The notes under the pieces: model-generated
Seen by the model: the letters and a program-made list of their open reading frames with translations, nothing else
Database searches by the model: none
Told to the model about the DNA's origin: nothing
Position numbers and translations under genes: made by a program
NCBI RefSeq assembly: GCF_004358345.1
Contig: NZ_CP037952.1
Coordinates: forward strand, 2,914,001-2,978,000
Reading direction: 5' to 3'
From: Parashewanella spongiae
GTDB taxonomy: Bacteria; Pseudomonadota; Gammaproteobacteria; Enterobacterales; Shewanellaceae
Length of the DNA: 64,000 nt
Shown: in pieces, positions 1 through 64,000 of the stretch
Layout: each line of letters opens with the position of its first letter
How positions within the stretch are numbered: position 1 is the first letter of the stretch

Positions 1-192
1 AGGGTTACGACCAATACGTGGTGCGCGATAGTGTAGAGAGAAACTGCCAAAACCACGGATTTCAATTCGATCTCCGCCTTCTAATGTTACAGCCATTTGC
101 TCTAACATCTCTTTCACAGCACGTTCTATTTCTTTCGCCGACAGCAACGATTGCTTGCTGGCGAGCCTACCGATCAGTTCGGATTTTGTCAT
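1..192 (-). CDS. ihfB: Integration host factor beta subunit (partial, 3' end outside window)
   Basis: IHF-beta is the nucleoid-associated subunit that, with IHF-alpha, bends DNA in replication, recombination and sigma54 transcription. The visible 64 residues begin [11 protein letters not shown] and run to the family motif [19 protein letters not shown], the beta arm that inserts into the minor groove. About 30 C-terminal residues lie beyond base 1. It sits directly downstream of rpsA on the same strand, which is the usual rpsA-ihfB order in gammaproteobacteria. The ATG at 192 is the only sensible start. The identification is secure. Confidence 0.95.
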
Positions 193-234
193 CCTAGCTA
201 TCCCCTATTATCAAGCCAAACTTAATCATATTGA

Positions 235-255
235 GGAGTGCAGACTCTGCACTCC
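235..255 (-). terminator. Stem-loop between rpsA and ihfB
   Basis: Perfect inverted repeat GGAGTGCAGA / TCTGCACTCC with almost no loop, nine bases after the rpsA stop codon. No clear T run follows on the minus strand, so it may be an attenuator or an mRNA-stabilising hairpin, not a full intrinsic terminator, which would let some transcription reach ihfB. Confidence 0.5.
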
Positions 256-264
256 GAACAATGA

Positions 265-1932
265 TTACTTACGAGCAGCTTTAAACGCTTCTGCCATAGC
301 ATTACTTACAACAGCATCATCTTGTTTGTTAACAGATGCTAATGCTTCTTTTTCGTCAGCTTCGTCTTTCGCTTTGATTGACAAGCTGATAGCACGATTC
401 TTACGATCTACGCCCATGAACTTAGATTCGATTGCATCACCAACACTGAATACAGTAGATGCATCTTCAATACGTTCACGTGAAATATCAGCAACACGGA
501 TGTAGCCTTCAACAGACTCAGCAAGCTCAACAGTAACACCTTTAGCATCAACTGCAGATACAGTACCATTAACAATAGTACCTTTCTTCTTATCAGCCAA
601 GTATGCGTTGAATGGATCATCTTCAGTTTGCTTAACACCTAAGCTAATGCGCTCACGCTCTGGGTCAACAGAAAGAACAACAGCATGGATCTCATCGCCT
701 TTCTTGTACTCAGATACAGCTTCTTCGCCAGTACCATTCCAAGAAATATCAGATAAGTGAACCAAGCCATCAATACCACCATCAAGACCGATGAAGATAC
801 CAAAGTCAGTGATAGATTTGATCTTACCAGAAACTTTATCGCCTTTATTGAAACGAGTAGCGAAATCATCCCATGGGTTTGTCTTACACTGCTTAAGACC
901 TAGAGAGATACGACGACGTTCTTCGTCGATATCTAGAACTAGAACTTCAACTTCATCACCTAAGTTAACAACTTTTGATGGGTGAATGTTCTTGTTAGTC
1001 CAATCCATTTCTGAAACGTGAACAAGACCTTCAACGCCTTCTTCAATTTCAACGAAACAACCATAGTCAGTCAAGTTAGTTACGCGACCACTTAAACGAG
1101 TGCTCTCTGGGTAACGCTTGCTGATTTCTAACCATGGATCTTCGCCTAGTTGCTTAAGACCAAGTGATACGCGTGTACGCTCACGATCGTACTTAAGAAC
1201 TTTAACGTTGATTTCATCTCCAACATTAACGATTTCAGATGGGTGCTTAACACGCTTCCAAGCCATATCAGTGATATGTAGAAGACCATCAACACCACCA
1301 AGATCAACGAACGCTCCGTAATCAGTAAGGTTCTTAACGATACCTTTAACTGATTGACCTTCTTGTAGATTCTCAAGAAGTGTATCACGTTCTGCACTGC
1401 TTTCTGATTCGATAACAGCGCGACGAGAAACAACAACGTTGTTGCGCTTCTGGTCTAATTTAATAACTTTGAATTCTAGTTCTTTATATTCAAGGTGTGA
1501 AGTATCGCGAACTGGGCGAACGTCAACCAAAGAACCTGGCAAGAATGCACGGATACCGTTTAATTCAACAGTGAAACCGCCTTTAACTTTGCCATTGATG
1601 ATACCGATTACAGTTTCAGCATCTTCATAAGCTTTTTCTAGAACAATCCAAGCTTCATGACGCTTAGCTTTCTCACGAGATAGTTGAGTTTCACCAAAAC
1701 CATCTTCAACAGAGTCAAGAGCTACGTCAACATCATCGCCTACTTGAATTTCAAGTTCGCCAGCAGCGTTCTTAAATTGTTCAGCAGGGATTGGGCTTTC
1801 AGATTTCAAGCCAGCGTCAACAAGAACCATACCATTTTCAATAGCTACTACTGTACCACGTACGATAGAGCCTGGGCGGAATTCAAGTTCAGAAAGGGAT
1901 TGTTCAAACAGATCAGCAAAAGATTCAGTCAT
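265..1932 (-). CDS. rpsA: 30S ribosomal protein S1
   Basis: S1 brings mRNA to the 30S subunit. The 555-residue product has the normal length for the six-domain gammaproteobacterial protein. Six S1 (OB-fold) domains are visible in order, the central ones carrying the repeated signature [26 protein letters not shown] and its variants (about residues 190-520), followed by the short C-terminal tail. The first two domains bind the ribosome and the later ones RNA. The start is the ATG at 1932, about 100 bases after the cmk stop, a leader long enough for the translational autoregulation known for S1. Gene order cmk-rpsA-ihfB is standard. Confidence 0.98.
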
Positions 1933-2034
1933 GTTTAGTTACTTATATAATAAACCAAGTTCAACCATGAACGAGGAGTCAGTTAATTTAAGTCATATCA
2001 TCCTTGATATGATTGCTTACCGAACAATACGACT

Positions 2035-2727
2035 TTACGTAAGGTTCGATATGTTTCTTTCAATGTGCTCAATAGTAATATTAAGCACACTTTCAATGTC
2101 TATGCCTGTAGTATCAACTACTAAGGCGTCATCAGCGGGTTTTAATGGCGCAACAGAGCGATTCATGTCGCGTTCATCTCTCTCGATGATTTCTGCCAAA
2201 AGGCGACCGATTTTAACATCGAAGCCCTTGCCCTGCAACTGATTAAAGCGTCTTTCCGCTCTTTCTTGTGCGGACGCCGTAAGAAAAATTTTTACTGGCG
2301 CTTCTGGGAAAACAACCGTACCCATATCACGGCCATCAGCAATTAAACCTGCTTCGGTTTTGAATGCTCTTTGTCGCCTTAATAATGCTTCTCTAACTCT
2401 TGGAAATGCTGCAACTTTAGATGCAGAATTAGAACACTCTTGGGTTCTAATTTCGGTGGTGACATCTTCTCCTTCAAGAATGACTTTTACGCCATCAGAG
2501 TCTGTTCCCGGTAAAAATTGTACGTCAAGGTGAGCGGCTAATAAGCTTAGTTCTTCTTCATTAGCTAGTTCTACATCATGGTGCATCGCTGCTAATGCTA
2601 AAACTCGATATATTGCACCACTATCTAAAAGCTGCCACCCAAGACGCTTAGCTAATAGAAAACAAATAGTCCCTTTACCTGCACCACTTGGTCCGTCGAT
2701 CGTCACCACTGGAGTCCGTTCAGACAT
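2035..2727 (-). CDS. cmk: Cytidylate kinase
   Basis: Phosphorylates CMP and dCMP with ATP in pyrimidine salvage. The P-loop [10 protein letters not shown] is at residues about 10-19, with the CMP-binding DSGAIYR motif and the [11 protein letters not shown] motif further on. The start chosen is the ATG at 2727 ([12 protein letters not shown]), preceded by a strong GGAGGA ribosome site; an in-frame ATG 42 bases upstream has no such site. The product is 230 residues, normal for the family. It lies between aroA and rpsA on the same strand, the usual arrangement. Confidence 0.97.
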
Positions 2728-2925
2728 AAATCCTCCAAAAAAGACATCTTCCATGAACAATGTAGCCATGAAATTTTAGAAATCAATTTAAGCATTTCAA
2801 AAAATATAATAATCAGGCTTACTAAATTTAAGCGCGGCGGATTGTACACCAGAGGTAATGAAAAATCTGTTGATTTTTCATTACAAACAAAATAAATGCG
2901 TGAATAATCACTATTTAGGCAATTT

Positions 2926-4206
2926 TTAAGATGAAAGTTCTTTAAGTTGCTCAAAGTAAGATGGAAATGTTTTTGCTGTGCATTCTGGATCGTTGATAGT
3001 GATACCTGCATGAGAAAATGACAACAATGAAAAACACATTGCCATTCGATGATCATTGTAGGTATCAATCTCAGCATGCTTTATTTCAGCGGGAGGGGTT
3101 ATCTCAATATAGTCATGACCTTCAGTTACTTCAGCACCTACTTTTTTTAATTCTGTAGCCATCGCTGCAAGTCGATCAGTTTCTTTAATACGCCAATTAT
3201 AAATGTTTGAAATTTTGGTCGTACCTGATGCGAATAAAGCCGTTGTTGCGATAGTCATGGCTGCGTCAGGTATATGGTTTAAATCAAGGTCGATACTATT
3301 CAATTTTCCAACTGAAGAAATGATGTAGTCATCACCCCACTGGATTTTAGCGCCCATTTTTTCAAGCACGTCGGCAAATGCTGTATCGCCTTGAATGCTT
3401 AACCTGCCTACACCAGTAACTTTTATTGAGCCACCATTAATTGCTGCAGCAGCAAGAAAATAAGATGCAGATGAAGCGTCTCCTTCAACCAAAAACTCAC
3501 CAGGAGTTACGTACTTTTGACCGGTAATTATCGAAAAGTTTTGGTAATTATCATTAACTACATTCACACCAAATCGTTTCATTAGCTCTAAAGTAATATC
3601 TATATAAGGTTTAGAAACTAACTCTCCAGTAACTTTAATTTCAACGGTTGATTTGGCCAGTGGTGCTGCCATTAATAGTGCCGTTAAAAACTGACTCGAC
3701 AAACTGCCTGAAATGGATACTTCTCCACCTTCAAGACTATTTGCATTTATTTTGACTGGTGGAAAGCCTTCATTTTTTTGATATTCAATATTAGCACCGA
3801 GCTGCGAAAGAGAATCCACCAAATCTTTGATAGGGCGCTCTTCCATTCTTGGTTCACCAGTTAGTTCAAAAGTACCAACTCCAAGTGTCAAAGCAGCACA
3901 AAGTGGTCGCATAGCTGTGCCTGCATTGCCTAAGTAAAGGGTTTTCAATTGTTCAGAATCAATCACACCGCCAAGACCATCCACATCACAAATCGTTTTA
4001 TCTTCATTGAGTCGATAACTTACTCCTAGTGCTTGCAATGCCTTCAACATATATCGAATGTCGTCTGAATCTAAAAGATTAGTTAATCTAGTAGTCCCTT
4101 TGGCAAGTGCAGCTAGCAAAAGCGCTCGATTGGAGATACTTTTTGAGCCAGGAATATTTATTTCACCTTGAATTTTTGATATGTAATCTAGTCGTAATTG
4201 TTTCAT
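2926..4206 (-). CDS. aroA: 3-phosphoshikimate 1-carboxyvinyltransferase (EPSP synthase)
   Basis: Sixth step of the shikimate pathway, joining shikimate-3-phosphate and phosphoenolpyruvate. The 426 residues show the N-terminal [19 protein letters not shown] substrate-binding motif, the [13 protein letters not shown] motif (around residue 95), [14 protein letters not shown] and the C-terminal [11 protein letters not shown] motif. Length and motifs are those of class I enzymes. In related genomes serC or gyrA lies close upstream; here about 30 kb of other genes intervene before serC. Confidence 0.97.
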
Positions 4207-4594
4207 TAAATTTTTCTAAAGCCTTTCATTCGTGCCGAGCGAGTAAGAAAGTCAATAGACTCCCCTATTCCTGCAGTCTGTGCAAGCATTATCCCTTATA
4301 ATTTAAAACTATTTCATCGAACATATTTGGTTTTTAAATATGGCTTAAGATCAAAAGTTAAAAATCAATCATGTAACAATTGTGTTAAAACAAATTATTC
4401 AATTATAAAACATATTGAGTAAATTATTCACAAAAACATCACGAGCCTATCAATAAAAACAGACGTTACGCTTATAGTTCAAAATAATTTATTTTTTTGA
4501 AAGATAATCTCAATCCACTTGGTCTTAACAATTACGTTACAAGTTTAAGCAATTAACTTTGTATCAAACCTATCGTTTCAACTGGATGAGAACT
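4207..4594. other. Intergenic region between divergent aroA and the glycan operon
   Basis: An AT-rich stretch of about 390 bases between two divergent transcription units. It must hold the aroA promoter and the promoter of the plus-strand operon starting at 4595. No RNA gene, operator palindrome or repeat stands out by eye. Confidence 0.4.
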
Positions 4595-5437
4595 ATGACT
4601 AACAAATTAACGCACACTAAATTCCCAATCAAAACAACGTTAGCAGCATTATCTTTGATGTTTGTATCTGCTAACTCTATGGCTGGCGCTTGGGTTGGTG
4701 AAAAAGGAACCGGTTACACTAAAATTGGCTTTTCTACTTATGAGGCCAATGGTTATCGTGGAAATAACCCTTCATTTGATAACTTTGAAAGCAATAGCAT
4801 ATCTTTTTATGGTGAGTACGGATTAGGTAATAGTTTTTCTTTGTTTGGTTCTTTGTTACATCAGTCATATGATCAAGTAGATACTGTACTTGGTAAAAGC
4901 AGCTCAAGTGGATTAGGTGATGTTGAGTTAGGTTTACGTTATCAATGGCAAGCGGATCCGTTTGTTCTGTCTACATCCTTTCTAGTTAAATCTCCATTTT
5001 TATATGATGCTGATGATGGCCTAGGAAACAATCAAACTGATTATGAAGCCAAGATATTATTAGGGAAAGGACTCGATAAATTTGGTTATGTTGGTGCCGA
5101 GTTTGGTTATCGTTTGCGTACTGGTGAGCCATCTGATGAGTATAGATACTTATTAGAATATGGATTCAGCGTTAATGAGAATTTATACTTCCGCACCAAA
5201 TTAGACGGCATATTAAGTGCGAATAACTCTGATGTTGCACCTGGTTCTTTAAGTGGCAATTTATCAAATCCCTTCGAATTTGACTCTGGAAAACTTGAGT
5301 TTACGACCGGATGGAACTTTGATAAATCGACTGCCCTAAAAGGCTTCGGTTTAGAAGTCACTTATACCCGTGAGATTTATGGTGAAAACATATTAGAGGG
5401 TAATACAATTCAGCTTGGTTTAACCAAAGTTTTTTAA
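4595..5437 (+). CDS. Outer-membrane beta-barrel protein of unknown specificity
   Basis: About 280 residues. A Sec signal peptide (positively charged N-terminus, core TTLAALSLMFVSANSMA) ends just before GAWVGEKGTGY. The rest alternates aromatic and polar residues with glycine-rich turns and closes with a terminal Phe (LTKVF), the pattern of an outer-membrane barrel of roughly 10-12 strands. The start at 4595 (MTNKL) is favoured by a purine-rich GGATGAGAA site; two in-frame starts lie upstream at 4586 and 4559. It is the first gene of a co-directional run with glycosyltransferases, so a role in exporting or anchoring a glycan or lipid product is possible but inferred. I do not recognise a named family. 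Confidence 0.7.
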   Translation: MTNKLTHTKFPIKTTLAALSLMFVSANSMAGAWVGEKGTGYTKIGFSTYEANGYRGNNPSFDNFESNSISFYGEYGLGNSFSLFGSLLHQSYDQVDTVLGKSSSSGLGDVELGLRYQWQADPFVLSTSFLVKSPFLYDADDGLGNNQTDYEAKILLGKGLDKFGYVGAEFGYRLRTGEPSDEYRYLLEYGFSVNENLYFRTKLDGILSANNSDVAPGSLSGNLSNPFEFDSGKLEFTTGWNFDKSTALKGFGLEVTYTREIYGENILEGNTIQLGLTKVF

Positions 5438-5479
5438 ATTCAAATTATAAAGACTCAGTTAAACAAGGGTTAAATTAAA

Positions 5480-6964
5480 ATGTCGTTACTTAGTTCGTTC
5501 ATAATTGCTGTTCACTTCTTTTTATTAGTGATTTTATGTTTGTTTGGTTTGCACCGTTTATCTATGGTTGTTCGTTGGTTTAAATACCGTACTTTTAAGC
5601 CCGAAACACCAAAAGTGTTTAAAGAACTGCCCAAAATTACGGTGCAAATTCCACTTTACAATGAAGTGCTTGTTGCTCAAAGAATTGTTGACTCTATTGT
5701 TTTGCTCGAATATCCAAAAGATAAGTTGCAAATTCAAATTGTTGATGACTCTACAGACGATACAAGCCGTGTTATTGCCGAGCGCGTTGATTTTTTTCAG
5801 CAGCAAGGAATAAACATACAACATGTGCAACGAACTAATCGACACGGCTTTAAAGCTGGCGCTTTAAAGGAAGCAATGGACAGTGCTACGGGTGAGTTCA
5901 TTGCTATTTTTGATGCTGACTTTATACCGACTCCCAATACTTTGTTGAAAAGTATTAACCACTTTACTCAGCCAGATATTGCTATGGTGCAGTTCCGCTG
6001 GGAACATTTGAATCGCCGTAGCAGCTTATTAACGAAGATTCAGGCAATCATGCTTGATGCACATTTCGGGCTTGAACAACATGTACGTTGTGCCAGTAAT
6101 ATGCTGTTTAATTTTAATGGCACAGCTGGAATATGGCGAACAACAGCAATTATCGATGCTGGCCATTGGAGTGCTGACACATTAACTGAAGATCTTGATC
6201 TTAGTTATAGAGCGCAACTGGCAGGTTGGAAGATGTTGTATTTGAATGACCTTACTTGCCCTGGCGAACTTCCAGCTGACATGAACGCTTTTAAAAGTCA
6301 GCAATTCCGCTGGGCTAAAGGTGGTGTAGAAGTCATGATGAAGATGCTGCCAACAGTATGGAAATCCAAATTACCGGTTACTAAAAAAATCGAATCAAGC
6401 TTTCACTTAGCCAACAATTTAGCTTATTTCATCATGTTAATTGATACATTAATATTTTTGGTTCCGAGTTTGTACCTACGAGATCAATATGACTTTCTAA
6501 ATATTTGGTGGGTTGATATTCCATTACTGCTTTTGTCGTCTGGTGGACACCTTGCGTATTTATACTTCGGTCAGCATGTGCTTGGCCGTTCAAGAAGTCG
6601 TGCCTTTATCAAGCTACCAAGTCTAATGATGCTTGGCATACAGCTAGCTATAAACAATTCAAAAGCGGGAGTAGAGGGTTTATTTGGGAAAAAAACCGAG
6701 TTTGTACGAACCCCAAAAACAGGCGAACTTGAACAAGGTTCTGAGCCATCTAGAAATAGCAACTCAAACAAACAAACCTATAGAGCTATTCCCCCAAAAG
6801 GCGCTTTGTTTGAAATAGCTATTGCTGTGATCTATTCGATAGTATTCCTTTGGGCGGTTACCCATCAGCATTGGTTTATGTTGCCATTTTTATTCATCTT
6901 AACATTAGGTTTTGTAGTTTCTGCATTTCACAGTTTCTATAGCCATTATCAGTTATCAAAATGA
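5480..6964 (+). CDS. Processive family 2 glycosyltransferase (cellulose synthase / mannan synthase-like)
   Basis: Membrane glycosyltransferase of 494 residues. An N-terminal membrane segment (about 5-28) precedes a GT-A domain with VDDSTDDT (first Asp pair), FDADF (metal-binding DxD), TEDLDLSYRAQ (catalytic TED) and QQFRWAKGG (the Q/RxxRW motif of processive enzymes). Several membrane segments follow (about 315-335, 345-365, 430-490). This layout matches bacterial CslA/beta-mannan or glucosyltransferase-like enzymes that use a nucleotide sugar at the inner membrane. A GDP-mannose pathway (manB, manC) lies 13 kb away, so mannose is a plausible donor, but this is inference. The next gene overlaps its stop by four bases, indicating translational coupling. 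Confidence 0.85.
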   Translation: MSLLSSFIIAVHFFLLVILCLFGLHRLSMVVRWFKYRTFKPETPKVFKELPKITVQIPLYNEVLVAQRIVDSIVLLEYPKDKLQIQIVDDSTDDTSRVIAERVDFFQQQGINIQHVQRTNRHGFKAGALKEAMDSATGEFIAIFDADFIPTPNTLLKSINHFTQPDIAMVQFRWEHLNRRSSLLTKIQAIMLDAHFGLEQHVRCASNMLFNFNGTAGIWRTTAIIDAGHWSADTLTEDLDLSYRAQLAGWKMLYLNDLTCPGELPADMNAFKSQQFRWAKGGVEVMMKMLPTVWKSKLPVTKKIESSFHLANNLAYFIMLIDTLIFLVPSLYLRDQYDFLNIWWVDIPLLLLSSGGHLAYLYFGQHVLGRSRSRAFIKLPSLMMLGIQLAINNSKAGVEGLFGKKTEFVRTPKTGELEQGSEPSRNSNSNKQTYRAIPPKGALFEIAIAVIYSIVFLWAVTHQHWFMLPFLFILTLGFVVSAFHSFYSHYQLSK

Positions 6965-8379
6965 TGAATATTATTAGAAACCTCAGCTTACGCCCTCAAA
7001 TACGTACTTGGGGGTATTACGGAAGCCTTATATCAGTACTTTTTCTCTGCTTGCTGAGCTATCAGCTTTCTGATTTTGTTGAAAGCAAACATACAGAGTT
7101 TATATCACAAGTCGGCAGTTTTACTGTTGTCCAATATACATTGATGGCTTTATTTATGTTGTTGGCGTGGGGATTATCATCAGAAAAACTGCGGATAAAA
7201 GATTATAAAACGCTGTTGGTTGTAGCCATAACAGCACGTGTACTTTTAATTGATATAGACCCATACACATCTAATGATGTCGATCGTTATCTATTTGATG
7301 GGCGTATCGCCTATGAAGGAATCGATCCTTATCGAGTTAGCCATGATGATCCACAACTCACTGAACTAAGAGCTCAATGGCAACCACCGCAAGAGCATGC
7401 AGCTTATGTCACAATCTATCCGCCATTAGCATTAGCGTTATTCTCGTTATCTGCATCTTTTGGTGTAGATTATGCTCAACTTGTTTGGAAATTGATTTTA
7501 CTCATTGCAAGTATTGCAACTGTTTTTATAACAGCGTTAACTTTGCAACATATAGGTAAACTTCAACACCTTCCACTGATCGCCCTATCCCCGTTATTAA
7601 TAATGGAAACAGGTGTAGGTTTACATTTAGATACTCTTTCTGCTCTAGCAGTAAGTGTTGTCTTATTCCTGTGGCAAAAGAAACGATTAGCTTGGTGTGG
7701 AATTGCGATAGGTGTTGGCATGTCATTAAAAGTATTGCCTATGATGCTATTACTACCGCTTATTTTTATTCAAAGAAAGTTAAAAATGATCGGACTATTA
7801 CTCATTTGTAGTTTTGGGACTGTAGCTGTTATTTACAGTTTTACACTGCTTTGGGGGTATCATCCTGTAGGTAGCATTGGGGTTTTCTTTGAAAAATGGC
7901 GCTTTGCTTCACCGTTATTTATTTCTCTTGCATCTTTTCTCTCCGGCATTAAAATTTTTTCTGTAATCTTGTTTATTGCAGCCTTCGTATGCAGCGTAAT
8001 CGCTTATGTTACTTATAGTGCACAATCTGTGACAAAGTGTGACCGAAACATTGTACTAGTCTGCATGCAATTATCTTTAGCATTGCCGTTGTTACTAAGC
8101 CCAGTGGTGTTTCCTTGGTATTTGATGCCTTTAATACCTTTATTGGCTTTACGTCCCAATATTTACCTGATTATTTGGACAATGTTAATGCCTTTCACTT
8201 ATGAAGTATTAAATGCATTTTTGCACAATCAACAATGGCAACCTGCCCAATGGCCTGTTCTTCTACTCGGATTATTTTACCTTTTTACCGCTTATAAAGT
8301 GAGTCATTGGTTATTCACAAATAGAGTCGAAATAATGAAAAGCTTCAGCCGTTCATTTTCAATAATTAATAAAAAATAG
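6961..8379 (+). CDS. GT-C type polytopic membrane glycosyltransferase (GT87/mannosyltransferase-like)
   Basis: A 472-residue protein with about ten hydrophobic segments spread through its length. The first large loop carries DVDRYLFDGRIAYEGIDPYR, the Asp-containing loop motif of GT-C enzymes that use polyprenyl-phosphate sugars, most like family GT87/DUF2029 alpha-mannosyltransferases. It starts within the stop of the preceding processive GT (ATGA overlap), so the two are probably made together. Expected location is the inner membrane with the active site facing the periplasm. Sugar and acceptor cannot be read from the sequence. Confidence 0.75.
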   Translation: MMNIIRNLSLRPQIRTWGYYGSLISVLFLCLLSYQLSDFVESKHTEFISQVGSFTVVQYTLMALFMLLAWGLSSEKLRIKDYKTLLVVAITARVLLIDIDPYTSNDVDRYLFDGRIAYEGIDPYRVSHDDPQLTELRAQWQPPQEHAAYVTIYPPLALALFSLSASFGVDYAQLVWKLILLIASIATVFITALTLQHIGKLQHLPLIALSPLLIMETGVGLHLDTLSALAVSVVLFLWQKKRLAWCGIAIGVGMSLKVLPMMLLLPLIFIQRKLKMIGLLLICSFGTVAVIYSFTLLWGYHPVGSIGVFFEKWRFASPLFISLASFLSGIKIFSVILFIAAFVCSVIAYVTYSAQSVTKCDRNIVLVCMQLSLALPLLLSPVVFPWYLMPLIPLLALRPNIYLIIWTMLMPFTYEVLNAFLHNQQWQPAQWPVLLLGLFYLFTAYKVSHWLFTNRVEIMKSFSRSFSIINKK

Positions 8380-8392
8380 TAGTGGAAATATC

Positions 8393-10750
8393 ATGATTGG
8401 AATAATAAAAAATTATGCTCACTGGTTACATGGACGCTGGCCAGACCGCGAAGTAGAAAAACAACCAGTTGTAAACTCAGACGGCACGACCAATATAAAA
8501 GGGGTTTACGTTGTCGGTGACTTAACGGGTGTTCCACTTTTAAAGTTTTCTTCCGACACCGGAGCCAAAGCTATAAGAAAAATCGTATCAGAAAGCACGT
8601 TTAATAATCGTAAATCAGATAATATTACTCAAGATGTAATAATCATTGGTGGTGGTGTCAGTGGATATGCCGCAGCAATTGAAGCTCAAAAAAATGGCCT
8701 TTCCTTTAAATTACTAGAAGCTAATCAATCATTCTCTACTATTGAAAATTTTCCGAATAAAAAACCTATTTATACTTACCCTACTGATATGCAGCCGCAG
8801 GGTGATTTACAATTTTCCGATAATGTAACTCACAAAGAAAATTTGCTTGCAGAACTTAAGCAACAAGTCATTGAACACGGCGTATCTACAGAAATTGTAA
8901 AAGTTAGCCACATTGAAAAAAAGAGCGACTTTCTTAGTGTCATTTTAGAAGATGGAACTCCCCTTCAGTCACATCGTGTGATAGTAGCTATAGGCCGTTC
9001 TGGAAATTACCGAAAGCTAAATATTAATGGTGAAAACCTCGATAAGGTTGCAAACAGACTGATTGATCCTGCAACCTATAAAGGAAAAAAGCTTTTAGTT
9101 GTAGGTGGTGGCGATAGTGCGCTTGAAGCTGCCATTGCAACATCACAGGCAAACTCTCAAGTAACGTTATCGTATCGAAAAAATGAATTTACCCGTGCCA
9201 AAGCAGAGAATGTAAACCTGCTTAATCAACTAGTTGAAGATAATAGAATCAATTTAAAGCTAGACACTGAATTATCTGAAATTAGTGATAAAAGCGTTAA
9301 ACTTAAAACATCAACAGATGAATATGAAACTATCGACAATGACGAAGTATTGCTTGCGACAGGTCGGGAAGCACCGCTAGATTTCTTTAGACGGTCAAAA
9401 ATTTCGATAAGTGGAGAAAGCTCTTGGTTAGGTTGGTTATACTTTGCATTGTTTTTAGTAGCGTTAACTGCATTATATGATTGGAAAGGTTATGGCTTTT
9501 TAAATTCATTTTGGGGTAGTTTTACTTACCCAGATCAAATGCCAACTCTTATTGCCAGCATGGGCGAATGGTGGCAACAACAGGTTAATGACCGAAGTAC
9601 GCTCATTGGAACCCTCGCAGTATCACTAAAAAGTCGTTCTTTTTATTACACTGTTTTATATACTTTATTGATTGCAGTATTTGGCTGGCAACGTATCAAG
9701 CGGCGTAAAACACCTTACGTGACAGTACAAACAACAATACTTTTTTTGATTCAGTTATTTCCATTATTTTTATTGCCTGAGATCATTCTTCCATACCTTG
9801 GTTATAATAGCGTGTTTGATGCCGGTATTGGCAAATCTGTCGCAGATGCCCTTTTCCCAAGTTATATATCTGCACAAGAGTTAGCTGCACATACATGGCC
9901 TGACTGGGGGCACCCAAGAGCTTATTGGCATGCTTATAGCTTCATATTTGCATGGCCTCTAGGTGTTTACACTGTATTTACTGATACCCCTCAAGTTGCA
10001 TGGTTAGTTATTGGTGCAATCCAAACTTTCATCATTATTCCAATTATCGTGATGAAATGGGGTAAAGGTGCATATTGCAGTTGGATTTGTTCATGCGGTG
10101 CAATGGCAGAAACCATGGGTGACCAACATAGACATAAAATGCCTCATGGTTCCAAATGGAATAAATTAAACATGCTCGGGCAAGTTATTTTATTTATCGC
10201 TACAGTATTGCTTGTCATTCGTATTCTGGGTTGGGTGTTTCCTGACACTTGGATGAATGAGATGTTTAATTTATTTTTAAAAGGTGAAAATTCAGAATAT
10301 AAGCTAGTCAATGCTTTTAGCTATAAATGGGTTGTAGATATACTGCTAGCCGGTATCTTAGGTTTCGGACTTTATTTTAAGTATTCAGGTCGTACTTGGT
10401 GCCGATTTGCTTGCCCACTTGCCGCGTTAATGCACATTTACAATCGATTTGGCCGCTTTGCTATTGTCAGTGAAAAATCTAAATGTATCAGTTGTAATCA
10501 ATGTACCAGTGTATGTCATCAAGGTATTGATGTGATGTCGTTCGCGAGCAAAGGACAGCCGATGACTGATCCTCAATGCGTTCGTTGTTCTGCATGTGTA
10601 CACACTTGCCCAACAGGTACGCTTACATTTGCTGAAATTAATCCAAAGACGTCAGTTGTAATTCGAAAAGACAAACTGGCAGCAAGCCCTGTTCAAATGA
10701 CCGAATTGGCCAAAAACGGAGTGCAGATTATCGAGGTAAAAAATGTATAA
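8393..10750 (+). CDS. Fused thioredoxin-reductase-like flavoprotein / NapH-type iron-sulfur membrane protein
   Basis: A 785-residue fusion. After a short N-terminal segment with the FAD-site-like VYVVGDLTG, a Rossmann domain with IIIGGGVSGYAAA (about residue 82) and a second one with LVVGGGDSALEAAI (about 235) match FAD/NAD(P) binding in thioredoxin-reductase-like enzymes, although no CxxC redox pair is obvious. From about residue 345 several membrane spans follow. Cysteine motifs CSWICSCG and WCRFACP resemble NapH/NosR/CcoG electron-transfer proteins, and two 4Fe-4S clusters close the protein (CISCNQCTSVCH and CVRCSACVHTCP). It probably passes electrons from NAD(P)H to a membrane or periplasmic acceptor. 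It overlaps the next GT2 gene by eight bases. Confidence 0.75.
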   Translation: MIGIIKNYAHWLHGRWPDREVEKQPVVNSDGTTNIKGVYVVGDLTGVPLLKFSSDTGAKAIRKIVSESTFNNRKSDNITQDVIIIGGGVSGYAAAIEAQKNGLSFKLLEANQSFSTIENFPNKKPIYTYPTDMQPQGDLQFSDNVTHKENLLAELKQQVIEHGVSTEIVKVSHIEKKSDFLSVILEDGTPLQSHRVIVAIGRSGNYRKLNINGENLDKVANRLIDPATYKGKKLLVVGGGDSALEAAIATSQANSQVTLSYRKNEFTRAKAENVNLLNQLVEDNRINLKLDTELSEISDKSVKLKTSTDEYETIDNDEVLLATGREAPLDFFRRSKISISGESSWLGWLYFALFLVALTALYDWKGYGFLNSFWGSFTYPDQMPTLIASMGEWWQQQVNDRSTLIGTLAVSLKSRSFYYTVLYTLLIAVFGWQRIKRRKTPYVTVQTTILFLIQLFPLFLLPEIILPYLGYNSVFDAGIGKSVADALFPSYISAQELAAHTWPDWGHPRAYWHAYSFIFAWPLGVYTVFTDTPQVAWLVIGAIQTFIIIPIIVMKWGKGAYCSWICSCGAMAETMGDQHRHKMPHGSKWNKLNMLGQVILFIATVLLVIRILGWVFPDTWMNEMFNLFLKGENSEYKLVNAFSYKWVVDILLAGILGFGLYFKYSGRTWCRFACPLAALMHIYNRFGRFAIVSEKSKCISCNQCTSVCHQGIDVMSFASKGQPMTDPQCVRCSACVHTCPTGTLTFAEINPKTSVVIRKDKLAASPVQMTELAKNGVQIIEVKNV

Positions 10751-11492
10751 AGGCCATAAAATTTCTGTAGTCATACCTGCACTGAATGAAGAAGCCGCGA
10801 TTCACAAAGTAATCAAAGGCTTATTTACTCTAAAAGTTGGCGAACATAGGATCATTGACGATATAATCGTCTGCGATAATGGCTCAACCGACAATACCGG
10901 TGTCGTCGCTATTGCTGCAGGTGCAGAAGCTGTCTCACAATCAACTCCAGGCTATGGTATAGCCTGTTTAACGGCTATAGCTCACTTATCTGAATGCGAC
11001 ATCGTCCTGTTTGTTGACGGAGACGATTCATGCTTTGCCGAACAAGCTCTCCCTATGCTTAACGGAATCATAAATGGTGATGATTTAGCCATTGGATCTC
11101 GTACATTAGGCCACATAGAAATTGGAGCCCTTACTGGGCCCCAATTATTTGGAAACTGGCTCTCAAGTCGTTTAATTACTCTTTTTTGGGGCCAAAAAAT
11201 TACCGATTTAGGGCCATTTAGGGCAATTAAAAGATCTTCTTTACAAACATTAGATATGGAAAATAAAACATTTGGTTGGACAGTCGAAATGCAGGTAAAA
11301 GCTATCATTCTAGGAATGCAAGTTAATGAGTATCCTGTTGACTCCAAAATACGCATTGGCCAATCAAAAATAAGTGGAACTGTTTCTGGTTCAATTAAAG
11401 CTGGGGTTGGAATTTTGTCTATGATAGCTAAATTATTTGTTAATCAAGCCCATTTTAAACGCCGCATAAAACAAACCGCTGAACAACTTTAA
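10743..11492 (+). CDS. Family 2 glycosyltransferase (dolichyl-phosphate-mannose synthase-like, no membrane anchor)
   Basis: 249 residues with SVVIPALNEEAAI at the N-terminus, CDNGSTDNTG, FVDGDDS (DxD-like metal site) and a C-terminal KITDLGPFRAI segment, the order seen in soluble GT2 enzymes of the DPM1/prenyl-phosphate type. No membrane segment is evident. Its start overlaps the preceding oxidoreductase and it is followed 17 bases later by the DUF547 gene. In many genomes a GT2 of this kind sits beside a DUF2064 transferase (TIGR04282/TIGR04283 pair named in arsenosugar loci). Here the DUF2064 gene is 1.8 kb downstream, across a MITE insertion, so the pair may have been contiguous once. Confidence 0.8.
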   Translation: MYKGHKISVVIPALNEEAAIHKVIKGLFTLKVGEHRIIDDIIVCDNGSTDNTGVVAIAAGAEAVSQSTPGYGIACLTAIAHLSECDIVLFVDGDDSCFAEQALPMLNGIINGDDLAIGSRTLGHIEIGALTGPQLFGNWLSSRLITLFWGQKITDLGPFRAIKRSSLQTLDMENKTFGWTVEMQVKAIILGMQVNEYPVDSKIRIGQSKISGTVSGSIKAGVGILSMIAKLFVNQAHFKRRIKQTAEQL

Positions 11493-11509
11493 AACGGGAA
11501 CTTGATGAT

Positions 11510-12346
11510 ATGACAAAGTTCAAATTCCTAATGCTACTGGTTTCATTAGTGTTTATAGGCGTTAGCATAAAGGCTTATTGTCTTTATCAAGCCATTAGCC
11601 CTAATGGGATAAGTTACTGGAATACTAGTAACGAAACTAATCAGCAAAAAATTGATCATAACCTGTGGCAGCAATTCCTATCAAAATATTTGACCAGTGA
11701 TGAAGAGTTAAGTATTAGATACATCAATTATGGTAGTGTAAATAATGAAGACAGAAAAATTCTGGATAAATATTTAAACCAATTACAATCTATTGATCCA
11801 AGGCACTATCAAAAAGATGTTCAACTGGCCTATTGGATTAATTTGTATAATGCTTTAACAGTACAAATTGTTCTGGAACATTACCCGATTGAGTCAATTA
11901 AAAATATAGGAGACGGGTTCACTGGCCCTTGGAACATGGAGCTTGTGACAATTTCAGGTCAAGCCGTTACCTTGAACCAAATTGAGCACGGAATCTTACG
12001 CGCTTTTTGGAAAGACAATCGAGTTCATTACGTCATTAACTGTGCCAGTATCGGTTGCCCAGACTTGCCAACACATGCATTCTCTAGTGATAATATTGAG
12101 CAGCAATTCAATATTGCTGCTATTCGATTTGTTAACCAAGAAAAAGCGGTGAAGTTTATTGATGGCAAATTACACTTATCCAGTATTTACAGTTGGTTTT
12201 CAGAGGATTTTGGATCGAGCACCTCTGCTACCATCGAACATGTTAAACAGTTTGCAAAGCCCACTCTAAAAGCGCAGCTTGATGAATTTTCTGCCGAAGT
12301 CGAGTTTGAATATGATTGGAGATTGAATGAAAATAAATCTAGATAG
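11510..12346 (+). CDS. DUF547 family protein with N-terminal signal anchor
   Basis: 278 residues. A hydrophobic N-terminus (residues about 3-25) suggests a signal anchor or signal peptide. The body has the DUF547 hallmarks: AYWINLYNALTV, then INCASIGCPDLP with its paired cysteines, and a final YDWRLN. The biochemical role of DUF547 is not established. The gene follows the GT2 by 17 bases and closes the tight operon that starts at 4595. DUF547 genes are often found with DUF2064/GT2 pairs, which supports a link with the arsenic block downstream. Confidence 0.8.
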   Translation: MTKFKFLMLLVSLVFIGVSIKAYCLYQAISPNGISYWNTSNETNQQKIDHNLWQQFLSKYLTSDEELSIRYINYGSVNNEDRKILDKYLNQLQSIDPRHYQKDVQLAYWINLYNALTVQIVLEHYPIESIKNIGDGFTGPWNMELVTISGQAVTLNQIEHGILRAFWKDNRVHYVINCASIGCPDLPTHAFSSDNIEQQFNIAAIRFVNQEKAVKFIDGKLHLSSIYSWFSEDFGSSTSATIEHVKQFAKPTLKAQLDEFSAEVEFEYDWRLNENKSR

Positions 12347-12495
12347 CGTTTAAGCTTCACGTTTTTAAATTAACAAAAGTGCCAAACATCCTTGATTGCT
12401 GATTTTAATAAATTTTATTTAACGTATAGCACCAAGACTTTAGGTAAGCTATTCGTTAAAATAGCAATAAGATTATTTATACCAAGACTAGAAGT

Positions 12496-12843
12496 ATGAG
12501 CCTACCAGTCGGAACTATAAGCGTCCGTTGGGATAATTTGCACCAAAAAATAACTCATGTAGAAGATTTGCATTTATTTGACTGTAATGCACAAAAACTC
12601 GTGATAAAAAGTGTTGCCGCCAATGATACTGAAGTTTACTTGTATCGCTACAAGAAACCCGTTGCGGATCAATTATTACCAAATTTACCAGAAGCTGTGA
12701 GCATACTACTTAACTCAAGCTCAAAACCTGCAATTAAAGGCATTCGTGATAGTTACACTTTTACAATAACCCAGCAACCCATAGAAAGCTGTAGCACTAA
12801 CAGTTTTTTAAAATCATTTTGCAACGTAATAAAAAAACTGTAA
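12496..12843 (+). CDS. Small protein of unknown function
   Basis: 115 residues, no signal peptide or membrane segment, and no family recognised. The sequence is a plausible soluble beta-rich fold (alternating hydrophobics in TISVRWDNL, KLVIKSVA and VYLYRYKK) with two cysteines near the C-terminus. It is 150 bases after the DUF547 gene on the same strand and is followed by MITE-rich DNA. Codon choice looks like that of its neighbours. It could be a real gene or the remnant of one. Confidence 0.5.
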   Translation: MSLPVGTISVRWDNLHQKITHVEDLHLFDCNAQKLVIKSVAANDTEVYLYRYKKPVADQLLPNLPEAVSILLNSSSKPAIKGIRDSYTFTITQQPIESCSTNSFLKSFCNVIKKL

Positions 12844-12959
12844 CTAAGCAAAGATATTAACCCCCTAACCTATACGGTTTGCTATCAACAATACTGTTTC
12901 ATTAGGAAGGTTGCGGAAGAAAGTATACCGATGAGTTCTCGTCACTCCAGCGCCGGCTA

Positions 12960-12989
12960 GAAACGAAGTAACGACAGTTTTGTATGTCG
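12960..12989. repeat. 30-bp repeat, second copy at 29249-29278
   Basis: A 30-base sequence beginning GAAACGAAGTAACGACAG is present without a mismatch at 12960-12989 and 29249-29278, both in non-coding, transposon-rich DNA. It does not code for anything recognisable. It is probably part of a dispersed element. Confidence 0.7.
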
Positions 12990-13014
12990 GTAACCACTAC
13001 TTGCTGCTATTCAT

Positions 13015-13174
13015 CTGACATTGCGCACACGGAATAGTTATGTGGTCCAGGTTGAATAAGAAATCACTTTTATCTGTATTTTACTTGAAATTAACCGATA
13101 TGAACATTTTTACAACGCAAAAGTGAGTAACCATTCATTAATTTCGGGTTTTTAATAAATGTGCTCAATGTCAG
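13015..13174. mobile_element. 160-bp MITE, copy 1, with 6-bp target-site duplication
   Basis: Ends are inverted repeats: CTGACATTGCGCACA on the left and the complement of CTGACATTGAGCACA on the right. The element is flanked by ATTCAT on both sides (13009-13014 and 13175-13180), a 6-bp target duplication. A second copy lies in opposite orientation at 18122-18283 and matches it along its whole length with scattered substitutions and small indels. No coding capacity, so it must be moved in trans. It separates the 4.6-12.8 kb operon from the arsenic operon. Confidence 0.9.
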
Positions 13175-13335
13175 ATTCATGCTTTGCAATCATTAATTAT
13201 TCTGCTTATATGAACGCTCCCAATCGGTTTATTTAGGTTAAAAATCAAATTTCAAAAAGATGGAAATTAAATTAACTCTGCTCAGGTCTTTTATCTTAAT
13301 AAAAATAATCAATGTGAAACGAATAAATAACAACT

Positions 13336-14043
13336 ATGACTACCGTGCTCCCAACTCTTGTCATCTTTTGCAAAAGACCTAAACTCCATCAAGGAAAACA
13401 AAGGCTTGCTGAAGACACATCACCAGAAATTACACTCCGTATCGCTGAATCACTTTTAGCTTGTGTTATTGAGGATGCTGAACATTGGCAAGGTAATGTG
13501 GTAGTTGCTTGTTCTAGTAAAAACGATATTAAGTGGGCTAAATCCAAATTTAGCAACGCGCGTGTTATCTCTCAGACGCCATTTGAGACTTCAGAATCCA
13601 TATTCAACCTCGGTGAACGCTTAAATTATGTTGATGATAAATTACGTTCTCAAGGCCACCAGCAATTAATTATGATCGGAACTGATGCTCCTATTCTTAA
13701 TCAAACTCATTTTGATGAAGTGGTTACCGCGCTTACATTTAATGATATTGCGCTCAGTCACGCTGATGATGGAGGAGTTGTAATCATGGCCAACAACTTA
13801 TATTGGCCAGATTTATCTGCGCTACCATGGAGCACGAATATATTATCTGATTCTTTGGCTCAGCTCTGTTCTGTGAAAGAATTGAATGTTCGTTACACAT
13901 TATCTGGTTATGATATTGATTATGTTTCTGATCTAAAAAAAGTATTTATCGATTTACAAACTGATAACCGTACAGCTCGCAAAGCCTTAGTGAGTCTTAT
14001 CGATGAATTGTTTCATTTCTCAGGGAAAGTTTCTCATGTCTAA
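13336..14043 (+). CDS. DUF2064 / TIGR04282-type transferase (arsenosugar-associated glycosyltransferase-like)
   Basis: 235 residues of the DUF2064 family, a GT-A/nucleotidyltransferase-like fold. Visible motifs are VIFCKRPKLHQGKQRLAE (degenerate form of the nucleotide-binding K-P-G-K-T-R-L segment), FNLGERL, LIMIGTDAPIL (metal-binding Asp) and SHADDGGVVIMA. Members are named arsenosugar biosynthesis glycosyltransferases when they lie beside arsM and radical SAM genes, as here. The suggested role is to process or transfer the arsenoribose unit, which is inference. The arsM start codon lies inside its last codons (8-base overlap). Confidence 0.8.
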   Translation: MTTVLPTLVIFCKRPKLHQGKQRLAEDTSPEITLRIAESLLACVIEDAEHWQGNVVVACSSKNDIKWAKSKFSNARVISQTPFETSESIFNLGERLNYVDDKLRSQGHQQLIMIGTDAPILNQTHFDEVVTALTFNDIALSHADDGGVVIMANNLYWPDLSALPWSTNILSDSLAQLCSVKELNVRYTLSGYDIDYVSDLKKVFIDLQTDNRTARKALVSLIDELFHFSGKVSHV

Positions 14044-15169
14044 TTCAACCAACTGTTGTTCACCTTCTCAAGCAAAATCGAACACTGATACCCATGACGC
14101 AGTAAAAGATTATTACGGTAAAGTATTAGCAGGCTCCGATGATTTACAAACCAATGCTTGTTGTACTGATGATGATTTAACTCCTGAGCTTAAATTAATT
14201 TTATCGAATATCCATGATGATGTATTAATTCGTTATTACGGCTGTGGTCTAGTTACCCCTGAATTACTTGAAGGCTGTCATGTACTTGATTTGGGATGTG
14301 GTGCAGGTCGTGATTGTTATGCCATCGCACAAATGGTTGGTGAACGCGGTTCCGTAACAGGTGTTGATATGACCGACGAGCAGCTTGATATTGCAAATAA
14401 ACATATCGATTACCACCGAATGAAATTTGGCTTTGATTGCGCAAACACCACCTTTTTAAAAGGATATATCGAAAAACTTAACGAACTCGATATTGCAGAC
14501 AATAGTTTCGATGTGGTTGTTTCAAATTGCGTAATTAACTTAAGCCCTGATAAAAACGCCGTTCTCAAAGAAATATTTCGAATTTTAAAACCCGGTGGTG
14601 AAATATATTTCTCCGATGTTTATGCTGATAAACGTGTACCAAACCACTTACGTCAAGATCCATTGCTCTATGGCGAGTGTTTAAGTGGCGCTCTGTATTG
14701 GAACGATTTTGAAAACCTTGCTAAATCAGTTGGGTTCACAGAGCCAAGATTAGTCAATAGCCGAGTTATCACTGTCGATAATGAACAATTAGCCAATCGG
14801 TTGGAAGATATTAAGTTTACCTCAGCAACTTACCGATTGTTTAAAGCGGTACATCTTGAGACAGATGCTCAAGACTATGGCCAATCAGTCAAATACCTTG
14901 GTTCGATTCCTCACAGCAAAGAATCTTTTAATTTCGATCAATCAACGACCTTTTATCAAAATAAGCTGGTTAATGTTAGCGGCAATACTTTTCACACGCT
15001 TCAACAATCAAGATTTTCCGAACACTTTGAGTTCAATGGAAGTTTTGAAAAACATTTAGGTTTATTTAAAGCTCAAATAAAAGCACTTGATTTTTCATCT
15101 CATAAAGATTCATTGAATGATTCAAGTTGTTGCACACCATCACCGGTAGTTAAAAAGAGTTGCTGTTAA
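14036..15169 (+). CDS. arsM: Arsenite S-adenosylmethionine methyltransferase
   Basis: Methylates As(III) with SAM to mono- and dimethylarsenicals. The start is the ATG at 14036 (MSNSTNCCSP), overlapping the upstream gene by eight bases; a longer reading frame upstream is less likely. 377 residues. The ArsM hallmark VKDYYGKVLAGSDDLQTNACC is near residue 25-45. The SAM site VLDLGCGAGRDCYAIAQ follows, then VVSNCVINLSPDK with the conserved arsenic-binding Cys and LKPGGEIYFSDVY. The C-terminus is cysteine-rich (SSCCTP and KKSCC), as in many ArsM proteins. It is the second gene of the arsenic operon and is immediately followed by the radical SAM gene (TAATG overlap). Confidence 0.93.
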   Translation: MSNSTNCCSPSQAKSNTDTHDAVKDYYGKVLAGSDDLQTNACCTDDDLTPELKLILSNIHDDVLIRYYGCGLVTPELLEGCHVLDLGCGAGRDCYAIAQMVGERGSVTGVDMTDEQLDIANKHIDYHRMKFGFDCANTTFLKGYIEKLNELDIADNSFDVVVSNCVINLSPDKNAVLKEIFRILKPGGEIYFSDVYADKRVPNHLRQDPLLYGECLSGALYWNDFENLAKSVGFTEPRLVNSRVITVDNEQLANRLEDIKFTSATYRLFKAVHLETDAQDYGQSVKYLGSIPHSKESFNFDQSTTFYQNKLVNVSGNTFHTLQQSRFSEHFEFNGSFEKHLGLFKAQIKALDFSSHKDSLNDSSCCTPSPVVKKSCC

Positions 15170-16086
15170 TGAGCCTTATTTCAGATAATCAACATTGGTC
15201 GATTACACCCACTGGTGATGCGAGAGGATATATTAAACCTCATGCTTTAAATGAACTTTGGTTTCATACTGGAACTAAATGTAATCTTGAATGTGACTTT
15301 TGTTTAGAAGGTTCTAGCCCATCTGATAAACGACTACAAACTCCAAAATTTGATGAAATAAAACCTTACATTGATGAAGCTCTTACACTTGGCGTCGAGC
15401 AATTCTCTTTTACAGGTGGAGAGCCCTTTCTCGCTAAAGATATAGTTGATATCTTAGATTACGCATCAAAATTTAAACCTTGTATTGTTTTGACGAATGG
15501 CACTGACCCTTTATTCAAACGGATAGAGTCACTTAAAACTTTACAGGCCAAAAATCAGCATGCAATTTCATTTAGGATCAGCATCGATTCGCCTATCGAA
15601 GCTGAGCATGATAATGGCCGTGGAACAGGCAATTTCGCTAAAGCATTTATTGGAATGAGGTTATTGCACAATAATGGTTTTAATGTGTCACTCGCTCGAC
15701 ATATGAGTAAAGGTGAAAATACAACATTAGTTGATAAGCAATATCAAGATCTATTTGAACTTAATGGCTTACCTTTTGACACACACATTGTTGCTTTTCC
15801 TGATTTTCTTCCCCCAGGTTCACTACCTAGTGTGCCGCATATAACGACAACTTGTATGACATCGTATCAAACCGAAGTTCAGCGGAAAAATTATATGTGT
15901 GCTACTTCAAAAATGATTATTAAAAAAAATGGTCAAATGCAAGTTTATGCGTGCACTTTAGTTGATGATGATGAAGATTATTTTCAAGCTATAACGCTTG
16001 TTGAAAGCATGACAAAACAAGTTAACTTAAAACACCATCGCTGTTATAGCTGTTTTGCATTCGGTGCCAGCTGTAGTGAAATGTGA
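15169..16086 (+). CDS. Radical SAM enzyme of the arsenic operon (ArsS/ArsL-like role inferred)
   Basis: 305 residues from the ATG at 15169, which overlaps the arsM stop. The 4Fe-4S/SAM motif CNLECDFC is at about residue 36-43, followed by the FTGGEPFL motif and FRISIDSP. The C-terminal 60 residues hold a second set of cysteines (YMCATSKM, VYACTL, HHRCYSCFAFGASC), reminiscent of a twitch/SPASM auxiliary-cluster domain. Known arsenosugar ArsS has a different architecture with a longer C-terminal domain, which this protein lacks. By context it could attach the 5'-deoxyadenosyl group to dimethylarsenite or carry out another As-C bond-forming step. That is inference. Confidence 0.75.
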   Translation: MSLISDNQHWSITPTGDARGYIKPHALNELWFHTGTKCNLECDFCLEGSSPSDKRLQTPKFDEIKPYIDEALTLGVEQFSFTGGEPFLAKDIVDILDYASKFKPCIVLTNGTDPLFKRIESLKTLQAKNQHAISFRISIDSPIEAEHDNGRGTGNFAKAFIGMRLLHNNGFNVSLARHMSKGENTTLVDKQYQDLFELNGLPFDTHIVAFPDFLPPGSLPSVPHITTTCMTSYQTEVQRKNYMCATSKMIIKKNGQMQVYACTLVDDDEDYFQAITLVESMTKQVNLKHHRCYSCFAFGASCSEM

Positions 16087-16095
16087 GGAAATACT

Positions 16096-16518
16096 ATGAA
16101 ATCTATCTTATTTTTATGCACAGGAAATTCATGCCGTAGTCAAATGGCTCATGGGCTTGCAAACTCTTTGCTCAGTGATAAATTTGTGAGTTATTCTGCT
16201 GGTATTGAGTCCCATGGGCTTAATCCATCTGCCGTTAAGGTTATGGATGAAATAGGCATAGATATTAGTCATCATCAGTCGAATACTTTATCTGAATTTA
16301 ATGACGAAAAGTTCGATTATGTGGTCGCAGTTTGTGAACACGCTGCAAGCAACTGCCCTACTTTCCCTGATCAAACTAATGTCATTACACGTCAGTTTGA
16401 TGACCCACCAAAGCTTGCTCAATTAGCAAAGTCACAAGAGGAAGCGCTTTCGCACTATCGTCGTGTACGAGACGAAATAAAAGATTGGATAACAAAATTA
16501 CCAGCTCAAGTGAGCTGA
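16096..16518 (+). CDS. arsC: Arsenate reductase, low-molecular-weight phosphatase/thioredoxin type
   Basis: 140 residues. The N-terminal P-loop CTGNSCRSQMAH is the signature of LMW-phosphatase-fold ArsC, and VAVCEHAASNCP supplies the second and third redox cysteines used in the disulfide cascade with thioredoxin. It reduces As(V) to As(III), the substrate of ArsM. A GAGGAAA ribosome site precedes the ATG ten bases after the radical SAM stop. Its presence makes an arsenic role for the operon hard to avoid. Confidence 0.92.
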   Translation: MKSILFLCTGNSCRSQMAHGLANSLLSDKFVSYSAGIESHGLNPSAVKVMDEIGIDISHHQSNTLSEFNDEKFDYVVAVCEHAASNCPTFPDQTNVITRQFDDPPKLAQLAKSQEEALSHYRRVRDEIKDWITKLPAQVS

Positions 16519-16535
16519 AAAGAAAGGAAAAAACT

Positions 16536-17384
16536 ATGTTAGCCGTTATTGGTGGAACAGGTATTTATAATATCGATGGTCTAATCACTATTGAAAAACA
16601 TGATGTTGATACGCCTTATGGCAAACCGTCTGCTGAAATTGTTCGCGGTGTATATCACGGCAAAGAAATTCTATTCTTACCTCGCCATGGTAGCAATCAT
16701 TCGTTGTTGCCATCTGAGGTAAATTATCAAGCTAATATTTGGTCATTAAAAAGCTTAGGCGTTAAACAAGTTATAGGTCTTTCTGCCGTTGGTAGTTTAC
16801 AACAAGACATTAAGCCTGGTGATCTGGCTATTGCTGATCAATATTTTGATTTTATTAAAAACACACGTGAAAAAACATTCTTTGGAAATGGGTTAGTTGC
16901 CCATGTATCAACGGCAGAGCCAACATGCAAAGCATTAGCTGACGCTTTATCTAATGCGGCAGAAAAGTGCGATATAAGTATTCATCGTAATAAAACATAC
17001 GCTTGTGTAGATGGGCCAAGACTTGGTACAAAAGCTGAAAGTTTATTTCTTAAAAATGCAGTTAATGCCGATTTAGTTGGTATGACAAATGTTCCAGAAG
17101 TTTTTTTGGCGCGTGAAGCACAAATTTGTTACTGCACAATAGGCATAGCAACCGATTATGATTGCTGGCAAGATGATCCGAAAGAGCATGTTACTGTTGA
17201 GCAAGTAATTAGCCGTTACGGTGCAAGCCTAGAAAGAGCAAAATTAGTTTTAGAAACCTACATTAAAGGTACTTCAGCGCGCTGTAGTAACCGTTGCAAC
17301 CATGCTTTAGAAAGTGCGGTATTGACACCAACCGAATCAATGACACAAGATCAAAAGAATTTATTTGAAGTATTATCTACTTAA
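16536..17384 (+). CDS. MTA phosphorylase-family nucleoside phosphorylase
   Basis: 282 residues from the ATG at 16536 (MLAVIGGTGIY), preceded by AAAGGAAA. The family signatures are all present: GGTGIYNIDG, LPRHGSNHSLLPSEVNYQAN, GLSAVGSLQ, the CVDGPRLGTKAES phosphate/ribose loop, GMTNVPEVFLAREA and ATDYDCWQDD. Family members phosphorolyse 5'-methylthioadenosine or inosine to adenine or hypoxanthine and a ribose-1-phosphate. In this operon a natural substrate would be a dimethylarsinoyl-adenosine made by ArsM and the radical SAM enzyme, releasing adenine and an arsenoribose-phosphate. The fold is certain; the arsenic substrate is inferred from neighbours. It is the last gene of the operon. Confidence 0.85.
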   Translation: MLAVIGGTGIYNIDGLITIEKHDVDTPYGKPSAEIVRGVYHGKEILFLPRHGSNHSLLPSEVNYQANIWSLKSLGVKQVIGLSAVGSLQQDIKPGDLAIADQYFDFIKNTREKTFFGNGLVAHVSTAEPTCKALADALSNAAEKCDISIHRNKTYACVDGPRLGTKAESLFLKNAVNADLVGMTNVPEVFLAREAQICYCTIGIATDYDCWQDDPKEHVTVEQVISRYGASLERAKLVLETYIKGTSARCSNRCNHALESAVLTPTESMTQDQKNLFEVLST

Positions 17385-17398
17385 CCAATTTTGATCTA

Positions 17399-17427
17399 TT
17401 AGGGTTAACTCATAAGATTAGCCCTAA
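17399..17427. terminator. Stem-loop between convergent genes
   Basis: TTAGGGTTA pairs with TAGCCCTAA across a short loop, in the 62 bases between the convergent phosphorylase and L,D-transpeptidase genes. It could serve both directions. No long T run follows on either strand. Confidence 0.5.
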
Positions 17428-17446
17428 ATCTAAAGCAAAATCACAC

Positions 17447-18088
17447 TTATTCACAAGCACTTAACTCGATGTAAACAGGACTCCCTTCTTGAATGAATGA
17501 AAACAAATCCACAATATCTTCATTTTTCATTCTTATACAACCATGTGACGCTTTTGAGCCAATTTTATATTCTTCATTAGTACCATGGAAATAGACATAG
17601 CGCTCAAAACTATCAACATTATTAAAAACTTCATTTCCGTTGTAATCTCGATGACCGTTACTTCCTTTATTGACGCCTTGCTCCTGACCTTTTAATTGCA
17701 AAATCCGAGTCAAAATATAATCGCCTTTCGGCTCAACAACTGGCTTACTCTTTAGTATTTCAACAATTTCATTCTGAGCTTTCCTACCCACAAAACGTTC
17801 GCCAATTGGAACCCCATCACCAATCCGTTTACTGATGATATGCATACCAAAAGGAGTACCACTACTATTTTTTAGGTTAGACGTTTTTTTAGATGTTGAT
17901 ATAGGGTAAGTTCTGTAAACTTCAAACTCTTTATTAAATACATAACATAACTGCTCTTGAGTATTAACTTGTATAGCAAAATTACTAATACCCCACTTTT
18001 GCAACGCACTGCAAGGGGATATATCCCTATGTTTCATTTGAAGTACCTTATAACTATCTGAATATAAATCATATGAACAATTTTGCAC
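17447..18088 (-). CDS. L,D-transpeptidase / YkuD domain protein
   Basis: 213 residues ending with the YkuD catalytic core: FHGTNEEYKIG, then SKASHGCIRMKNEDIVDLF (catalytic His and Cys in SHGCIRM). The segment GTPFGMHIISKRIGDG is also typical. Such enzymes make 3-3 peptidoglycan crosslinks or attach proteins, in the periplasm. No signal peptide is visible: translation would begin at a GTG at 18088, and a MITE (18122-18283) lies just upstream, so the original 5' end or promoter may have been disturbed. An internal ATG at residue 18 is an alternative start. Confidence 0.8.
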   Translation of the reverse strand: MQNCSYDLYSDSYKVLQMKHRDISPCSALQKWGISNFAIQVNTQEQLCYVFNKEFEVYRTYPISTSKKTSNLKNSSGTPFGMHIISKRIGDGVPIGERFVGRKAQNEIVEILKSKPVVEPKGDYILTRILQLKGQEQGVNKGSNGHRDYNGNEVFNNVDSFERYVYFHGTNEEYKIGSKASHGCIRMKNEDIVDLFSFIQEGSPVYIELSACE

Positions 18089-18121
18089 TCAGTACCCACT
18101 TGTTGTTCATGACTGGTATAA

Positions 18122-18283
18122 CTGACATTGAGCACATCTATTAAAAACCCAAAATTAATGAATGGTTACTCATTTTTTTCGTTGTAAAAATGTTCATACC
18201 GGTTAATTTTAAGTAAAACATAGATAAAAAGTGATTTCTTATTCAACCTTAACCATATAACTATTCCGTGTGCGCAATGTCAG
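18122..18283. mobile_element. 162-bp MITE, copy 2 (opposite orientation), with 6-bp target-site duplication
   Basis: Same element as 13015-13174, inverted. Ends are CTGACATTGAGCACA and the complement of CTGACATTGCGCACA. It is flanked by GTATAA on both sides (18116-18121 and 18284-18289). The different target duplications of the two copies show independent insertions. It lies 33 bases upstream of the L,D-transpeptidase start. The remaining 140 bases up to manB hold nothing recognisable. Confidence 0.9.
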
Positions 18284-18431
18284 GTATAAGCCTAAACCAC
18301 AATAGCACAAAGTTTAACTGTTAATATTGCATCATAAGGCGAAAGGATTATTGTCTCATTAACTTCTGCCAGTGAAATAGCAAAACAAACAGATCATGTA
18401 ATTTGTTAATAATGACAACTTAACACCCTAA

Positions 18432-19823
18432 TTATAGTGCTGTTAACTGAGTCATTAATTCTTTTGTTTTTTGTTTCATTAACTCCTTATCTCCTTTAGA
18501 TTCAACATTAAGCCTTACTAATGGTTCAGTATTTGAGTTTCGTAAGTTAAACCGCCACATTTTTCCTTTTTCATTAAACTCCAATGAAATCCCATCGGTT
18601 TCATCAAAGCTTGTCGACAAGGGTAAATAAAGAGCTGATATCTTTTTAATCGCGTCTTGTGGTGACCTCAAGCTTAAATTAATTTCGCCAGATGATGGAT
18701 AAGCCGCTAATCTTGCAGCAATAGCTTTTGATAAACTTATATCATTAACACTTAATAATTCAACCACCAATAACCAAGGTATCATTCCAGAGTCGCAATA
18801 TGAAAAATCTCTAAAATAATGATGTGCTGACATTTCACCACCATATACAGCGTCTTCATCTCTCATTCGTTCTTTGATAAATGCATGCCCGGTTTTGCAC
18901 TGAACAGAACGCCCACCATTAGTTTTAACGATATTAATAGTGTTCCATGTCAAACGTGGATCATGAATAATTTTTGCACTAAGATCTTTTTGTAAAAAAG
19001 ACTCTGCAAGTAAACCAACAATGTAATACCCTTCGATGAACTGACCATTTTCATCAAATAAAAAACAACGATCAAAATCACCATCCCAAGCGATTCCCAT
19101 GTCCGCTTTATACTTTATCACTGCATCACGAGTGCTTTGCCGTTTTTCTGGTATAAGAGGATTAGGTATACCATTAGGAAAAGTAGCATCAGCCTCATGG
19201 TGAATTTTAATAAAATGAATCGGAACATTTAGCGCTTTAAATTGATCTTCTAAAGCATCAATAACATGCCCTGCTGCGCCATTACCCGCATTTACAACCA
19301 GCTTTAAGGGTTTGATATTTTCGAAATTAAGGTATGAAAGCAAATGGCTAATATAGGGTGCTAGATTTGAAACTTTTGAATAACTACCCTTTTGAATACT
19401 TCGCGTTTGTTCAAGTAACCAGGGTTTATTTTCAGCAATCGTTTTTATCTCTAACAATCCAGTGTCGCCAGAGATAGGCCTGCTTTGCTCCCGAACAAGC
19501 TTCATGCCGTTGTAATCAATAGGATTATGTGATGCAGTTACCACTATTCCACCATCAAGGTTGAGGTTTGATGTTGCGAAATAGATCTCTTCAGTACCTA
19601 CCAAGCCAATATCGAGAACATCTACACCTTCTTCCCGAAGCCCATCTGATAACGCAATTTTTAAAGTTTCACTGGTTGCTCTTACATCACCGCCCACAAC
19701 GATTATTTTTGGCTTGATTACTTTGGCATAAGCGCGACCAATATCATACGCAATTGATTCATTGAGATCGTCCCCTAACTTCCCTCGAATATCGTAGGCC
19801 TTAAAACAACTTAGTTCTGACAT
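18432..19823 (-). CDS. manB: Phosphomannomutase
   Basis: Converts mannose-6-phosphate to mannose-1-phosphate. 463 residues of the alpha-D-phosphohexomutase family: active-site serine loop [14 protein letters not shown] at about residue 97, metal loop [10 protein letters not shown] at about 244, sugar loop GEMSAHHYF at about 327, phosphate loop [12 protein letters not shown] near the C-terminus. GEMSAHH is the ManB/CpsG form. It is two bases downstream of manC on the same strand, so the two form an operon that supplies GDP-mannose. Confidence 0.93.
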
Positions 19824-19825
19824 TA

Positions 19826-21229
19826 TTATGATCGTCCATATTTATCTTCATAGCGTACAATATCATCTTCGCCTAAATAGGTGCCTGACTGCACTTCAAT
19901 TAGCTCTAGATTTACTAGCCCCGGGTTTTCTAGAGCATGAATGCTGCCAATGGGAATATAAGTCGATTGATTTTCAGTAAGCAATACTTGTTGTTCACCG
20001 TTAGTGACTCTGGCAGTGCCTGAAACAACGATCCAATGTTCGGCTCTGTGGTGATGCATTTGTACTGATAGTTTTGCACCGGGTTTTACCGTAATTCGTT
20101 TCACTTTAAAGCGGTTTCCACTGTCGATAGCATCATACTTACCCCACGGACGATATACTTCACGATGATCTGTGGTTTCACTACGACCATCTTGCCTGAG
20201 TTTTTCGACAATTGATTTTACTTTTTGAACTTCAGACTTTTTAGAGACTAAGATTGCGTCTTTAGTTTCAACGACGACAACATCATTAAGCCCAATCGTC
20301 GTCACCAGCTTATCTACGGCTTTAATGTAAGAGTTGTTTGTATCAATATTCACCACATCGCCGTGACATACATTTCCATGTGCATCCTTTGCTTCGATAT
20401 CCCATAATGCGGACCAACTACCAATATCACTCCACTGTGCATCAAGCGGAACTACCATTGCCTTCGAAGTTTTTTCCATCACAGCATAATCAATTGAATC
20501 ACTTGGACAAGTTTCGAAAATCTGTTGATTAATACGAATAAAGTCGGCGTCAACTTTCAATACATCAGTAGCTTGCTTACAAGTGTTGTATATCTCAGGT
20601 GCATACTGTTCAAGTTCGTTTAAAAACTTACTCGCTTTGAACATAAACATGCCACTGTTCCAATAATGATTACCACTCGCAATGTATTTTTTTGCAGTAT
20701 CAGAATTGGGCTTTTCGACGAATTTTTCAACAAAATATCCACTCCCTTCGCTTTGCCCAGCTTTAATGTATCCATAGCCTGTTTCAGGAGAAGTAGGCTT
20801 GATACCAAAAGTTACCATGTAATTTTTCAGTGCTAAAATAGATGCGCTTTCAACAGCTTTGTTAAACGCCATTTTATCTTTGATTACATGGTCGGCGGCA
20901 AGCACTAACAACAATGGATCTTGATTGGTTTTTATAGCCTGAAATGCTGCCAATGCAATCGCTGGCGCAGTATTACGCCCTACTGGTTCCAGAATTATGT
21001 TGCAACCATTGATTTCCTCAGTTCTTAATTGCTCTGCAACTACAAACCTATGTTCTTCATTACAAATAATTATCGGTGCTAAATGATCAAGTTCATTAAT
21101 CCGAAAAAATGTATCTTGCAGCATAGATCGTTTGCCATTTATTGACAAAAACTGCTTAGGGAATAACTGGCGGGATAATGGCCATAAACGAGTTCCTGAA
21201 CCACCAGCCATAATAATAGGTAAAATCAT
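19826..21229 (-). CDS. manC: Mannose-1-phosphate guanylyltransferase / mannose-6-phosphate isomerase
   Basis: 467 residues, the length of bifunctional type II enzymes. The N-terminal nucleotidyltransferase motif [15 protein letters not shown] and the PKQFL motif bind [13 protein letters not shown] lies at the mannose-1-phosphate site. The C-terminal cupin contains [19 protein letters not shown], the zinc-binding isomerase motif. A TAAGGA ribosome site precedes the ATG. Product is GDP-mannose for surface glycans or lipid glycosylation, plausibly for the glycosyltransferases at 5-12 kb. Confidence 0.94.
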
Positions 21230-21248
21230 ATCAGTCCTTAACGGTTTT

Positions 21249-21684
21249 ATACCCGTGTTGAAGATGCAACTTTCAGGGCATCTTCAGCTGTTCATTTTTT
21301 AAGGCGTGAAAGTGCTGGACTAGTGGGCTAATTCAAGCTTTTACAACGTAGAAAAATAAGCATTGAAGTGCCCACCTAGTGCGACTTATCTTAACAACAA
21401 GTATTGCCATTTATCCTGCTTTGCTTATCCTTGCAATAGAATAACTATTACCTCGAATAAGCGCCTTGTCTAAACGGCAATTAACTCTCGCTGAAATCAT
21501 AAGTACCTGACCATAAGTTTCTTAAGATTTTCTAGTGCCCAGTTTCAGCACACTATGGTGCTGCAACTTCGGTTACATATCTACGGCTATGCGCCCTACA
21601 TTGCGTCTTGTATAGCACTAAACCTGTCGATAATTATCAAAGAACTTATCGACAGGTACTTACATCTTCAGGTAACACGGGTAT
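21249..21684. repeat. 436-bp non-coding element bounded by inverted repeats (MITE-like)
   Basis: Begins ATACCCGTGTTGAAGATG and ends with the complement of ATACCCGTGTTACCTGAAGATG. The flanks GGTTTT (left) and GGTTCT (right) could be an eroded 6-bp target duplication. No open reading frame of note inside. It fills most of the gap upstream of manC and must separate it from, or contribute to, its promoter. The remaining 220 bases before the aminotransferase show nothing recognisable. Confidence 0.6.
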
Positions 21685-21905
21685 GGTTCTGCTTAGCGCA
21701 AAATAATTAATTGTATGAATAGACATGACTCAAGCTATATATCTTTCACTGTAGTGCCATCTGCAGGCTAACTTCTGTGATTTATTATAGAAATTTTGCT
21801 AATAATTATGCTGGTAGTTTGCTAACTATGTTCACCACATCTGTTCGATATGTTAACCTACGGTAAGCAATTCCTATTTAAAATAACCACAGGATGTACG
21901 GAATA

Positions 21906-23096
21906 ATGTTTGATACCCTCAGCGCTTTACCTGCCGATCCAATTCTTGGTCTACTTAATCAGTACCGTCAAGATTCGAACTCAAATAAAGTTGATTTAGG
22001 TGTCGGTGTTTATAAAGACCCAAATGGTCACACTCCCATACTTAATTGTGTAAAAACAGCTGAGAAGTTTCGCTTCGAAAACGAGCAAACTAAGGTATAC
22101 ATTGGTCCAACTGGCTCTGCTGATTTCAATACTCTCATTACCGATCTCTGCTTTGGCGCATCACACTCAGCCATTTTAAGTAATCGAATTCGTACAGTGT
22201 CAACTCCTGGTGGCACTGGCGCCTTACGCGTTGCGGCTGATTTTATAAAGCGTTGTAAAAAAGACGCTGTAATTTGGGTGAGTGATCCAACATGGGCGAA
22301 CCACACAGGTATATTTGAAGCTGCTGGCGTTCAAGTTAAAACTTATCCTTACTATGATCATGCTAATGAATCGCTTAAATTCGATGAGATGGCTCAGTGT
22401 TTATCACAAATTAGCTCCGATGATGTTGTGTTGCTCCACGCGTGTTGCCATAACCCGAGTGGAATGGATTTAACAAATGATCAATGGGACATCGTTGTAG
22501 AGTTAACCAAAGAAAAAGGTTTTACACCACTAATTGATATGGCTTACCAAGGCTTTGGTACTGACGTTGAAGAAGACGCTTATGGCGTACGAAGAATGGC
22601 TGACTTTATCGACAATATGATCTTATGTAGCTCATGCTCTAAAAACTTCGGTCTTTACCGTGACCGCATTGGTTCATGTTCAGTTATCAGCAAAGACAGT
22701 AACCAAGCTGACATTGCTTTTTCAGTACTTCTTTACGTAGTTCGTTGTATCTACTCTATGCCACCTGCACACGGTGCCGCTATAGTCGAAACTATCCTAG
22801 GCTCTGAAGAACTAAAACAGCAATGGCTTGATGAATTAAAAGTCATGCGTGATCGCATTAACGGTAACAGAGAAATATTGGTTTCTACACTTGCTAATTC
22901 AGGCGTTGAAAGAGACTTTAGTTTTATTAATGTTCAAAAAGGTATGTTTTCATTCTTAGGTGTCAATAAAGACCAAGTAACGCGACTTAAAGAAGAATTC
23001 AGTATTTATATGGTTGATTCTAGTCGTATTAGCATTGCTGGTATCAGCAATGACAATGTGGGATATTTAGCGTCATCTATTGCAAAGGTTTTGTAA
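21906..23096 (+). CDS. Aromatic / aspartate aminotransferase (class I PLP enzyme)
   Basis: 396 residues from the ATG at 21906 (MFDTLSALPADPILGL), preceded by GGA; an ATG 12 bases upstream is less likely. Family signatures: VDLGVGVYKDPNG near the N-terminus, the HACCHNPSGMD segment, IDMAYQGFG, and SSCSKNFGLYRDRIG with the PLP lysine (SKN). This is the TyrB/AspC family, moving amino groups between tyrosine, phenylalanine or aspartate and 2-oxoglutarate in the cytoplasm. TyrB or AspC specificity cannot be decided here. A strong terminator follows. Confidence 0.92.
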   Translation: MFDTLSALPADPILGLLNQYRQDSNSNKVDLGVGVYKDPNGHTPILNCVKTAEKFRFENEQTKVYIGPTGSADFNTLITDLCFGASHSAILSNRIRTVSTPGGTGALRVAADFIKRCKKDAVIWVSDPTWANHTGIFEAAGVQVKTYPYYDHANESLKFDEMAQCLSQISSDDVVLLHACCHNPSGMDLTNDQWDIVVELTKEKGFTPLIDMAYQGFGTDVEEDAYGVRRMADFIDNMILCSSCSKNFGLYRDRIGSCSVISKDSNQADIAFSVLLYVVRCIYSMPPAHGAAIVETILGSEELKQQWLDELKVMRDRINGNREILVSTLANSGVERDFSFINVQKGMFSFLGVNKDQVTRLKEEFSIYMVDSSRISIAGISNDNVGYLASSIAKVL

Positions 23097-23131
23097 TCGA
23101 GAAGTTTTTTCTAATATTTATTTTCCCCAAT

Positions 23132-23160
23132 AAAAAAGCCCTTTCAAAAAGGGCTTTTTC
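23132..23160 (+). terminator. Rho-independent terminator
   Basis: GCCCTTT / AAAGGGC stem with a short loop, A run before and TTTTT after, 36 bases past the aminotransferase stop. The A/T symmetry means it can act on both strands. Confidence 0.9.
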
Positions 23161-23299
23161 CATAATTCAATTTCAACAACTTAAACCTAAAAACATCAGT
23201 TGAACGCTGAGTATATGAGTAACTGTTTGAGCAATTGGATGATTTTATTATCATGTTTTTCACCCAATGAGTAAAATGCTCTACGCTCACAAGCTTGCT

Positions 23300-23380
23300 A
23301 AAATGACTGCTATCTGCGTTGTAACTTTTGCAAGTAGAATAACTACTTGCTGCAAGCTACGTCTTAATATCAGCCATTTT
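23300..23380. repeat. Large imperfect hairpin (about 38-bp arms)
   Basis: The left arm, from AAAATGACTGCTATCTGCG to GCAAGTAG, is complementary with mismatches to the right arm, from CTACTTGC to CAGCCATTTT, around an AATAA loop. It lies in the 320-base gap between the aminotransferase and the M16 protease. It looks like a dispersed palindromic repeat, possibly also a terminator for the minus-strand protease gene. The rest of the gap shows nothing. Confidence 0.65.
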
Positions 23381-23418
23381 TTCTACGCTTGAGAACGCAG
23401 TCCACTGATGTTTCTAAG

Positions 23419-26313
23419 TTAAAGCTTAAATTTGGTCAAGCTTTTATTTAATTCTGCTGTATCTAAATTCACGGACATTTCTTTAATCGATAACTGGTAG
23501 TCAGGCGAATCTTGATGTGCTTTACCGAAACTACGAACCACAATTGGTTTTACCGAATACAAAGCATAATCATAGAATTCAACCATTGACTTATGATCAA
23601 GTAACTCAACGGCTTTTGCCAATTGCTCATTACTATTGAAATCAAACTTTTGTTTACTAATCTCAGACCAATAAAAACGAGTACGCTCTCCTTGATTCTT
23701 ATGCTTGGTCCTTAAGTTTTTAACAACACCTTGCTTATAATTCTCGAATTCTACAGTTGTTAACTTAGTTAACGTTTCTTTGTAGTCAGCAATGAAGGTA
23801 TCCACTCTACGGTTCAACTCAACAGCCCCTACTTTTGGAGATTGAATTAAAAATGAAATCAATGGAAGCTCTTCTAAAGAGGAACTATTACCGCCAACAA
23901 TGTAACCCAGTTGCTGCTCAGTACGGATTTGTTGGAAGAAAGGCGCACTTATCATATTGCCAAGTAACGCATACTTCGCTTTAATATTAATTGACTTGTC
24001 ATCGCTAACATAAGTCATCACAAGCGTAGAGTCGTTATGATCAATATCAAGCTGCTGAATAACTGCTTGCCCAGTTGTGTTCAACTTAACAACTTTCTGT
24101 GCTCTAACTTTTGGTTTTGAGCCTCTCATGATTTGTTTATAAAACGAATCGGATATCTTCAACGATTCTGCTTTCGTTTTATTACCATGGATCATAGCTT
24201 CGACTTCGATTTCTTTATGAAAGTCAGAAATATAATTGGCAAGTGTCTCACTGGTAACCGAGCTTAATGCTTCAGCAAGGTTTTCTTTTGAGTACGCCTT
24301 ATCACGTTGTAATTGACTTAACGCGGAGCGTGCTTGGCTGTATGGACGGTCGAATTTAGCATTATTCCATTGGCGAATTAAGCGCTCTTTATGTAATTTA
24401 AATGAATCAGGGTTTATTTCTAAATTTCTAACACGATTATTAATCGTAGATAATAAAGAAGTAGATTTCTCATCGTAACCTTCGACACCAAAACCTATAC
24501 CTGCACTGGTAGACCAAACATTATAATTAAGACCTGCTTGTCTTGCTGGGTAACCAAATTCATTTAATGAATCGTTTAACAATGCTGTGTAAAGGTAATT
24601 TTTTGCCCGTGAGTTTACATCCTTACCCGCCATATCTGAATAAATTTGTACGTACAGAGCCGCTTTTGGTACATTAAATTCAGAATCCTGTTTATGCCAT
24701 ACTTTAAACCCTGCTTTTTCAAACACTACAGATGGCTTATCTAGTGAACCTTCTGTGGATTTGAGCGATAGCTCTTGGGCAATAAATGGATTGGCTTTTG
24801 GCAGTTTTAATGCATTTATCTTCTTAGGTTTATTATACCTAGCGACTTCGTCAGCATTTAATTTGGTCATCGAGTACGGAGTATCATACAAAGGCTGTAC
24901 TTTGTCAGTTTCGAGGCCTTTTGCCGTAAGTACAAGACGCATATTTTCAGGAGTCAATTTTGATAAATAGCCAGTCACAAGCTTATGAGAGTAATCACCA
25001 TAATGGTAACTAGAATTTACAACATGATTTGCTGGATAATATTGTAACTTACTTGATAGGCTTCTAGCCGTACCTGCCGGTGATTGTTTTTCACTGAAAT
25101 CGAAATTAATTTTTGCTATCGATTTCATTTCCTCGAAATAGTTACGATTATAAGATTCATCAGATAATAAGCTAATATACGAAAAGACGGACTCAGTAAC
25201 AGATTGATAGTTATTAAGACCATCTTCTGTCAACGTCATGGTCACTACAAACTGCTCGTGGTCGTCTGGCCCATAATGATAACTACTCAAAGACTCTAAA
25301 AGTCCTTCCTGCTTTAAATAGCTAAATAAACTCCCTTCACCTTCATTGGCAAGTAAATCTGAAATTAGATCCAATGGTTTTTCAGCGAAATATTTTGTTG
25401 AGCTTTCGACAGGAAAATACAGTGTTAAATTGCGTGTATCTTTCATTGGTTCGATATTAATACGAACCGCTAACTGTTCATCTAAATAAGGCTTAACTTC
25501 CACTGGTAAAGAAACAGAGCCATTATTAGGTACGGCCGTAAATTTTTCTTTCGCCCATTTCTCAAGTGTGTCTAAGTCTTCTTTACCAACAAGCACAAGA
25601 GACATACGGCTTGCTGTGTAATACTTTTTATATTGTTCAGTGAGATCGTCAATCAGAAGATCATTTTCTCTATCTGCGAGCGTATCTAAGTTACCAACAC
25701 TAAATTGACTCGCTGGATGCGCCTGATTTGTCGTATCTTTTAGTACTTCACGTATTCTTCGCGCATCGTCTTTAATTTTCATGCTGTATTCTGAATGCAC
25801 AGCGTTCTTTTCACGTTCAACAAACTCAGGGTCTAAAGAAGGTGAAATGAAGAACTGAGCGAATCTATCTACCGCTTCTTCGAAAGCATTTTGGTTCACT
25901 TCAAAAAAGTAGTTAGTATGCTCTTGACCAGTTCCAGCATTCGACCAACCACCATTGGCTTTTAAATATTCATTATATTCGCCTACTTTTGGATACTTTT
26001 CAGTCCCCAAAAATAACATATGCTCTAAAAAGTGTGTCAGACCTTCACGGTCTTCAGGATCAGCCATATGACCGATATGAACATCAATTGAAGCAGCAGA
26101 TTTATCAGCTTTGCTATCAGAGACCAAAACGGCCTTAAGCCCATTTGAAAGTACGATATGACGATATTCACGTTGGTCATTTTGGCTTTTTACCACGACA
26201 TTAGGATCTAAAGCCGCAACTGGTGTGGAAACATTGCCACATGATGCGAGGGTTGTTACACCAATAGCAAGAGCTACTGCTGTAGATAAAAGATTGAACT
26301 TAAGGTTTTTCAT
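23419..26313 (-). CDS. M16 (insulinase/pitrilysin family) zinc protease, predicted lipoprotein
   Basis: 964 residues from the ATG at 26313 (MKNLKFNLLSTAVALAIG), preceded by AGGACG; an upstream ATG adds twelve residues that would spoil the signal. The signal peptide ends in the lipobox LASC, so the protein should be lipid-anchored. The inverted zinc motif HFLEHMLFLGT (HxxEH) is at about residue 105, with the third ligand Glu in EKNAVHSEYS. The four half-domains of the pitrilysin fold fit the length. It degrades peptides in the periplasm, like PtrA. No neighbouring partner is evident. Confidence 0.9.
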   Translation of the reverse strand: MKNLKFNLLSTAVALAIGVTTLASCGNVSTPVAALDPNVVVKSQNDQREYRHIVLSNGLKAVLVSDSKADKSAASIDVHIGHMADPEDREGLTHFLEHMLFLGTEKYPKVGEYNEYLKANGGWSNAGTGQEHTNYFFEVNQNAFEEAVDRFAQFFISPSLDPEFVEREKNAVHSEYSMKIKDDARRIREVLKDTTNQAHPASQFSVGNLDTLADRENDLLIDDLTEQYKKYYTASRMSLVLVGKEDLDTLEKWAKEKFTAVPNNGSVSLPVEVKPYLDEQLAVRINIEPMKDTRNLTLYFPVESSTKYFAEKPLDLISDLLANEGEGSLFSYLKQEGLLESLSSYHYGPDDHEQFVVTMTLTEDGLNNYQSVTESVFSYISLLSDESYNRNYFEEMKSIAKINFDFSEKQSPAGTARSLSSKLQYYPANHVVNSSYHYGDYSHKLVTGYLSKLTPENMRLVLTAKGLETDKVQPLYDTPYSMTKLNADEVARYNKPKKINALKLPKANPFIAQELSLKSTEGSLDKPSVVFEKAGFKVWHKQDSEFNVPKAALYVQIYSDMAGKDVNSRAKNYLYTALLNDSLNEFGYPARQAGLNYNVWSTSAGIGFGVEGYDEKSTSLLSTINNRVRNLEINPDSFKLHKERLIRQWNNAKFDRPYSQARSALSQLQRDKAYSKENLAEALSSVTSETLANYISDFHKEIEVEAMIHGNKTKAESLKISDSFYKQIMRGSKPKVRAQKVVKLNTTGQAVIQQLDIDHNDSTLVMTYVSDDKSINIKAKYALLGNMISAPFFQQIRTEQQLGYIVGGNSSSLEELPLISFLIQSPKVGAVELNRRVDTFIADYKETLTKLTTVEFENYKQGVVKNLRTKHKNQGERTRFYWSEISKQKFDFNSNEQLAKAVELLDHKSMVEFYDYALYSVKPIVVRSFGKAHQDSPDYQLSIKEMSVNLDTAELNKSLTKFKL

Positions 26314-26892
26314 TAATCGTCCTAATATGTGAGATAATTCCATTTTCAATAATGAAATATCAGATTTTTCATGAAAATTTAAGTTACTAAAATGTTAACT
26401 AGCAGTCAATTTGGAGAATTTCTAGACAAAAAATATGAATCAATAAAATTATAATAAAAACAAGTTATTAAAATATAAAACAGTAAGATCAACAAAAAAG
26501 GTATGAACCTGAAAACATTTTATTACAACTTAACTATTTATGAGCCTTAATTTAAACGAAGTTTAGCAAAAGGATAAATGCCAAATGCTCAATCAAAATT
26601 TCAATTATGGCTAACCGTTATACCAATTACAGTAATTAGGGGTAGTGACCAAATTACTGCGATAAGTGCCAACTTTTACCTTCGGACTAAAAACCGCTAA
26701 AGTAAGCCCCTTCATTTATATTTGGTGCGAAGAAGATGAAACAGATCTGGGATGCTGTAGAGCTAACAGAATACTGAACGTTATCGCTTAAGGAATTAGA
26801 GCTTCTAAAGACAAAACCATCAACAAATCAATTAGATTATGCACTAAATATGAGGCTGGTGCGTAACATGAATTAATCACCTAAGTCTTGGT
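26314..26892. other. Gene-free AT-rich stretch
   Basis: About 580 bases upstream of the M16 protease and downstream of a ParE-type toxin. It must contain the protease promoter. Short stretches such as the one around 26630 look like worn repeats, but no gene, RNA or intact element could be supported. Confidence 0.4.
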
Positions 26893-27183
26893 TTAACTTC
26901 GCTCTTTTTTATTATGCCAAACTCGAACAACAGCGATAGTGAAGTTATCTTCTCTGTATCTTAAAAAATAATTTCCAGCACCAAATGGAATTAAAATTTC
27001 CCGAAAAGAACTCAATCCATCAACTGGCCTCCCTGATTCAGGGTTGTTAGTTAAAGTAAGCGAACCTTCTTTAATTTTAGTTGCTGCTCTTTTTGGAGCA
27101 CTTGGATTTTTTTCTTGGATAAACTCTCTTAACCGCACTAAATCTGTTACTGCATCAGGTAACCAAATTACTTCTCTAGACAT
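26893..27183 (-). CDS. RelE/ParE-superfamily toxin (antitoxin gene truncated)
   Basis: 96 residues: IWLPDAVTDLVRLREFI at the N-terminus, then the NNPESGRPVDGL segment and C-terminal FTIAVVRVWHNKKER, the pattern of ParE/RelE plasmid-stabilisation toxins, which poison gyrase or cut ribosome-bound mRNA. The expected upstream CopG or Phd-type antitoxin is missing apart from a short remnant, cut by an IS630-like fragment. Either the toxin has lost activity or expression, or it is neutralised from elsewhere. All residues seen look intact. Confidence 0.8.
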   Translation of the reverse strand: MSREVIWLPDAVTDLVRLREFIQEKNPSAPKRAATKIKEGSLTLTNNPESGRPVDGLSSFREILIPFGAGNYFLRYREDNFTIAVVRVWHNKKERS

Positions 27184-27215
27184 GCTTTTTCCTGATCAGT
27201 TTCCCAACTATCCGG
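27168..27215 (-). pseudogene. Possible 3' remnant of the antitoxin gene
   Basis: In the frame overlapping the toxin start, the peptide PDSWETDQEKACLEK ends in a TAA 14 bases inside the toxin gene, a typical antitoxin-toxin overlap. Upstream, IS630-like sequence replaces the rest. Short and speculative. Confidence 0.35.
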
Positions 27216-27233
27216 CCTTGATGGCTGTGTTTG

Positions 27234-27380
27234 CTATTCACAGCGACTTCTCATCAATAGCAAGTAAATTTGGGCGTGTCGTTTCTTATGTTGAGCAACA
27301 CGTGGTTTCTTCTGCTTTATCAAAGCCTCAAGCATTGAACGTTCTTCATTACTCAAACGAACATGGTATTTAACCCTCAT
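27234..27380 (-). pseudogene. IS630-family transposase, N-terminal fragment
   Basis: The 48 residues from the ATG at 27380 (MRVKYHVRLSNEERSMLEAL) match the helix-turn-helix start of IS630-type transposases. The sequence ends at a stop soon after KKRHAQIYLL, so the DDE catalytic domain is missing. It abuts an IS110 fragment on its 5' side with no gap. Confidence 0.6.
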
Positions 27381-27766
27381 CTGAGTTGCTCCTGCTGTGG
27401 CGCTGGAACGAAACTTGACCGAACGAGTCCATAGTGACCGAGTGAAGCGAGCCATTGACTGTCAATGACATCTGTCTTTCGACCGGGAACATTCTTGACA
27501 TGTCTTGCATTAACGACCTGCGTTTTTATGCCAGCAGTAACAAGTGAATGGTAGATGCTTTTCCAGTAAACACCTGTGCTTTCCATTACAGCTAGCTCAA
27601 TATCATGCTGCTTGAGAAAATGGCATAATTTCAAGCGTTCTTTTTTTAAAGTACCAAAGGATTGAGTGATTTCTTCAATTCCCTGCTCTGTCTCCTTGCG
27701 GGTAGTGACCATGACCATCACCTTGTGGACATTCAATCCTGCACAACTTTTTACAATAGGTTCCAT
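27377..27766 (-). pseudogene. IS110-family transposase, N-terminal fragment
   Basis: 129 residues, beginning MEPIVKSCAGLNVHKVMVMV and including AVMESTGVYWKSIYHSL and VKNVPGRKTDVIDSQWLASL. These are the RuvC-like DEDD domain motifs of IS110 elements (first Asp replaced by Asn in GLNVHK). The C-terminal serine domain is absent; the frame ends at LR where IS630-like sequence begins. Full-length relatives are over 300 residues, so it is inactive. It has an upstream start and could still be translated. Confidence 0.8.
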
Positions 27767-28058
27767 AAAATACTACTCCACTGAATTAAAGTGAGTAGCA
27801 GAGCCTAGTGGATAGATTGGATTGCCAAGAACTCTAACGAGAACTGGTCATTTTACCGTTCATTCAATGCGTAAAAGCTAAAATAGCGAGAGTACGAGCA
27901 ACCAGATCCAGATCAGTTTAGGTTCAGTTATGAAAACTAAAAAAATGCGACCACGATTTAAGCTCTGCTAATAGTTAGAATAAAACAGAAAGAATTTTCA
28001 TGCTGTAGGGTGATAGAAAAATAGTTGTCAAAGTAAACGCATATGACATCTATACCTA
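27767..28058. other. Non-coding remnant DNA upstream of the IS110 fragment
   Basis: About 290 bases. The part next to the IS110 gene is probably its left end. The rest shows no gene or repeat I can name. Confidence 0.35.
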
Positions 28059-28768
28059 TCATGAACGAACGTTTAGGTCGTAGATGCCGTGAGGTATGAG
28101 TTTACCATGACCATTACTAGGAAAATCATGATCATTAACGGTTGTCGGCTCAGCGGCATCTGTGACTCCATCACGAAAGTAATTACCTAATTGTTCTTTC
28201 TTTTTTGTATCGATACTCAGGACGGGGTTCCCCTTATCAAGATAGTCTTGTTTCAGTTGAGCCAGTTTTTCAAACTAAGCGTTACGATCGACATATTGCT
28301 TCATCGTTTTGGTTTTCTGAGCCTTACGACGGTGAAAACCCTGCTGACACAATAATCTTGAAACGAGGTTTTTACTGGCGGGTATTCCGTTGGCGTATAG
28401 CTTGCGAGATATTTGTCTACGTGATTGGTTTGTCCACCTTAAATCTTGGCGCATAGGATCACCAGCGGTATGGTTTTTTAGAATTGCCTGCAAATTATCA
28501 TCTAAATCGGGAAAAGTTTATGTCAGCTTTTTTCTACCTCCCCTTTTTTTCTTTGCCCTTTATTGCTCAGCTCTACTTCATCTTCTAACTCATGAATCCC
28601 ACGACTTATAGTTTTGGGGTCACATTTCAATACCTTGGAAATGTATTCTATACCTCCATGCCCAAGTTTTAAGGCTTTAATGGCAGCATATCGTCTACGA
28701 TCTCGTTGATTAAGTGATTTGTAAAAACGTAACATTTGATTCTTTACGGTAGAAGAGTAGGTGTTCAT
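28059..28768 (-). pseudogene. ISAzo13-family transposase pseudogene
   Basis: Pieces of one transposase can be followed through a frameshift and stop codons. The N-terminal part starts at 28768 (MNTYSSTVKNQMLRFYKSL) and carries a helix-turn-helix with LGHGGIEYISKVL. The frame shifts near 28530, continues through PDLDDNLQAILKNHTAGDPM and SRRQISRKLYANGIPASKN, meets an in-frame TAG after the RNA in YVDRNA, and goes on through NPVLSIDTKKKEQLGNYF to PHGIYDLN. HTAGDPM and SIDTKKKE are typical of ISAzo13 elements. Dead, and also cut short at its 3' end. Confidence 0.75.
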
Positions 28769-29070
28769 GATGTTTCAGAGAAAGCTGGGGGAGAAGGCTT
28801 ATATTGAACCACCTTACGAGATTAGGTAAACACGGAAGTTATTTTGGAACAGTTCCTAAGCGCTCACAAACTTTGTGTGATATACGGTAGCGGTTCAACT
28901 GAGGTTGAGCTGACGATCTCTCTTTGATTTGTTACCTTTAAGCCCTATGTTTTGATCAGTCCTGAAATAAACCTGAAACGCCACGTAGTATTAACATGCT
29001 TGCTTCGGATGAATTAATACCAACTTTAAAGTGAGTTCAATCGATCATCTTCACTGTGTTTGGGTGCTAA

Positions 29071-29363
29071 GGTCTGTTGATCTATCAGGATTAAATTTTG
29101 TGCTATTTGATCATTTATCTGTTCAAGGCGTGAGCAGTGATGCTTAGCCATCTAAGTGAGCAGGTCACAACACAGAACAGTGAATGCTCAAAAGCATCGA
29201 AGACAACGTAAATTGGTCATTTCTGCTGTGTTATCGTTTTCTTATTTGGAAACGAAGTAACGACAGTTTTGTATGTCGATAATAACCAAACCTCACAAAC
29301 TCTGCATTGCATGAAATAACCAATTTATCGCTGAAAAAACAATCACGAAAGATCAACAGATCC
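29071..29363. mobile_element. 293-bp MITE-like element
   Basis: Left end GGTCTGTTGATCTATCAG and the complement of the right end GGATCTGTTGATCTTTCG form imperfect terminal inverted repeats. The internal motif AAATTGGTCATTTC also recurs inverted. No coding capacity. Target duplication unclear. It carries the second copy of the 30-bp repeat (29249-29278). Confidence 0.55.
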
Positions 29364-29534
29364 TAGAACGGCTAAAACCACAAGATGGCTCTTGTGCCAC
29401 TTAAGATAAGGTTTAAACTGTGAATCCAGAGAGTTGATGAGTTCCATGGCTGTTGGGAGTGTTTTGGTACAACATCCATTATAAAGCACTTTCATCAACT
29501 CACTTTTTGTCGTGTACATTGGTCTGAGATACAA
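29343..29534 (-). pseudogene. Possible transposase N-terminal fragment
   Basis: 63 residues beginning MYLRPMYTTKSELMKVLYNG and ending inside the right end of the MITE-like element (GSVDLS then stop), so whatever gene was here has been cut by that insertion. It looks like a fragment of a DDE transposase, but the family is not certain. Confidence 0.3.
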
Positions 29535-29680
29535 CGATGAGCTATGAAACGGCTCCCCTGTGCGGTGGATAATTTTTTGTTATACATTTATAGAATGCCT
29601 TAAAGCTGAATATTTTTGTATTTATTTTTTTAGTGCGTTATTTATTAGCCTGTTAATTCACTCACTTATTGAGTAATGTG

Positions 29681-32600
29681 ATGGCGACAGTGCGTACTCC
29701 TGCTGAGCAACAATCAATATATAGATTCATGCTCAAAAGTCTCCAAGAATACCCAAGCGAAGCCGTATCCTATCTAAACTTTGAGGTTTCAAAGTTTGAT
29801 GATGATGACGACTTACAACAGGGCTATCAAAGATTAAGCAAAACCGATAGACAAAAGCTGTATGATTTTTTCAACAATAAATCATCGGCGACTCGCTCTA
29901 ACTCTCACACACGAGAGACTCATTATTGTAAGAAGCCAAGTAATGCTTGCCGACGTTTTGCAACCGAGCACCGCTCCATTACTCCAAAATCGAGCACTCA
30001 GTATCCCAAGCAAATACAGCAACCACCTTCCTCCCCTAATTCCTTTTTTACTCAGACCAGTGAGCTTATTCACTCTTGGAAACTTAAACAGAGAAGCAAA
30101 AATAAACTGGGTATTGATTTAAATGCATTAATTGGTGGTTGCACTAAACTTTCTCAGCTTATTGAAATCATTCACAGCCTAAAAAACGACAAACAGGTCA
30201 TGGAAACATCATGGGACATAAGGTTAATCCATAAACTGTTACACAAAGCCGCCGAGTTTTCTGACAGCCATTCATCCAATTTCGACGGCATTTTTAGTGA
30301 CATAATACGATTTAAATCGTCCTATGAAGCGAAAACATGCACACTATTACTGAAATTAATTAAGTTAAATTTAAATTTTTCAGATGCCAAAAGCTTGGTG
30401 CTAGGCAATGCAGCTGAAGCCAGCGTAATGCAGCAATGGGGCATCAAGCCTAATGTTGCCATTTACAGTGCCTTTATCACGGTATGCGCTAAAACTGGCC
30501 AGTTTGATAATGCTTGGCAGCTGGTGCGTGGTGATAAGCCCGTGATGGCACCTCATTTGTCATTAAAATCCAATCAGATCACCTGCATGAATTTGCTGAC
30601 GGCCTGCGCTGAAGCGGGGCGTTATGCCGAAGCTAAATCATTGGTGTTTGGCGATACAGATACAGCCAGCTTAATGCAGCAGTGGGGCATTAAGCCTAAT
30701 GTTGCCATTTACAATGCCTTTATCACGGTATGCGCTAAAACGGGCCAATTTGATAGTGCTTGGCAACTGGTTTGTGGTGATATGCCCGTGATGGCACCTC
30801 ATCTACCACTAAAGGCAGATTCAATCACCTGCATGAATTTGCTGGCTGCCTGCGCTGAAGCGGGGCGTTATGCAGAAGCCACATCATTGGTGTTGGGCGA
30901 TGGCGCTACAGCTAGCTTAATACAACAATGGGGCATCAAGCCTAACGTTGCCATTTACAGCGCCTTTATTACGGTATGCGCTAAAACGGGTCAGTTTGAT
31001 AGTGCTTGGCAACTGGCGTGTGGTAATAAGCCCGTGATGGCACCTCATCTACCACTAAAGGCAGATTCAATTACCTGCATGAATTTGCTGGCGGCCTGCG
31101 CTGAAATGGAACGTTTTACAGAAGCCAAATCATTGGTGTTGGGCGATGGTGCTACAGCCAGCTTAATACAACAATGGGGCATTAAGCCTGATGTTGCCAT
31201 TTACAGTGCCTTTATCACGGTATGCGCTAAAACGGGCCACTTTGATAATGCTTGGCGACTGGTGTGTGGTGATAAGCCTGTGATGGCACCTCATCTACCA
31301 CTAAAGGTCAATAAAATCACCTGCCTGAATTTGCTGAGCGCTTGCGCTGAAGCGGGGCGTTATGCCGAAGCAAAATCATTGCTGTTGGGCGATAGTGATG
31401 CCGATACTGATACAGCCAGCTTAATGCAACAATGGGGCATCAAGGCTGATGTTGCCATTTACAGCGCCTTTATCACGGTATGCGCTAAAACTGGCCAGTT
31501 TGATAGTGCTTGGCAACTGGTGTGTGGTGATAAGCCCGTGATGGCACCTCATTTGCCAATAAAAGCCAATCAAGTCACCTGCACGAATTTGCTGGCTGCC
31601 TGCGCTGAAACGGGGCGTTATGCCGAAGCCAAATCATTGGTGTTGGGCGATGACGATGGCAATACAACTACAGCCAGCTTAATAAAACAATGGGGCATTA
31701 AGCCTGATGTTGCCATTTATAGCGCTTTTATCACGGTATGCGCTAAAACTGGCCACTTTGACAGTGCTTGGCAACTGGTTTGTGGTGATAAGCCCGTGAT
31801 GGCACCTCATCTATCATTAAAGGTAGATTCAATCACCTGCACGAATTTGCTGACTGCCTGCGCTGAGACGGGGCGTTATGCCGAAGCCAAATCATTGGTG
31901 TTGGGCGATGGCGATACAGCCAGCTTAATGCAACAATGGGGTATCAAGCCTAACGTTGCGACTTACAGCGCCTTTATCATGGTATGCGCTAAAACCTGCC
32001 AGTTCGATAGTGCTTGGCAACTGGTGTGTGGTGATAAGCCCGTGATGGCACCTCATTTGTCATTAAAGGCCAATAAAATCACCTGCCTGAATTTGCTGAC
32101 TGCTTGCGCTAAAATAGAACATTTTATAGAAGCCAAATCATTAGTGTTGGGCGATGGCGATACAGCAACAGCTAGCTTAATGCAACAATGGGGCATCGTG
32201 CCAGATGTTGCCATTTACAGCGCCTTTATCACTGTATGCGCTAAAACAGGCCAGTTTGATAGAGCTTGGCAACTGGTGTGTGGTGATAAGCCCGTAATGG
32301 CACCGTATTTGCCATTAAAGGCCAATCAAATCACTTGCATGAATTTGCTGACTGCCTGCGCTGAAGCGGGGCGTTATGCAGAAGCCAAATCATTGGTGTT
32401 GGGCGATACAGTTACAGCTAGCTTAATGCAACAATGGGGCATCAAGCCTGATGTTGCCATTTACAGCGCCTTTATCACGGTATGCGCTAAAACGAGCCAG
32501 TTTGATAGTGCTTGGCAACTGGTGTGTGGTAATAAGCCCGTGATGGCACCTCATCTACCACTAAAGGCAGATTCAATTACCTGCATGAATTTGCTGGCTG

Positions 32601-33691
32601 CCTGCGCTGAAATGGAACGTTTTACAGAAGCCAAATCATTGGTGTTGGGCGATGGTGCTACAGCCAGCTTAATGCAGCAGTGGGGCATCAAGCCTGATGT
32701 TGCCATTTACAGTGCCTTTATCACGGTATGCGCTAAAACTGGCCAGTTTGATAGTGCTTGGAAACTGGTGTGTGGTGATAAGCCCGTGATGGCATCTCAT
32801 TTGCCATTAATAGCCAATCAAATCACCTGCATGAATTTGCTGACGGCCTGCGCTGAAACGGGGCATTATGCAGAAGCCAAATCATTGGTGTTGGGCGATA
32901 GCGATACAGCTACACCCAGCTTAATGCAACAATGGGGCATCAAGCCTAACGTTGCCATTTACAATGCCTTTATCACGGTATGCGCTAAAACGGGCTACTT
33001 TGATAGTGCTTGGCAACTGGTGTGTGGTGATAAGCCCGTGATGGCACCTCATTTGTCATTAAAGGCCAATCAAATCACCTGCATAAATTTGCTGACGGCC
33101 TGCGCTGAAGCGAGACGTTATGCAGAAGCCAAATCATTGGTGTTGGGTGATGTCGACACAACTACAACCAGCTTAATGCAGCAATGGGGCATCAAGCCTG
33201 ATGTTGCCATATACAATGCCTTTACTAAAGTATGTATTAATGCAAAGGAATTTGACATTGGAATATGGTATTTAGAAAAAATAATGAACGAATGTAACAT
33301 GAGTACTACTTCACAAATACATGCTCAGCTTGCGCCGCTTGAAAAAGATAATTTCGCAAGCATGATTGATAAAGGGATAACACAAGGAATATATAAAAAA
33401 AATGTTGGCTTAATGAATCATTGTATCGATTTGCATATGGATAAAATCTTCGAAGGACATTCAGGCGATGGTACACATATTCGAGGTGTTCCATTAGCTT
33501 TCGCAAAACTATTATTTTGTTACCACAAAAAAAACAATGAACCCAAGATAACATCGATCATAACTGGATACCATGGCAATAATACGTTAAAAAATGGAAT
33601 GATAAGTTTTCTCGAAGATGAATTTAGACTTGAGTTTAACGAGGATGAATTCAACTCAGGAATGATAGTATTGAACGAGTCTAGCCATTAA
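29681..33691 (+). CDS. Giant pentatricopeptide-like repeat protein with C-terminal Smr-like domain
   Basis: About 1336 residues. A non-repetitive N-terminal region (1-245; acidic DDDD near 40, basic/Pro-Ser linker 70-130) is followed by 11 tandem units of about 82 residues and a final half unit. Each unit has two PPR-like helical pairs: helix pair A, NVAIYSAFITVCAKTGQFD, and helix pair B, QITCMNLLTACAEAGRYAE. They are joined by GDKPVMAPHLPLK and by an Asp/Thr-rich linker of variable length before QQWGIKP. The C-terminal 100 residues contain IDLH and, after an insertion, TSIITGYHGNNTLKNGM, which fits an Smr domain (DLH and TGxG-type motifs). PPR proteins bind RNA, and Smr domains can cut it, so an RNA-targeting nuclease is the best inference. 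The start is ATG 29681 or the TTG at 29669; the ribosome site is weak. Surrounded by transposon debris. Confidence 0.75.
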   Translation: MATVRTPAEQQSIYRFMLKSLQEYPSEAVSYLNFEVSKFDDDDDLQQGYQRLSKTDRQKLYDFFNNKSSATRSNSHTRETHYCKKPSNACRRFATEHRSITPKSSTQYPKQIQQPPSSPNSFFTQTSELIHSWKLKQRSKNKLGIDLNALIGGCTKLSQLIEIIHSLKNDKQVMETSWDIRLIHKLLHKAAEFSDSHSSNFDGIFSDIIRFKSSYEAKTCTLLLKLIKLNLNFSDAKSLVLGNAAEASVMQQWGIKPNVAIYSAFITVCAKTGQFDNAWQLVRGDKPVMAPHLSLKSNQITCMNLLTACAEAGRYAEAKSLVFGDTDTASLMQQWGIKPNVAIYNAFITVCAKTGQFDSAWQLVCGDMPVMAPHLPLKADSITCMNLLAACAEAGRYAEATSLVLGDGATASLIQQWGIKPNVAIYSAFITVCAKTGQFDSAWQLACGNKPVMAPHLPLKADSITCMNLLAACAEMERFTEAKSLVLGDGATASLIQQWGIKPDVAIYSAFITVCAKTGHFDNAWRLVCGDKPVMAPHLPLKVNKITCLNLLSACAEAGRYAEAKSLLLGDSDADTDTASLMQQWGIKADVAIYSAFITVCAKTGQFDSAWQLVCGDKPVMAPHLPIKANQVTCTNLLAACAETGRYAEAKSLVLGDDDGNTTTASLIKQWGIKPDVAIYSAFITVCAKTGHFDSAWQLVCGDKPVMAPHLSLKVDSITCTNLLTACAETGRYAEAKSLVLGDGDTASLMQQWGIKPNVATYSAFIMVCAKTCQFDSAWQLVCGDKPVMAPHLSLKANKITCLNLLTACAKIEHFIEAKSLVLGDGDTATASLMQQWGIVPDVAIYSAFITVCAKTGQFDRAWQLVCGDKPVMAPYLPLKANQITCMNLLTACAEAGRYAEAKSLVLGDTVTASLMQQWGIKPDVAIYSAFITVCAKTSQFDSAWQLVCGNKPVMAPHLPLKADSITCMNLLAACAEMERFTEAKSLVLGDGATASLMQQWGIKPDVAIYSAFITVCAKTGQFDSAWKLVCGDKPVMASHLPLIANQITCMNLLTACAETGHYAEAKSLVLGDSDTATPSLMQQWGIKPNVAIYNAFITVCAKTGYFDSAWQLVCGDKPVMAPHLSLKANQITCINLLTACAEARRYAEAKSLVLGDVDTTTTSLMQQWGIKPDVAIYNAFTKVCINAKEFDIGIWYLEKIMNECNMSTTSQIHAQLAPLEKDNFASMIDKGITQGIYKKNVGLMNHCIDLHMDKIFEGHSGDGTHIRGVPLAFAKLLFCYHKKNNEPKITSIITGYHGNNTLKNGMISFLEDEFRLEFNEDEFNSGMIVLNESSH

Positions 33692-33842
33692 CTTGATGCT
33701 AGCGAGCACACTTTTTAGTATAATCGCATCATAAAATGAACATCATAGAGCAACGACAATATTATAATGATAACTACTTTTTTGTTTTAATATTCTAAAC
33801 GGTTTGGGGCATAACCTTACCAGCACTTCAATTTAAATTGGA

Positions 33843-34118
33843 TCATCTTTTCTCTCGAGTATGCCAAATTCGAAGGATAAAAAGAACGTCGTCAGTCACT
33901 TCATACCGCATTTCATAGCTACTAATGATTAGTCTACGAACGTCACGGTCAGTAAATGAATCAAGTCTCTCTCCAATAAATGGCTGTTGGATGAGCCGAT
34001 TTGGAGCATCAACCAAAGTTTGTACTGTTTTGGCTGCTGTATTTCGATTAACGTAAGCTAAAAATTCAAATAACCTACTCAAATCGGAGGCTGATTTACT
34101 TGTCCATTTGATTTGCAT
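33843..34118 (-). CDS. ParE/RelE-superfamily toxin
   Basis: 91 residues, starting MQIKWTSKSASDLSRLFEFL, with the middle segment RRLIISSYEMRYEVTDD and ending in ILRIWHTREKR, the consensus of ParE/RelE toxins. Its ATG overlaps the last base of the upstream antitoxin stop, the normal operon arrangement. It should inhibit gyrase or translation when free. This pair is intact, unlike the locus at 26.9 kb. Confidence 0.85.
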   Translation of the reverse strand: MQIKWTSKSASDLSRLFEFLAYVNRNTAAKTVQTLVDAPNRLIQQPFIGERLDSFTDRDVRRLIISSYEMRYEVTDDVLFILRIWHTREKR

Positions 34119-34378
34119 TAACTTGTAACTGATTTGGATTTATCAGTATCTAGACTTTGTGCCCAATCAAGCATTGATTGGTGTTCTATAACATTATTGT
34201 TATCAACATCAGCTAGCGCTTCTAATGTTAACTTATGCCTCTCTTCTTCTTGATCAATCCAAGCGGCTAAAGCTTGTTTCATGATCCATGCCTTCGACCG
34301 TTCTAATCTATTAGCTAAAAGATCAACCTTCTCAGCTAACGGAACTGGAACATGGGCGGTAATAACTTTAGTGTCCAT
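34118..34378 (-). CDS. Ribbon-helix-helix antitoxin of the ParE-type pair
   Basis: 86 residues. The N-terminal segment TKVITAHVPVPLAEKVDLLA with RSKAWIMKQALAAWI is a CopG/RHH DNA-binding domain. The acidic C-terminal half (VIEHQSMLDWAQSLD) is the toxin-binding part. It would repress its own promoter together with the toxin. It lies immediately upstream of the toxin gene with a one-base overlap. Confidence 0.85.
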   Translation of the reverse strand: MDTKVITAHVPVPLAEKVDLLANRLERSKAWIMKQALAAWIDQEEERHKLTLEALADVDNNNVIEHQSMLDWAQSLDTDKSKSVTS

Positions 34379-34526
34379 AATAAAACCTCAAACATAATCT
34401 TTATACATCAAAGTTAATCATAGTGAATAATAAATAGCAAATATACCTCTCAAAAAACGAACGTTTTATGAGACTCAAATATTAACAGGGAAAGATCGGA
34501 ACGAATAACCCTACCCTAAAATATGC

Positions 34527-34628
34527 ATGACGAAAGAAATGAACAATACCAATACCATGTCCATAGATGCCATTTGTGACTCATTATCTATTTCAAAGGC
34601 AACTTTTTATCGATATTTATCATTGTAA
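34527..34628 (+). pseudogene. C-terminal helix-turn-helix remnant of a serine recombinase
   Basis: In frame from 34527 the peptide ends SIDAICDSLSISKATFYRYL, the C-terminal HTH typical of Tn3-type resolvases and Hin-like invertases. Nothing of the catalytic domain precedes it. A decayed fragment. Confidence 0.5.
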
Positions 34629-35008
34629 TTCTAGCGATATAAAAAGTTGGGACTTATCGCAGCTATGTGGTCACTCCCCAATTAAATGCTCAACTCAGAG
34701 CTATGTATGCGCAAAAAGTACAAACGAAATTGGTGAAAACATAGTTATTACCGACATGCAAAGCTATAGTTATTACATTGCTACGTTGAGATAATTTTGT
34801 GAAGTGTTCTTTATAAACCAAAGTGTACGCATACAAGCTCCCGAAGGGCAAGGCTAAAGGTTTCCATTACTGCGTAGCACGTTCTTGAATTATCCCGACT
34901 AAAGCACGAAGTGCGTTGAAAGCCAGCTTTGTATGGCGTCCGTAGGGAATATTGTACTTCGAACATGCGCCCTGTACTTAAAACCTTTATCTCTTGATAA
35001 GTGAGAGA
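34629..35008. other. Gene-free stretch upstream of serC region boundary
   Basis: About 380 bases between the recombinase remnant and the 3' end of serC. The part 34830-34980 is richer in GC and has short inverted segments (for example AAAGCACGAAGTGCGTT), so it looks like repetitive intergenic DNA. A 75-codon open frame here has no support. This marks the right edge of the DNA that separates aroA from serC. Confidence 0.4.
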
Positions 35009-36118
35009 TTAATTACTGTAATTGGTATTAGACTCTTCAAATTCGACCATAAACTTCGTTAGTGCCTGAACACCTTTTACTGGCATGGCGTTATAGATAC
35101 TTGCTCTCATACCGCCTACAAGACGATGACCTTTCAAGGCGACTAATCCTTTATTTTTAGCCTGCTCTATAAACTCTGTTTCGAGTGTTCCCTTAGTGAG
35201 TTTAAACGTAACGTTCATCCAAGATCGGTTCTCTATCGCTACGTCATTAACGTACAGATTAGAGTTGTCGATACAATCATATAAAAGCTCAGCTTTTTTA
35301 TAATTGTTCTCTTCAATTTGAGCCACACCACCGTTTTGTTTTAACCATTTAAACACTTCAGCAGCGAGGTACCATGCAAATGTGGGAGGTGTGTTATACA
35401 TGGAGCCTGATTCTACTTGCATCTGATAATTAAAAATTGATGCTTGAGGCAATTTAGGAAGCTTGAGCATATCATTACGTATAATCACAATCGACAACCC
35501 TGATGGTCCAATGTTTTTTTGAGCACCAGCATAGATAACCGCATAACGACTGACATCGATTTGTCTGGACAATATATTCGACGACATATCAGCAACAATC
35601 GGCCAAGGTGAAGATATATCATCAAAAATTTCGATACCATCAACAGTTTCATTAGGGCAGAAATGTAAATACCTATATTCATCATTCATATTGTTAAAGT
35701 CTGGAATCGATATTGATTTTACTACTGGCTCAACTTCATTCTTCGTGACATCAATTGTATCAACGCCTTTTGGACCAACTAACCTAATTGCTTCTTCAGC
35801 CGCCGCTTGTGACCACTGCCCAGAAGTTAAATATAACGCTTTGCCATTACTGCCAAGAAAATTATTCACAACAGCAGCAAATTGTGCTCGTCCACCACCA
35901 TGCATAAATAAAACGTGATAGTTATCCGGAATAGACATTAATTCACGTAAGTCTTGATCAGCTTGCTTTGCCAGTTTCTTAAATTCCGAACTTCTATGGC
36001 TAACTTCCATTACTGAAGTGCCTAAACCATCCCAGTTCAGTAGCTCTTTTTGAGCTTTCTTCATGACCTGAGCAGGTAGCATGGCAGGTCCTGCACAAAA
36101 GTTATAAACGTCTGTCAC
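35009..36118 (-). CDS. serC: Phosphoserine aminotransferase
   Basis: 369 residues. Converts 3-phosphohydroxypyruvate to phosphoserine in serine synthesis and serves the parallel step in pyridoxal phosphate synthesis. Motifs: [11 protein letters not shown] start, VMEVSHRS, the [12 protein letters not shown] segment, and [13 protein letters not shown] with the PLP lysine. The C-terminal region carries [11 protein letters not shown]. Downstream of gyrA on the same strand, as usual. aroA would be expected nearby but is 31 kb away. Confidence 0.97.
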
Positions 36119-36140
36119 TGTAGAACTCCCAAAATAAGGT

Positions 36141-36165
36141 AAAAAAAGAGCGCCATTAGGCGCTC
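36141..36165 (-). terminator. Rho-independent terminator after gyrA
   Basis: GAGCGCC TAAT GGCGCTC followed by seven Ts on the minus strand, 18 bases past the gyrA stop and 22 bases before the serC start. It separates the two transcription units. Confidence 0.92.
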
Positions 36166-36182
36166 AATATTAATAGCAAAAT

Positions 36183-38888
36183 TTATTCGTCACCAGTAGC
36201 TTCAGTTGATGCTTCATCAGAAACAGCTTGATCATCTGAAAAAGCACTCTGCTCATCTGTAATTTCAGAGCCTTGATTTTCTTCAAATTCGTCATCAGCA
36301 CACTGAATCTCATCAATTCTTTGTAAACCGACAACACTCTCGCCTTCAGCAGTTCGAATAATAGTGACACCCTGAGTGTTACGTCCGATTGTAGAAACAC
36401 CTGTTGCAGGTGTGCGTACAAGCGTACCTTTATCACTGATCAGCATGATTTCATCATTTTCACCAACTTGAACAGCACCAACAACTTCACCATTCCGTTC
36501 GCTGACTTTAATAGAAACCACACCTTTCGTTGCACGACTCTTAGCTGGGTACTCACTTAACTCTGTTCGCTTACCATAACCATTTGCTGTAACCGTTAAA
36601 ATTGCACCATCTTCTTTTGGAACAATAAGAGAAACAACTTTTTGGCCATCTTCTAGTCTAATACCACGAACGCCAGTTGCCGTTCTTCCCATCGGGCGAA
36701 GAGAAAGAACTTCTTCACCGGTTTCTGGATCAATTTTAACTGCGCCGGTTGCAGCGTCACGAGCTTTCTCACCGAAGCGTACAACTTTACCTTCATTAGA
36801 GAACAACATGATCTCGTCATCACCATTTGTGATATCGACACCAATCAATTGATCTTCATCTTTTAAGTTAACCGCAATAATGCCGTTTGCTCTAGGATTA
36901 CTGTATGCTTTTAACGGTGTTTTCTTAACCGTACCGTGCGATGTTGCCATGATAATGAATTTATCATCCGAATATTCACGTACAGGCAGAATCGCGGTAA
37001 TACGTTCACCCTCTGAAAGTGGCAACAAGTTAACGATTGGGCGACCACGAGCTGTGCGGCTTGCTAGTGGTAATTGATATACTTTTAACCAATACATCTT
37101 ACCAAAATCAGAGAAACACAAAATCGTATCATGAGTATTTGCAACCAGCAATTTTTCTACAAAGTCTTCATCTTTGACTTTCGTAGCGGCTTTGCCTTTA
37201 CCGCCTCGACGCTGTGCTTGATAATCACTCAATACTTGATACTTGGCATAACCAAGGTGAGACAAAGTCACAACCACATCTTCTTCAGTGATCAAGTCTT
37301 CTAGACTCATATCAATTTCATTAGCATTAATTTCAGTTCGGCGCTCATCACCGAAATCAGTCATCACTAATTCAAGTTCTTCTTTAATCACTTCCATTAA
37401 GCGCGCAGGACTATTAAGAATGTGAAGCAATGCGGCAATAACTTCTAATAACTCTTCGTATTCACTCAAGATCTTTTCGTGTTCAAGACCCGTCAAGCGA
37501 TGTAAACGAAGTTCCAGAATGGCTTGTGCTTGTTGTTCTGTTAAATAGTACTTATCGCCACGAATACCATATTCTGGATCTAACCACTCTGGGCGAGCCG
37601 CATCATCACCTGCTTTTTCAAGCATTCCTTTTACATTACCTAATGACCAACCTTCAGCAATTAGTTTTACTTTTGCTTCGGCAGGTGTCGGTGACGCTTT
37701 AATTAAAGCAATAATTGGATCGATGTTGGCAAGTGCGATAGCGAGTGATTCAAGGATATGAGCACGTTCGCGTGCTTTACGTAACTCATAAACTGTACGG
37801 CGGGTAACCACTTCACGACGATGAAGAACAAAGCATTCAAGCATTTCTTTAAGGTTGAAAAGTTTAGGTTGACCATTAGTCAACGCAACCATATTTATAC
37901 CGAAAGAGCTTTGCATTTGGGTTTGAGCATATAAGTTGTTTAAAACAACCTCGCCTACTTCACCACGCTTAATTTCAATAACGATTCGCATGCCTTCTTT
38001 ATCAGACTCATCACGAAGCGCACTGATGCCTTCTATCTTTTTCTCTTTAACAAGGTCAGCAATTTTCTCGATCAAACGAGCTTTATTCACTTGATACGGG
38101 ATCTCAGTAACAATAATGCTTTCTTTATTATTTTTGTCCGTTTCAATAGTCGCTCTAGCTCGCATAACGGCACGACCACGACCCGTCTTGTACGCATCAA
38201 TAATTCCTTTACGACCATTAATGAATGCAGCCGTTGGGAAATCAGGAGCCGGAATGTACTCCATTAACTCATCAATAGTGATTTCTGGATTATTAATTAA
38301 AGCTAAACAACCTTGAACAACTTCACTTAAATTATGAGGAGGAATATTGGTTGCCATACCAACCGCGATACCTGACGAACCATTAACAAGTAATGTAGGT
38401 ATTTTCGTTGGCAATACAGCAGGAATAAATTCAGTGCCATCGTAGTTTGGTACAAAGTCTACTGTTTCTTTGTCAAGATCGGCCAATAATTGATGAGCTA
38501 ACTTTTCCATTCGGATTTCGGTATAACGCATTGCAGCTGCTGCGTCTCCATCTACCGAACCAAAGTTACCTTGACCATCAACTAGCGTATAACGCATTGA
38601 GAAAGGCTGAGCCATACGTACGATTGTGTCATAAACCGCAGAATCACCATGAGGGTGATACTTACCTATCACGTCACCGACAATACGAGCAGACTTTTTA
38701 TAAGGCTTATTAAAGTCATTCTTTAACTCGTTCATTGCAAAAAGAACACGACGATGTACAGGCTTTAAGCCATCACGTACATCAGGCAGTGCTCTGCCCA
38801 CGATAACGCTCATTGCGTAATCCAGGTATGAATTTTTCAATTCATCCTCAATATTTATCGGTGAAATTGATGATGCCAGATCAGTCAT
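36183..38888 (-). CDS. gyrA: DNA gyrase subunit A
   Basis: 901 residues from the ATG at 38888 ([18 protein letters not shown]); an upstream GTG start is less likely. Introduces negative supercoils together with GyrB. The quinolone-resistance region [19 protein letters not shown] has Ser and Asp at the wild-type positions. The catalytic tyrosine is in the [17 protein letters not shown] region typical of the family. The GyrA-box QRRGGKGK begins the beta-pinwheel C-terminal domain. The acidic tail is as in other gammaproteobacteria. Terminator downstream, divergent ubiG upstream. Confidence 0.97.
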
Positions 38889-39252
38889 AAACCGCTCGCT
38901 CTCCTGATGGTTTGCTGACGACACAAAATCCGTGTCATTGTCGAGCTGAAAAAACGTAATTTAACATTCTAACACAGTTATTTAATGCCGCCAGACCTAA
39001 CAATCGATCTATCTGTTATTGTCTAATACATTTATTAATATAATCACAGAAAACCGAGAGTTAGCTGCAAAACACAGTATGTTTAAATGCTTGATATTTG
39101 TTCAATGAATAGTTAATTAATCCCCAAAATAAACATTTGAATTCAAAATCTTTGATTTTAGTTGCTCTTATGTTTATTTCGTTACCCATTAACAGTAATT
39201 TTAAGTATATAATCTTGCCAAGATTTACAAACTCTTTAATACAGGTACTTGC
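38889..39252. promoter_or_regulatory. Divergent promoter region gyrA / ubiG
   Basis: 364 AT-rich bases between divergently transcribed gyrA and ubiG. Promoters for both must lie here. No RNA gene or repeat was seen, and no individual promoter can be assigned with confidence. Confidence 0.5.
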
Positions 39253-39963
39253 ATGAATCCCAGTCCAAATGTTGATCAACAAGAAATCGCTAAGTTTGAA
39301 AGTATGGCTGCCACTTGGTGGGATCTTAATGGTGACTTCAAGCCTTTGCATTTAATGAACCCTTTACGGTTAAATTATATCGACGAAAAATCAAACGGCA
39401 TTTTTGGAAAAAAAGTATTGGATATTGGCTGCGGTGGCGGAATACTTTCAGAAAGTATGGCCAAGATTGGAGCCACAGTTCGTGGGTTAGATATGGGAAC
39501 AGAGCCTCTTGAAGTTGCTAAACTCCATGCATTAGAAAGCCAAGTTGATCTTGATTACATTCAAACAACAGCAGAAGAACATGCCATTAAACATAAAGAA
39601 CACTACGATGTCATTACTTGTATGGAGATGCTTGAACACGTACCTGAGCCAGCGTCAGTGATTCAAGCTTGTTTCGACATGGCAAAGCCTGGTGGTTATG
39701 TTTTCTTTTCGACCATTAATAGAAACATTAAGTCATACATACAAGCCATAATCGGAGCCGAACACATTTTAAAAATGCTACCTGTAGGTACACATGAACA
39801 TTCAAAATTTATAAAGCCGTCTGAATTAATTAGACTTGCTGAGCAATCAGAATTAGTTTGTTTCGATGCACTTGGTATTACCTATAATCCCATTAGCCAA
39901 CTTTTTAGATACACTGATAGTCTTGATGTTAATTATATGATTGCAACTCAGAAACCTTTATGA
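39253..39963 (+). CDS. ubiG: Ubiquinone biosynthesis O-methyltransferase
   Basis: 236 residues. Does the two O-methylations in ubiquinone synthesis. SAM-binding motif [17 protein letters not shown] is at about residue 57; the family N-terminal [23 protein letters not shown] and the [17 protein letters not shown] region follow. An ATG preceded by a modest AGG site. Overlaps gph by four bases, as in many relatives. Confidence 0.96.
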
Positions 39964-40625
39964 AGAATCCCAATCCGATAAAAGGCGTTTTGTTTGATTT
40001 AGATGGCACCTTGGCCGATACTGCTGTTGATCTTATCGAATCTTTAGATGCCAGTTTACGTGATTTTGGTTATGAACCTTGTGATCCCAGTATTGCAAGG
40101 TTTGCAGCATCTCACGGCAGTTTATATATGGTTCAAACGGCTTTACCTGATATAGCCGAGTTTGAACAAAAGCAAATTCAAAACAAGTTACTTGAATATT
40201 ATCACTTAGTAAATGGTGAAAATGGTGGACTTTTTGAAGGTATCTTTGAGTTACTCTGTCGATTAACTCAATTAAATATTCCGTTTGGTGTGGTCACCAA
40301 CAAGCCAGCTCGATTTAGTCGACCACTTATCGCTAAATTGGGCTTGTTATCCGACATAGGTTGCATTATCTCAGGTGACTCTACACTTTTTTCAAAACCT
40401 CACAATCCGCCAATGCTTCTCGCTGCACAACAGATTAATTGCCTGCCTAGAAATATTTTATATGTTGGAGACGCACAAAGGGATATCGAAGCTGCCAGTA
40501 ACTCACAAATGCAATCTGTGGCCGCACTCTGGGGTTATATTTCTCCAACTGATAAATACGAATCATGGGGCGCAGATTATTTGTTCGAAATCCCTTCCGA
40601 TTTACTACAATTGTTTAAAAAATAA
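39960..40625 (+). CDS. gph: Phosphoglycolate phosphatase-type HAD hydrolase
   Basis: 221 residues. HAD motif [10 protein letters not shown] near the N-terminus, motif II VVTNKP, motif [15 protein letters not shown]. Clears 2-phosphoglycolate, for example from DNA repair; relatives at this position are also described as MupP-like phosphatases in some species, so the exact substrate is not certain. Translationally coupled to ubiG. Confidence 0.9.
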
Positions 40626-40723
40626 AACTGAGTGTTTAACATTTTATTAACGGCATTTTTAGAATTTTTTTATTGTGTGATTTTGATTCAAACTTCCACT
40701 GACCTTTTTAGAATTTACCCTCT

Positions 40724-40745
40724 CGGGTTAGCTTTTACTAACCCG
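40724..40745 (+). terminator. Stem-loop downstream of gph
   Basis: CGGGTTAG / CTAACCCG, an 8-bp perfect stem with a six-base loop, about 100 bases after gph and ahead of the nrdA control region. The following ACATTTTA is only weakly T-rich. Confidence 0.6.
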
Positions 40746-40761
40746 ACATTTTACCCTCAAG

Positions 40762-40770
40762 TTATCCACA
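40762..40770 (+). promoter_or_regulatory. DnaA box upstream of nrdA
   Basis: TTATCCACA matches the strong DnaA box consensus exactly, 237 bases upstream of nrdA. DnaA sites control nrdAB in E. coli, so a similar link between replication initiation and dNTP supply is likely here. Confidence 0.65.
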
Positions 40771-40808
40771 GCTTGCCCAATTAAAACCTTCTTGCAAATC
40801 ACCTCAAA

Positions 40809-40855
40809 CCTCACTATCTTGTATCTAACAAATTAATAAACACTATATCTTGTGT
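40809..40855 (+). promoter_or_regulatory. Paired NrdR boxes upstream of nrdA
   Basis: ACACTATATCTTGTGT at 40840-40855 fits the NrdR consensus closely, and a weaker copy CCTCACTATCTTGTAT lies at 40809-40824. Their centres are 31 bases apart, three helical turns, the usual spacing for NrdR repression of ribonucleotide reductase genes. Confidence 0.7.
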
Positions 40856-41006
40856 AGTTAACACAATCTCACACACAAATTTGTGTCTAATACATAGCGC
40901 AAAATTAGTCAACACCTTGACTCGCCAGTGGTTGGAAAGATTGATTTTTTACATAGACAGATCAGTAGTATTCACTGATAGATATACGAACCAAGGCCTC
41001 TCATAA

Positions 41007-43295
41007 ATGAACAGTAATTTGACAGTAACTAAACGTAGTGGTGAACGAGAAACAATCAATCTCGATAAGATCCATCGCGTAATTACATGGGCAGCTGAAG
41101 GGCTGAACAATGTCTCGGTTTCAGAAGTTGAACTTCGTTCTCACCTGCAATTTTTTGATGGTATTCCAACAGAAGCCATCCACGAAACAATCATTAAAGC
41201 AGCTGCAGATTTAATCTCTCCTGAATCACCTGATTACCAGTTTCTCGCAGCACGTTTAGCCGTTTTTCACCTTCGCAAAAAAGCCTTCGGTCAGTTTGAA
41301 CCGCCAAAGTTGTATAAACATGTTCAAAAACTGGTTGAATTAGGCAAGTATGATAACCATATTCTTGAAGATTACACTCAAGAAGAAATCGACATAATGG
41401 ACAGCTATGTCGATCATTGGAGAGATATGAATTTTTCCTATGCTGCCGTTAAACAGCTTGAAGGTAAATACTTGGTTCAAAACAGGGTAACAAACGAAGT
41501 GTATGAAAGCGCCCAGTTTTTATATATTCTTGTTGCAGCTTGCTTGTTCTCACGCTATCCCAAAGATACTCGACTTGACTACATCAAACGCTTTTATGAC
41601 GCGGTTTCAAGCTTTAAAATTTCGTTGCCAACCCCAATAATGGCTGGTGTTAGAACCCCTACTCGTCAATTCAGTTCATGTGTATTAATTGAGTGTGATG
41701 ATAGCTTAGACTCTATCAATGCCACTTCTTCTTCAATTGTAAAGTATGTCAGCCAAAGAGCTGGTATCGGTATCAATGCGGGACGAATTCGTGCTTTAGG
41801 TAGTCCTATTCGTGGTGGTGAAGCATTCCATACTGGTTGTATTCCGTTTTATAAGCATTTCCAAACGGCCGTAAAATCTTGTTCACAAGGTGGCGTTCGT
41901 GGTGGTGCAGCTACTTTGTTCTACCCAATTTGGCACCTTGAGGTTGAATCGCTTCTTGTCCTCAAGAATAACCGTGGTGTTGAAGATAACCGTATTCGTC
42001 ATCTAGACTACGGTGTACAAATTAATAAGTTGATGTATCAGCGTTTAATTAAAAAGCAAAATATCAGCTTATTCAGTCCTTCGGATGTTCCAGGCCTTTA
42101 TGATGCTTTCTTTGAAGATCAAGCCAAATTTGAGCGTTTGTATATTCAATATGAAAATGACAGCAATATTCGTCGTCAAACAATTCGAGCCAGCGAGCTG
42201 TTCTCTCTTTTGATGCAAGAACGTGCATCAACTGGGCGCATTTACGTTCAAAACGTTGACCACTGTAATACTCATAGTCCATTCGATTCTAAAGTTGCGC
42301 CGATTAGACAATCGAATTTGTGTCTTGAAATTGCGCTGCCAACCAAGCCAATGAGTAACATTGATGACGAAAATGGTGAGATTGCTTTATGCACGCTATC
42401 AGCACTTAACCTTGGTGCAATTGATGATTTGTCTGAATTAGAAGAATTATCAAATCTTGCCGTCCGTGCGCTTGACAATTTATTGGATTATCAAGACTAC
42501 CCTATCAAGGCGGCCGAACAAGCTTCAATGAACCGTCGAACATTGGGTATTGGCGTAATCAACTTCGCGAATTATCTTGCCAAAAATGGATTAAAATATT
42601 CGGATGGTAGTGCCAACGATTTAACCCATAAAACATTTGAAGCCATTCAATTCCATTTATTGAAAGCTTCTATGAACCTTGCAAAAGAATATGGCGCTTG
42701 TCCGCTATTCAGTGAAACAACCTACTCCCAAGGTATTTTGCCTATAGACACTTACAAACGCGATCTTGATAAAGTGACTCAAGAGCCACTGCATTTAGAC
42801 TGGGAAACATTACGAGAAGAAATTAAGACTTATGGACTCCGTAATTCTACATTATCAGCTTTAATGCCTTCTGAAACCTCGTCTCAGATTTCGAATGCAA
42901 CGAATGGTATTGAGCCGCCACGTGGTTTAATCAGCATTAAAGCAAGTAAAGACGGTCAGTTAAAGCAAGTTGTACCTGACTTTAAGTTATTAAAAAGCAA
43001 ATATGAATTGTTATGGCAAATGCCAAATAATGAAGGTTACTTGCAACTAGTTGGTATCATGCAAAAATTTGTTGATCAAGCCATTTCAGCAAACACCAAT
43101 TATGATCCTGCAAAATATGAAGGCCGCAAAGTACCAATGCAAGCCTTACTTAAAGATTTATTGACCGCCTACAAATTAGGTGTCAAAACTTTGTATTATC
43201 ATAATACTCGTGACGGTGCGACAGACAGTCACGATGACATCACCAGCATAGAAGAAGAGGATGACGGATGTGCTGGCGGCGCATGTAAGATATAA
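41007..43295 (+). CDS. nrdA: Ribonucleoside-diphosphate reductase class Ia, alpha subunit
   Basis: 762 residues. Reduces ribonucleoside diphosphates using a radical passed from NrdB. The N-terminal ATP-cone begins TVTKRSGERETINLDKIHRV. Redox cysteines are visible in FSSCVLIECDD, the thiyl cysteine in RQSNLCLEIALP, and CTLSALNLG. The radical-pathway tyrosines are in the C-terminal LYYHNTRDG, and the mobile tail CAGGACKI carries the final CxxxxC pair. The gene looks intact and native, with NrdR and DnaA sites upstream. Confidence 0.97.
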   Translation: MNSNLTVTKRSGERETINLDKIHRVITWAAEGLNNVSVSEVELRSHLQFFDGIPTEAIHETIIKAAADLISPESPDYQFLAARLAVFHLRKKAFGQFEPPKLYKHVQKLVELGKYDNHILEDYTQEEIDIMDSYVDHWRDMNFSYAAVKQLEGKYLVQNRVTNEVYESAQFLYILVAACLFSRYPKDTRLDYIKRFYDAVSSFKISLPTPIMAGVRTPTRQFSSCVLIECDDSLDSINATSSSIVKYVSQRAGIGINAGRIRALGSPIRGGEAFHTGCIPFYKHFQTAVKSCSQGGVRGGAATLFYPIWHLEVESLLVLKNNRGVEDNRIRHLDYGVQINKLMYQRLIKKQNISLFSPSDVPGLYDAFFEDQAKFERLYIQYENDSNIRRQTIRASELFSLLMQERASTGRIYVQNVDHCNTHSPFDSKVAPIRQSNLCLEIALPTKPMSNIDDENGEIALCTLSALNLGAIDDLSELEELSNLAVRALDNLLDYQDYPIKAAEQASMNRRTLGIGVINFANYLAKNGLKYSDGSANDLTHKTFEAIQFHLLKASMNLAKEYGACPLFSETTYSQGILPIDTYKRDLDKVTQEPLHLDWETLREEIKTYGLRNSTLSALMPSETSSQISNATNGIEPPRGLISIKASKDGQLKQVVPDFKLLKSKYELLWQMPNNEGYLQLVGIMQKFVDQAISANTNYDPAKYEGRKVPMQALLKDLLTAYKLGVKTLYYHNTRDGATDSHDDITSIEEEDDGCAGGACKI

Positions 43296-43351
43296 TTCTT
43301 CAGCTCGTAGAAGACATATATTTTACAACACTTTTAATTTCGTAGTACTTT

Positions 43352-43366
43352 GGGGGCTTGGCCCCC
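43352..43366 (+). other. GC-rich hairpin in the nrdA-nrdB gap
   Basis: GGGGGC TTG GCCCCC, six strong pairs, 18 bases before the ATG of the truncated nrdB copy. It could stabilise the nrdA message or limit translation of the downstream gene. Confidence 0.5.
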
Positions 43367-43384
43367 GCTTGGAAGCAAATACTC

Positions 43385-44206
43385 ATGGCCTATTCAACTT
43401 TTTGTCAAACACCTAACAACTCGACTCTTGAACCAATGTTTTTTGGTCAGCCAGTTAATGTCGCTCGTTATGATCAACAAAAATATGAAGTTTTTGAAAA
43501 GTTAATTGAAAAGCAGTTATCCTTTTTCTGGCGCCCAGAGGAAGTTGATGTCAGTAAGGACAAAATTGATTACAACGCTTTGCCAGATCACGAAAAGCAT
43601 ATTTTCATTTCAAATTTAAAATATCAAACATTACTTGACTCTATTCAAGGTCGCTCACCTAATGTTGCTTTTTTGCCGTTAGTATCAATTCCTGAATTAG
43701 AAACATGGATTGAAACTTGGTCTTTCTCAGAAACCATCCATAGCCGTTCTTATACGCACATCATTCGCAATATTGTTAATGACCCATCTGTGGTTTTTGA
43801 TGACATAGTTGTCAATGAAGAAATTTTAAAACGTGCAACGGATATTTCTGGTTACTACGACGAGCTTATTAAACTCACACAAGTGTATGAGTTGCATGGT
43901 GAAGGTACTCACCAAATAAAAGGTGAAACTGTTACTGTAAGCTTACGAATTCTGAAAAAATCACTTTATCTATGCATGATGTCCGTAAATGCACTTGAAG
44001 CCATTCGCTTTTATGTAAGCTTTGCTTGTTCATTTGCATTTGCTGAAAGAAATTTGATGGAAGGAAACGCAAAAATCATTAGATTACTATTACAATACAA
44101 ACCATCCCGTAACCACCGAGTGAGTGAGTGGAACCCAGCATTTACAGTTCCCACAGCAAATGATGACTTGTGGGAAACTTCCCGCAACTTAAACGTTGCC
44201 GTATAA
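43385..44206 (+). pseudogene. nrdB: Truncated nrdB copy 1 (ribonucleotide reductase beta subunit)
   Basis: Starts normally (ATG 43385, [20 protein letters not shown]) and follows NrdB to [18 protein letters not shown], then changes abruptly into 39 unrelated residues and stops. It keeps early iron ligands but lacks the helix with DExxH (the last Glu and His ligands) and the C-terminal tail that docks on NrdA, so it cannot make a working subunit. Codon choice resembles nrdA, suggesting this is the native gene. About three quarters of residues match the complete copy that follows at 44230. An unrelated 117-base segment joins the two. Confidence 0.85.
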
Positions 44207-44229
44207 TTCTGGAGATATGGGAAAAAATT

Positions 44230-45360
44230 ATGAAATATTCAACATTTAATCAAGTAAAAAACAATCAACTATTAGAACCAATGTTTTTTGGTAACCCAGT
44301 TAATGTTGCTCGCTATGATCAACAGAAACATGAAATTTTTGAAAAATTAACAGAAAAACAATTATCTTTTTTCTGGAGACCTGAAGAAATTGATGTATCA
44401 CGAGATAGATCTGATTTTCATGCTATGTCAGATAGTGAAAAGCACATTTTTACTTCAAACTTAAAATATCAGACACTATTAGACTCTGTCCAAGGACGAA
44501 GTCCAAATGTTGCGTTTCTACCTATAGTGTCTATACCCGAATTAGAAACATTCATTGAGACGTGGTCATTTAGCGAAACAATTCACAGTCGCTCATATAC
44601 TCATATAATGAGAGCATTATATAGTGACCCCAGTCCAATTTTCGAAGATATTGTAACAAACCAAGAAATTAAAAAACGTGCAACTGATATATCGAAATAT
44701 TACGATAGTTTAATTTTCTCTACTCAACTATACCAAACTCTAGGTGAAGGGACACATACAATAAATGGTGAAAAATATTTAATCACCACAAGGGAATTAA
44801 AGAAAAAACTATTTTTATGCATGAACTCGATTAATGCACTAGAAGCTATACGTTTTTATGTTAGTTTCGCTTGTACTTTTGCATTCGCTGAAAGGGAACT
44901 TGTTGAAGGTTCAGCTAAAATCGTCAAACTCATAAGTCGTGATGAAAATGTTCATCTTTCAGCGACCCAAAACATTCTTAACATTTGGGCTAATGGTCTG
45001 GATGACCCTGAAATGAAAGAGATAAGCATAGAATGTGCAGCTGAAGCTCAACAAATTTTCATTGAAGCAGTAGAGCAAGAGAAGGAATGGGCAACATACC
45101 TATTCAAAGACGGTTCGATGATAGGCCTTAATGAAGAGATTCTTTGTCAATATGTTGAGTATGTCGCCTCGCTTAGGATGAACGCAATAGGTATGCCATC
45201 CCCGTATGTAGTAAAAAGTAACCCTCTGCCTTGGATTAATAAATATCTTAACTCCGATAATGTTCAAGTTGCTCCACAAGAAGTTGAAATATCATCATAT
45301 TTAATTGGTCAGGTTGACTCAAATATTGATGAGAGCGAGTTTGAAGATTTTGACTTGTAA
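44230..45360 (+). CDS. nrdB: Ribonucleoside-diphosphate reductase class Ia, beta subunit (complete second copy)
   Basis: 376 residues from the ATG at 44230 ([20 protein letters not shown]), the normal length. It holds the di-iron ligands in the usual order, including [18 protein letters not shown] and [12 protein letters not shown], and ends with an acidic tail (SEFEDFDL) like those that bind NrdA. Compared with nrdA and copy 1 it uses more AGA and ATA codons, by eye, suggesting it came from another genome. It overlaps yfaE. It presumably replaces the truncated copy, working with the native NrdA. Confidence 0.93.
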
Positions 45361-45613
45361 TAAAAATGTCGATGTTAACGGTAAAAGCGTTATATTCAGC
45401 GATGATGACAACACACTTCTCTCTTGTTTATTAAAAGGTGGGATAAACGTCAACAATCATTGTAATGAAGGGTTTTGTGGCAGTTGTAGGGCAAATTTAA
45501 TACATGGAAAAGTAAAATATATCTCGAAACCTCTAGCCTTTGTTCATGATAGTGAGATATTAGTTTGTTGCTCTATACCAATTACAAACATCAAAATTGA
45601 AATAGTTGAGTAA
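45341..45613 (+). CDS. yfaE: 2Fe-2S ferredoxin that maintains the NrdB cofactor
   Basis: About 90 residues if started at the TTG 45341, inside the end of nrdB; the start is uncertain. CNEGFCGSC followed by a late VCC gives the four cysteine ligands (CX4CX2C...C) of a plant-type 2Fe-2S ferredoxin. YfaE supplies electrons for assembling and repairing the NrdB di-iron-tyrosyl radical. Placement directly after nrdB is standard, so it probably arrived together with the second nrdB. Confidence 0.88.
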
Positions 45614-45745
45614 GCTCTTAGAATGCCAGCTGCTGCTATTTGCTTATTTGTTTAATAAATCTTTCGGATTTACAACTGTTGTAGATTAATTCACCACTTA
45701 CTTGCTCAATCATTCTCAAGGTTAGATTTCTAAGAGAATGCTTGA

Positions 45746-46108
45746 GTGCAAAATGGCTCGTTGGGTAAGCTGATCTCTGTTGAACAAAATGAACTCAGTT
45801 TTGGCGTAGTTAAACTGGATGACACTCAAGAAGAGATCGCTATTACCAAGCTATTACTAGACTCGCTTGAAGCGGGATATTGCATCACGCTGCATAAAGC
45901 CCAAGGCTCTCAATTCAAACGAGTGATTGTCGCATTAGGCAAGACTAAAATGATTGACTGAGCGTTGCTATACACCGCCATCACTCATGCCGAGGTTGAA
46001 TTACACATAGTTGGCAGTAAGTCAAAATTAGAGCAAGCCATTCAAAGTTTGAGTCATCATTATCAACGCAATACCCATCTAGTGAACTTACTTAAAGTCC
46101 AAAATTAG
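45746..46108 (+). pseudogene. C-terminal fragment of an SF1 helicase (RecD/TraI-like), copy 1
   Basis: CITLHKAQGSQFKRVIVAL is helicase motif V-like and YTAITHAEVELHIVG motif VI-like, as in the UvrD_C_2 domain. An in-frame TGA interrupts the frame after KTKMID, and there is no N-terminal part. The same segment occurs again at 47844-48063 without that stop. Presumably a relic of a mobilisation or defence helicase. Confidence 0.75.
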
Positions 46109-46253
46109 CTCATGCAGAATTTATACGGCTGTACTTATTCGGTTGCATAGCTATTAATTAGCACATTTTAGTCTTACTCATTATCTATAAACCGAATGGT
46201 TATCGTTGTAATGTAGCAAACACGATCTGTACAAATATTATCGGAGCGTTCAC

Positions 46254-47129
46254 ATGAAAATTGCTTCCATTTTGTTACTGAGTTTACTTGCATTTAATTC
46301 ACACGCTAAAGACTTAATTGATTTTGTTTCTTCAGGTAATCAAGTAGCGATTGACAACCTTTTACTGCTTGGAGTTGATCCTAATATAGAAAAGGATAAC
46401 CAAACTCCATTATCTGCATCTCTTATAAGATGCAAAAATATTAAGAATAGAGATGGAAATTACTATCAAGCTAAATGCTATAAGATTGCCAATCAGTTAA
46501 TTAAAGCAGGAGCCGATATCAATTGGAAAGATAGAAATGGCAACAATATTGTGATGTTAATGGCAATTAATCCTGAAAGTTTTCAAGCTTGTGTGCTGCC
46601 TAGCTCCACCGTGTTACAGGAATGCAGCGATTTCATGCAATACCTTCGTGATAATGGCTTTAATTTTGAGGCAAAAAATAATGATGGTAACTCCTACTCC
46701 AATTTACTGGCTAACAGCCTAAATCATGCCGAAATCCCAGACCGATGCAAAGATAGTCCATACACTTGTGAAAATTATAATGGTTTCTTAGGTTCTTCCT
46801 GTACAGTAAAAGAGCCTAAAGGTTGTCAAAACCGTTTTGGTCAAACTCCCATAATGCAACGAATTAACCTACATTTTTGGCGTAAAAATACATATATTGA
46901 CATCAACTTAAGTGATAACACCAATCACACCTTGCTCACATATCTACTGGAAAAAAATGAAGAAATACCGCCCAATGTAATGGATTTGTTTATTCAATAC
47001 CTATTGCCAAGGTTGGATCTAGGTAAAGTTGTTTACAACGGTAAAACGCAAAAACAACTGTTAGAAGAGTATTATCAAGCAAGAAATTTGATATTTAAAA
47101 ATTATATGCACGTCAAACACTGTATGTAA
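46254..47129 (+). CDS. Secreted ankyrin-repeat-like protein
   Basis: 291 residues. A signal peptide (MKIASILLLSLLAFNSHA) is followed by ankyrin-like segments: LIDFVSSGNQVAIDNLLLLGVDPNIEK... and QLIKAGADINWKDRNGNNIVMLM, and a degenerate one around residue 125-145. A cysteine-rich middle (CKDSPYTCENYNGF, SSCTVKEPKGC) suggests disulfides, fitting a periplasmic or secreted location. GGAG precedes the ATG. Partner and role unknown; periplasmic ankyrin proteins often guard against toxins or oxidants, but nothing here tells. Confidence 0.65.
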   Translation: MKIASILLLSLLAFNSHAKDLIDFVSSGNQVAIDNLLLLGVDPNIEKDNQTPLSASLIRCKNIKNRDGNYYQAKCYKIANQLIKAGADINWKDRNGNNIVMLMAINPESFQACVLPSSTVLQECSDFMQYLRDNGFNFEAKNNDGNSYSNLLANSLNHAEIPDRCKDSPYTCENYNGFLGSSCTVKEPKGCQNRFGQTPIMQRINLHFWRKNTYIDINLSDNTNHTLLTYLLEKNEEIPPNVMDLFIQYLLPRLDLGKVVYNGKTQKQLLEEYYQARNLIFKNYMHVKHCM

Positions 47130-47222
47130 AAAATTACAGGTTGAAAACACTCAGGCTATTCTAGCATCTGCAAGTTGGTTGGTGACTTAAAAGGAAATAA
47201 GCAAAGAAATTTGATTTTTCTT

Positions 47223-47244
47223 CGCCAGCCATGCAAGGCTGGCG
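47223..47244. terminator. Stem-loop between convergent genes
   Basis: CGCCAGCC ATGCAA GGCTGGCG, an 8-bp GC-rich stem, between the convergent ankyrin gene and the minus-strand gene at 47335. No pronounced T run on the plus side. Confidence 0.6.
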
Positions 47245-47334
47245 TTCAACACCATTTACGCTTTTATCTCACTTTTATGGAAATGACGAAATCAATTAAT
47301 ATAAGGTGACATTGAAAATTTCAAGATCTGTAAA

Positions 47335-47733
47335 TCAATTATTTTGTTCTCTGCTGCTAAAAAGCCGAATAGCCCAACGATTTAATTTCATAGTTTCTCC
47401 ATCAATGCCCTTGGGGTATGCATAATAAGTTTCATCTGTTGAAGCAGTAGCTGGGAATTCACCCCACAAGGTCATGGATCTATAATAACGGTGTAGTGCA
47501 GGCCCTCTATTATTACCGCTAGTTCCAGAGAAATAATTTTTCCCAGCTTTTATCATCACTTTGTTTTCATCAATGAACAAACAACTGCTTTGGGGGTAAG
47601 TTTCGCCCAACGCATAGTCAACAAGAATACATGTTCTTGTCGTATTAGGCGGCAGCGGTACATCTTCCGAAAACACTTCAAAAGAAATAAGTAGAGTGAA
47701 AAAAATCATAAGAAAACGTGTTCTGATGGACAT
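47335..47733 (-). CDS. Small secreted protein of unknown function
   Basis: 132 residues from the ATG at 47733 (MSIRTRFLMIFFTLLISFEVFS), preceded by GAGG; the open frame extends further upstream but without a good site. The start is a clear signal peptide. Two cysteines (RTCILVDY, QSSCLF) could form a disulfide. No family recognised. It converges with the ankyrin gene, and the pair is flanked by the duplicated helicase fragments. Confidence 0.55.
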   Translation of the reverse strand: MSIRTRFLMIFFTLLISFEVFSEDVPLPPNTTRTCILVDYALGETYPQSSCLFIDENKVMIKAGKNYFSGTSGNNRGPALHRYYRSMTLWGEFPATASTDETYYAYPKGIDGETMKLNRWAIRLFSSREQNN

Positions 47734-47843
47734 AGTAACCTCAGTTAAAACTGACGAAAATGTAAGAGTTAAATAGCGACCACAAAACCACAAGCTTCAA
47801 TTAATATAAGGTATTCAATTCAACCATAAGCTTTCTTTAATAA

Positions 47844-48063
47844 ATGGGTATTGCATCACGCTGCATAAAGCCCAAGGCTCTCAATTTAAACGAGTCATTG
47901 TTGCATTAGACAAAACTAAAATGATTGACCGAGCGTGGCTATACACCGCCATAACTCGTGCAGAGATTGAATTACACATAGTTGGCAGTCAGGCTAAACT
48001 GGAGCAAGCCATTCAAAGCTTGAGTACTCATCATCAGCGGAATACTCATTTAGCGAATTGACT
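47844..48063 (+). pseudogene. C-terminal fragment of an SF1 helicase, copy 2
   Basis: Nearly the same 210 bases as 45874-46080, same orientation, with YTAITRAEIELHIVG intact. No start or N-terminal part. Together the two copies make direct repeats around the ankyrin and secreted-protein genes. Confidence 0.75.
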
Positions 48064-48146
48064 TACAAGCGTTGTCAATACTTAAAAATAGCACCTCTTC
48101 ATAGTACAACAGAGGTGCGAACTTTAGTTATATCGAAAATATTTTA

Positions 48147-49076
48147 TTAAGCGAACAATTTTGAATATATCCCATTAATAACATCAACTTCTTCATTACT
48201 AATTGCTTCCAAAATTGTAGCTTTAGACCTTCGATCAGCTTTGATTTCAAACTCATCAGCTAAAAGCTTTAAATCAGCATGAGAAAGGCTTACTAGATAT
48301 TTCATAAAGTCTTCGATTGTCATGTTTTCATCATCTGAACTAGTATCATCAACTTCATATTCTTGATGGTGTTCTTGTGATGATGTACTGCAAAGCAATT
48401 CCTTTTTCTCACCTTTAATATAAAAGAATGAAATACCCAGTATGATTAATGATATTACAAGCGATCCTACAGAGGCACCGTATGCAATTGGGTAGGAAGC
48501 GTAAAAATCAAGTAGACTAAGACTTTGTAGTTTTTGACTTAATTGAAGAACCCAAGTCGGTTCTAACCATATAAACAAAGAGAAAGAAATAACATAGCTT
48601 AAGATTGAAAAGCGAAAGGATAAAGGCATTGATGCACTAAAGAGCCACTCATTTGACCTTTTTTCAGGTAAAGCCTCTAAATCTGCTAAAGATTGCTCAA
48701 GGTTATCAGCTTTGGGTGAAAGGTCATTTATTTCATTGTTGAACTGTTTGCCCTTTTTACTACGCTCATTAAACATCCCATCTTGTCGCTTGGTGAGTGA
48801 CTGACCTTCATGCTCAATTTTATCTAAGCGAGTGTCTATTCGATCAAGCTCTCTTTCATGCTGACTTATCGCTTTAATTTCTTTATTAGTATGATCAAAG
48901 TCATGAATTGAAACAGGCTTTATTAACCTTGCGCCTTTTCGCTCAAAGTACCACCATGCAACAAAAAGTAAAAAACTCCCTATCATTACCATCAATATGA
49001 ATAAAGTTACAAATGCTTTAGCGAGTAAGCCTCCAGCATTACTACCTTGTTTCCTTCTTCTACGTCTTTTCGCCAC
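48147..49076 (-). CDS. Membrane coiled-coil protein linked to the restriction operon
   Basis: 309 residues. A very basic start (MAKRRRRRKQ) precedes one membrane segment (about 20-45). A heptad-rich coiled coil follows (about 65-140), then two or three more membrane spans (about 150-230) and a C-terminal acidic soluble domain with MTIEDFMKYLVSLSHADLKLLADEF (a SAP/HeH-like helical segment). The start is a GTG at 49076. It is 70 bases downstream of the metalloprotease gene on the same strand. I do not recognise the family. A membrane-bound partner of the restriction operon is conceivable but unproved. Confidence 0.55.
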   Translation of the reverse strand: MAKRRRRRKQGSNAGGLLAKAFVTLFILMVMIGSFLLFVAWWYFERKGARLIKPVSIHDFDHTNKEIKAISQHERELDRIDTRLDKIEHEGQSLTKRQDGMFNERSKKGKQFNNEINDLSPKADNLEQSLADLEALPEKRSNEWLFSASMPLSFRFSILSYVISFSLFIWLEPTWVLQLSQKLQSLSLLDFYASYPIAYGASVGSLVISLIILGISFFYIKGEKKELLCSTSSQEHHQEYEVDDTSSDDENMTIEDFMKYLVSLSHADLKLLADEFEIKADRRSKATILEAISNEEVDVINGIYSKLFA

Positions 49077-49145
49077 GAACTAATCCCTATATAGTGTTTT
49101 TTTGAATACAATTTTATTAGTTTTTTACGTTGATATATTGTTTAT

Positions 49146-49850
49146 TTAAACCTCCAACCCCTCCCCATGCTGCTTTAACCAATCCTTACACTCAGCGTAA
49201 TCAGGCATAATCCGTTCAACTTCACTCCAAAATTTTGGTGAATGATCATGATGAATTAAGTGGCAAAGCTCATGCACTACCACGTAATCGACAATGCGAT
49301 TCGGAGCCATAACGATTTTCCAGTTGAAGGTAATGTCTCCTTCGGCACTACAGCTGCCCCAGCGGTTTCTGTAGGTTTTTATACCGACTGAAGCGCACTC
49401 AACTTCTATTATTTTGGCGTAGCGTTTTGCTTTTTGTTTCAGTTTTGTATTGGCATTTTTTTTATACCAACTCTGAAGCGAATCTTGGATTAATTCAGGG
49501 TTCTCACTACCACCTTGCAAAGTGATAACAAAGCGACCTTGGCTAAGCTTTGCAGGTTGATAATTACCCTGATGCACTTTTAAACGATAGTTACGGCCTA
49601 AATATGAGAAGCTTTCACCCGACACAAACTGTTTAGTGCTTTTAGGTTGTGCCTCACGGTGCAAAGCTAACTTCTCTTTAATCCAGCAGTTTTTATCTTT
49701 CAATAACTTGCTGATGCGTTCGTTTTCAAGCAACAGAGGCACAACGACACACACATGACCTTCTTCAACTGTTATGGTGGCTGACTTAATGCGTTTGGTT
49801 CGCTTTATTTGAGCCGTAAAACCATTAAATTCAAAAAATTCTGGAGCCAT
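49146..49850 (-). CDS. YgjP-type (DUF45/M48-like) zinc metalloprotease
   Basis: 234 residues from the ATG at 49850. The C-terminal part has the zinc site VVHELCHLIHHDHSPKFW (HExxH with a third His) and the YRNRWGSCSAEGDITFNWKI segment that defines the YgjP/WSS1-like family. Relatives commonly sit beside hsdR in type I restriction loci; the reason is unknown. It follows the JAMM gene after eight bases on the minus strand. Confidence 0.88.
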   Translation of the reverse strand: MAPEFFEFNGFTAQIKRTKRIKSATITVEEGHVCVVVPLLLENERISKLLKDKNCWIKEKLALHREAQPKSTKQFVSGESFSYLGRNYRLKVHQGNYQPAKLSQGRFVITLQGGSENPELIQDSLQSWYKKNANTKLKQKAKRYAKIIEVECASVGIKTYRNRWGSCSAEGDITFNWKIVMAPNRIVDYVVVHELCHLIHHDHSPKFWSEVERIMPDYAECKDWLKQHGEGLEV

Positions 49851-49857
49851 TAGCAAG

Positions 49858-50664
49858 TTACCTTATAAACCATCTCTTCTCTGCGATGTCCTTGCTGCGG
49901 TAATCTGCATCATTAGAGTTTATGTCTAGCCGCCCAAATTCTTTGAGGTAAAAACCAAAATCAGTCAAGAAGTTACATTCCAATTTGGTTTCTACAGGGA
50001 TTGGCAACAGCTCTCCAACTTTAAAATGTTTATTGAAATCTAGTCCATACATATTAAAAGCCAATTCATCTTCTACTGATATATCATCCACAGCTTTGTG
50101 TTCATAAACTCTTGCTTTAAGCCATAATTTTATATTACCTAATGAAAATTCGAATAAATTAGATTCTATTTCCCCATCTTTTCTGTCATCTGACTTGTCA
50201 GTTGCATGGATAGTCATAACAAGTGCGACGGAATATTGCTTTTTCCCTATTTCTATAGTCGGATTACCAAGTTCACATTGGTGATCGCCATCAGTAAAGT
50301 TGTAAAATTTCCTTTTTCTAAGTTCATTAGAGCTTTTTATCTCAATTTTTTTTAAGTAAGGATGTGTATGGAAAGATCCAATATGCTGATACCCTTCGCC
50401 AAAAACACTTGCTATATCTTTTTTAATTTCCAGAGATAATGGTTCTGGAGCTACACTACATCTATCTTGAGCCGCTGAAGTATCGACCGAAACATGCTCA
50501 ATAGAGCATTTAAACGGGTGAGTTTTATTAACCTTCCCCCAGAGATGTGCATGAGTTTCGATAGCAACAATATCTTTACCATCATGCTTTACACCATAAG
50601 CTTCGAATGCCGCCATAACCATTTCAAACAATGCACTTTTGCTTACTTTAACTATTGCAGTCAC
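49858..50664 (-). CDS. JAMM/MPN (JAB1) domain metalloprotease-like protein
   Basis: 268 residues with a GTG start at 50664 preceded by AAGGAAA; a longer frame would overlap hsdR by 89 bases. The segment IGSFHTHPYLKKIEIKSSNE followed by FTDGDHQ fits the JAMM zinc motif (HxHP, Ser, Asp), with a conserved Glu earlier (VAIETHAHLWG). Bacterial JAB proteins cleave ubiquitin-like fusions or isopeptide bonds. No ubiquitin-like, E1 or E2 gene is seen next to it, so its substrate is unknown. It is between hsdR and the YgjP-type protease in one minus-strand run. Confidence 0.65.
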   Translation of the reverse strand: MTAIVKVSKSALFEMVMAAFEAYGVKHDGKDIVAIETHAHLWGKVNKTHPFKCSIEHVSVDTSAAQDRCSVAPEPLSLEIKKDIASVFGEGYQHIGSFHTHPYLKKIEIKSSNELRKRKFYNFTDGDHQCELGNPTIEIGKKQYSVALVMTIHATDKSDDRKDGEIESNLFEFSLGNIKLWLKARVYEHKAVDDISVEDELAFNMYGLDFNKHFKVGELLPIPVETKLECNFLTDFGFYLKEFGRLDINSNDADYRSKDIAEKRWFIR

Positions 50665-50695
50665 ATTTATTTCCTTGTGATATTCGATTATCAAA

Positions 50696-53600
50696 TTATC
50701 GCTTATTAAATTTCGTTTTGCCCAACTCCATAAAACGCTCTTGTACGATTTTAACCAAACTTGGCTCACCAAAAGAGGTTTCAATAATCGCCCGTTTAAT
50801 GGTTTTTTTCATGCGTTTTACTTCATCTTGCTTGTTAAAAAAATCAACGATTTCTGTCGCTTCATCAAAGGCGCTAACCAAAACTTGAGTGGTCTTTTTG
50901 ATTTCATCAAAGACTTCAGAGTCAACCACATCAGTACCTTGGGCACTGGTGACTTCAGCCATTAGAATATTGTAAAACGCATATTCAGTATCAGACAAAC
51001 CCACATCTTGTGCGGCTTTTTGATGTTCAACCTCAATGTTATCGACCATAACAAGCAATAATTCTAGTTGGCGCTCCCAGTGTCCTGCATTTTTAACAAT
51101 AATATCTCTGAGTCTTAAACTCAGCGACTTATAGTATTCAGGATCTTCCTCAAGGTTGACCGTAATGTGATGCTTAATGGCACTTTCAACTTCAGAGGCT
51201 TTAGACTCAGTTGATTTAACCTCTTTAAGCATCTCTTTGAAGTTAGCGGCTAGCAAATCAATGGGCGGTATTTTCGGGTCAACACCCGTACTGATGATGT
51301 GTTCATCAACCAGTTTCCTTACTTTCTCGCCAACGCCCGATAAATCGAGTCCTTCTTCACGGTAACGCACTCTGGCAGCGTTTAGCACTTTGCCTAAAAA
51401 GGTTAAATCCCGAATAAATGGCGATGCCCCTTTGTCAGGTAAAATCACATTCATTTGTTTAGCAAAGCGTTTAAAGGCGATTTCAAACTGCGCTCTAATA
51501 TCTTCGTTTTTCAATGCCAGCACGTAATCATCAACATCATCACTGGGTTTACCGTTGTTAAGCACATCTTTAAAAAAGCTCATTGCGACTGTATGAGCTG
51601 CTTTCAGCTTGGGTATCTCATCTTTGAGTGATTGATAAGTACCATCAACATCGTCACTGGTGAATAACTCCAGTGCGTCAGTTAAATGCTTTGATAGACC
51701 ATAATAATCCACCACAAAACCACAGGTTTTGCCTTTGTATGTACGGTTAACTCGTGCGATAGCTTGCATGAGTGTATGGTCTTGCAGTTTACGGTCGATA
51801 TACATCACTTGTGCAATCGGTGCATCAAAGCCCGTTAGCAGCATGTCTTTAACAATTAAGAATGAAGTCGAATCTTCGCTTAGCGGTTTAGTAAAACCAG
51901 CAATGGCTTTTTTGTGTTTGGCTTTGTCGGTGAACTGCGCCAAATACGCTTCATCATTATGACCACCAGAGATAATCACCTCTGACAGTGGCGCACCTAA
52001 CTCATCCAGTGTTTTTTTATAAAGTGCGGCAGCGTGGCGGCTACCTGTGACTATCATGGCTTTAAAACCATCGGGTTGAATGTGTTCACGGTAATGCTTG
52101 AGCAAATCGATACACACCCAACGAATACGGGCTGGCGCTTCACGTACTGCCCGTTCTACACCATATTTTTTCTTAATTTCACGTTGTTCTTCTTTGCTGT
52201 AATCGGCAAAGTATTCTTCAAACAATTTATCAAGTGATTTACTGGACACATCGGTAATGACTTCTCGACCTTCATATAAAATACGAACCGTTGCACCGTC
52301 ATCAACGGCTTCATTAATTTTATATTGATCGATGTAGCCACCAAAGGCTTTGCCCATTTTTTGAGTCTTTAACAATGGCGTACCTGTAAAACCGATTTTA
52401 GGCGCATTAGGCAATGCCGCATTAATCACCATTGCTAAGCCACCAAACTGGGTTCGGTGAGCTTCATCAGCCAGAACAATGATTTTGTCGCTTGGGTTTA
52501 AATCGGTAAACGCTTTATCAAGATCACCATTGAGCAGAGACGTGGCGGCTTCTTTTTCAGCATCTTGAAACTTTTGCACCATTGCCGTAACGAGGTCAGA
52601 CGAATCTTTTTTTAGTAGCTCTCGAAGCTTAGCGACTGAGGTAGCGTTATAAACGGTTTCGCCTTGAGCATCACGGAAGGTACTGGATAGCTGTTCATCA
52701 AGTTGGGTACGATCAGTAATAAACACCAATTTGTATTGCTGAAGAATCGGATCTCTTCGCATTTTAACTGCGAGCATCACCATTGTGAGTGACTTACCTG
52801 AACCCTGAGTATGCCAAACTACGCCTGACTTATCCTTGCGATGTTCACCTGTTTTTAAACGTTCAATAACTTTATTTACCGCTCTGAACTGTTGGTAACG
52901 GGCAACTTTTTTAATTAACTTGCCTTCTACTTTTTCGAAAATAACAAAGTTTTGCAGTAAATCTAAAAATGCGCTTTTGCTGAACATTCCTGCTAGTAGA
53001 CGTTGTTGTGCCGTAGTGTCTTCACCATCAAGCTCTTTATCTGTAAAGGGATAAGCATCTTTCCAGTCACCATAGTGTTGAGAGCTTGAGCTAATCGTGC
53101 CGACTTTAGCTTGGTCTCGACAAGTTGACACCATAATCTGGTTATACCAAAACAGCTTTTCAGCGCCCTCGGCTTCATGAGGGTGACGTAGGTTCGCATA
53201 GCGTCTTAGTTGATTAATGCCCTCAGCCATTGGGCTGGTGATGTAAGGCGATTTACACTCAATAACCGCCAGCGGCAAGCCATTAACAAAACAAACAATA
53301 TCAGGGATGATGTTTTGATTCGCTCCTTCAACCTTAAACTGATTGCTACAAACGAATTCGTTATTATCGAGATTATCAAAATCAATAATTTTAACGGTTT
53401 GCCCTTTGCGACCTTTCCCCAAGTCTTGCTCGACGGATTGATAACTCACTAAGGTTTGATATATGGCGTGGTTATATTCCATTAACCCAGAAAAATTAGG
53501 ATGAGTTAGCTCACGAGATACTTTTTTTAAGTTTTCATCGCTTATCCAAGGGTTAATCCGCTTTATTGCAGCGTTTAACTGCTCAACCAATACCACATCA

Positions 53601-53740
53601 CGCATATAGACTCTGGGACTTCCACCATCAGCATTTAACGCATCTGGTGTGAGTGCTGCTCCGTGAATATAGCGCCAACCCAATTTTTGTAGTTGTTCAA
53701 TGGCTGGCAGTTCTACATTGTTTAACTCATCCTGATTCAT
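50696..53740 (-). CDS. hsdR: Type I restriction enzyme, restriction (R) subunit
   Basis: 1014 residues from the ATG at 53740, preceded by AAGGA (a GTG lies 21 bases upstream). The nuclease domain has PDIVCFVNGLPLAVIECKSP (PD-ExK). The SF2 translocase motor has HTQGSGKSLTMVML (Walker A) and LADEAHRTQFGG (DEAH), GFTGTPL (motif III), and IARVNRTYKGK (motif VI). ATP-driven DNA translocation and cleavage of unmethylated DNA. It follows hsdS closely on the same strand. Confidence 0.95.
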   Translation of the reverse strand: MNQDELNNVELPAIEQLQKLGWRYIHGAALTPDALNADGGSPRVYMRDVVLVEQLNAAIKRINPWISDENLKKVSRELTHPNFSGLMEYNHAIYQTLVSYQSVEQDLGKGRKGQTVKIIDFDNLDNNEFVCSNQFKVEGANQNIIPDIVCFVNGLPLAVIECKSPYITSPMAEGINQLRRYANLRHPHEAEGAEKLFWYNQIMVSTCRDQAKVGTISSSSQHYGDWKDAYPFTDKELDGEDTTAQQRLLAGMFSKSAFLDLLQNFVIFEKVEGKLIKKVARYQQFRAVNKVIERLKTGEHRKDKSGVVWHTQGSGKSLTMVMLAVKMRRDPILQQYKLVFITDRTQLDEQLSSTFRDAQGETVYNATSVAKLRELLKKDSSDLVTAMVQKFQDAEKEAATSLLNGDLDKAFTDLNPSDKIIVLADEAHRTQFGGLAMVINAALPNAPKIGFTGTPLLKTQKMGKAFGGYIDQYKINEAVDDGATVRILYEGREVITDVSSKSLDKLFEEYFADYSKEEQREIKKKYGVERAVREAPARIRWVCIDLLKHYREHIQPDGFKAMIVTGSRHAAALYKKTLDELGAPLSEVIISGGHNDEAYLAQFTDKAKHKKAIAGFTKPLSEDSTSFLIVKDMLLTGFDAPIAQVMYIDRKLQDHTLMQAIARVNRTYKGKTCGFVVDYYGLSKHLTDALELFTSDDVDGTYQSLKDEIPKLKAAHTVAMSFFKDVLNNGKPSDDVDDYVLALKNEDIRAQFEIAFKRFAKQMNVILPDKGASPFIRDLTFLGKVLNAARVRYREEGLDLSGVGEKVRKLVDEHIISTGVDPKIPPIDLLAANFKEMLKEVKSTESKASEVESAIKHHITVNLEEDPEYYKSLSLRLRDIIVKNAGHWERQLELLLVMVDNIEVEHQKAAQDVGLSDTEYAFYNILMAEVTSAQGTDVVDSEVFDEIKKTTQVLVSAFDEATEIVDFFNKQDEVKRMKKTIKRAIIETSFGEPSLVKIVQERFMELGKTKFNKR

Positions 53741-53777
53741 AACGTCCTTGGATGCACTCACACCGCAACAGCGATGA

Positions 53778-55073
53778 CTAGCCCACCGCTACCTCTGTGT
53801 TAGTTGATTCGGTATTGACTCGTACCTTGCCTGTGAGCAGATCTTGCATGAGTGCTTTTTTAGTCGATTTTAGTGATGTTAACTTTTTAATTAAGAGGTA
53901 AGATTTACTCGATATGGATTCGATTGTTTTTACTATCGAATATTGCTCTTGAATTTGAGGGATAGGTACATTTAAATTTTTAAGCAAACCAATTGTTAGT
54001 TGTGGAATAGCACTACCAAATGCCAGTAACTCAGTTTGTTCAATTATTAAGGGAGAATTTAGTAATAAATTCAAATATGAAGTTGATAAAATATTTCCTT
54101 CATTTCTTAAAATAGCCATTCCAGAGTTTATTCTTAAATGCTCGTATGGGATATTTTCATCAAAATATGCAATATTGCCAAGTGTGCCTCTAGTAGTTAT
54201 AACTAAGTCATTACGTTGTAACTTTCCTTTACGCAATAACTCATCTTTTTCCAGAGTGATAAATACTTTTGTATCAAATGAAAACCCGGATTTGGTTACG
54301 TTTTTTGCGGATAGAAATAAACAATGACCATGCCCTAAAAAGTCTTTGTCATTAGGATACTCTTTCCCTCTATCGCCATCCAAGACGTTAACTTTACATT
54401 CTTCGATAGACTTAACCTCCCACCCAGAAGGAATCCGACCGACTGGAGAGTCTTTGAATTCAGTGTGTCCGATACCGTTGGTGAGCAGTTCTTGCATCAT
54501 GCCTGTTTTCAGGTCTTTTAACTTGTCGATTTGCGCTTGTGTTTTTTCAATCACATCATCAACAGAGGTAAGGATTTTGGCAATTTTTTGTTGTTCTGGG
54601 AGTGGTGGGGTTGGTAACTCTAATAGTTTAATATCCTTTAAAACAACACGCCTAATGGCTGAACCTGACTTTGCATTTTCAAGCTGCTTATAAAACAAAG
54701 ACGATTGAAGATACTGTGAACAATAATCAGAATTGAGTTTATTTTGTTTCAATCTAATTATTGCAATCGAAGATAGAAGAACCACTCTATTCTTTTGACG
54801 ATAAACAAAAGTTTTACCTATAGTTCCATCTTTAGAAAATAAAACATCACCAATTAATGGTAAACAGTTACCTCGCTCGAGTTCATCAAAACTGTCTTGA
54901 GAAATTAATCTGCATGAACTTATATCGAAGTCCCTACTTCTCATATTTTGAACTGTAGCAATAGGTAAACCATTATCAACTGTTGCAGGTGAAAAGTGTG
55001 AACCGTCAGTAATCAAAATGGCATTGGACTCAAGAGTGGTTACTTTCCAATCATCAGGAATTAAATTACTCAT
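53778..55073 (-). CDS. hsdS: Type I restriction enzyme, specificity (S) subunit
   Basis: 431 residues. Two target-recognition domains, each ended by a conserved helical spacer: PPLPEQQKIAKILTSVDDVIEKTQAQ in the middle and IPQIQEQYSIVKTIESIS near the end. WEVKS and DDWKVTTLES begin each domain, as usual. The recognition sequence cannot be predicted. The ATG overlaps the hsdM stop by eight bases. Confidence 0.94.
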   Translation of the reverse strand: MSNLIPDDWKVTTLESNAILITDGSHFSPATVDNGLPIATVQNMRSRDFDISSCRLISQDSFDELERGNCLPLIGDVLFSKDGTIGKTFVYRQKNRVVLLSSIAIIRLKQNKLNSDYCSQYLQSSLFYKQLENAKSGSAIRRVVLKDIKLLELPTPPLPEQQKIAKILTSVDDVIEKTQAQIDKLKDLKTGMMQELLTNGIGHTEFKDSPVGRIPSGWEVKSIEECKVNVLDGDRGKEYPNDKDFLGHGHCLFLSAKNVTKSGFSFDTKVFITLEKDELLRKGKLQRNDLVITTRGTLGNIAYFDENIPYEHLRINSGMAILRNEGNILSTSYLNLLLNSPLIIEQTELLAFGSAIPQLTIGLLKNLNVPIPQIQEQYSIVKTIESISSKSYLLIKKLTSLKSTKKALMQDLLTGKVRVNTESTNTEVAVG

Positions 55074-56817
55074 AACCCAATTCCTTCAAGTAACCATGCA
55101 TTTCTGTTTCGGCTGCTATTACTTGCTCATCCAGTTCATGCAACGAGACCTTGTACTTATTCCACCAACGTTCTAGTTGAGCAATAACACTTGAGTCTGC
55201 ATCTATTGCACTCTTATCTACAAGAATACGAATGTCTTCTTTTGAGGTGATTTCAACTTTAAAGTCGTAATAGTCTGGATTCCCGCCTTCGCGGGAATGC
55301 CGAGGAGTAAACACCGTCAGCACATCAAAGCCTGCCAGAATTTCTTCTTGAATATAGTCGCTCTGCACTTCACGTACTGGAATACCGCCATGCAATATGG
55401 CTCGAACATCATAAATCTCTGGTGGAGGTGACGTGTCTGCGTAGCGCCTGATGTTAAGGTTAAAATCGTTTTCTTTAATCTCGCTAATGTCTACCACTTT
55501 GGCGTAACGCTTTATGTCTTGGTATGCGTCAAAGGTGGTGATGATTTTTTCAATGTCTTGCTTACGCAGTTTGTTTTGGTTTTTGCCTTCTTCATACTCA
55601 AGTTCTGAGTTAATAAACAAAACTTTGTTTTTACGTGCAGCGGCTTTGTTTTTATTGATGATAAGCAAACACGCTGGAATGCCAGTGCCATAAAATAAGC
55701 CTGACGGTAAACCGACTACGGCTTCTAATAAATCGTCTTCTAACATGCCTTGGCGAATGGCTTTTTCACTCGCACCACGGAACAACACGCCATGTGGCAT
55801 TACGATGCCAGCCATGCCTTCGTCATTAATAGAGGCTAACATGTGTTGTACAAAGGCTAAGTCACCTGCATCTTTCGGTGGTGTGCCATAAGGGAATCGA
55901 CCGAAGCCATCGTTATCGCATTCATCTTTACCCCATTTTTTAAGGCTAAATGGTGGGTTGGCGATAACACGGTCGAAGCTCATTAACTGTCCATGCTCTG
56001 TGTGTTGTGGATCACGCAGGGTGTCACCTTTACGAATGTCGGCACTGAATACGCTATGTAAAAACATATTCATTTTACAAATCGCCCACGTATTTAGGTT
56101 CATCTCTTGTCCAGCAAGTGACAAGTTGGCTGCGTTTTCGCCATTAGCCGCAAGGTAGTTACGGGTTTGTACCAACATTCCGCCCGACCCTGCGGTTGGG
56201 TCATAAATTCGCATACCTGCGTGAGGTTTTAGCAGTGCGACTAATAATTGCACCACTTCACTTGGGGTATAAAATTCACCGCCTTTTTTACCTGCGGAGT
56301 CAGCAAACATTTTGATCAGATATTCGTAAGCTGTGCCGAGTAAATCAGGTTGTTCAAAGTCGCAATTACGTAAGCGATATTTATTAAAGTGTGACAGTAA
56401 ATCACGCAGTTTTTTATCGGATAATTTGTTTTTGATATTGAAATCAATACTGATCAATACGCCCTCAAGTGAGCTGTTGTGTTCTTCAATCGCTTCGGTG
56501 GCTTTGTTTAGCTCAGAACCAATGTCATGCTTTAAATCTTTAAGCACATGCCAACGAGCGTTTTCAGGAATAAAAAAGGTGCTGTCGTATTCGTCTTCAT
56601 CTTGTGCGAGTTCTTCAGCTTGCTGTTGGCTTTTTCCTGTTGTTAAGTAATGAGCAACCACAGCTTCTTTTGCTTCATCAAATGAGTCAGAAAGACGTTT
56701 TAAGAACATCATCCCGAAGATGTAGTCTTTAAATTCAGAGGCATCCATATTGCCACGTAAAATATCGGCAGTTTCCCATAAAAAAGATTCTAATTGTTGA
56801 AGCGTGATTTTTGTCAT
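55066..56817 (-). CDS. hsdM: Type I restriction enzyme, methyltransferase (M) subunit
   Basis: 583 residues. N-terminal helical domain LESFLWETADILRGNMDASEFKDYIFG. The SAM motif is in MRIYDPTAGSGGMLVQT, and the adenine N6-methyltransferase motif NPPF is in VIANPPFSLKKWG. Around residue 505 there is an in-frame palindromic insert giving PRHSREGGNP, in a linker region between the C-terminal segments. It leads the hsdM-hsdS-hsdR operon. Confidence 0.95.
   Translation of the reverse strand: MTKITLQQLESFLWETADILRGNMDASEFKDYIFGMMFLKRLSDSFDEAKEAVVAHYLTTGKSQQQAEELAQDEDEYDSTFFIPENARWHVLKDLKHDIGSELNKATEAIEEHNSSLEGVLISIDFNIKNKLSDKKLRDLLSHFNKYRLRNCDFEQPDLLGTAYEYLIKMFADSAGKKGGEFYTPSEVVQLLVALLKPHAGMRIYDPTAGSGGMLVQTRNYLAANGENAANLSLAGQEMNLNTWAICKMNMFLHSVFSADIRKGDTLRDPQHTEHGQLMSFDRVIANPPFSLKKWGKDECDNDGFGRFPYGTPPKDAGDLAFVQHMLASINDEGMAGIVMPHGVLFRGASEKAIRQGMLEDDLLEAVVGLPSGLFYGTGIPACLLIINKNKAAARKNKVLFINSELEYEEGKNQNKLRKQDIEKIITTFDAYQDIKRYAKVVDISEIKENDFNLNIRRYADTSPPPEIYDVRAILHGGIPVREVQSDYIQEEILAGFDVLTVFTPRHSREGGNPDYYDFKVEITSKEDIRILVDKSAIDADSSVIAQLERWWNKYKVSLHELDEQVIAAETEMHGYLKELGYE
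55279..55298. repeat. Short palindromic repeat inserted in frame in hsdM
   Basis: ATTCCCGC CTTC GCGGGAAT. The surrounding codons read RHSREGGNP, the peptide that this dispersed bacterial palindrome gives when it sits in a gene. GC content is clearly higher than the gene around it. Confidence 0.85.
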
Positions 56818-57067
56818 AGTTAATGCGTGCTTTAATGTGACATTAGGCTTACTTGCTACTCACATAACTGGGTAACAGATAAGCAAAAAAGAGTTTAATA
56901 AGTTGGAGGGTAATTTATCAAGTTGTTGCTGATTGGGCTATGAGTTTTGTGACTTTATTTTATATTTTGAATGTGCTGAGAATAAAGCATTTATCTGCAT
57001 GATTTTACCTAAAGCCATTAGCCATCGTTTAGCTATACAGCTGATATCTTTAGGCCATGCAAATTCG

Positions 57068-57448
57068 CTATACCAATATAAGCCTGTCAATTTGATCTAC
57101 AACATTTTTGAAATCTTCAAGTTTACCTGTTTCGAGTATTTCAATAGGAGCATGACCATTGAAAAATTCATTGTTATTTTTCATCGACATAAAACCAACA
57201 ACATTGTCAGGGTTTTCAAATACAGTTCGTAATGCCGAATGTATGTTAAGCAAGTAACTCACACGCAAAAGCTGCTCATTATTTAGCAATGCATTTTCAG
57301 GGCTCATTTTAAATTTTTTGAATGATAATTCGTCTAAATTTAAGATGTTTTTAATTTGCTTTTCTTCACAGTCCCATGAGGACAAAAGCTTAATAGCGGC
57401 TTTAAACCCTACAATAGACTCATTATTGTTAGCTTCAGGTAAATTCAA
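57068..57448 (-). CDS. Solo MbcA/ParS/Xre antitoxin C-terminal (DUF2384-like) protein
   Basis: 126 residues. The C-terminal FFNGHAPIEILETGKLEDFKNVVDQIDRL is the MbcA/ParS/Xre toxin-binding domain; the first half (IKLLSSWDCEEKQIKNIL) could be the HTH of this antitoxin family. The normal RES-domain toxin is missing on both sides. The start is uncertain (TTG at 57448 with no clear site). Co-directional with the XRE gene upstream. Confidence 0.6.
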   Translation of the reverse strand: MNLPEANNNESIVGFKAAIKLLSSWDCEEKQIKNILNLDELSFKKFKMSPENALLNNEQLLRVSYLLNIHSALRTVFENPDNVVGFMSMKNNNEFFNGHAPIEILETGKLEDFKNVVDQIDRLILV

Positions 57449-57503
57449 ATTATGCTCTGCGTGTACATTGATTTGTCACAATAATACCACTTCTAAACTT
57501 TAT

Positions 57504-57737
57504 TCAAGTCTTATCTTTGTTGTATTCGATGTGGGGCATTAACTCTGCTGGCTGGCACTCTAGTGCTTTTGCAATTTTTAGAAGTGTATCGAATGTAAGA
57601 TTTACCTCACCACGATCAACACGTCCCATATAACTTCGGTCAATTTTTGTAAGTTTTGCTAATTTTTCCTGAGAAATATTTTTTTTTGTTCTTAAACTTC
57701 TTAATTTTTCAGAAAATTCTTGTCTTGGGTCACTCAT
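57504..57737 (-). CDS. XRE-family helix-turn-helix regulator
   Basis: 77 residues from the ATG at 57737 (MSDPRQEFSEKLRSLRTKKN). Classic Cro/C1 HTH: ISQEKLAKLTKIDRSYMGRVDRGEVNLTFDTLLKIAKAL. It resembles controllers of restriction or defence operons. It is divergent from the helicase cassette at 57893, so it is placed to regulate both directions from the 155-base gap between. Confidence 0.85.
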   Translation of the reverse strand: MSDPRQEFSEKLRSLRTKKNISQEKLAKLTKIDRSYMGRVDRGEVNLTFDTLLKIAKALECQPAELMPHIEYNKDKT

Positions 57738-57892
57738 TGGATATCCATTCGATCCAAACAAAAAATTATCACATATTGCATCTTTAAATATCATGAGTAT
57801 TATAACACCACGGAGTTTAACACCAGTCCAGATTCTCTATATTGTTTGCGGATTTTATGTTCTTTTCTTTTTAAGTTGTTAGGAGGAAAAAT

Positions 57893-58411
57893 ATGAAGTT
57901 ACATCATCTAGTTGCACAAATTATTATTCAGCCCAATTTTGATTATTTTACGGCTATTGAAATGAGATCTGCCTTTTTAGCCTTAAGTGATGACAAAAAC
58001 CTTGATCCCGATGCCACACGTCGATTTGTTTATACCCAACTGACAAAATTAGTTAAAAATGAGTGGTTGATAAAATCTGTTTCAGAAGGAAGGAAAATCA
58101 CCTCTTATATCAAAACGGAAAAGTTTGATGTTGATGCAATTATCACAAAGCCATTGACCATTGTGAACACAAATAAGACAACTCAAAAAAGTGATGAAAG
58201 CAATTTAAGTAAAACCTTAAATAAACGCCGTAACGATTATAAAGACTCACTATTAATAGGCTTGGGTGAAGCTGATGAATATAAAACTTTATATGGTCAA
58301 TTTCCTGATCTTCAGTCTAAATTGCAACCAAAATACAATGAGGTACGAGAACGCAATAGCAAGTTGCTCGGTAAAATAAAAGCAGTGGAAAACTTATTAT
58401 CAGTTGAATAG
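57893..58411 (+). CDS. Unknown protein with winged-helix-like start
   Basis: 172 residues with a strong TTAGGAGG ribosome site. The N-terminal 75 residues (MRSAFLALSDDKNLDPDATRRFVYTQLTKLVKNEWL then IKSVSEGRKITSY) look like a winged-helix fold. The C-terminal half is mostly helical and charged (LQSKLQPKYNEVRERNSKLLGKIKAVENLL, coiled-coil-like). No family recognised. First gene of the cassette with the helicase at 58422. Confidence 0.6.
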   Translation: MKLHHLVAQIIIQPNFDYFTAIEMRSAFLALSDDKNLDPDATRRFVYTQLTKLVKNEWLIKSVSEGRKITSYIKTEKFDVDAIITKPLTIVNTNKTTQKSDESNLSKTLNKRRNDYKDSLLIGLGEADEYKTLYGQFPDLQSKLQPKYNEVRERNSKLLGKIKAVENLLSVE

Positions 58412-58421
58412 CAGAAATATT

Positions 58422-59837
58422 ATGAAACTACGTCACTGGCAGACAGAATGCATAAACCTTGCGATCCAAAAATATGAAAATGGTCAAAAAAACTTTTTAA
58501 CATTAGCCTCTCCCGGTGCAGGTAAAACGGTTATGGCTTGTGGTCTTGCAAATGAGTTACTCATACAAAACCTAATCGATATTATTGTTTGCTTTTCGCC
58601 TTCCTCTGTTGTTTGTGCTGATTTTTGCTCAATCTTAGAAATGGTGATCGGTCACAGGTTTGACGGGCTACTAGGTTCAAAAGGACAATCTCTTACATAT
58701 CAAAGTATGCAATATCTTGATGATAGTTTTTGGCAGCTTTTTAGTGATCAACGAGTATTTGTTATTTTTGATGAAATTCACCATTGTGCTGGTTCAAATA
58801 CCAACGACGCTAATGTTTGGGGGGAACAGATTATTTTGAATATTCAAGGAAAAGCTGAATTTTCAATTGCCTTGACAGGTACTCCTTGGCGTTCAGACAC
58901 CGCTCCTATCGTGCTGTCTAGATATGCGAGTCGTACTAGCAAAATTGAGTGTGATTATGTTTACGGTATATCTAGAGCCGTATTTGATGGTGTTTGTCGT
59001 ACCCCACAAATAATTGCTGTTGATAACGACCATATTTCGGTCACTGAGAAAGATGGAGAGAAGTCGTTTTCTTCTTTTAATGATCTCTTCTCTAACTCAC
59101 TTTTTCCTTATAACAAAGTAATACAAAATGAGAAGTTATTGCTCCACATATTGAAAAGAGCCAACAACAAGTTGGATGAGGTTCGAACAGTGAATCCTGC
59201 TGCTGGTGGTTTAATTGTCGCTTCGTCGATAGAGCATGTTCACAAAATAGCTCTGTTAATGAAAACACAATTGGGGGAAGACTCTACGACTATTACATAC
59301 AAGGAAGATGATCCTACCCAATTAATACGGCAGTATCGAAACTCAAGCAGTAAATGGGTCGTTTCGGTTGGCATGATCAGCGAAGGAACGAATATTCCTC
59401 GTCTTCAAGTTACTTGCCACCTCACTAAAATTAAAACTGAAATGCATTTTAGGCAGATTCTCGGACGGAACATGCGAATGACGGATCAACAAAATCAAGA
59501 ATCAATTATGTTCATGCCTGCCGAACCAAAGCTAGTCGAATACGCTTATCGTATTGCCGATGACATACCTGATGAAGCTGATATTGTTATTCTCGAAAAA
59601 ATGACACCTTCGCTCTGCATAAGTGGCGAATCAGAGAATACCTCTTACCAAGAGCCACCAATAATAGCGGATCAAGGTATTGAACTTAATAATATAGAAT
59701 TTGAGTGTGATGCAACTTTACCTACGGTACAAACTAAAAATAACAGTGAGTTAACAGATAATTATGAAAAGACGTTGAATATTTTTGGAAAATTCAAACA
59801 AGAAACTCTTGAACTTGGTTTATCGCCAATAGATTAA
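58422..59837 (+). CDS. SF2 DEAD/DEAH-type helicase or translocase
   Basis: 471 residues from the ATG at 58422 (MKLRHWQTECINLAIQKY). SF2 motifs in order: Q-like RHWQ, Walker A LASPGAGKTVMA, Walker B FVIFDEIHH, motif III ALTGTPWRSD, motif V GMISEGTNIPR, motif VI RQILGRNMRM. This is the restriction-helicase/RecQ-like ResIII type, but no nuclease domain is attached. Its partners are the unknown genes on each side, with 10 and 17 bases between, so the three form one operon. Confidence 0.85.
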   Translation: MKLRHWQTECINLAIQKYENGQKNFLTLASPGAGKTVMACGLANELLIQNLIDIIVCFSPSSVVCADFCSILEMVIGHRFDGLLGSKGQSLTYQSMQYLDDSFWQLFSDQRVFVIFDEIHHCAGSNTNDANVWGEQIILNIQGKAEFSIALTGTPWRSDTAPIVLSRYASRTSKIECDYVYGISRAVFDGVCRTPQIIAVDNDHISVTEKDGEKSFSSFNDLFSNSLFPYNKVIQNEKLLLHILKRANNKLDEVRTVNPAAGGLIVASSIEHVHKIALLMKTQLGEDSTTITYKEDDPTQLIRQYRNSSSKWVVSVGMISEGTNIPRLQVTCHLTKIKTEMHFRQILGRNMRMTDQQNQESIMFMPAEPKLVEYAYRIADDIPDEADIVILEKMTPSLCISGESENTSYQEPPIIADQGIELNNIEFECDATLPTVQTKNNSELTDNYEKTLNIFGKFKQETLELGLSPID

Positions 59838-59854
59838 TTACTTAAGGAATTGCT

Positions 59855-60277
59855 ATGTCTCCTCTTGATTCTTTGGATAAGTTAGAACGTACATCATCTG
59901 CATTTTGTAATAAAGGAGACCACTTTGATGTTGGTTGTAGCGAGGATGATGTCGAAAAATATAGGGCTCTATCTCATACTCTTATATTGTCTAAGAAGGT
60001 ATGCATTGTAAAAAATTGGCTATGGTGGGATATAGATGTACCCAAAAATACTCTCGACTTACTAACTCAAAACAGACTTCACCCCGTTATGGTTAAAGCT
60101 GACACTGTGATCGAGGATGAAGCAGGACGATTTCATTATGGCGACTGGGTAAGAACGTCTTTCCTAACCAAGTTTACTGATAACTGCATTTTTGAAACAA
60201 AGAATACCGTGTATTTATTAGTTGGCTCAGGTATGAGGAAGTCTGTTAGCTTGGATGTTGCGTTGTCACTGTTCTAG
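59855..60277 (+). CDS. Unknown protein of the helicase cassette
   Basis: 140 residues with an AAGGAATT site before the ATG. No signal or membrane segment. Conserved-looking features are KNWLWWDIDVPKNTLD, FHYGDWVRTSFL and ETKNTVYLLVGSGMRKSV. Small proteins of this look recur in integrating elements, but I cannot name the family. Third gene of the unit that starts at 57893. Confidence 0.6.
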   Translation: MSPLDSLDKLERTSSAFCNKGDHFDVGCSEDDVEKYRALSHTLILSKKVCIVKNWLWWDIDVPKNTLDLLTQNRLHPVMVKADTVIEDEAGRFHYGDWVRTSFLTKFTDNCIFETKNTVYLLVGSGMRKSVSLDVALSLF

Positions 60278-60308
60278 GTTTTTTGAATTGATTTAGGATA
60301 AGAAGTTT

Positions 60309-60512
60309 ATGAAGTTATATGAAATAGCTCTGTTATTTCTAGCTTTTGTATCGGCGAACCTTTTGATTTCTGCTGTGCCTGTATACTTACTTTGGAACTG
60401 GGTTGTACCTGATTTGTTCTCATTACCTCACATAGGATTTCTTCAAGCTTCAGGTTTGGTGCTTTTAATTCAGTTTCTTTTTAACACGAGAAAGTTATTC
60501 TCAAAGGAGTAA
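60309..60512 (+). CDS. Small membrane protein
   Basis: 67 residues with two hydrophobic segments (LLFLAFVSANLLISAVPVYL and FLQASGLVLLIQFLF). GGATAAG precedes the ATG. It is 31 bases after the previous gene and could be the end of the same operon. Unknown family. Confidence 0.55.
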   Translation: MKLYEIALLFLAFVSANLLISAVPVYLLWNWVVPDLFSLPHIGFLQASGLVLLIQFLFNTRKLFSKE

Positions 60513-60980
60513 GGTGTTGATTAGTGAATTTGTTTGTAACTTTACCTGATTGCCTATAAATATGGTAGGGTAAAAAGTTTCATCCTCAATCGCTCTGTAG
60601 CCTTGATTAGTACGTTGAAACTTTAGCTATCGAAAGTCTAAAGTTTCATACTGATTCGCTCTTAAAGGCATTTTTTACAAGAAAAATTAAGTAATAACGT
60701 ATCAGACCGAACGAAACACGCTTTTGGACATGAATGTGTTTCGGTTTCAGTTCATAATTAACAGATTGCATTAGAAAAAGTAACTCTAAAATCAAATTAT
60801 GATCATAAAATTTCGATAGTCACTACTAACTATAAAAACACCAGTTAGGGCTTACAACAGATGCTTAAAACAGGAGTGCGTACAACGGCGGCTAGGTAAA
60901 TACGCTTTGAATAAAATAAACGCCACCAACACCGGAATTTTTGGAGCGAAGCGAGTAAATTTTCTGGGTGCTTGCCCTTG
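60513..60980. other. Gene-free region with two stem-loops
   Basis: Holds TGAAACTTTAG / CTAAAGTTTCA (60616-60648, 11 perfect pairs) and CGAAACAC / GTGTTTCG (60712-60743), each a possible terminator or small-RNA element. A longer imperfect hairpin lies at 60920-60970 around GCGAAGCGAG, next to the 3' end of the minus-strand gene, where an attC site would be expected. It lacks the expected core triplet, so I do not call it attC. Confidence 0.5.
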
Positions 60981-61460
60981 CTAAATTTCGTCACTCTCAA
61001 GCTCAGTAAGATCTTCAACTCCAGCCATATCAGCTAACATTTTTGTATATATTTTCAACACCCCTTGAAGTTCAGCCAGTTCCACTCTGAATTCTTCACA
61101 TTTTTCTTGATCATTAAATGCTCCATTCACAGACAAACCATGCCATTTAGCTGTGAATGGTCTAACTATTTGATTAAGCACGATGATAGCAATTTTTGTA
61201 AACTCAATACAGTGCCGCCCATTACTTTTCATGACATCACGTGTAATGGAGAATAATGAAAAAACACTCGTTAAAGCTGTCTTTTCGTCTCCGTGATTAT
61301 CATCCAGCTTCTGGGTGGTTATTCTAGTTAGTAACTCAATGTAAAGATCCCAAGCAGCTGCTTTATCCTCTTCCTGAGGTTTCCACTCCATATCTAAAAA
61401 GGGAGTTTTTATTTTGAGGGATGTCATAGACCAATTATCTAACCACTGTCCAAATTTCAT
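60981..61460 (-). CDS. Unknown partner of the ThsB-like TIR protein
   Basis: 159 residues from the ATG at 61460, two bases after the TIR stop codon, so translation is coupled. Largely helical, no membrane segment. Features: WYIE-like AAWDLYIELLTRITTQ, CIEFTKIAIIVLNQIVRPFTAKWH, and an acidic C-terminus. No ThsA-type SIR2/SLOG or other NADase effector domain can be seen. Family unknown. Confidence 0.65.
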   Translation of the reverse strand: MKFGQWLDNWSMTSLKIKTPFLDMEWKPQEEDKAAAWDLYIELLTRITTQKLDDNHGDEKTALTSVFSLFSITRDVMKSNGRHCIEFTKIAIIVLNQIVRPFTAKWHGLSVNGAFNDQEKCEEFRVELAELQGVLKIYTKMLADMAGVEDLTELESDEI

Positions 61461-61462
61461 AA

Positions 61463-62005
61463 TTAGCACCAACTCGATGTGGAGCGATTTTGCCTAAACA
61501 TTTCGCGAGAGTTATTAGGATTAACTTGTTTGCGCCGTTTAAAAGCTTCATGAATCCATTTTTGCACTTCATATGAATCATTAGACCAATTGTATATTTT
61601 AGCAAAACCACAATCTATGTTGTCTTGCAATCTTGGAGGAATTGTTCCTTTACTATACTTACTTGTATCTGTTCGTGGATACGTAGGGAGTATAATACCA
61701 ATTAAACCTGTCCTTGAGTTAAGCTGAGTGTCACGAATACTAGAGGATATTTCCCAATCTACATGTTTTCTCTTCCACGTCTCTGAACCAATTAAAACAA
61801 CAGTTACGCTGGCTGAGCGAATAAAATCGTCCCTAATTTTTTGGCGGATGGTTTCTGTTTTGATATAAGGATCAATATCTCCATCACTCACTGCTTTAGT
61901 TTCCAGAATGTCATACACTCCAGAGAACAACCTTTCAAACTCAGTTTTATACCCCTCATCATTCTTGTGATGGTAGCTGATGAAAACATTGTGACGATTA
62001 CTCAT
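61463..62005 (-). CDS. ThsB-type TIR-domain protein (PF08937-like)
   Basis: 180 residues, strong TAAGGAG site before the ATG. HNVFISYHHKNDEGY, VSDGDIDPYIKTETIRQKIRDDF, VVLIGSETWKRKHVDWEISSSI and LIGIILPTYP are the sequence landmarks of the TIR-like family that includes Thoeris ThsB, which makes a NAD-derived signal on phage infection. The Glu in DWEISS is the candidate catalytic residue. No ThsA gene is adjacent; the only operon partner is the 159-residue unknown. Confidence 0.85.
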   Translation of the reverse strand: MSNRHNVFISYHHKNDEGYKTEFERLFSGVYDILETKAVSDGDIDPYIKTETIRQKIRDDFIRSASVTVVLIGSETWKRKHVDWEISSSIRDTQLNSRTGLIGIILPTYPRTDTSKYSKGTIPPRLQDNIDCGFAKIYNWSNDSYEVQKWIHEAFKRRKQVNPNNSREMFRQNRSTSSWC

Positions 62006-62021
62006 GAACTCTCCTTAGGAA

Positions 62022-62117
62022 ATTTAACGCCCAGCTCAACTGCGTAGCAAGCTGGCAGGATTTTTGGAACAAAAAGCTTGACAATTTGCGGAGTCAGATT
62101 GCAGATGCTGGTTATAT
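62022..62117 (-). other. attC-like recombination site (integron cassette junction)
   Basis: On the minus strand the segment starts ATATAACCAGCATCTGC and ends GAGCTGGGCGTTAAAT. The end core GTTAAAT matches the attC consensus GTTRRRY, and the start core ATATAAC is near RYYYAAC. The arms can pair as an imperfect hairpin (TAAC-CAGC with GCTGGGCGTTA and TGC with GCA) with unpaired bases, as attC sites do. It lies exactly between two genes of the same strand, right after the HEPN-like stop. Confidence 0.55.
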
Positions 62118-62130
62118 GCGTCTGTATTTA

Positions 62131-62895
62131 TCAATCTATTACCACCCAATCATCCGATAGTATTTCAGATACAGTGAATATATATGGTAAATATTGCCCA
62201 TTTTTTGAAAAGGCTATCCTTTTAAAACTGAATTTTTGTGCTATGAAATGTGTGGCCACTTGAGGAATAAGTAGAAAAATAGCTTCGGCTTTTTGAATAA
62301 ACTGAATATCAACTTCAGGCCTATAATTGGCGTCATGTACTACCTTATGTCGAATTGAAAAGGTCTTATTTACAACTTCATGCCAATCATCAAAAAAGTT
62401 ATTCACGACAAATTCACCTGATACTTGCCCACTAATCCCACAAGTTCCAATATCTGTTGTACATATATTCTGTAAAAAGCTACCTCCCCATAAATCGTCG
62501 AAGGCTTCTTCTAAATCCTTGACGTTTTGAAAGTTAAAACTTTTACTCAACAATTCTGACAAAGCGATATCACACTCATCAAATGTGTCAGCTGCTGGCT
62601 TCATCTTCTTCAATAAACGATTGGTAAGATTTTCATTTTTTGTGTGAATATATACGAAAACATCACGAAAGAATGTCTCCCAACAACTGACAAGAAACAC
62701 ATAGTATTGACGATATGCAATTATTAAGAGATCTTTATTTTTCTCATCATTTGACACAAATGAATGCATCAAGCGGCAATTTTCATAGAAATTGATTTGA
62801 TGTGAAGAACAAAAGTCATCAATAGACTTTCTACTACTTCGAAGATCGATTAACTCATCAACGAGTTTATCTGTTTTCTTTCTAATCTTTTTCAC
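62131..62895 (-). CDS. HEPN-like protein, possible RNase
   Basis: 254 residues if started at the GTG 62895 (VKKIRKKTDKLVDELI), which has an AGAGG site; a TTG 45 bases upstream would run through attC-like sequence. The helical body has AYRQYYVFLVSCWETFFRDVF (the YxxxxxxxWE first helix seen in RiboL-PSP/MAE-type HEPN proteins) and late SIRHKVVHDANY, which gives the Rx4H ribonuclease motif. HEPN RNases act in toxin-antitoxin and abortive-infection systems. No antitoxin is adjacent. Confidence 0.6.
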   Translation of the reverse strand: MKKIRKKTDKLVDELIDLRSSRKSIDDFCSSHQINFYENCRLMHSFVSNDEKNKDLLIIAYRQYYVFLVSCWETFFRDVFVYIHTKNENLTNRLLKKMKPAADTFDECDIALSELLSKSFNFQNVKDLEEAFDDLWGGSFLQNICTTDIGTCGISGQVSGEFVVNNFFDDWHEVVNKTFSIRHKVVHDANYRPEVDIQFIQKAEAIFLLIPQVATHFIAQKFSFKRIAFSKNGQYLPYIFTVSEILSDDWVVID

Positions 62896-62985
62896 ACTTA
62901 GGCCTCTACGTGTGGGCGTTATGTTTGCTTTGCTGGACAAAAAGTGACTATGGTCGGAAGTCAGATTGCAGCAGCTTATTATGCC
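62896..62985 (-). other. Degenerate attC-like cassette junction
   Basis: Shares GTCAGATTGCAG..GCT.rTTAT..GC (plus-strand reading, 62956-62984) with the junction at 62090-62119, again right after a stop codon. The other half has ATAACGCCC but no GTTRRRY core in the expected orientation, so it is incomplete or rearranged. Confidence 0.4.
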
Positions 62986-63884
62986 CCGACTCCAAGAATA
63001 ACTTCAGAAAGCTCATCTGCAATTTCTTGAATACTACTGAGAGATGTGTTTAACGCAACCTTATCAGCAAGTGCAGGACTAAAACTCATCACTTCATCCT
63101 TCGATATTTTATGCCATATAGGTAATATCATTTTGTGGCCATTCATTTCTCTTGCAACCATAGAATCTAGCTCATACTGAGTCCAGTTCTTTGAGCAGAA
63201 CGCCGAAGATAAGATCACTGTGCCGAATTTTGATTTAACTAAGCCATGATCAATGCTTTTTCGTAAGCTATCACCCACTTTCAATGTGAATTCATCGTAC
63301 CAGACTTTAACACCCATATTCTCTAGGGTTTCAGCCAAGGGGCGAACAAATTCATCTTTGTCTTCCGATGCATGCGATATGAATAAGTCGTATTCAGTAT
63401 CAGGCAAAGCCATAGTAGTATTTATAGAGCTATTAACATTCAAGGCCATTGCTTTAGTTACGCTAATTTCAGCCTGTAAATTCCTTTGGTGCGCAAGTTG
63501 CTCTCGTTGCTGCCTTTTTTCTAAATCTAGTAACTTTTTTCTTTCTCTTTCTTCAATCACTGCTTGTTTTTTTCGTTCTTTTTCTTCTTCTTTCAAAAGA
63601 TCCTGTTTTAATTTTAATAGTTTCCCTTCTTTATCTGATAATTTTTTATGCAGATCAGCCTTTTTTATTTGAGCTTGAGTTATTTCGTTATTCTTTCTAT
63701 CTACTTCAGCAGCCTTACTTTTTAACGTAGAGACACTGGTACTTTTTGTAATACTTCGCTTTATCTGATTAATCCGGCTGCCACAATTGGACTCTTTTTT
63801 TGTTTCTAAACTGATTTTATGGTGGAGATCTGCCACCTCTTTTCGAGTTCTTGCTATGGAACTACTTATTGTTGAAATAGACAC
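62979..63884 (-). CDS. TIR-domain protein with N-terminal coiled coil
   Basis: 301 residues from a GTG at 63884 preceded by GGAG. Residues 1-145 are a long, highly charged coiled coil (KKADLHKKLSDKEGKLLKLK; EEEKERKKQAVIEERERKK). The TIR domain starts at about 168: EYDLFISHASEDKDEF, LENMGVKVWYDE, GTVILSSAFCSKNWTQYELDSMV (the Glu is the likely NADase residue) and a C-terminal segment. Bacterial TIRs of this kind are NADases or signal makers in phage defence. Coiled coils usually drive oligomerisation. Single gene in its cassette. Confidence 0.85.
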   Translation of the reverse strand: MSISTISSSIARTRKEVADLHHKISLETKKESNCGSRINQIKRSITKSTSVSTLKSKAAEVDRKNNEITQAQIKKADLHKKLSDKEGKLLKLKQDLLKEEEKERKKQAVIEERERKKLLDLEKRQQREQLAHQRNLQAEISVTKAMALNVNSSINTTMALPDTEYDLFISHASEDKDEFVRPLAETLENMGVKVWYDEFTLKVGDSLRKSIDHGLVKSKFGTVILSSAFCSKNWTQYELDSMVAREMNGHKMILPIWHKISKDEVMSFSPALADKVALNTSLSSIQEIADELSEVILGVGA

Positions 63885-64000
63885 TAAAACTCCATGTTAA
63901 ATTTTTAGAGAAGACATAACGTTTTAATCATGCTCTTGCTCATTAATGTGATTTGATATCCAAGGCCAGATTACGCATAACTTATTGTTTTAATGATTTA
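63885..64000. other. Window edge, possible further cassette junction
   Basis: 116 bases without a gene. On the minus strand AAGTTATGCGTAATCTGG and AAACGTTATGTC resemble attC half-sites, and CGTAATCTGG resembles the CAATCTGAC of the other junctions. Too weak to call alone. Confidence 0.3.

What the first reader, a model, noticed from the sequence alone, without database searches (positions are those of the whole stretch)
29681..33691. A bacterial giant PPR-like protein with an apparent Smr domain
Seen: 11 full and one half tandem units of about 82 residues, each with two helical pairs of PPR type (VAIYSAFITVCAKTGQFD and ITCMNLLTACAEAGRYAEA), then a C-terminal region with IDLH and IITGYHGNNTLKNGM that fits an Smr fold. 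Known: PPR arrays bind single-stranded RNA base by base and are abundant in plants; PPR-Smr fusions are mostly a plant-organelle architecture, and bacterial PPR proteins are rare. Inference: an RNA-binding nuclease with unusual long (about 41-residue) motifs, either imported from a eukaryote or evolved in bacteria, possibly aimed at foreign or regulatory RNA.
Basis: partly seen in the sequence, partly recalled or inferred. Interest (0 to 1): 0.82.

Follow-up and report, generated by a model that had tools for sequence, protein, structure and literature searches.

The report
Bacterial family of RNA-reading PPR proteins
This gene is one of about 45 near-identical copies scattered through one bacterial chromosome, each predicted to read a different RNA sequence with the same amino-acid code that plant PPR proteins use, which is highly unusual for a bacterium.

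Summary
The 1336-residue ORF at 29681-33691 carries 11 full units of 82-86 residues, each two PPR motifs (A, 40 aa; B, 42-48 aa). Pfam PPR_3 scores 2.8e-62; an AlphaFold2 model of three units hits designed PPR structures first in the PDB. The gene is not single: I kept 45 paralogs (41 with both ends) on both strands of one 5.47 Mb chromosome. Units are 84% identical within and between proteins. In A motifs the two most variable positions are the PPR code positions, residue 5 (N/S) and the last (N/D); 349 of 366 A motifs carry one of four canonical pairs and all 45 code strings differ. I read this as a natural, designer-PPR-like repertoire of RNA readers. The C-terminal Smr assignment is suggestive only. 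Of 59 relatives, one congener has divergent members; PPR_3 is found in 1 of 398 Pseudomonadota genomes, this one. Targets and role are unknown. A type III export gene is present, so a TAL-effector-like role is open, as is an in-cell one.

The parts
29681..33691 (+). PPR gene, 1336 aa (ATG; TTG alternative at 29669)
   Evidence: Pfam PPR_3 2.8e-62
29520..29680 (+). 5' region shared with the paralogs; this copy keeps 137 nt before its open frame, other copies commonly share up to about 245 nt before the ATG
29681..30328 (+). conserved N-terminal region without a Pfam match of its own
   Evidence: 51 own-genome matches with the first 244 residues; nothing there
30329..30454 (+). leading half unit (B-type motif, code T/N)
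   Evidence: read from the translation
30455..33202 (+). 11 A+B PPR units
   Evidence: model
33203..33310 (+). terminal A-type half unit, diverged (end approximate)
33407..33688 (+). C-terminal domain, Smr-like (IDLH 33425-33436, TGYH 33563-33574)
   Evidence: suggestive only; negative:
33692..33815 (+). 3' region shared with paralogs (about 120 nt)

Best explanation
The gene encodes a sequence-specific single-stranded-RNA binder of the PPR type and is one of about 45 dispersed paralogs that together form a repertoire. Each 82-86-residue unit is two PPR motifs and should read two nucleotides in parallel orientation. The A motif sets its base by the canonical pair of residue 5 and last residue (SN to A, SD to G, ND to U, NN to C/U; pair table partly recalled). 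The B motif, mostly with a hydrophobic residue 5, is less specific except when it carries T. For this protein the strongly specified readout is A.U.G.A.AgGaA.A.G.A.C (dots: weakly specified). The C-terminal, probably Smr-like, domain would act on the bound RNA by cleavage or by binding. Copies share and homogenise one scaffold while code residues differ, so each paralog should address a different RNA. Shown: array, fold of the repeats, paralogs, code pattern. Inferred: RNA binding, target, activity of the C-terminus. Role, my commitment: the repertoire acts on RNA, with export into a host cell by the type III system about as likely as action inside the bacterium and slightly favoured by me; mainly neutral amplification is the third possibility.
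For: PPR profiles and repeat fold. 45 ORFs kept of 47 selected, 41 of 45 with both N-terminal start and C-terminal end. Entropy in 365 A motifs: last position 1.21 bits and position 5 1.08 bits rank first and second of 40; positions 36 (1.06) and 15 (1.04) follow closely. 349 of 366 A motifs have NN, ND, SN or SD (105, 78, 75, 91); 45 of 45 code strings differ; 319 parsed A+B units are of 315 kinds. The last codon of A is AAT 176 / GAT 171 of 365 with almost no synonymous variation. In a random sample of 150 motifs each, pN at code codons is 0.204 against 0.056 in the scaffold for A, and 0.256 against 0.076 for B. dN/dS 0.50 (N-terminal, 28 copies that could be parsed) and median 0.58 (C-terminal, 37 copies), so copies are under some constraint. 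The code rule is from PMC11094755 and PMC11514114 (passages).
Against: No RNA target was found. Predicted readouts do not favour the protein's own locus (39 proteins, mean rank fraction 0.45 and 0.53 with 0.5 expected), do not score above reshuffled codes in about 525 kb of held DNA (31 proteins, mean z 0.05), nor on two group II introns (31 proteins). A code-site pN (0.204) does not exceed A scaffold pS (0.257), and B (0.256) only slightly exceeds B scaffold pS (0.226), so positive selection is not shown. In B, positions 1, 9, 14, 15 and -5 vary as well. In six groups of more distant members the code positions are not consistently on top. A motifs are 40 aa and B 42-48 aa, longer than the canonical 35. 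TM-scores of the best PDB hits are moderate (0.31-0.46 by query length for the 30 hits at E<=0.001; the unmodelled C-terminus is part of that length). Effector role: no secretion signal was tested.
Confidence: 0.7

Rival explanations
1. TAL-effector-like exported repertoire: the proteins are injected into a eukaryotic host and bind host (perhaps organellar) RNA, each paralog a different transcript. (Compatible with the molecular reading above; it competes on role.)
For: Type III export component (TIGR01399 hrcV) over the curated cut-off in 5 of 5 congeners including this genome, flagellar controls below it; large ankyrin genes beside some PPR genes and two ankyrin ORFs fused in frame to PPR pieces; L. 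longbeachae PPR proteins are tabulated beside F-box, U-box and SH2 proteins (PMC2824747, passages); near-identical repeats with two variable code residues recall TALEs (recalled; RVD passage in PMC11514114).
Against: No secretion signal tested; three congeners have the export gene but no C-terminal family match; host unknown; the N-terminus does not look like an organelle signal (my reading, no predictor run).
Confidence: 0.35
2. In-cell RNA repertoire: regulators, splicing helpers or a defence against selfish RNA such as group II introns or phage transcripts, by analogy with plant restorer-of-fertility PPR genes and PPR splicing factors (analogy recalled).
For: RF00029 group II intron matches at E<=0.001: 90 in this genome (79 over the gathering score), 20 in G004 (which has PPR genes), 15, 1 and 0 in G002, G001 and G003 (no C-terminal family match); at most 150 candidates per genome were scored. 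Introns lie directly beside several PPR units.
Against: Only five genomes, and G002 has 15 introns without PPR; intron matches are not clearly enriched near units (6 within 500 nt against a random mean of 3.5 and maximum of 10 in 500 draws, a count that includes positions inside units); codes do not favour two introns (mean z 0.05 and -0.09); no PADLOC match at E<=0.01.
Confidence: 0.35
3. Mainly selfish or neutral amplification of a unit of about 4 kb; code variation is drift tolerated by a relaxed protein.
For: dN/dS near 0.5-0.6; copies sit in repeat-rich flanks (76 of 90 flanks share sequence with another copy's flank); truncated, interrupted and chimeric copies exist.
Against: 41 of 45 keep both ends in an open frame; residues at A code positions are confined to code-legal ones (349 of 366); scaffold pN/pS 0.22 in A and 0.33 in B.
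Confidence: 0.18
4. The array is a protein-binding TPR/Sel1-type scaffold rather than a PPR.
For: TPR_25 (4.4e-12) and TPR_IF140_C (1.2e-7) are over their curated cut-offs for the whole protein, though no single stretch is significant; so are unrelated models such as bMG1 and Gallidermin, which shows that summing over repeats inflates whole-protein scores.
Against: PPR_3 2.8e-62 with 9 stretches significant alone. The 30 Foldseek hits at E<=0.001 are, by title, designed or synthetic PPRs, PPR10, one entry called only RNA binding protein, and chains of mitoribosomes, their assembly intermediates and plastid RNA polymerase (those last chains are not named PPR in the listing).
Confidence: 0.03

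Closest known systems
P-class PPR proteins of plant organelles (for example PPR10, 4m59)
   Same: helix-pair superhelix, variable residues 5 and last, one base per motif expected
   Different: bacterial chromosome; motifs 40 and 42-48 aa in A/B alternation; units 84% identical to each other
Designed consensus PPRs (cPPR, dPPR; 5orm, 5i9g)
   Same: near-constant scaffold with code residues swapped; first Foldseek hits
   Different: natural, longer motifs, dispersed in about 45 genes, with N- and C-terminal regions of their own
PPR-SMR proteins (SOT1, GUN1; PMC6662315, section 11 read)
   Same: PPR array followed by a C-terminal LDxH ... TG region in the same order
   Different: fourth residue of TGxG is not G in the eight members aligned; a ninth member, dropped there, lacks both motifs; no Smr profile match
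TAL effectors
   Same: code-reading arrays of near-identical repeats, several paralogs differing in repeat number and code (TALE side recalled)
   Different: PPR fold, RNA expected instead of DNA; export not shown
Bacterial PPR proteins of Ralstonia, Rhodobacter and Legionella longbeachae (PMC2824747, passages)
   Same: PPR motifs encoded by bacteria
   Different: few proteins per genome there (12 in two species known in 2010, two in L. longbeachae); their sequences were not compared here

Membership tests
PPR superfamily | Match to curated PPR profiles over the cut-off | tested here: met
   PPR_3 207.1 bits against cut-off 25; five PPR models over cut-off
PPR superfamily | Tandem antiparallel helix pairs forming a superhelix | tested here: met
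   model of units 9-11 with paired helices, block pLDDT mostly 72-85, first PDB hits designed PPRs; superhelix itself not measured beyond these matches
PPR superfamily | Canonical motif of about 35 residues | tested here: not met
   A 40 aa, B 42-48 aa; the profiles nevertheless match strongly
PPR superfamily | Code residues at positions 5 and last | tested here: met
   349 of 366 A motifs carry canonical pairs
PPR superfamily | Sequence-specific RNA binding | not testable with these tools
   needs purified protein
PPR-SMR | C-terminal Smr domain | tested here: inconclusive
   no Pfam Smr hit in 9; hhalign 15.7 against permuted 6.5-11.6, probability 1-1.7% (0.3% with only two Smr sequences); shuffles scoring at least as high, of 200 each for eight C-termini: 0, 1, 2, 111, 6, 20, 0, 0, unreported shuffles counted as lower
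PPR-SMR | LDxH and TGxG motifs | tested here: inconclusive
   of 45 copies: IDLH 34, LDLH 2, INLH 2, not found 7; TGYH 41, TGCH 1, TGFH 1, not found 2; second G absent
Type III secreted effector | Dependence on the secretion system | not testable with these tools
   only presence of one export component was tested
Known anti-phage defence | Match to PADLOC-DB | tested here: not met
   0 families at E<=0.01

The most novel reading that the evidence does not exclude
A bacterium has evolved, in PPR proteins, the RNA counterpart of the TAL-effector system: a multigene repertoire of code-reading proteins with one homogenised scaffold and freely reassorted code residues, which addresses many different RNAs, either in a eukaryotic host after type III export or as an in-cell protein-based RNA targeting or immunity system.
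Probability: 0.35. Interest if true: 0.95.

Novelty: new variant of a known kind. Interest (0 to 1): 0.85.

Why it matters
PPR proteins are taken to be almost wholly eukaryotic: PMC11514114 lists 227,968 eukaryotic and 1,288 bacterial ones in UniProt (table passage). A natural family built like the synthetic designer PPRs gives several hundred motifs in which residue 5 and the last residue vary on a near-fixed background, a ready test of the PPR code, and a possible new kind of programmable RNA-targeting system in bacteria. If exported, it would be an RNA-reading analogue of TAL effectors.

Tried and rejected
Own-locus (autoregulation) targeting: negative. Targets in held DNA, about 525 kb or a tenth of the genome: negative. 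Group II introns as targets: negative for two introns. Smr by Pfam, PDB profile and single-sequence AlphaFold2: no support. A precise mobile-element boundary: left ends cluster at few places, right ends vary, and I saw no clear target duplication by eye; the dispersal mechanism stays open. Named relatives: two scans of genome contigs and one of viral contigs found none. PHROGs gave eight families of unknown function, none with a stretch significant alone, not followed. A full-genome search for this protein's predicted RNA target was considered and not run.
Full report
The gene. The ORF at 29681-33691 (+) encodes 1336 residues. It has an N-terminal region of about 216 residues without a Pfam match, a leading B-type half unit, 11 A+B units of 82-86 residues, a diverged A-type half unit, and a C-terminal domain. 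Pfam finds PPR_3 at 2.8e-62, PPR_2 at 1.1e-53 and three more PPR models over their cut-offs; TPR_25 and TPR_IF140_C and some unrelated models also pass for the whole protein, but without any stretch significant alone. NCBIfam finds its PPR repeat at 1.7e-36. An AlphaFold2 model of units 9-11 plus the C-terminus, made with an alignment of the window's own units only, gives paired helices in the repeats (10-residue blocks mostly 72-85, loops 53-69) and nothing usable in the C-terminus. Foldseek against the PDB returns designed cPPR and dPPR proteins first, then PPR10, chains of mitoribosomes and of plastid RNA polymerase; TM-scores by query length are 0.31-0.46 for the 30 hits at E<=0.001.

The family. 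The first 244 residues have 51 matches in the same 5,468,749-base chromosome and the last 158 residues 55. I fetched 47 stretches, selected 47 ORFs by length and motif count and kept 45 of the main family, leaving out an ankyrin chimera and one divergent gene. Of the 45, 41 keep both the N-terminal start and the C-terminal end; these are 588-1426 residues long, median 1244. The copies lie on both strands, a few in tandem. A 5' region of up to about 245 nt before the ATG commonly travels with the gene (40 scored places; some pairs share more), and a 3' region that ends at varied points, often 40-125 nt behind the stop. Units are 84.4% identical within a protein and 84.1% between proteins, so the scaffold looks homogenised across the genome.

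The code pattern. In 365 A motifs of 40 residues the most variable positions are the last (N180, D173; 1.21 bits) and the fifth (N191, S170; 1.08 bits); positions 36 (1.06) and 15 (1.04) come close behind. These two are the positions that set base preference in PPR proteins, with S or T at the fifth favouring purines, N pyrimidines, and D at the last position aligned with U (PMC11094755 and PMC11514114, passages read; the exact pair-to-base table is partly recalled). Of 366 A motifs, 349 carry NN (105), SD (91), ND (78) or SN (75); fifth and last residue are nearly independent (chi-square p 0.03), and the 45 code strings are all different. In 323 B motifs position 5 is M148, L70, T59, I42, V4 and the last is N190, D126, but positions 1, 9, 14, 15 and -5 also vary. 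At the last codon of A, AAT (176) and GAT (171) alternate with almost no synonymous change. In samples of 150 motifs, nonsynonymous difference per site is 0.204 at A code codons against 0.056 in the A scaffold, whose synonymous difference is 0.257; for B the values are 0.256, 0.076 and 0.226. I do not claim positive selection. Six groups of more distant members (three clade-2 proteins of this genome taken together, one further divergent protein of it, and four single proteins of G004) show the pattern less clearly; ranks of the A code positions run from 2 to 16 of 34.

Constraint. dN/dS is 0.50 (ratio of means) over 378 pairs of 28 N-termini and median 0.58 over 666 pairs of 37 C-termini; the other copies could not be parsed for that region, and the C-terminal mean dS was not computable. 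Copies seem held by selection, though not tightly.

The C-terminus. The order LDxH, helix, TG turn, helix, final strand reads like Smr (secondary structure by eye), and 36 of 45 copies have IDLH or LDLH. In plant SOT1, LDXH was tied to DNA and TGXG to RNA cleavage (PMC6662315, section 11 read). Here TG is followed by YH in 41 of 45, so the second G is missing. Tests: no Smr in Pfam for 9 members, none in PDB profiles, hhalign against 17 Smr domains 15.7 against 6.5-11.6 for 20 permutations with probability 1-1.7%, and against an Smr HMM 0, 1, 2, 111, 6, 20, 0 and 0 of 200 shuffles score at least as high for eight C-termini, with unreported shuffles counted as below and the ninth, least Smr-like member left out. 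I call it Smr-like, unproven.

Distribution. With the C-terminal query 2 of 60 genomes match: this one and congener G004, which has 10 divergent matches in a draft assembly; three other congeners and 55 further relatives have none. A profile finds 2 of 369 genomes across the class, this one and a partial match (E 8.9e-4) in a 0.3 Mb genome that I take as chance. PPR_3 is found in 2 of 5 congeners and in 1 of 398 genomes of the phylum, this one; that search judges single motifs and is not very sensitive. PPR_2 is found in none of 14 control genomes. In congeners G001, G002 and G004 the stretch taken holds gyrA, serC and the aminotransferase gene but no match to this PPR gene, so this copy sits in a variable spot of a conserved neighbourhood; in G003 the aminotransferase was not found in the stretch taken.

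Role. Targets were sought and not found: own locus, about 525 kb of held DNA, two group II introns. The genome has 90 group II intron matches (79 over the gathering score) against 20, 15, 1 and 0 in congeners, with at most 150 candidates per genome scored; a link with PPR genes may be coincidence. All five genomes of the genus have a type III export gene over cut-off. I keep export to a host and in-cell action as near-equal rivals and neutral amplification as a third.

Literature. Ten searches listed no paper on a bacterial PPR expansion of this kind in the open-licence library; subscription papers were not searched. PMC2824747 (passages) states that 12 bacterial PPR proteins from two species were known in 2010 and adds two. 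PMC4029402 (passages) says that prokaryotes do not typically possess them. PMC11417379 (passages) surveys tandem-repeat proteins for DNA binding; the passages seen do not mention this family.

Noticed in passing
window 26893-27195 (-), 33843-34139 (-), 34118-34387 (-): ParE-type toxin ORFs on both sides of the PPR gene, the downstream one with a CopG-type antitoxin.
   Followed up: partly
window 27377-27772 (-) and 28059-28774 (-): IS110 transposase fragment and fragments that look like another transposase upstream of the gene.
   Followed up: partly
L084 2701-2777 (+) and 6770-6854 (-); L085 6829-6913 (-); L090 2811-2895 (+); L094 2817-2901 (+); genome 3242582-3242658 (+): Group II introns end at the left edge of PPR units in L084 and at genome 3242658, and lie in opposite orientation within about 100 nt behind the stop codon in L084, L085, L090 and L094.
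   Followed up: partly
own genome: 90 group II intron (RF00029) matches in one chromosome, 59 of them with the identical score of 41.2 bits.
   Followed up: no
L110 (ORF at genome 2807337-2810930) and L113 1348-4263: Ankyrin-repeat ORFs fused in frame to pieces of a PPR gene.
   Followed up: no
L114 4059-6995 and 7821-11249; L096 2846-5548: A second PPR clade in the same genome with a related C-terminus, in L114 near ankyrin-type genes.
   Followed up: partly
L115 4071-4652 and 6209-7399: A third, divergent PPR-like gene that appears split by an inserted ORF.
   Followed up: no
B motifs of the copies: B motif length varies almost always in steps of two residues (42, 44, 46, 48), apparently by growth of a TA-dipeptide loop.
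   Followed up: no
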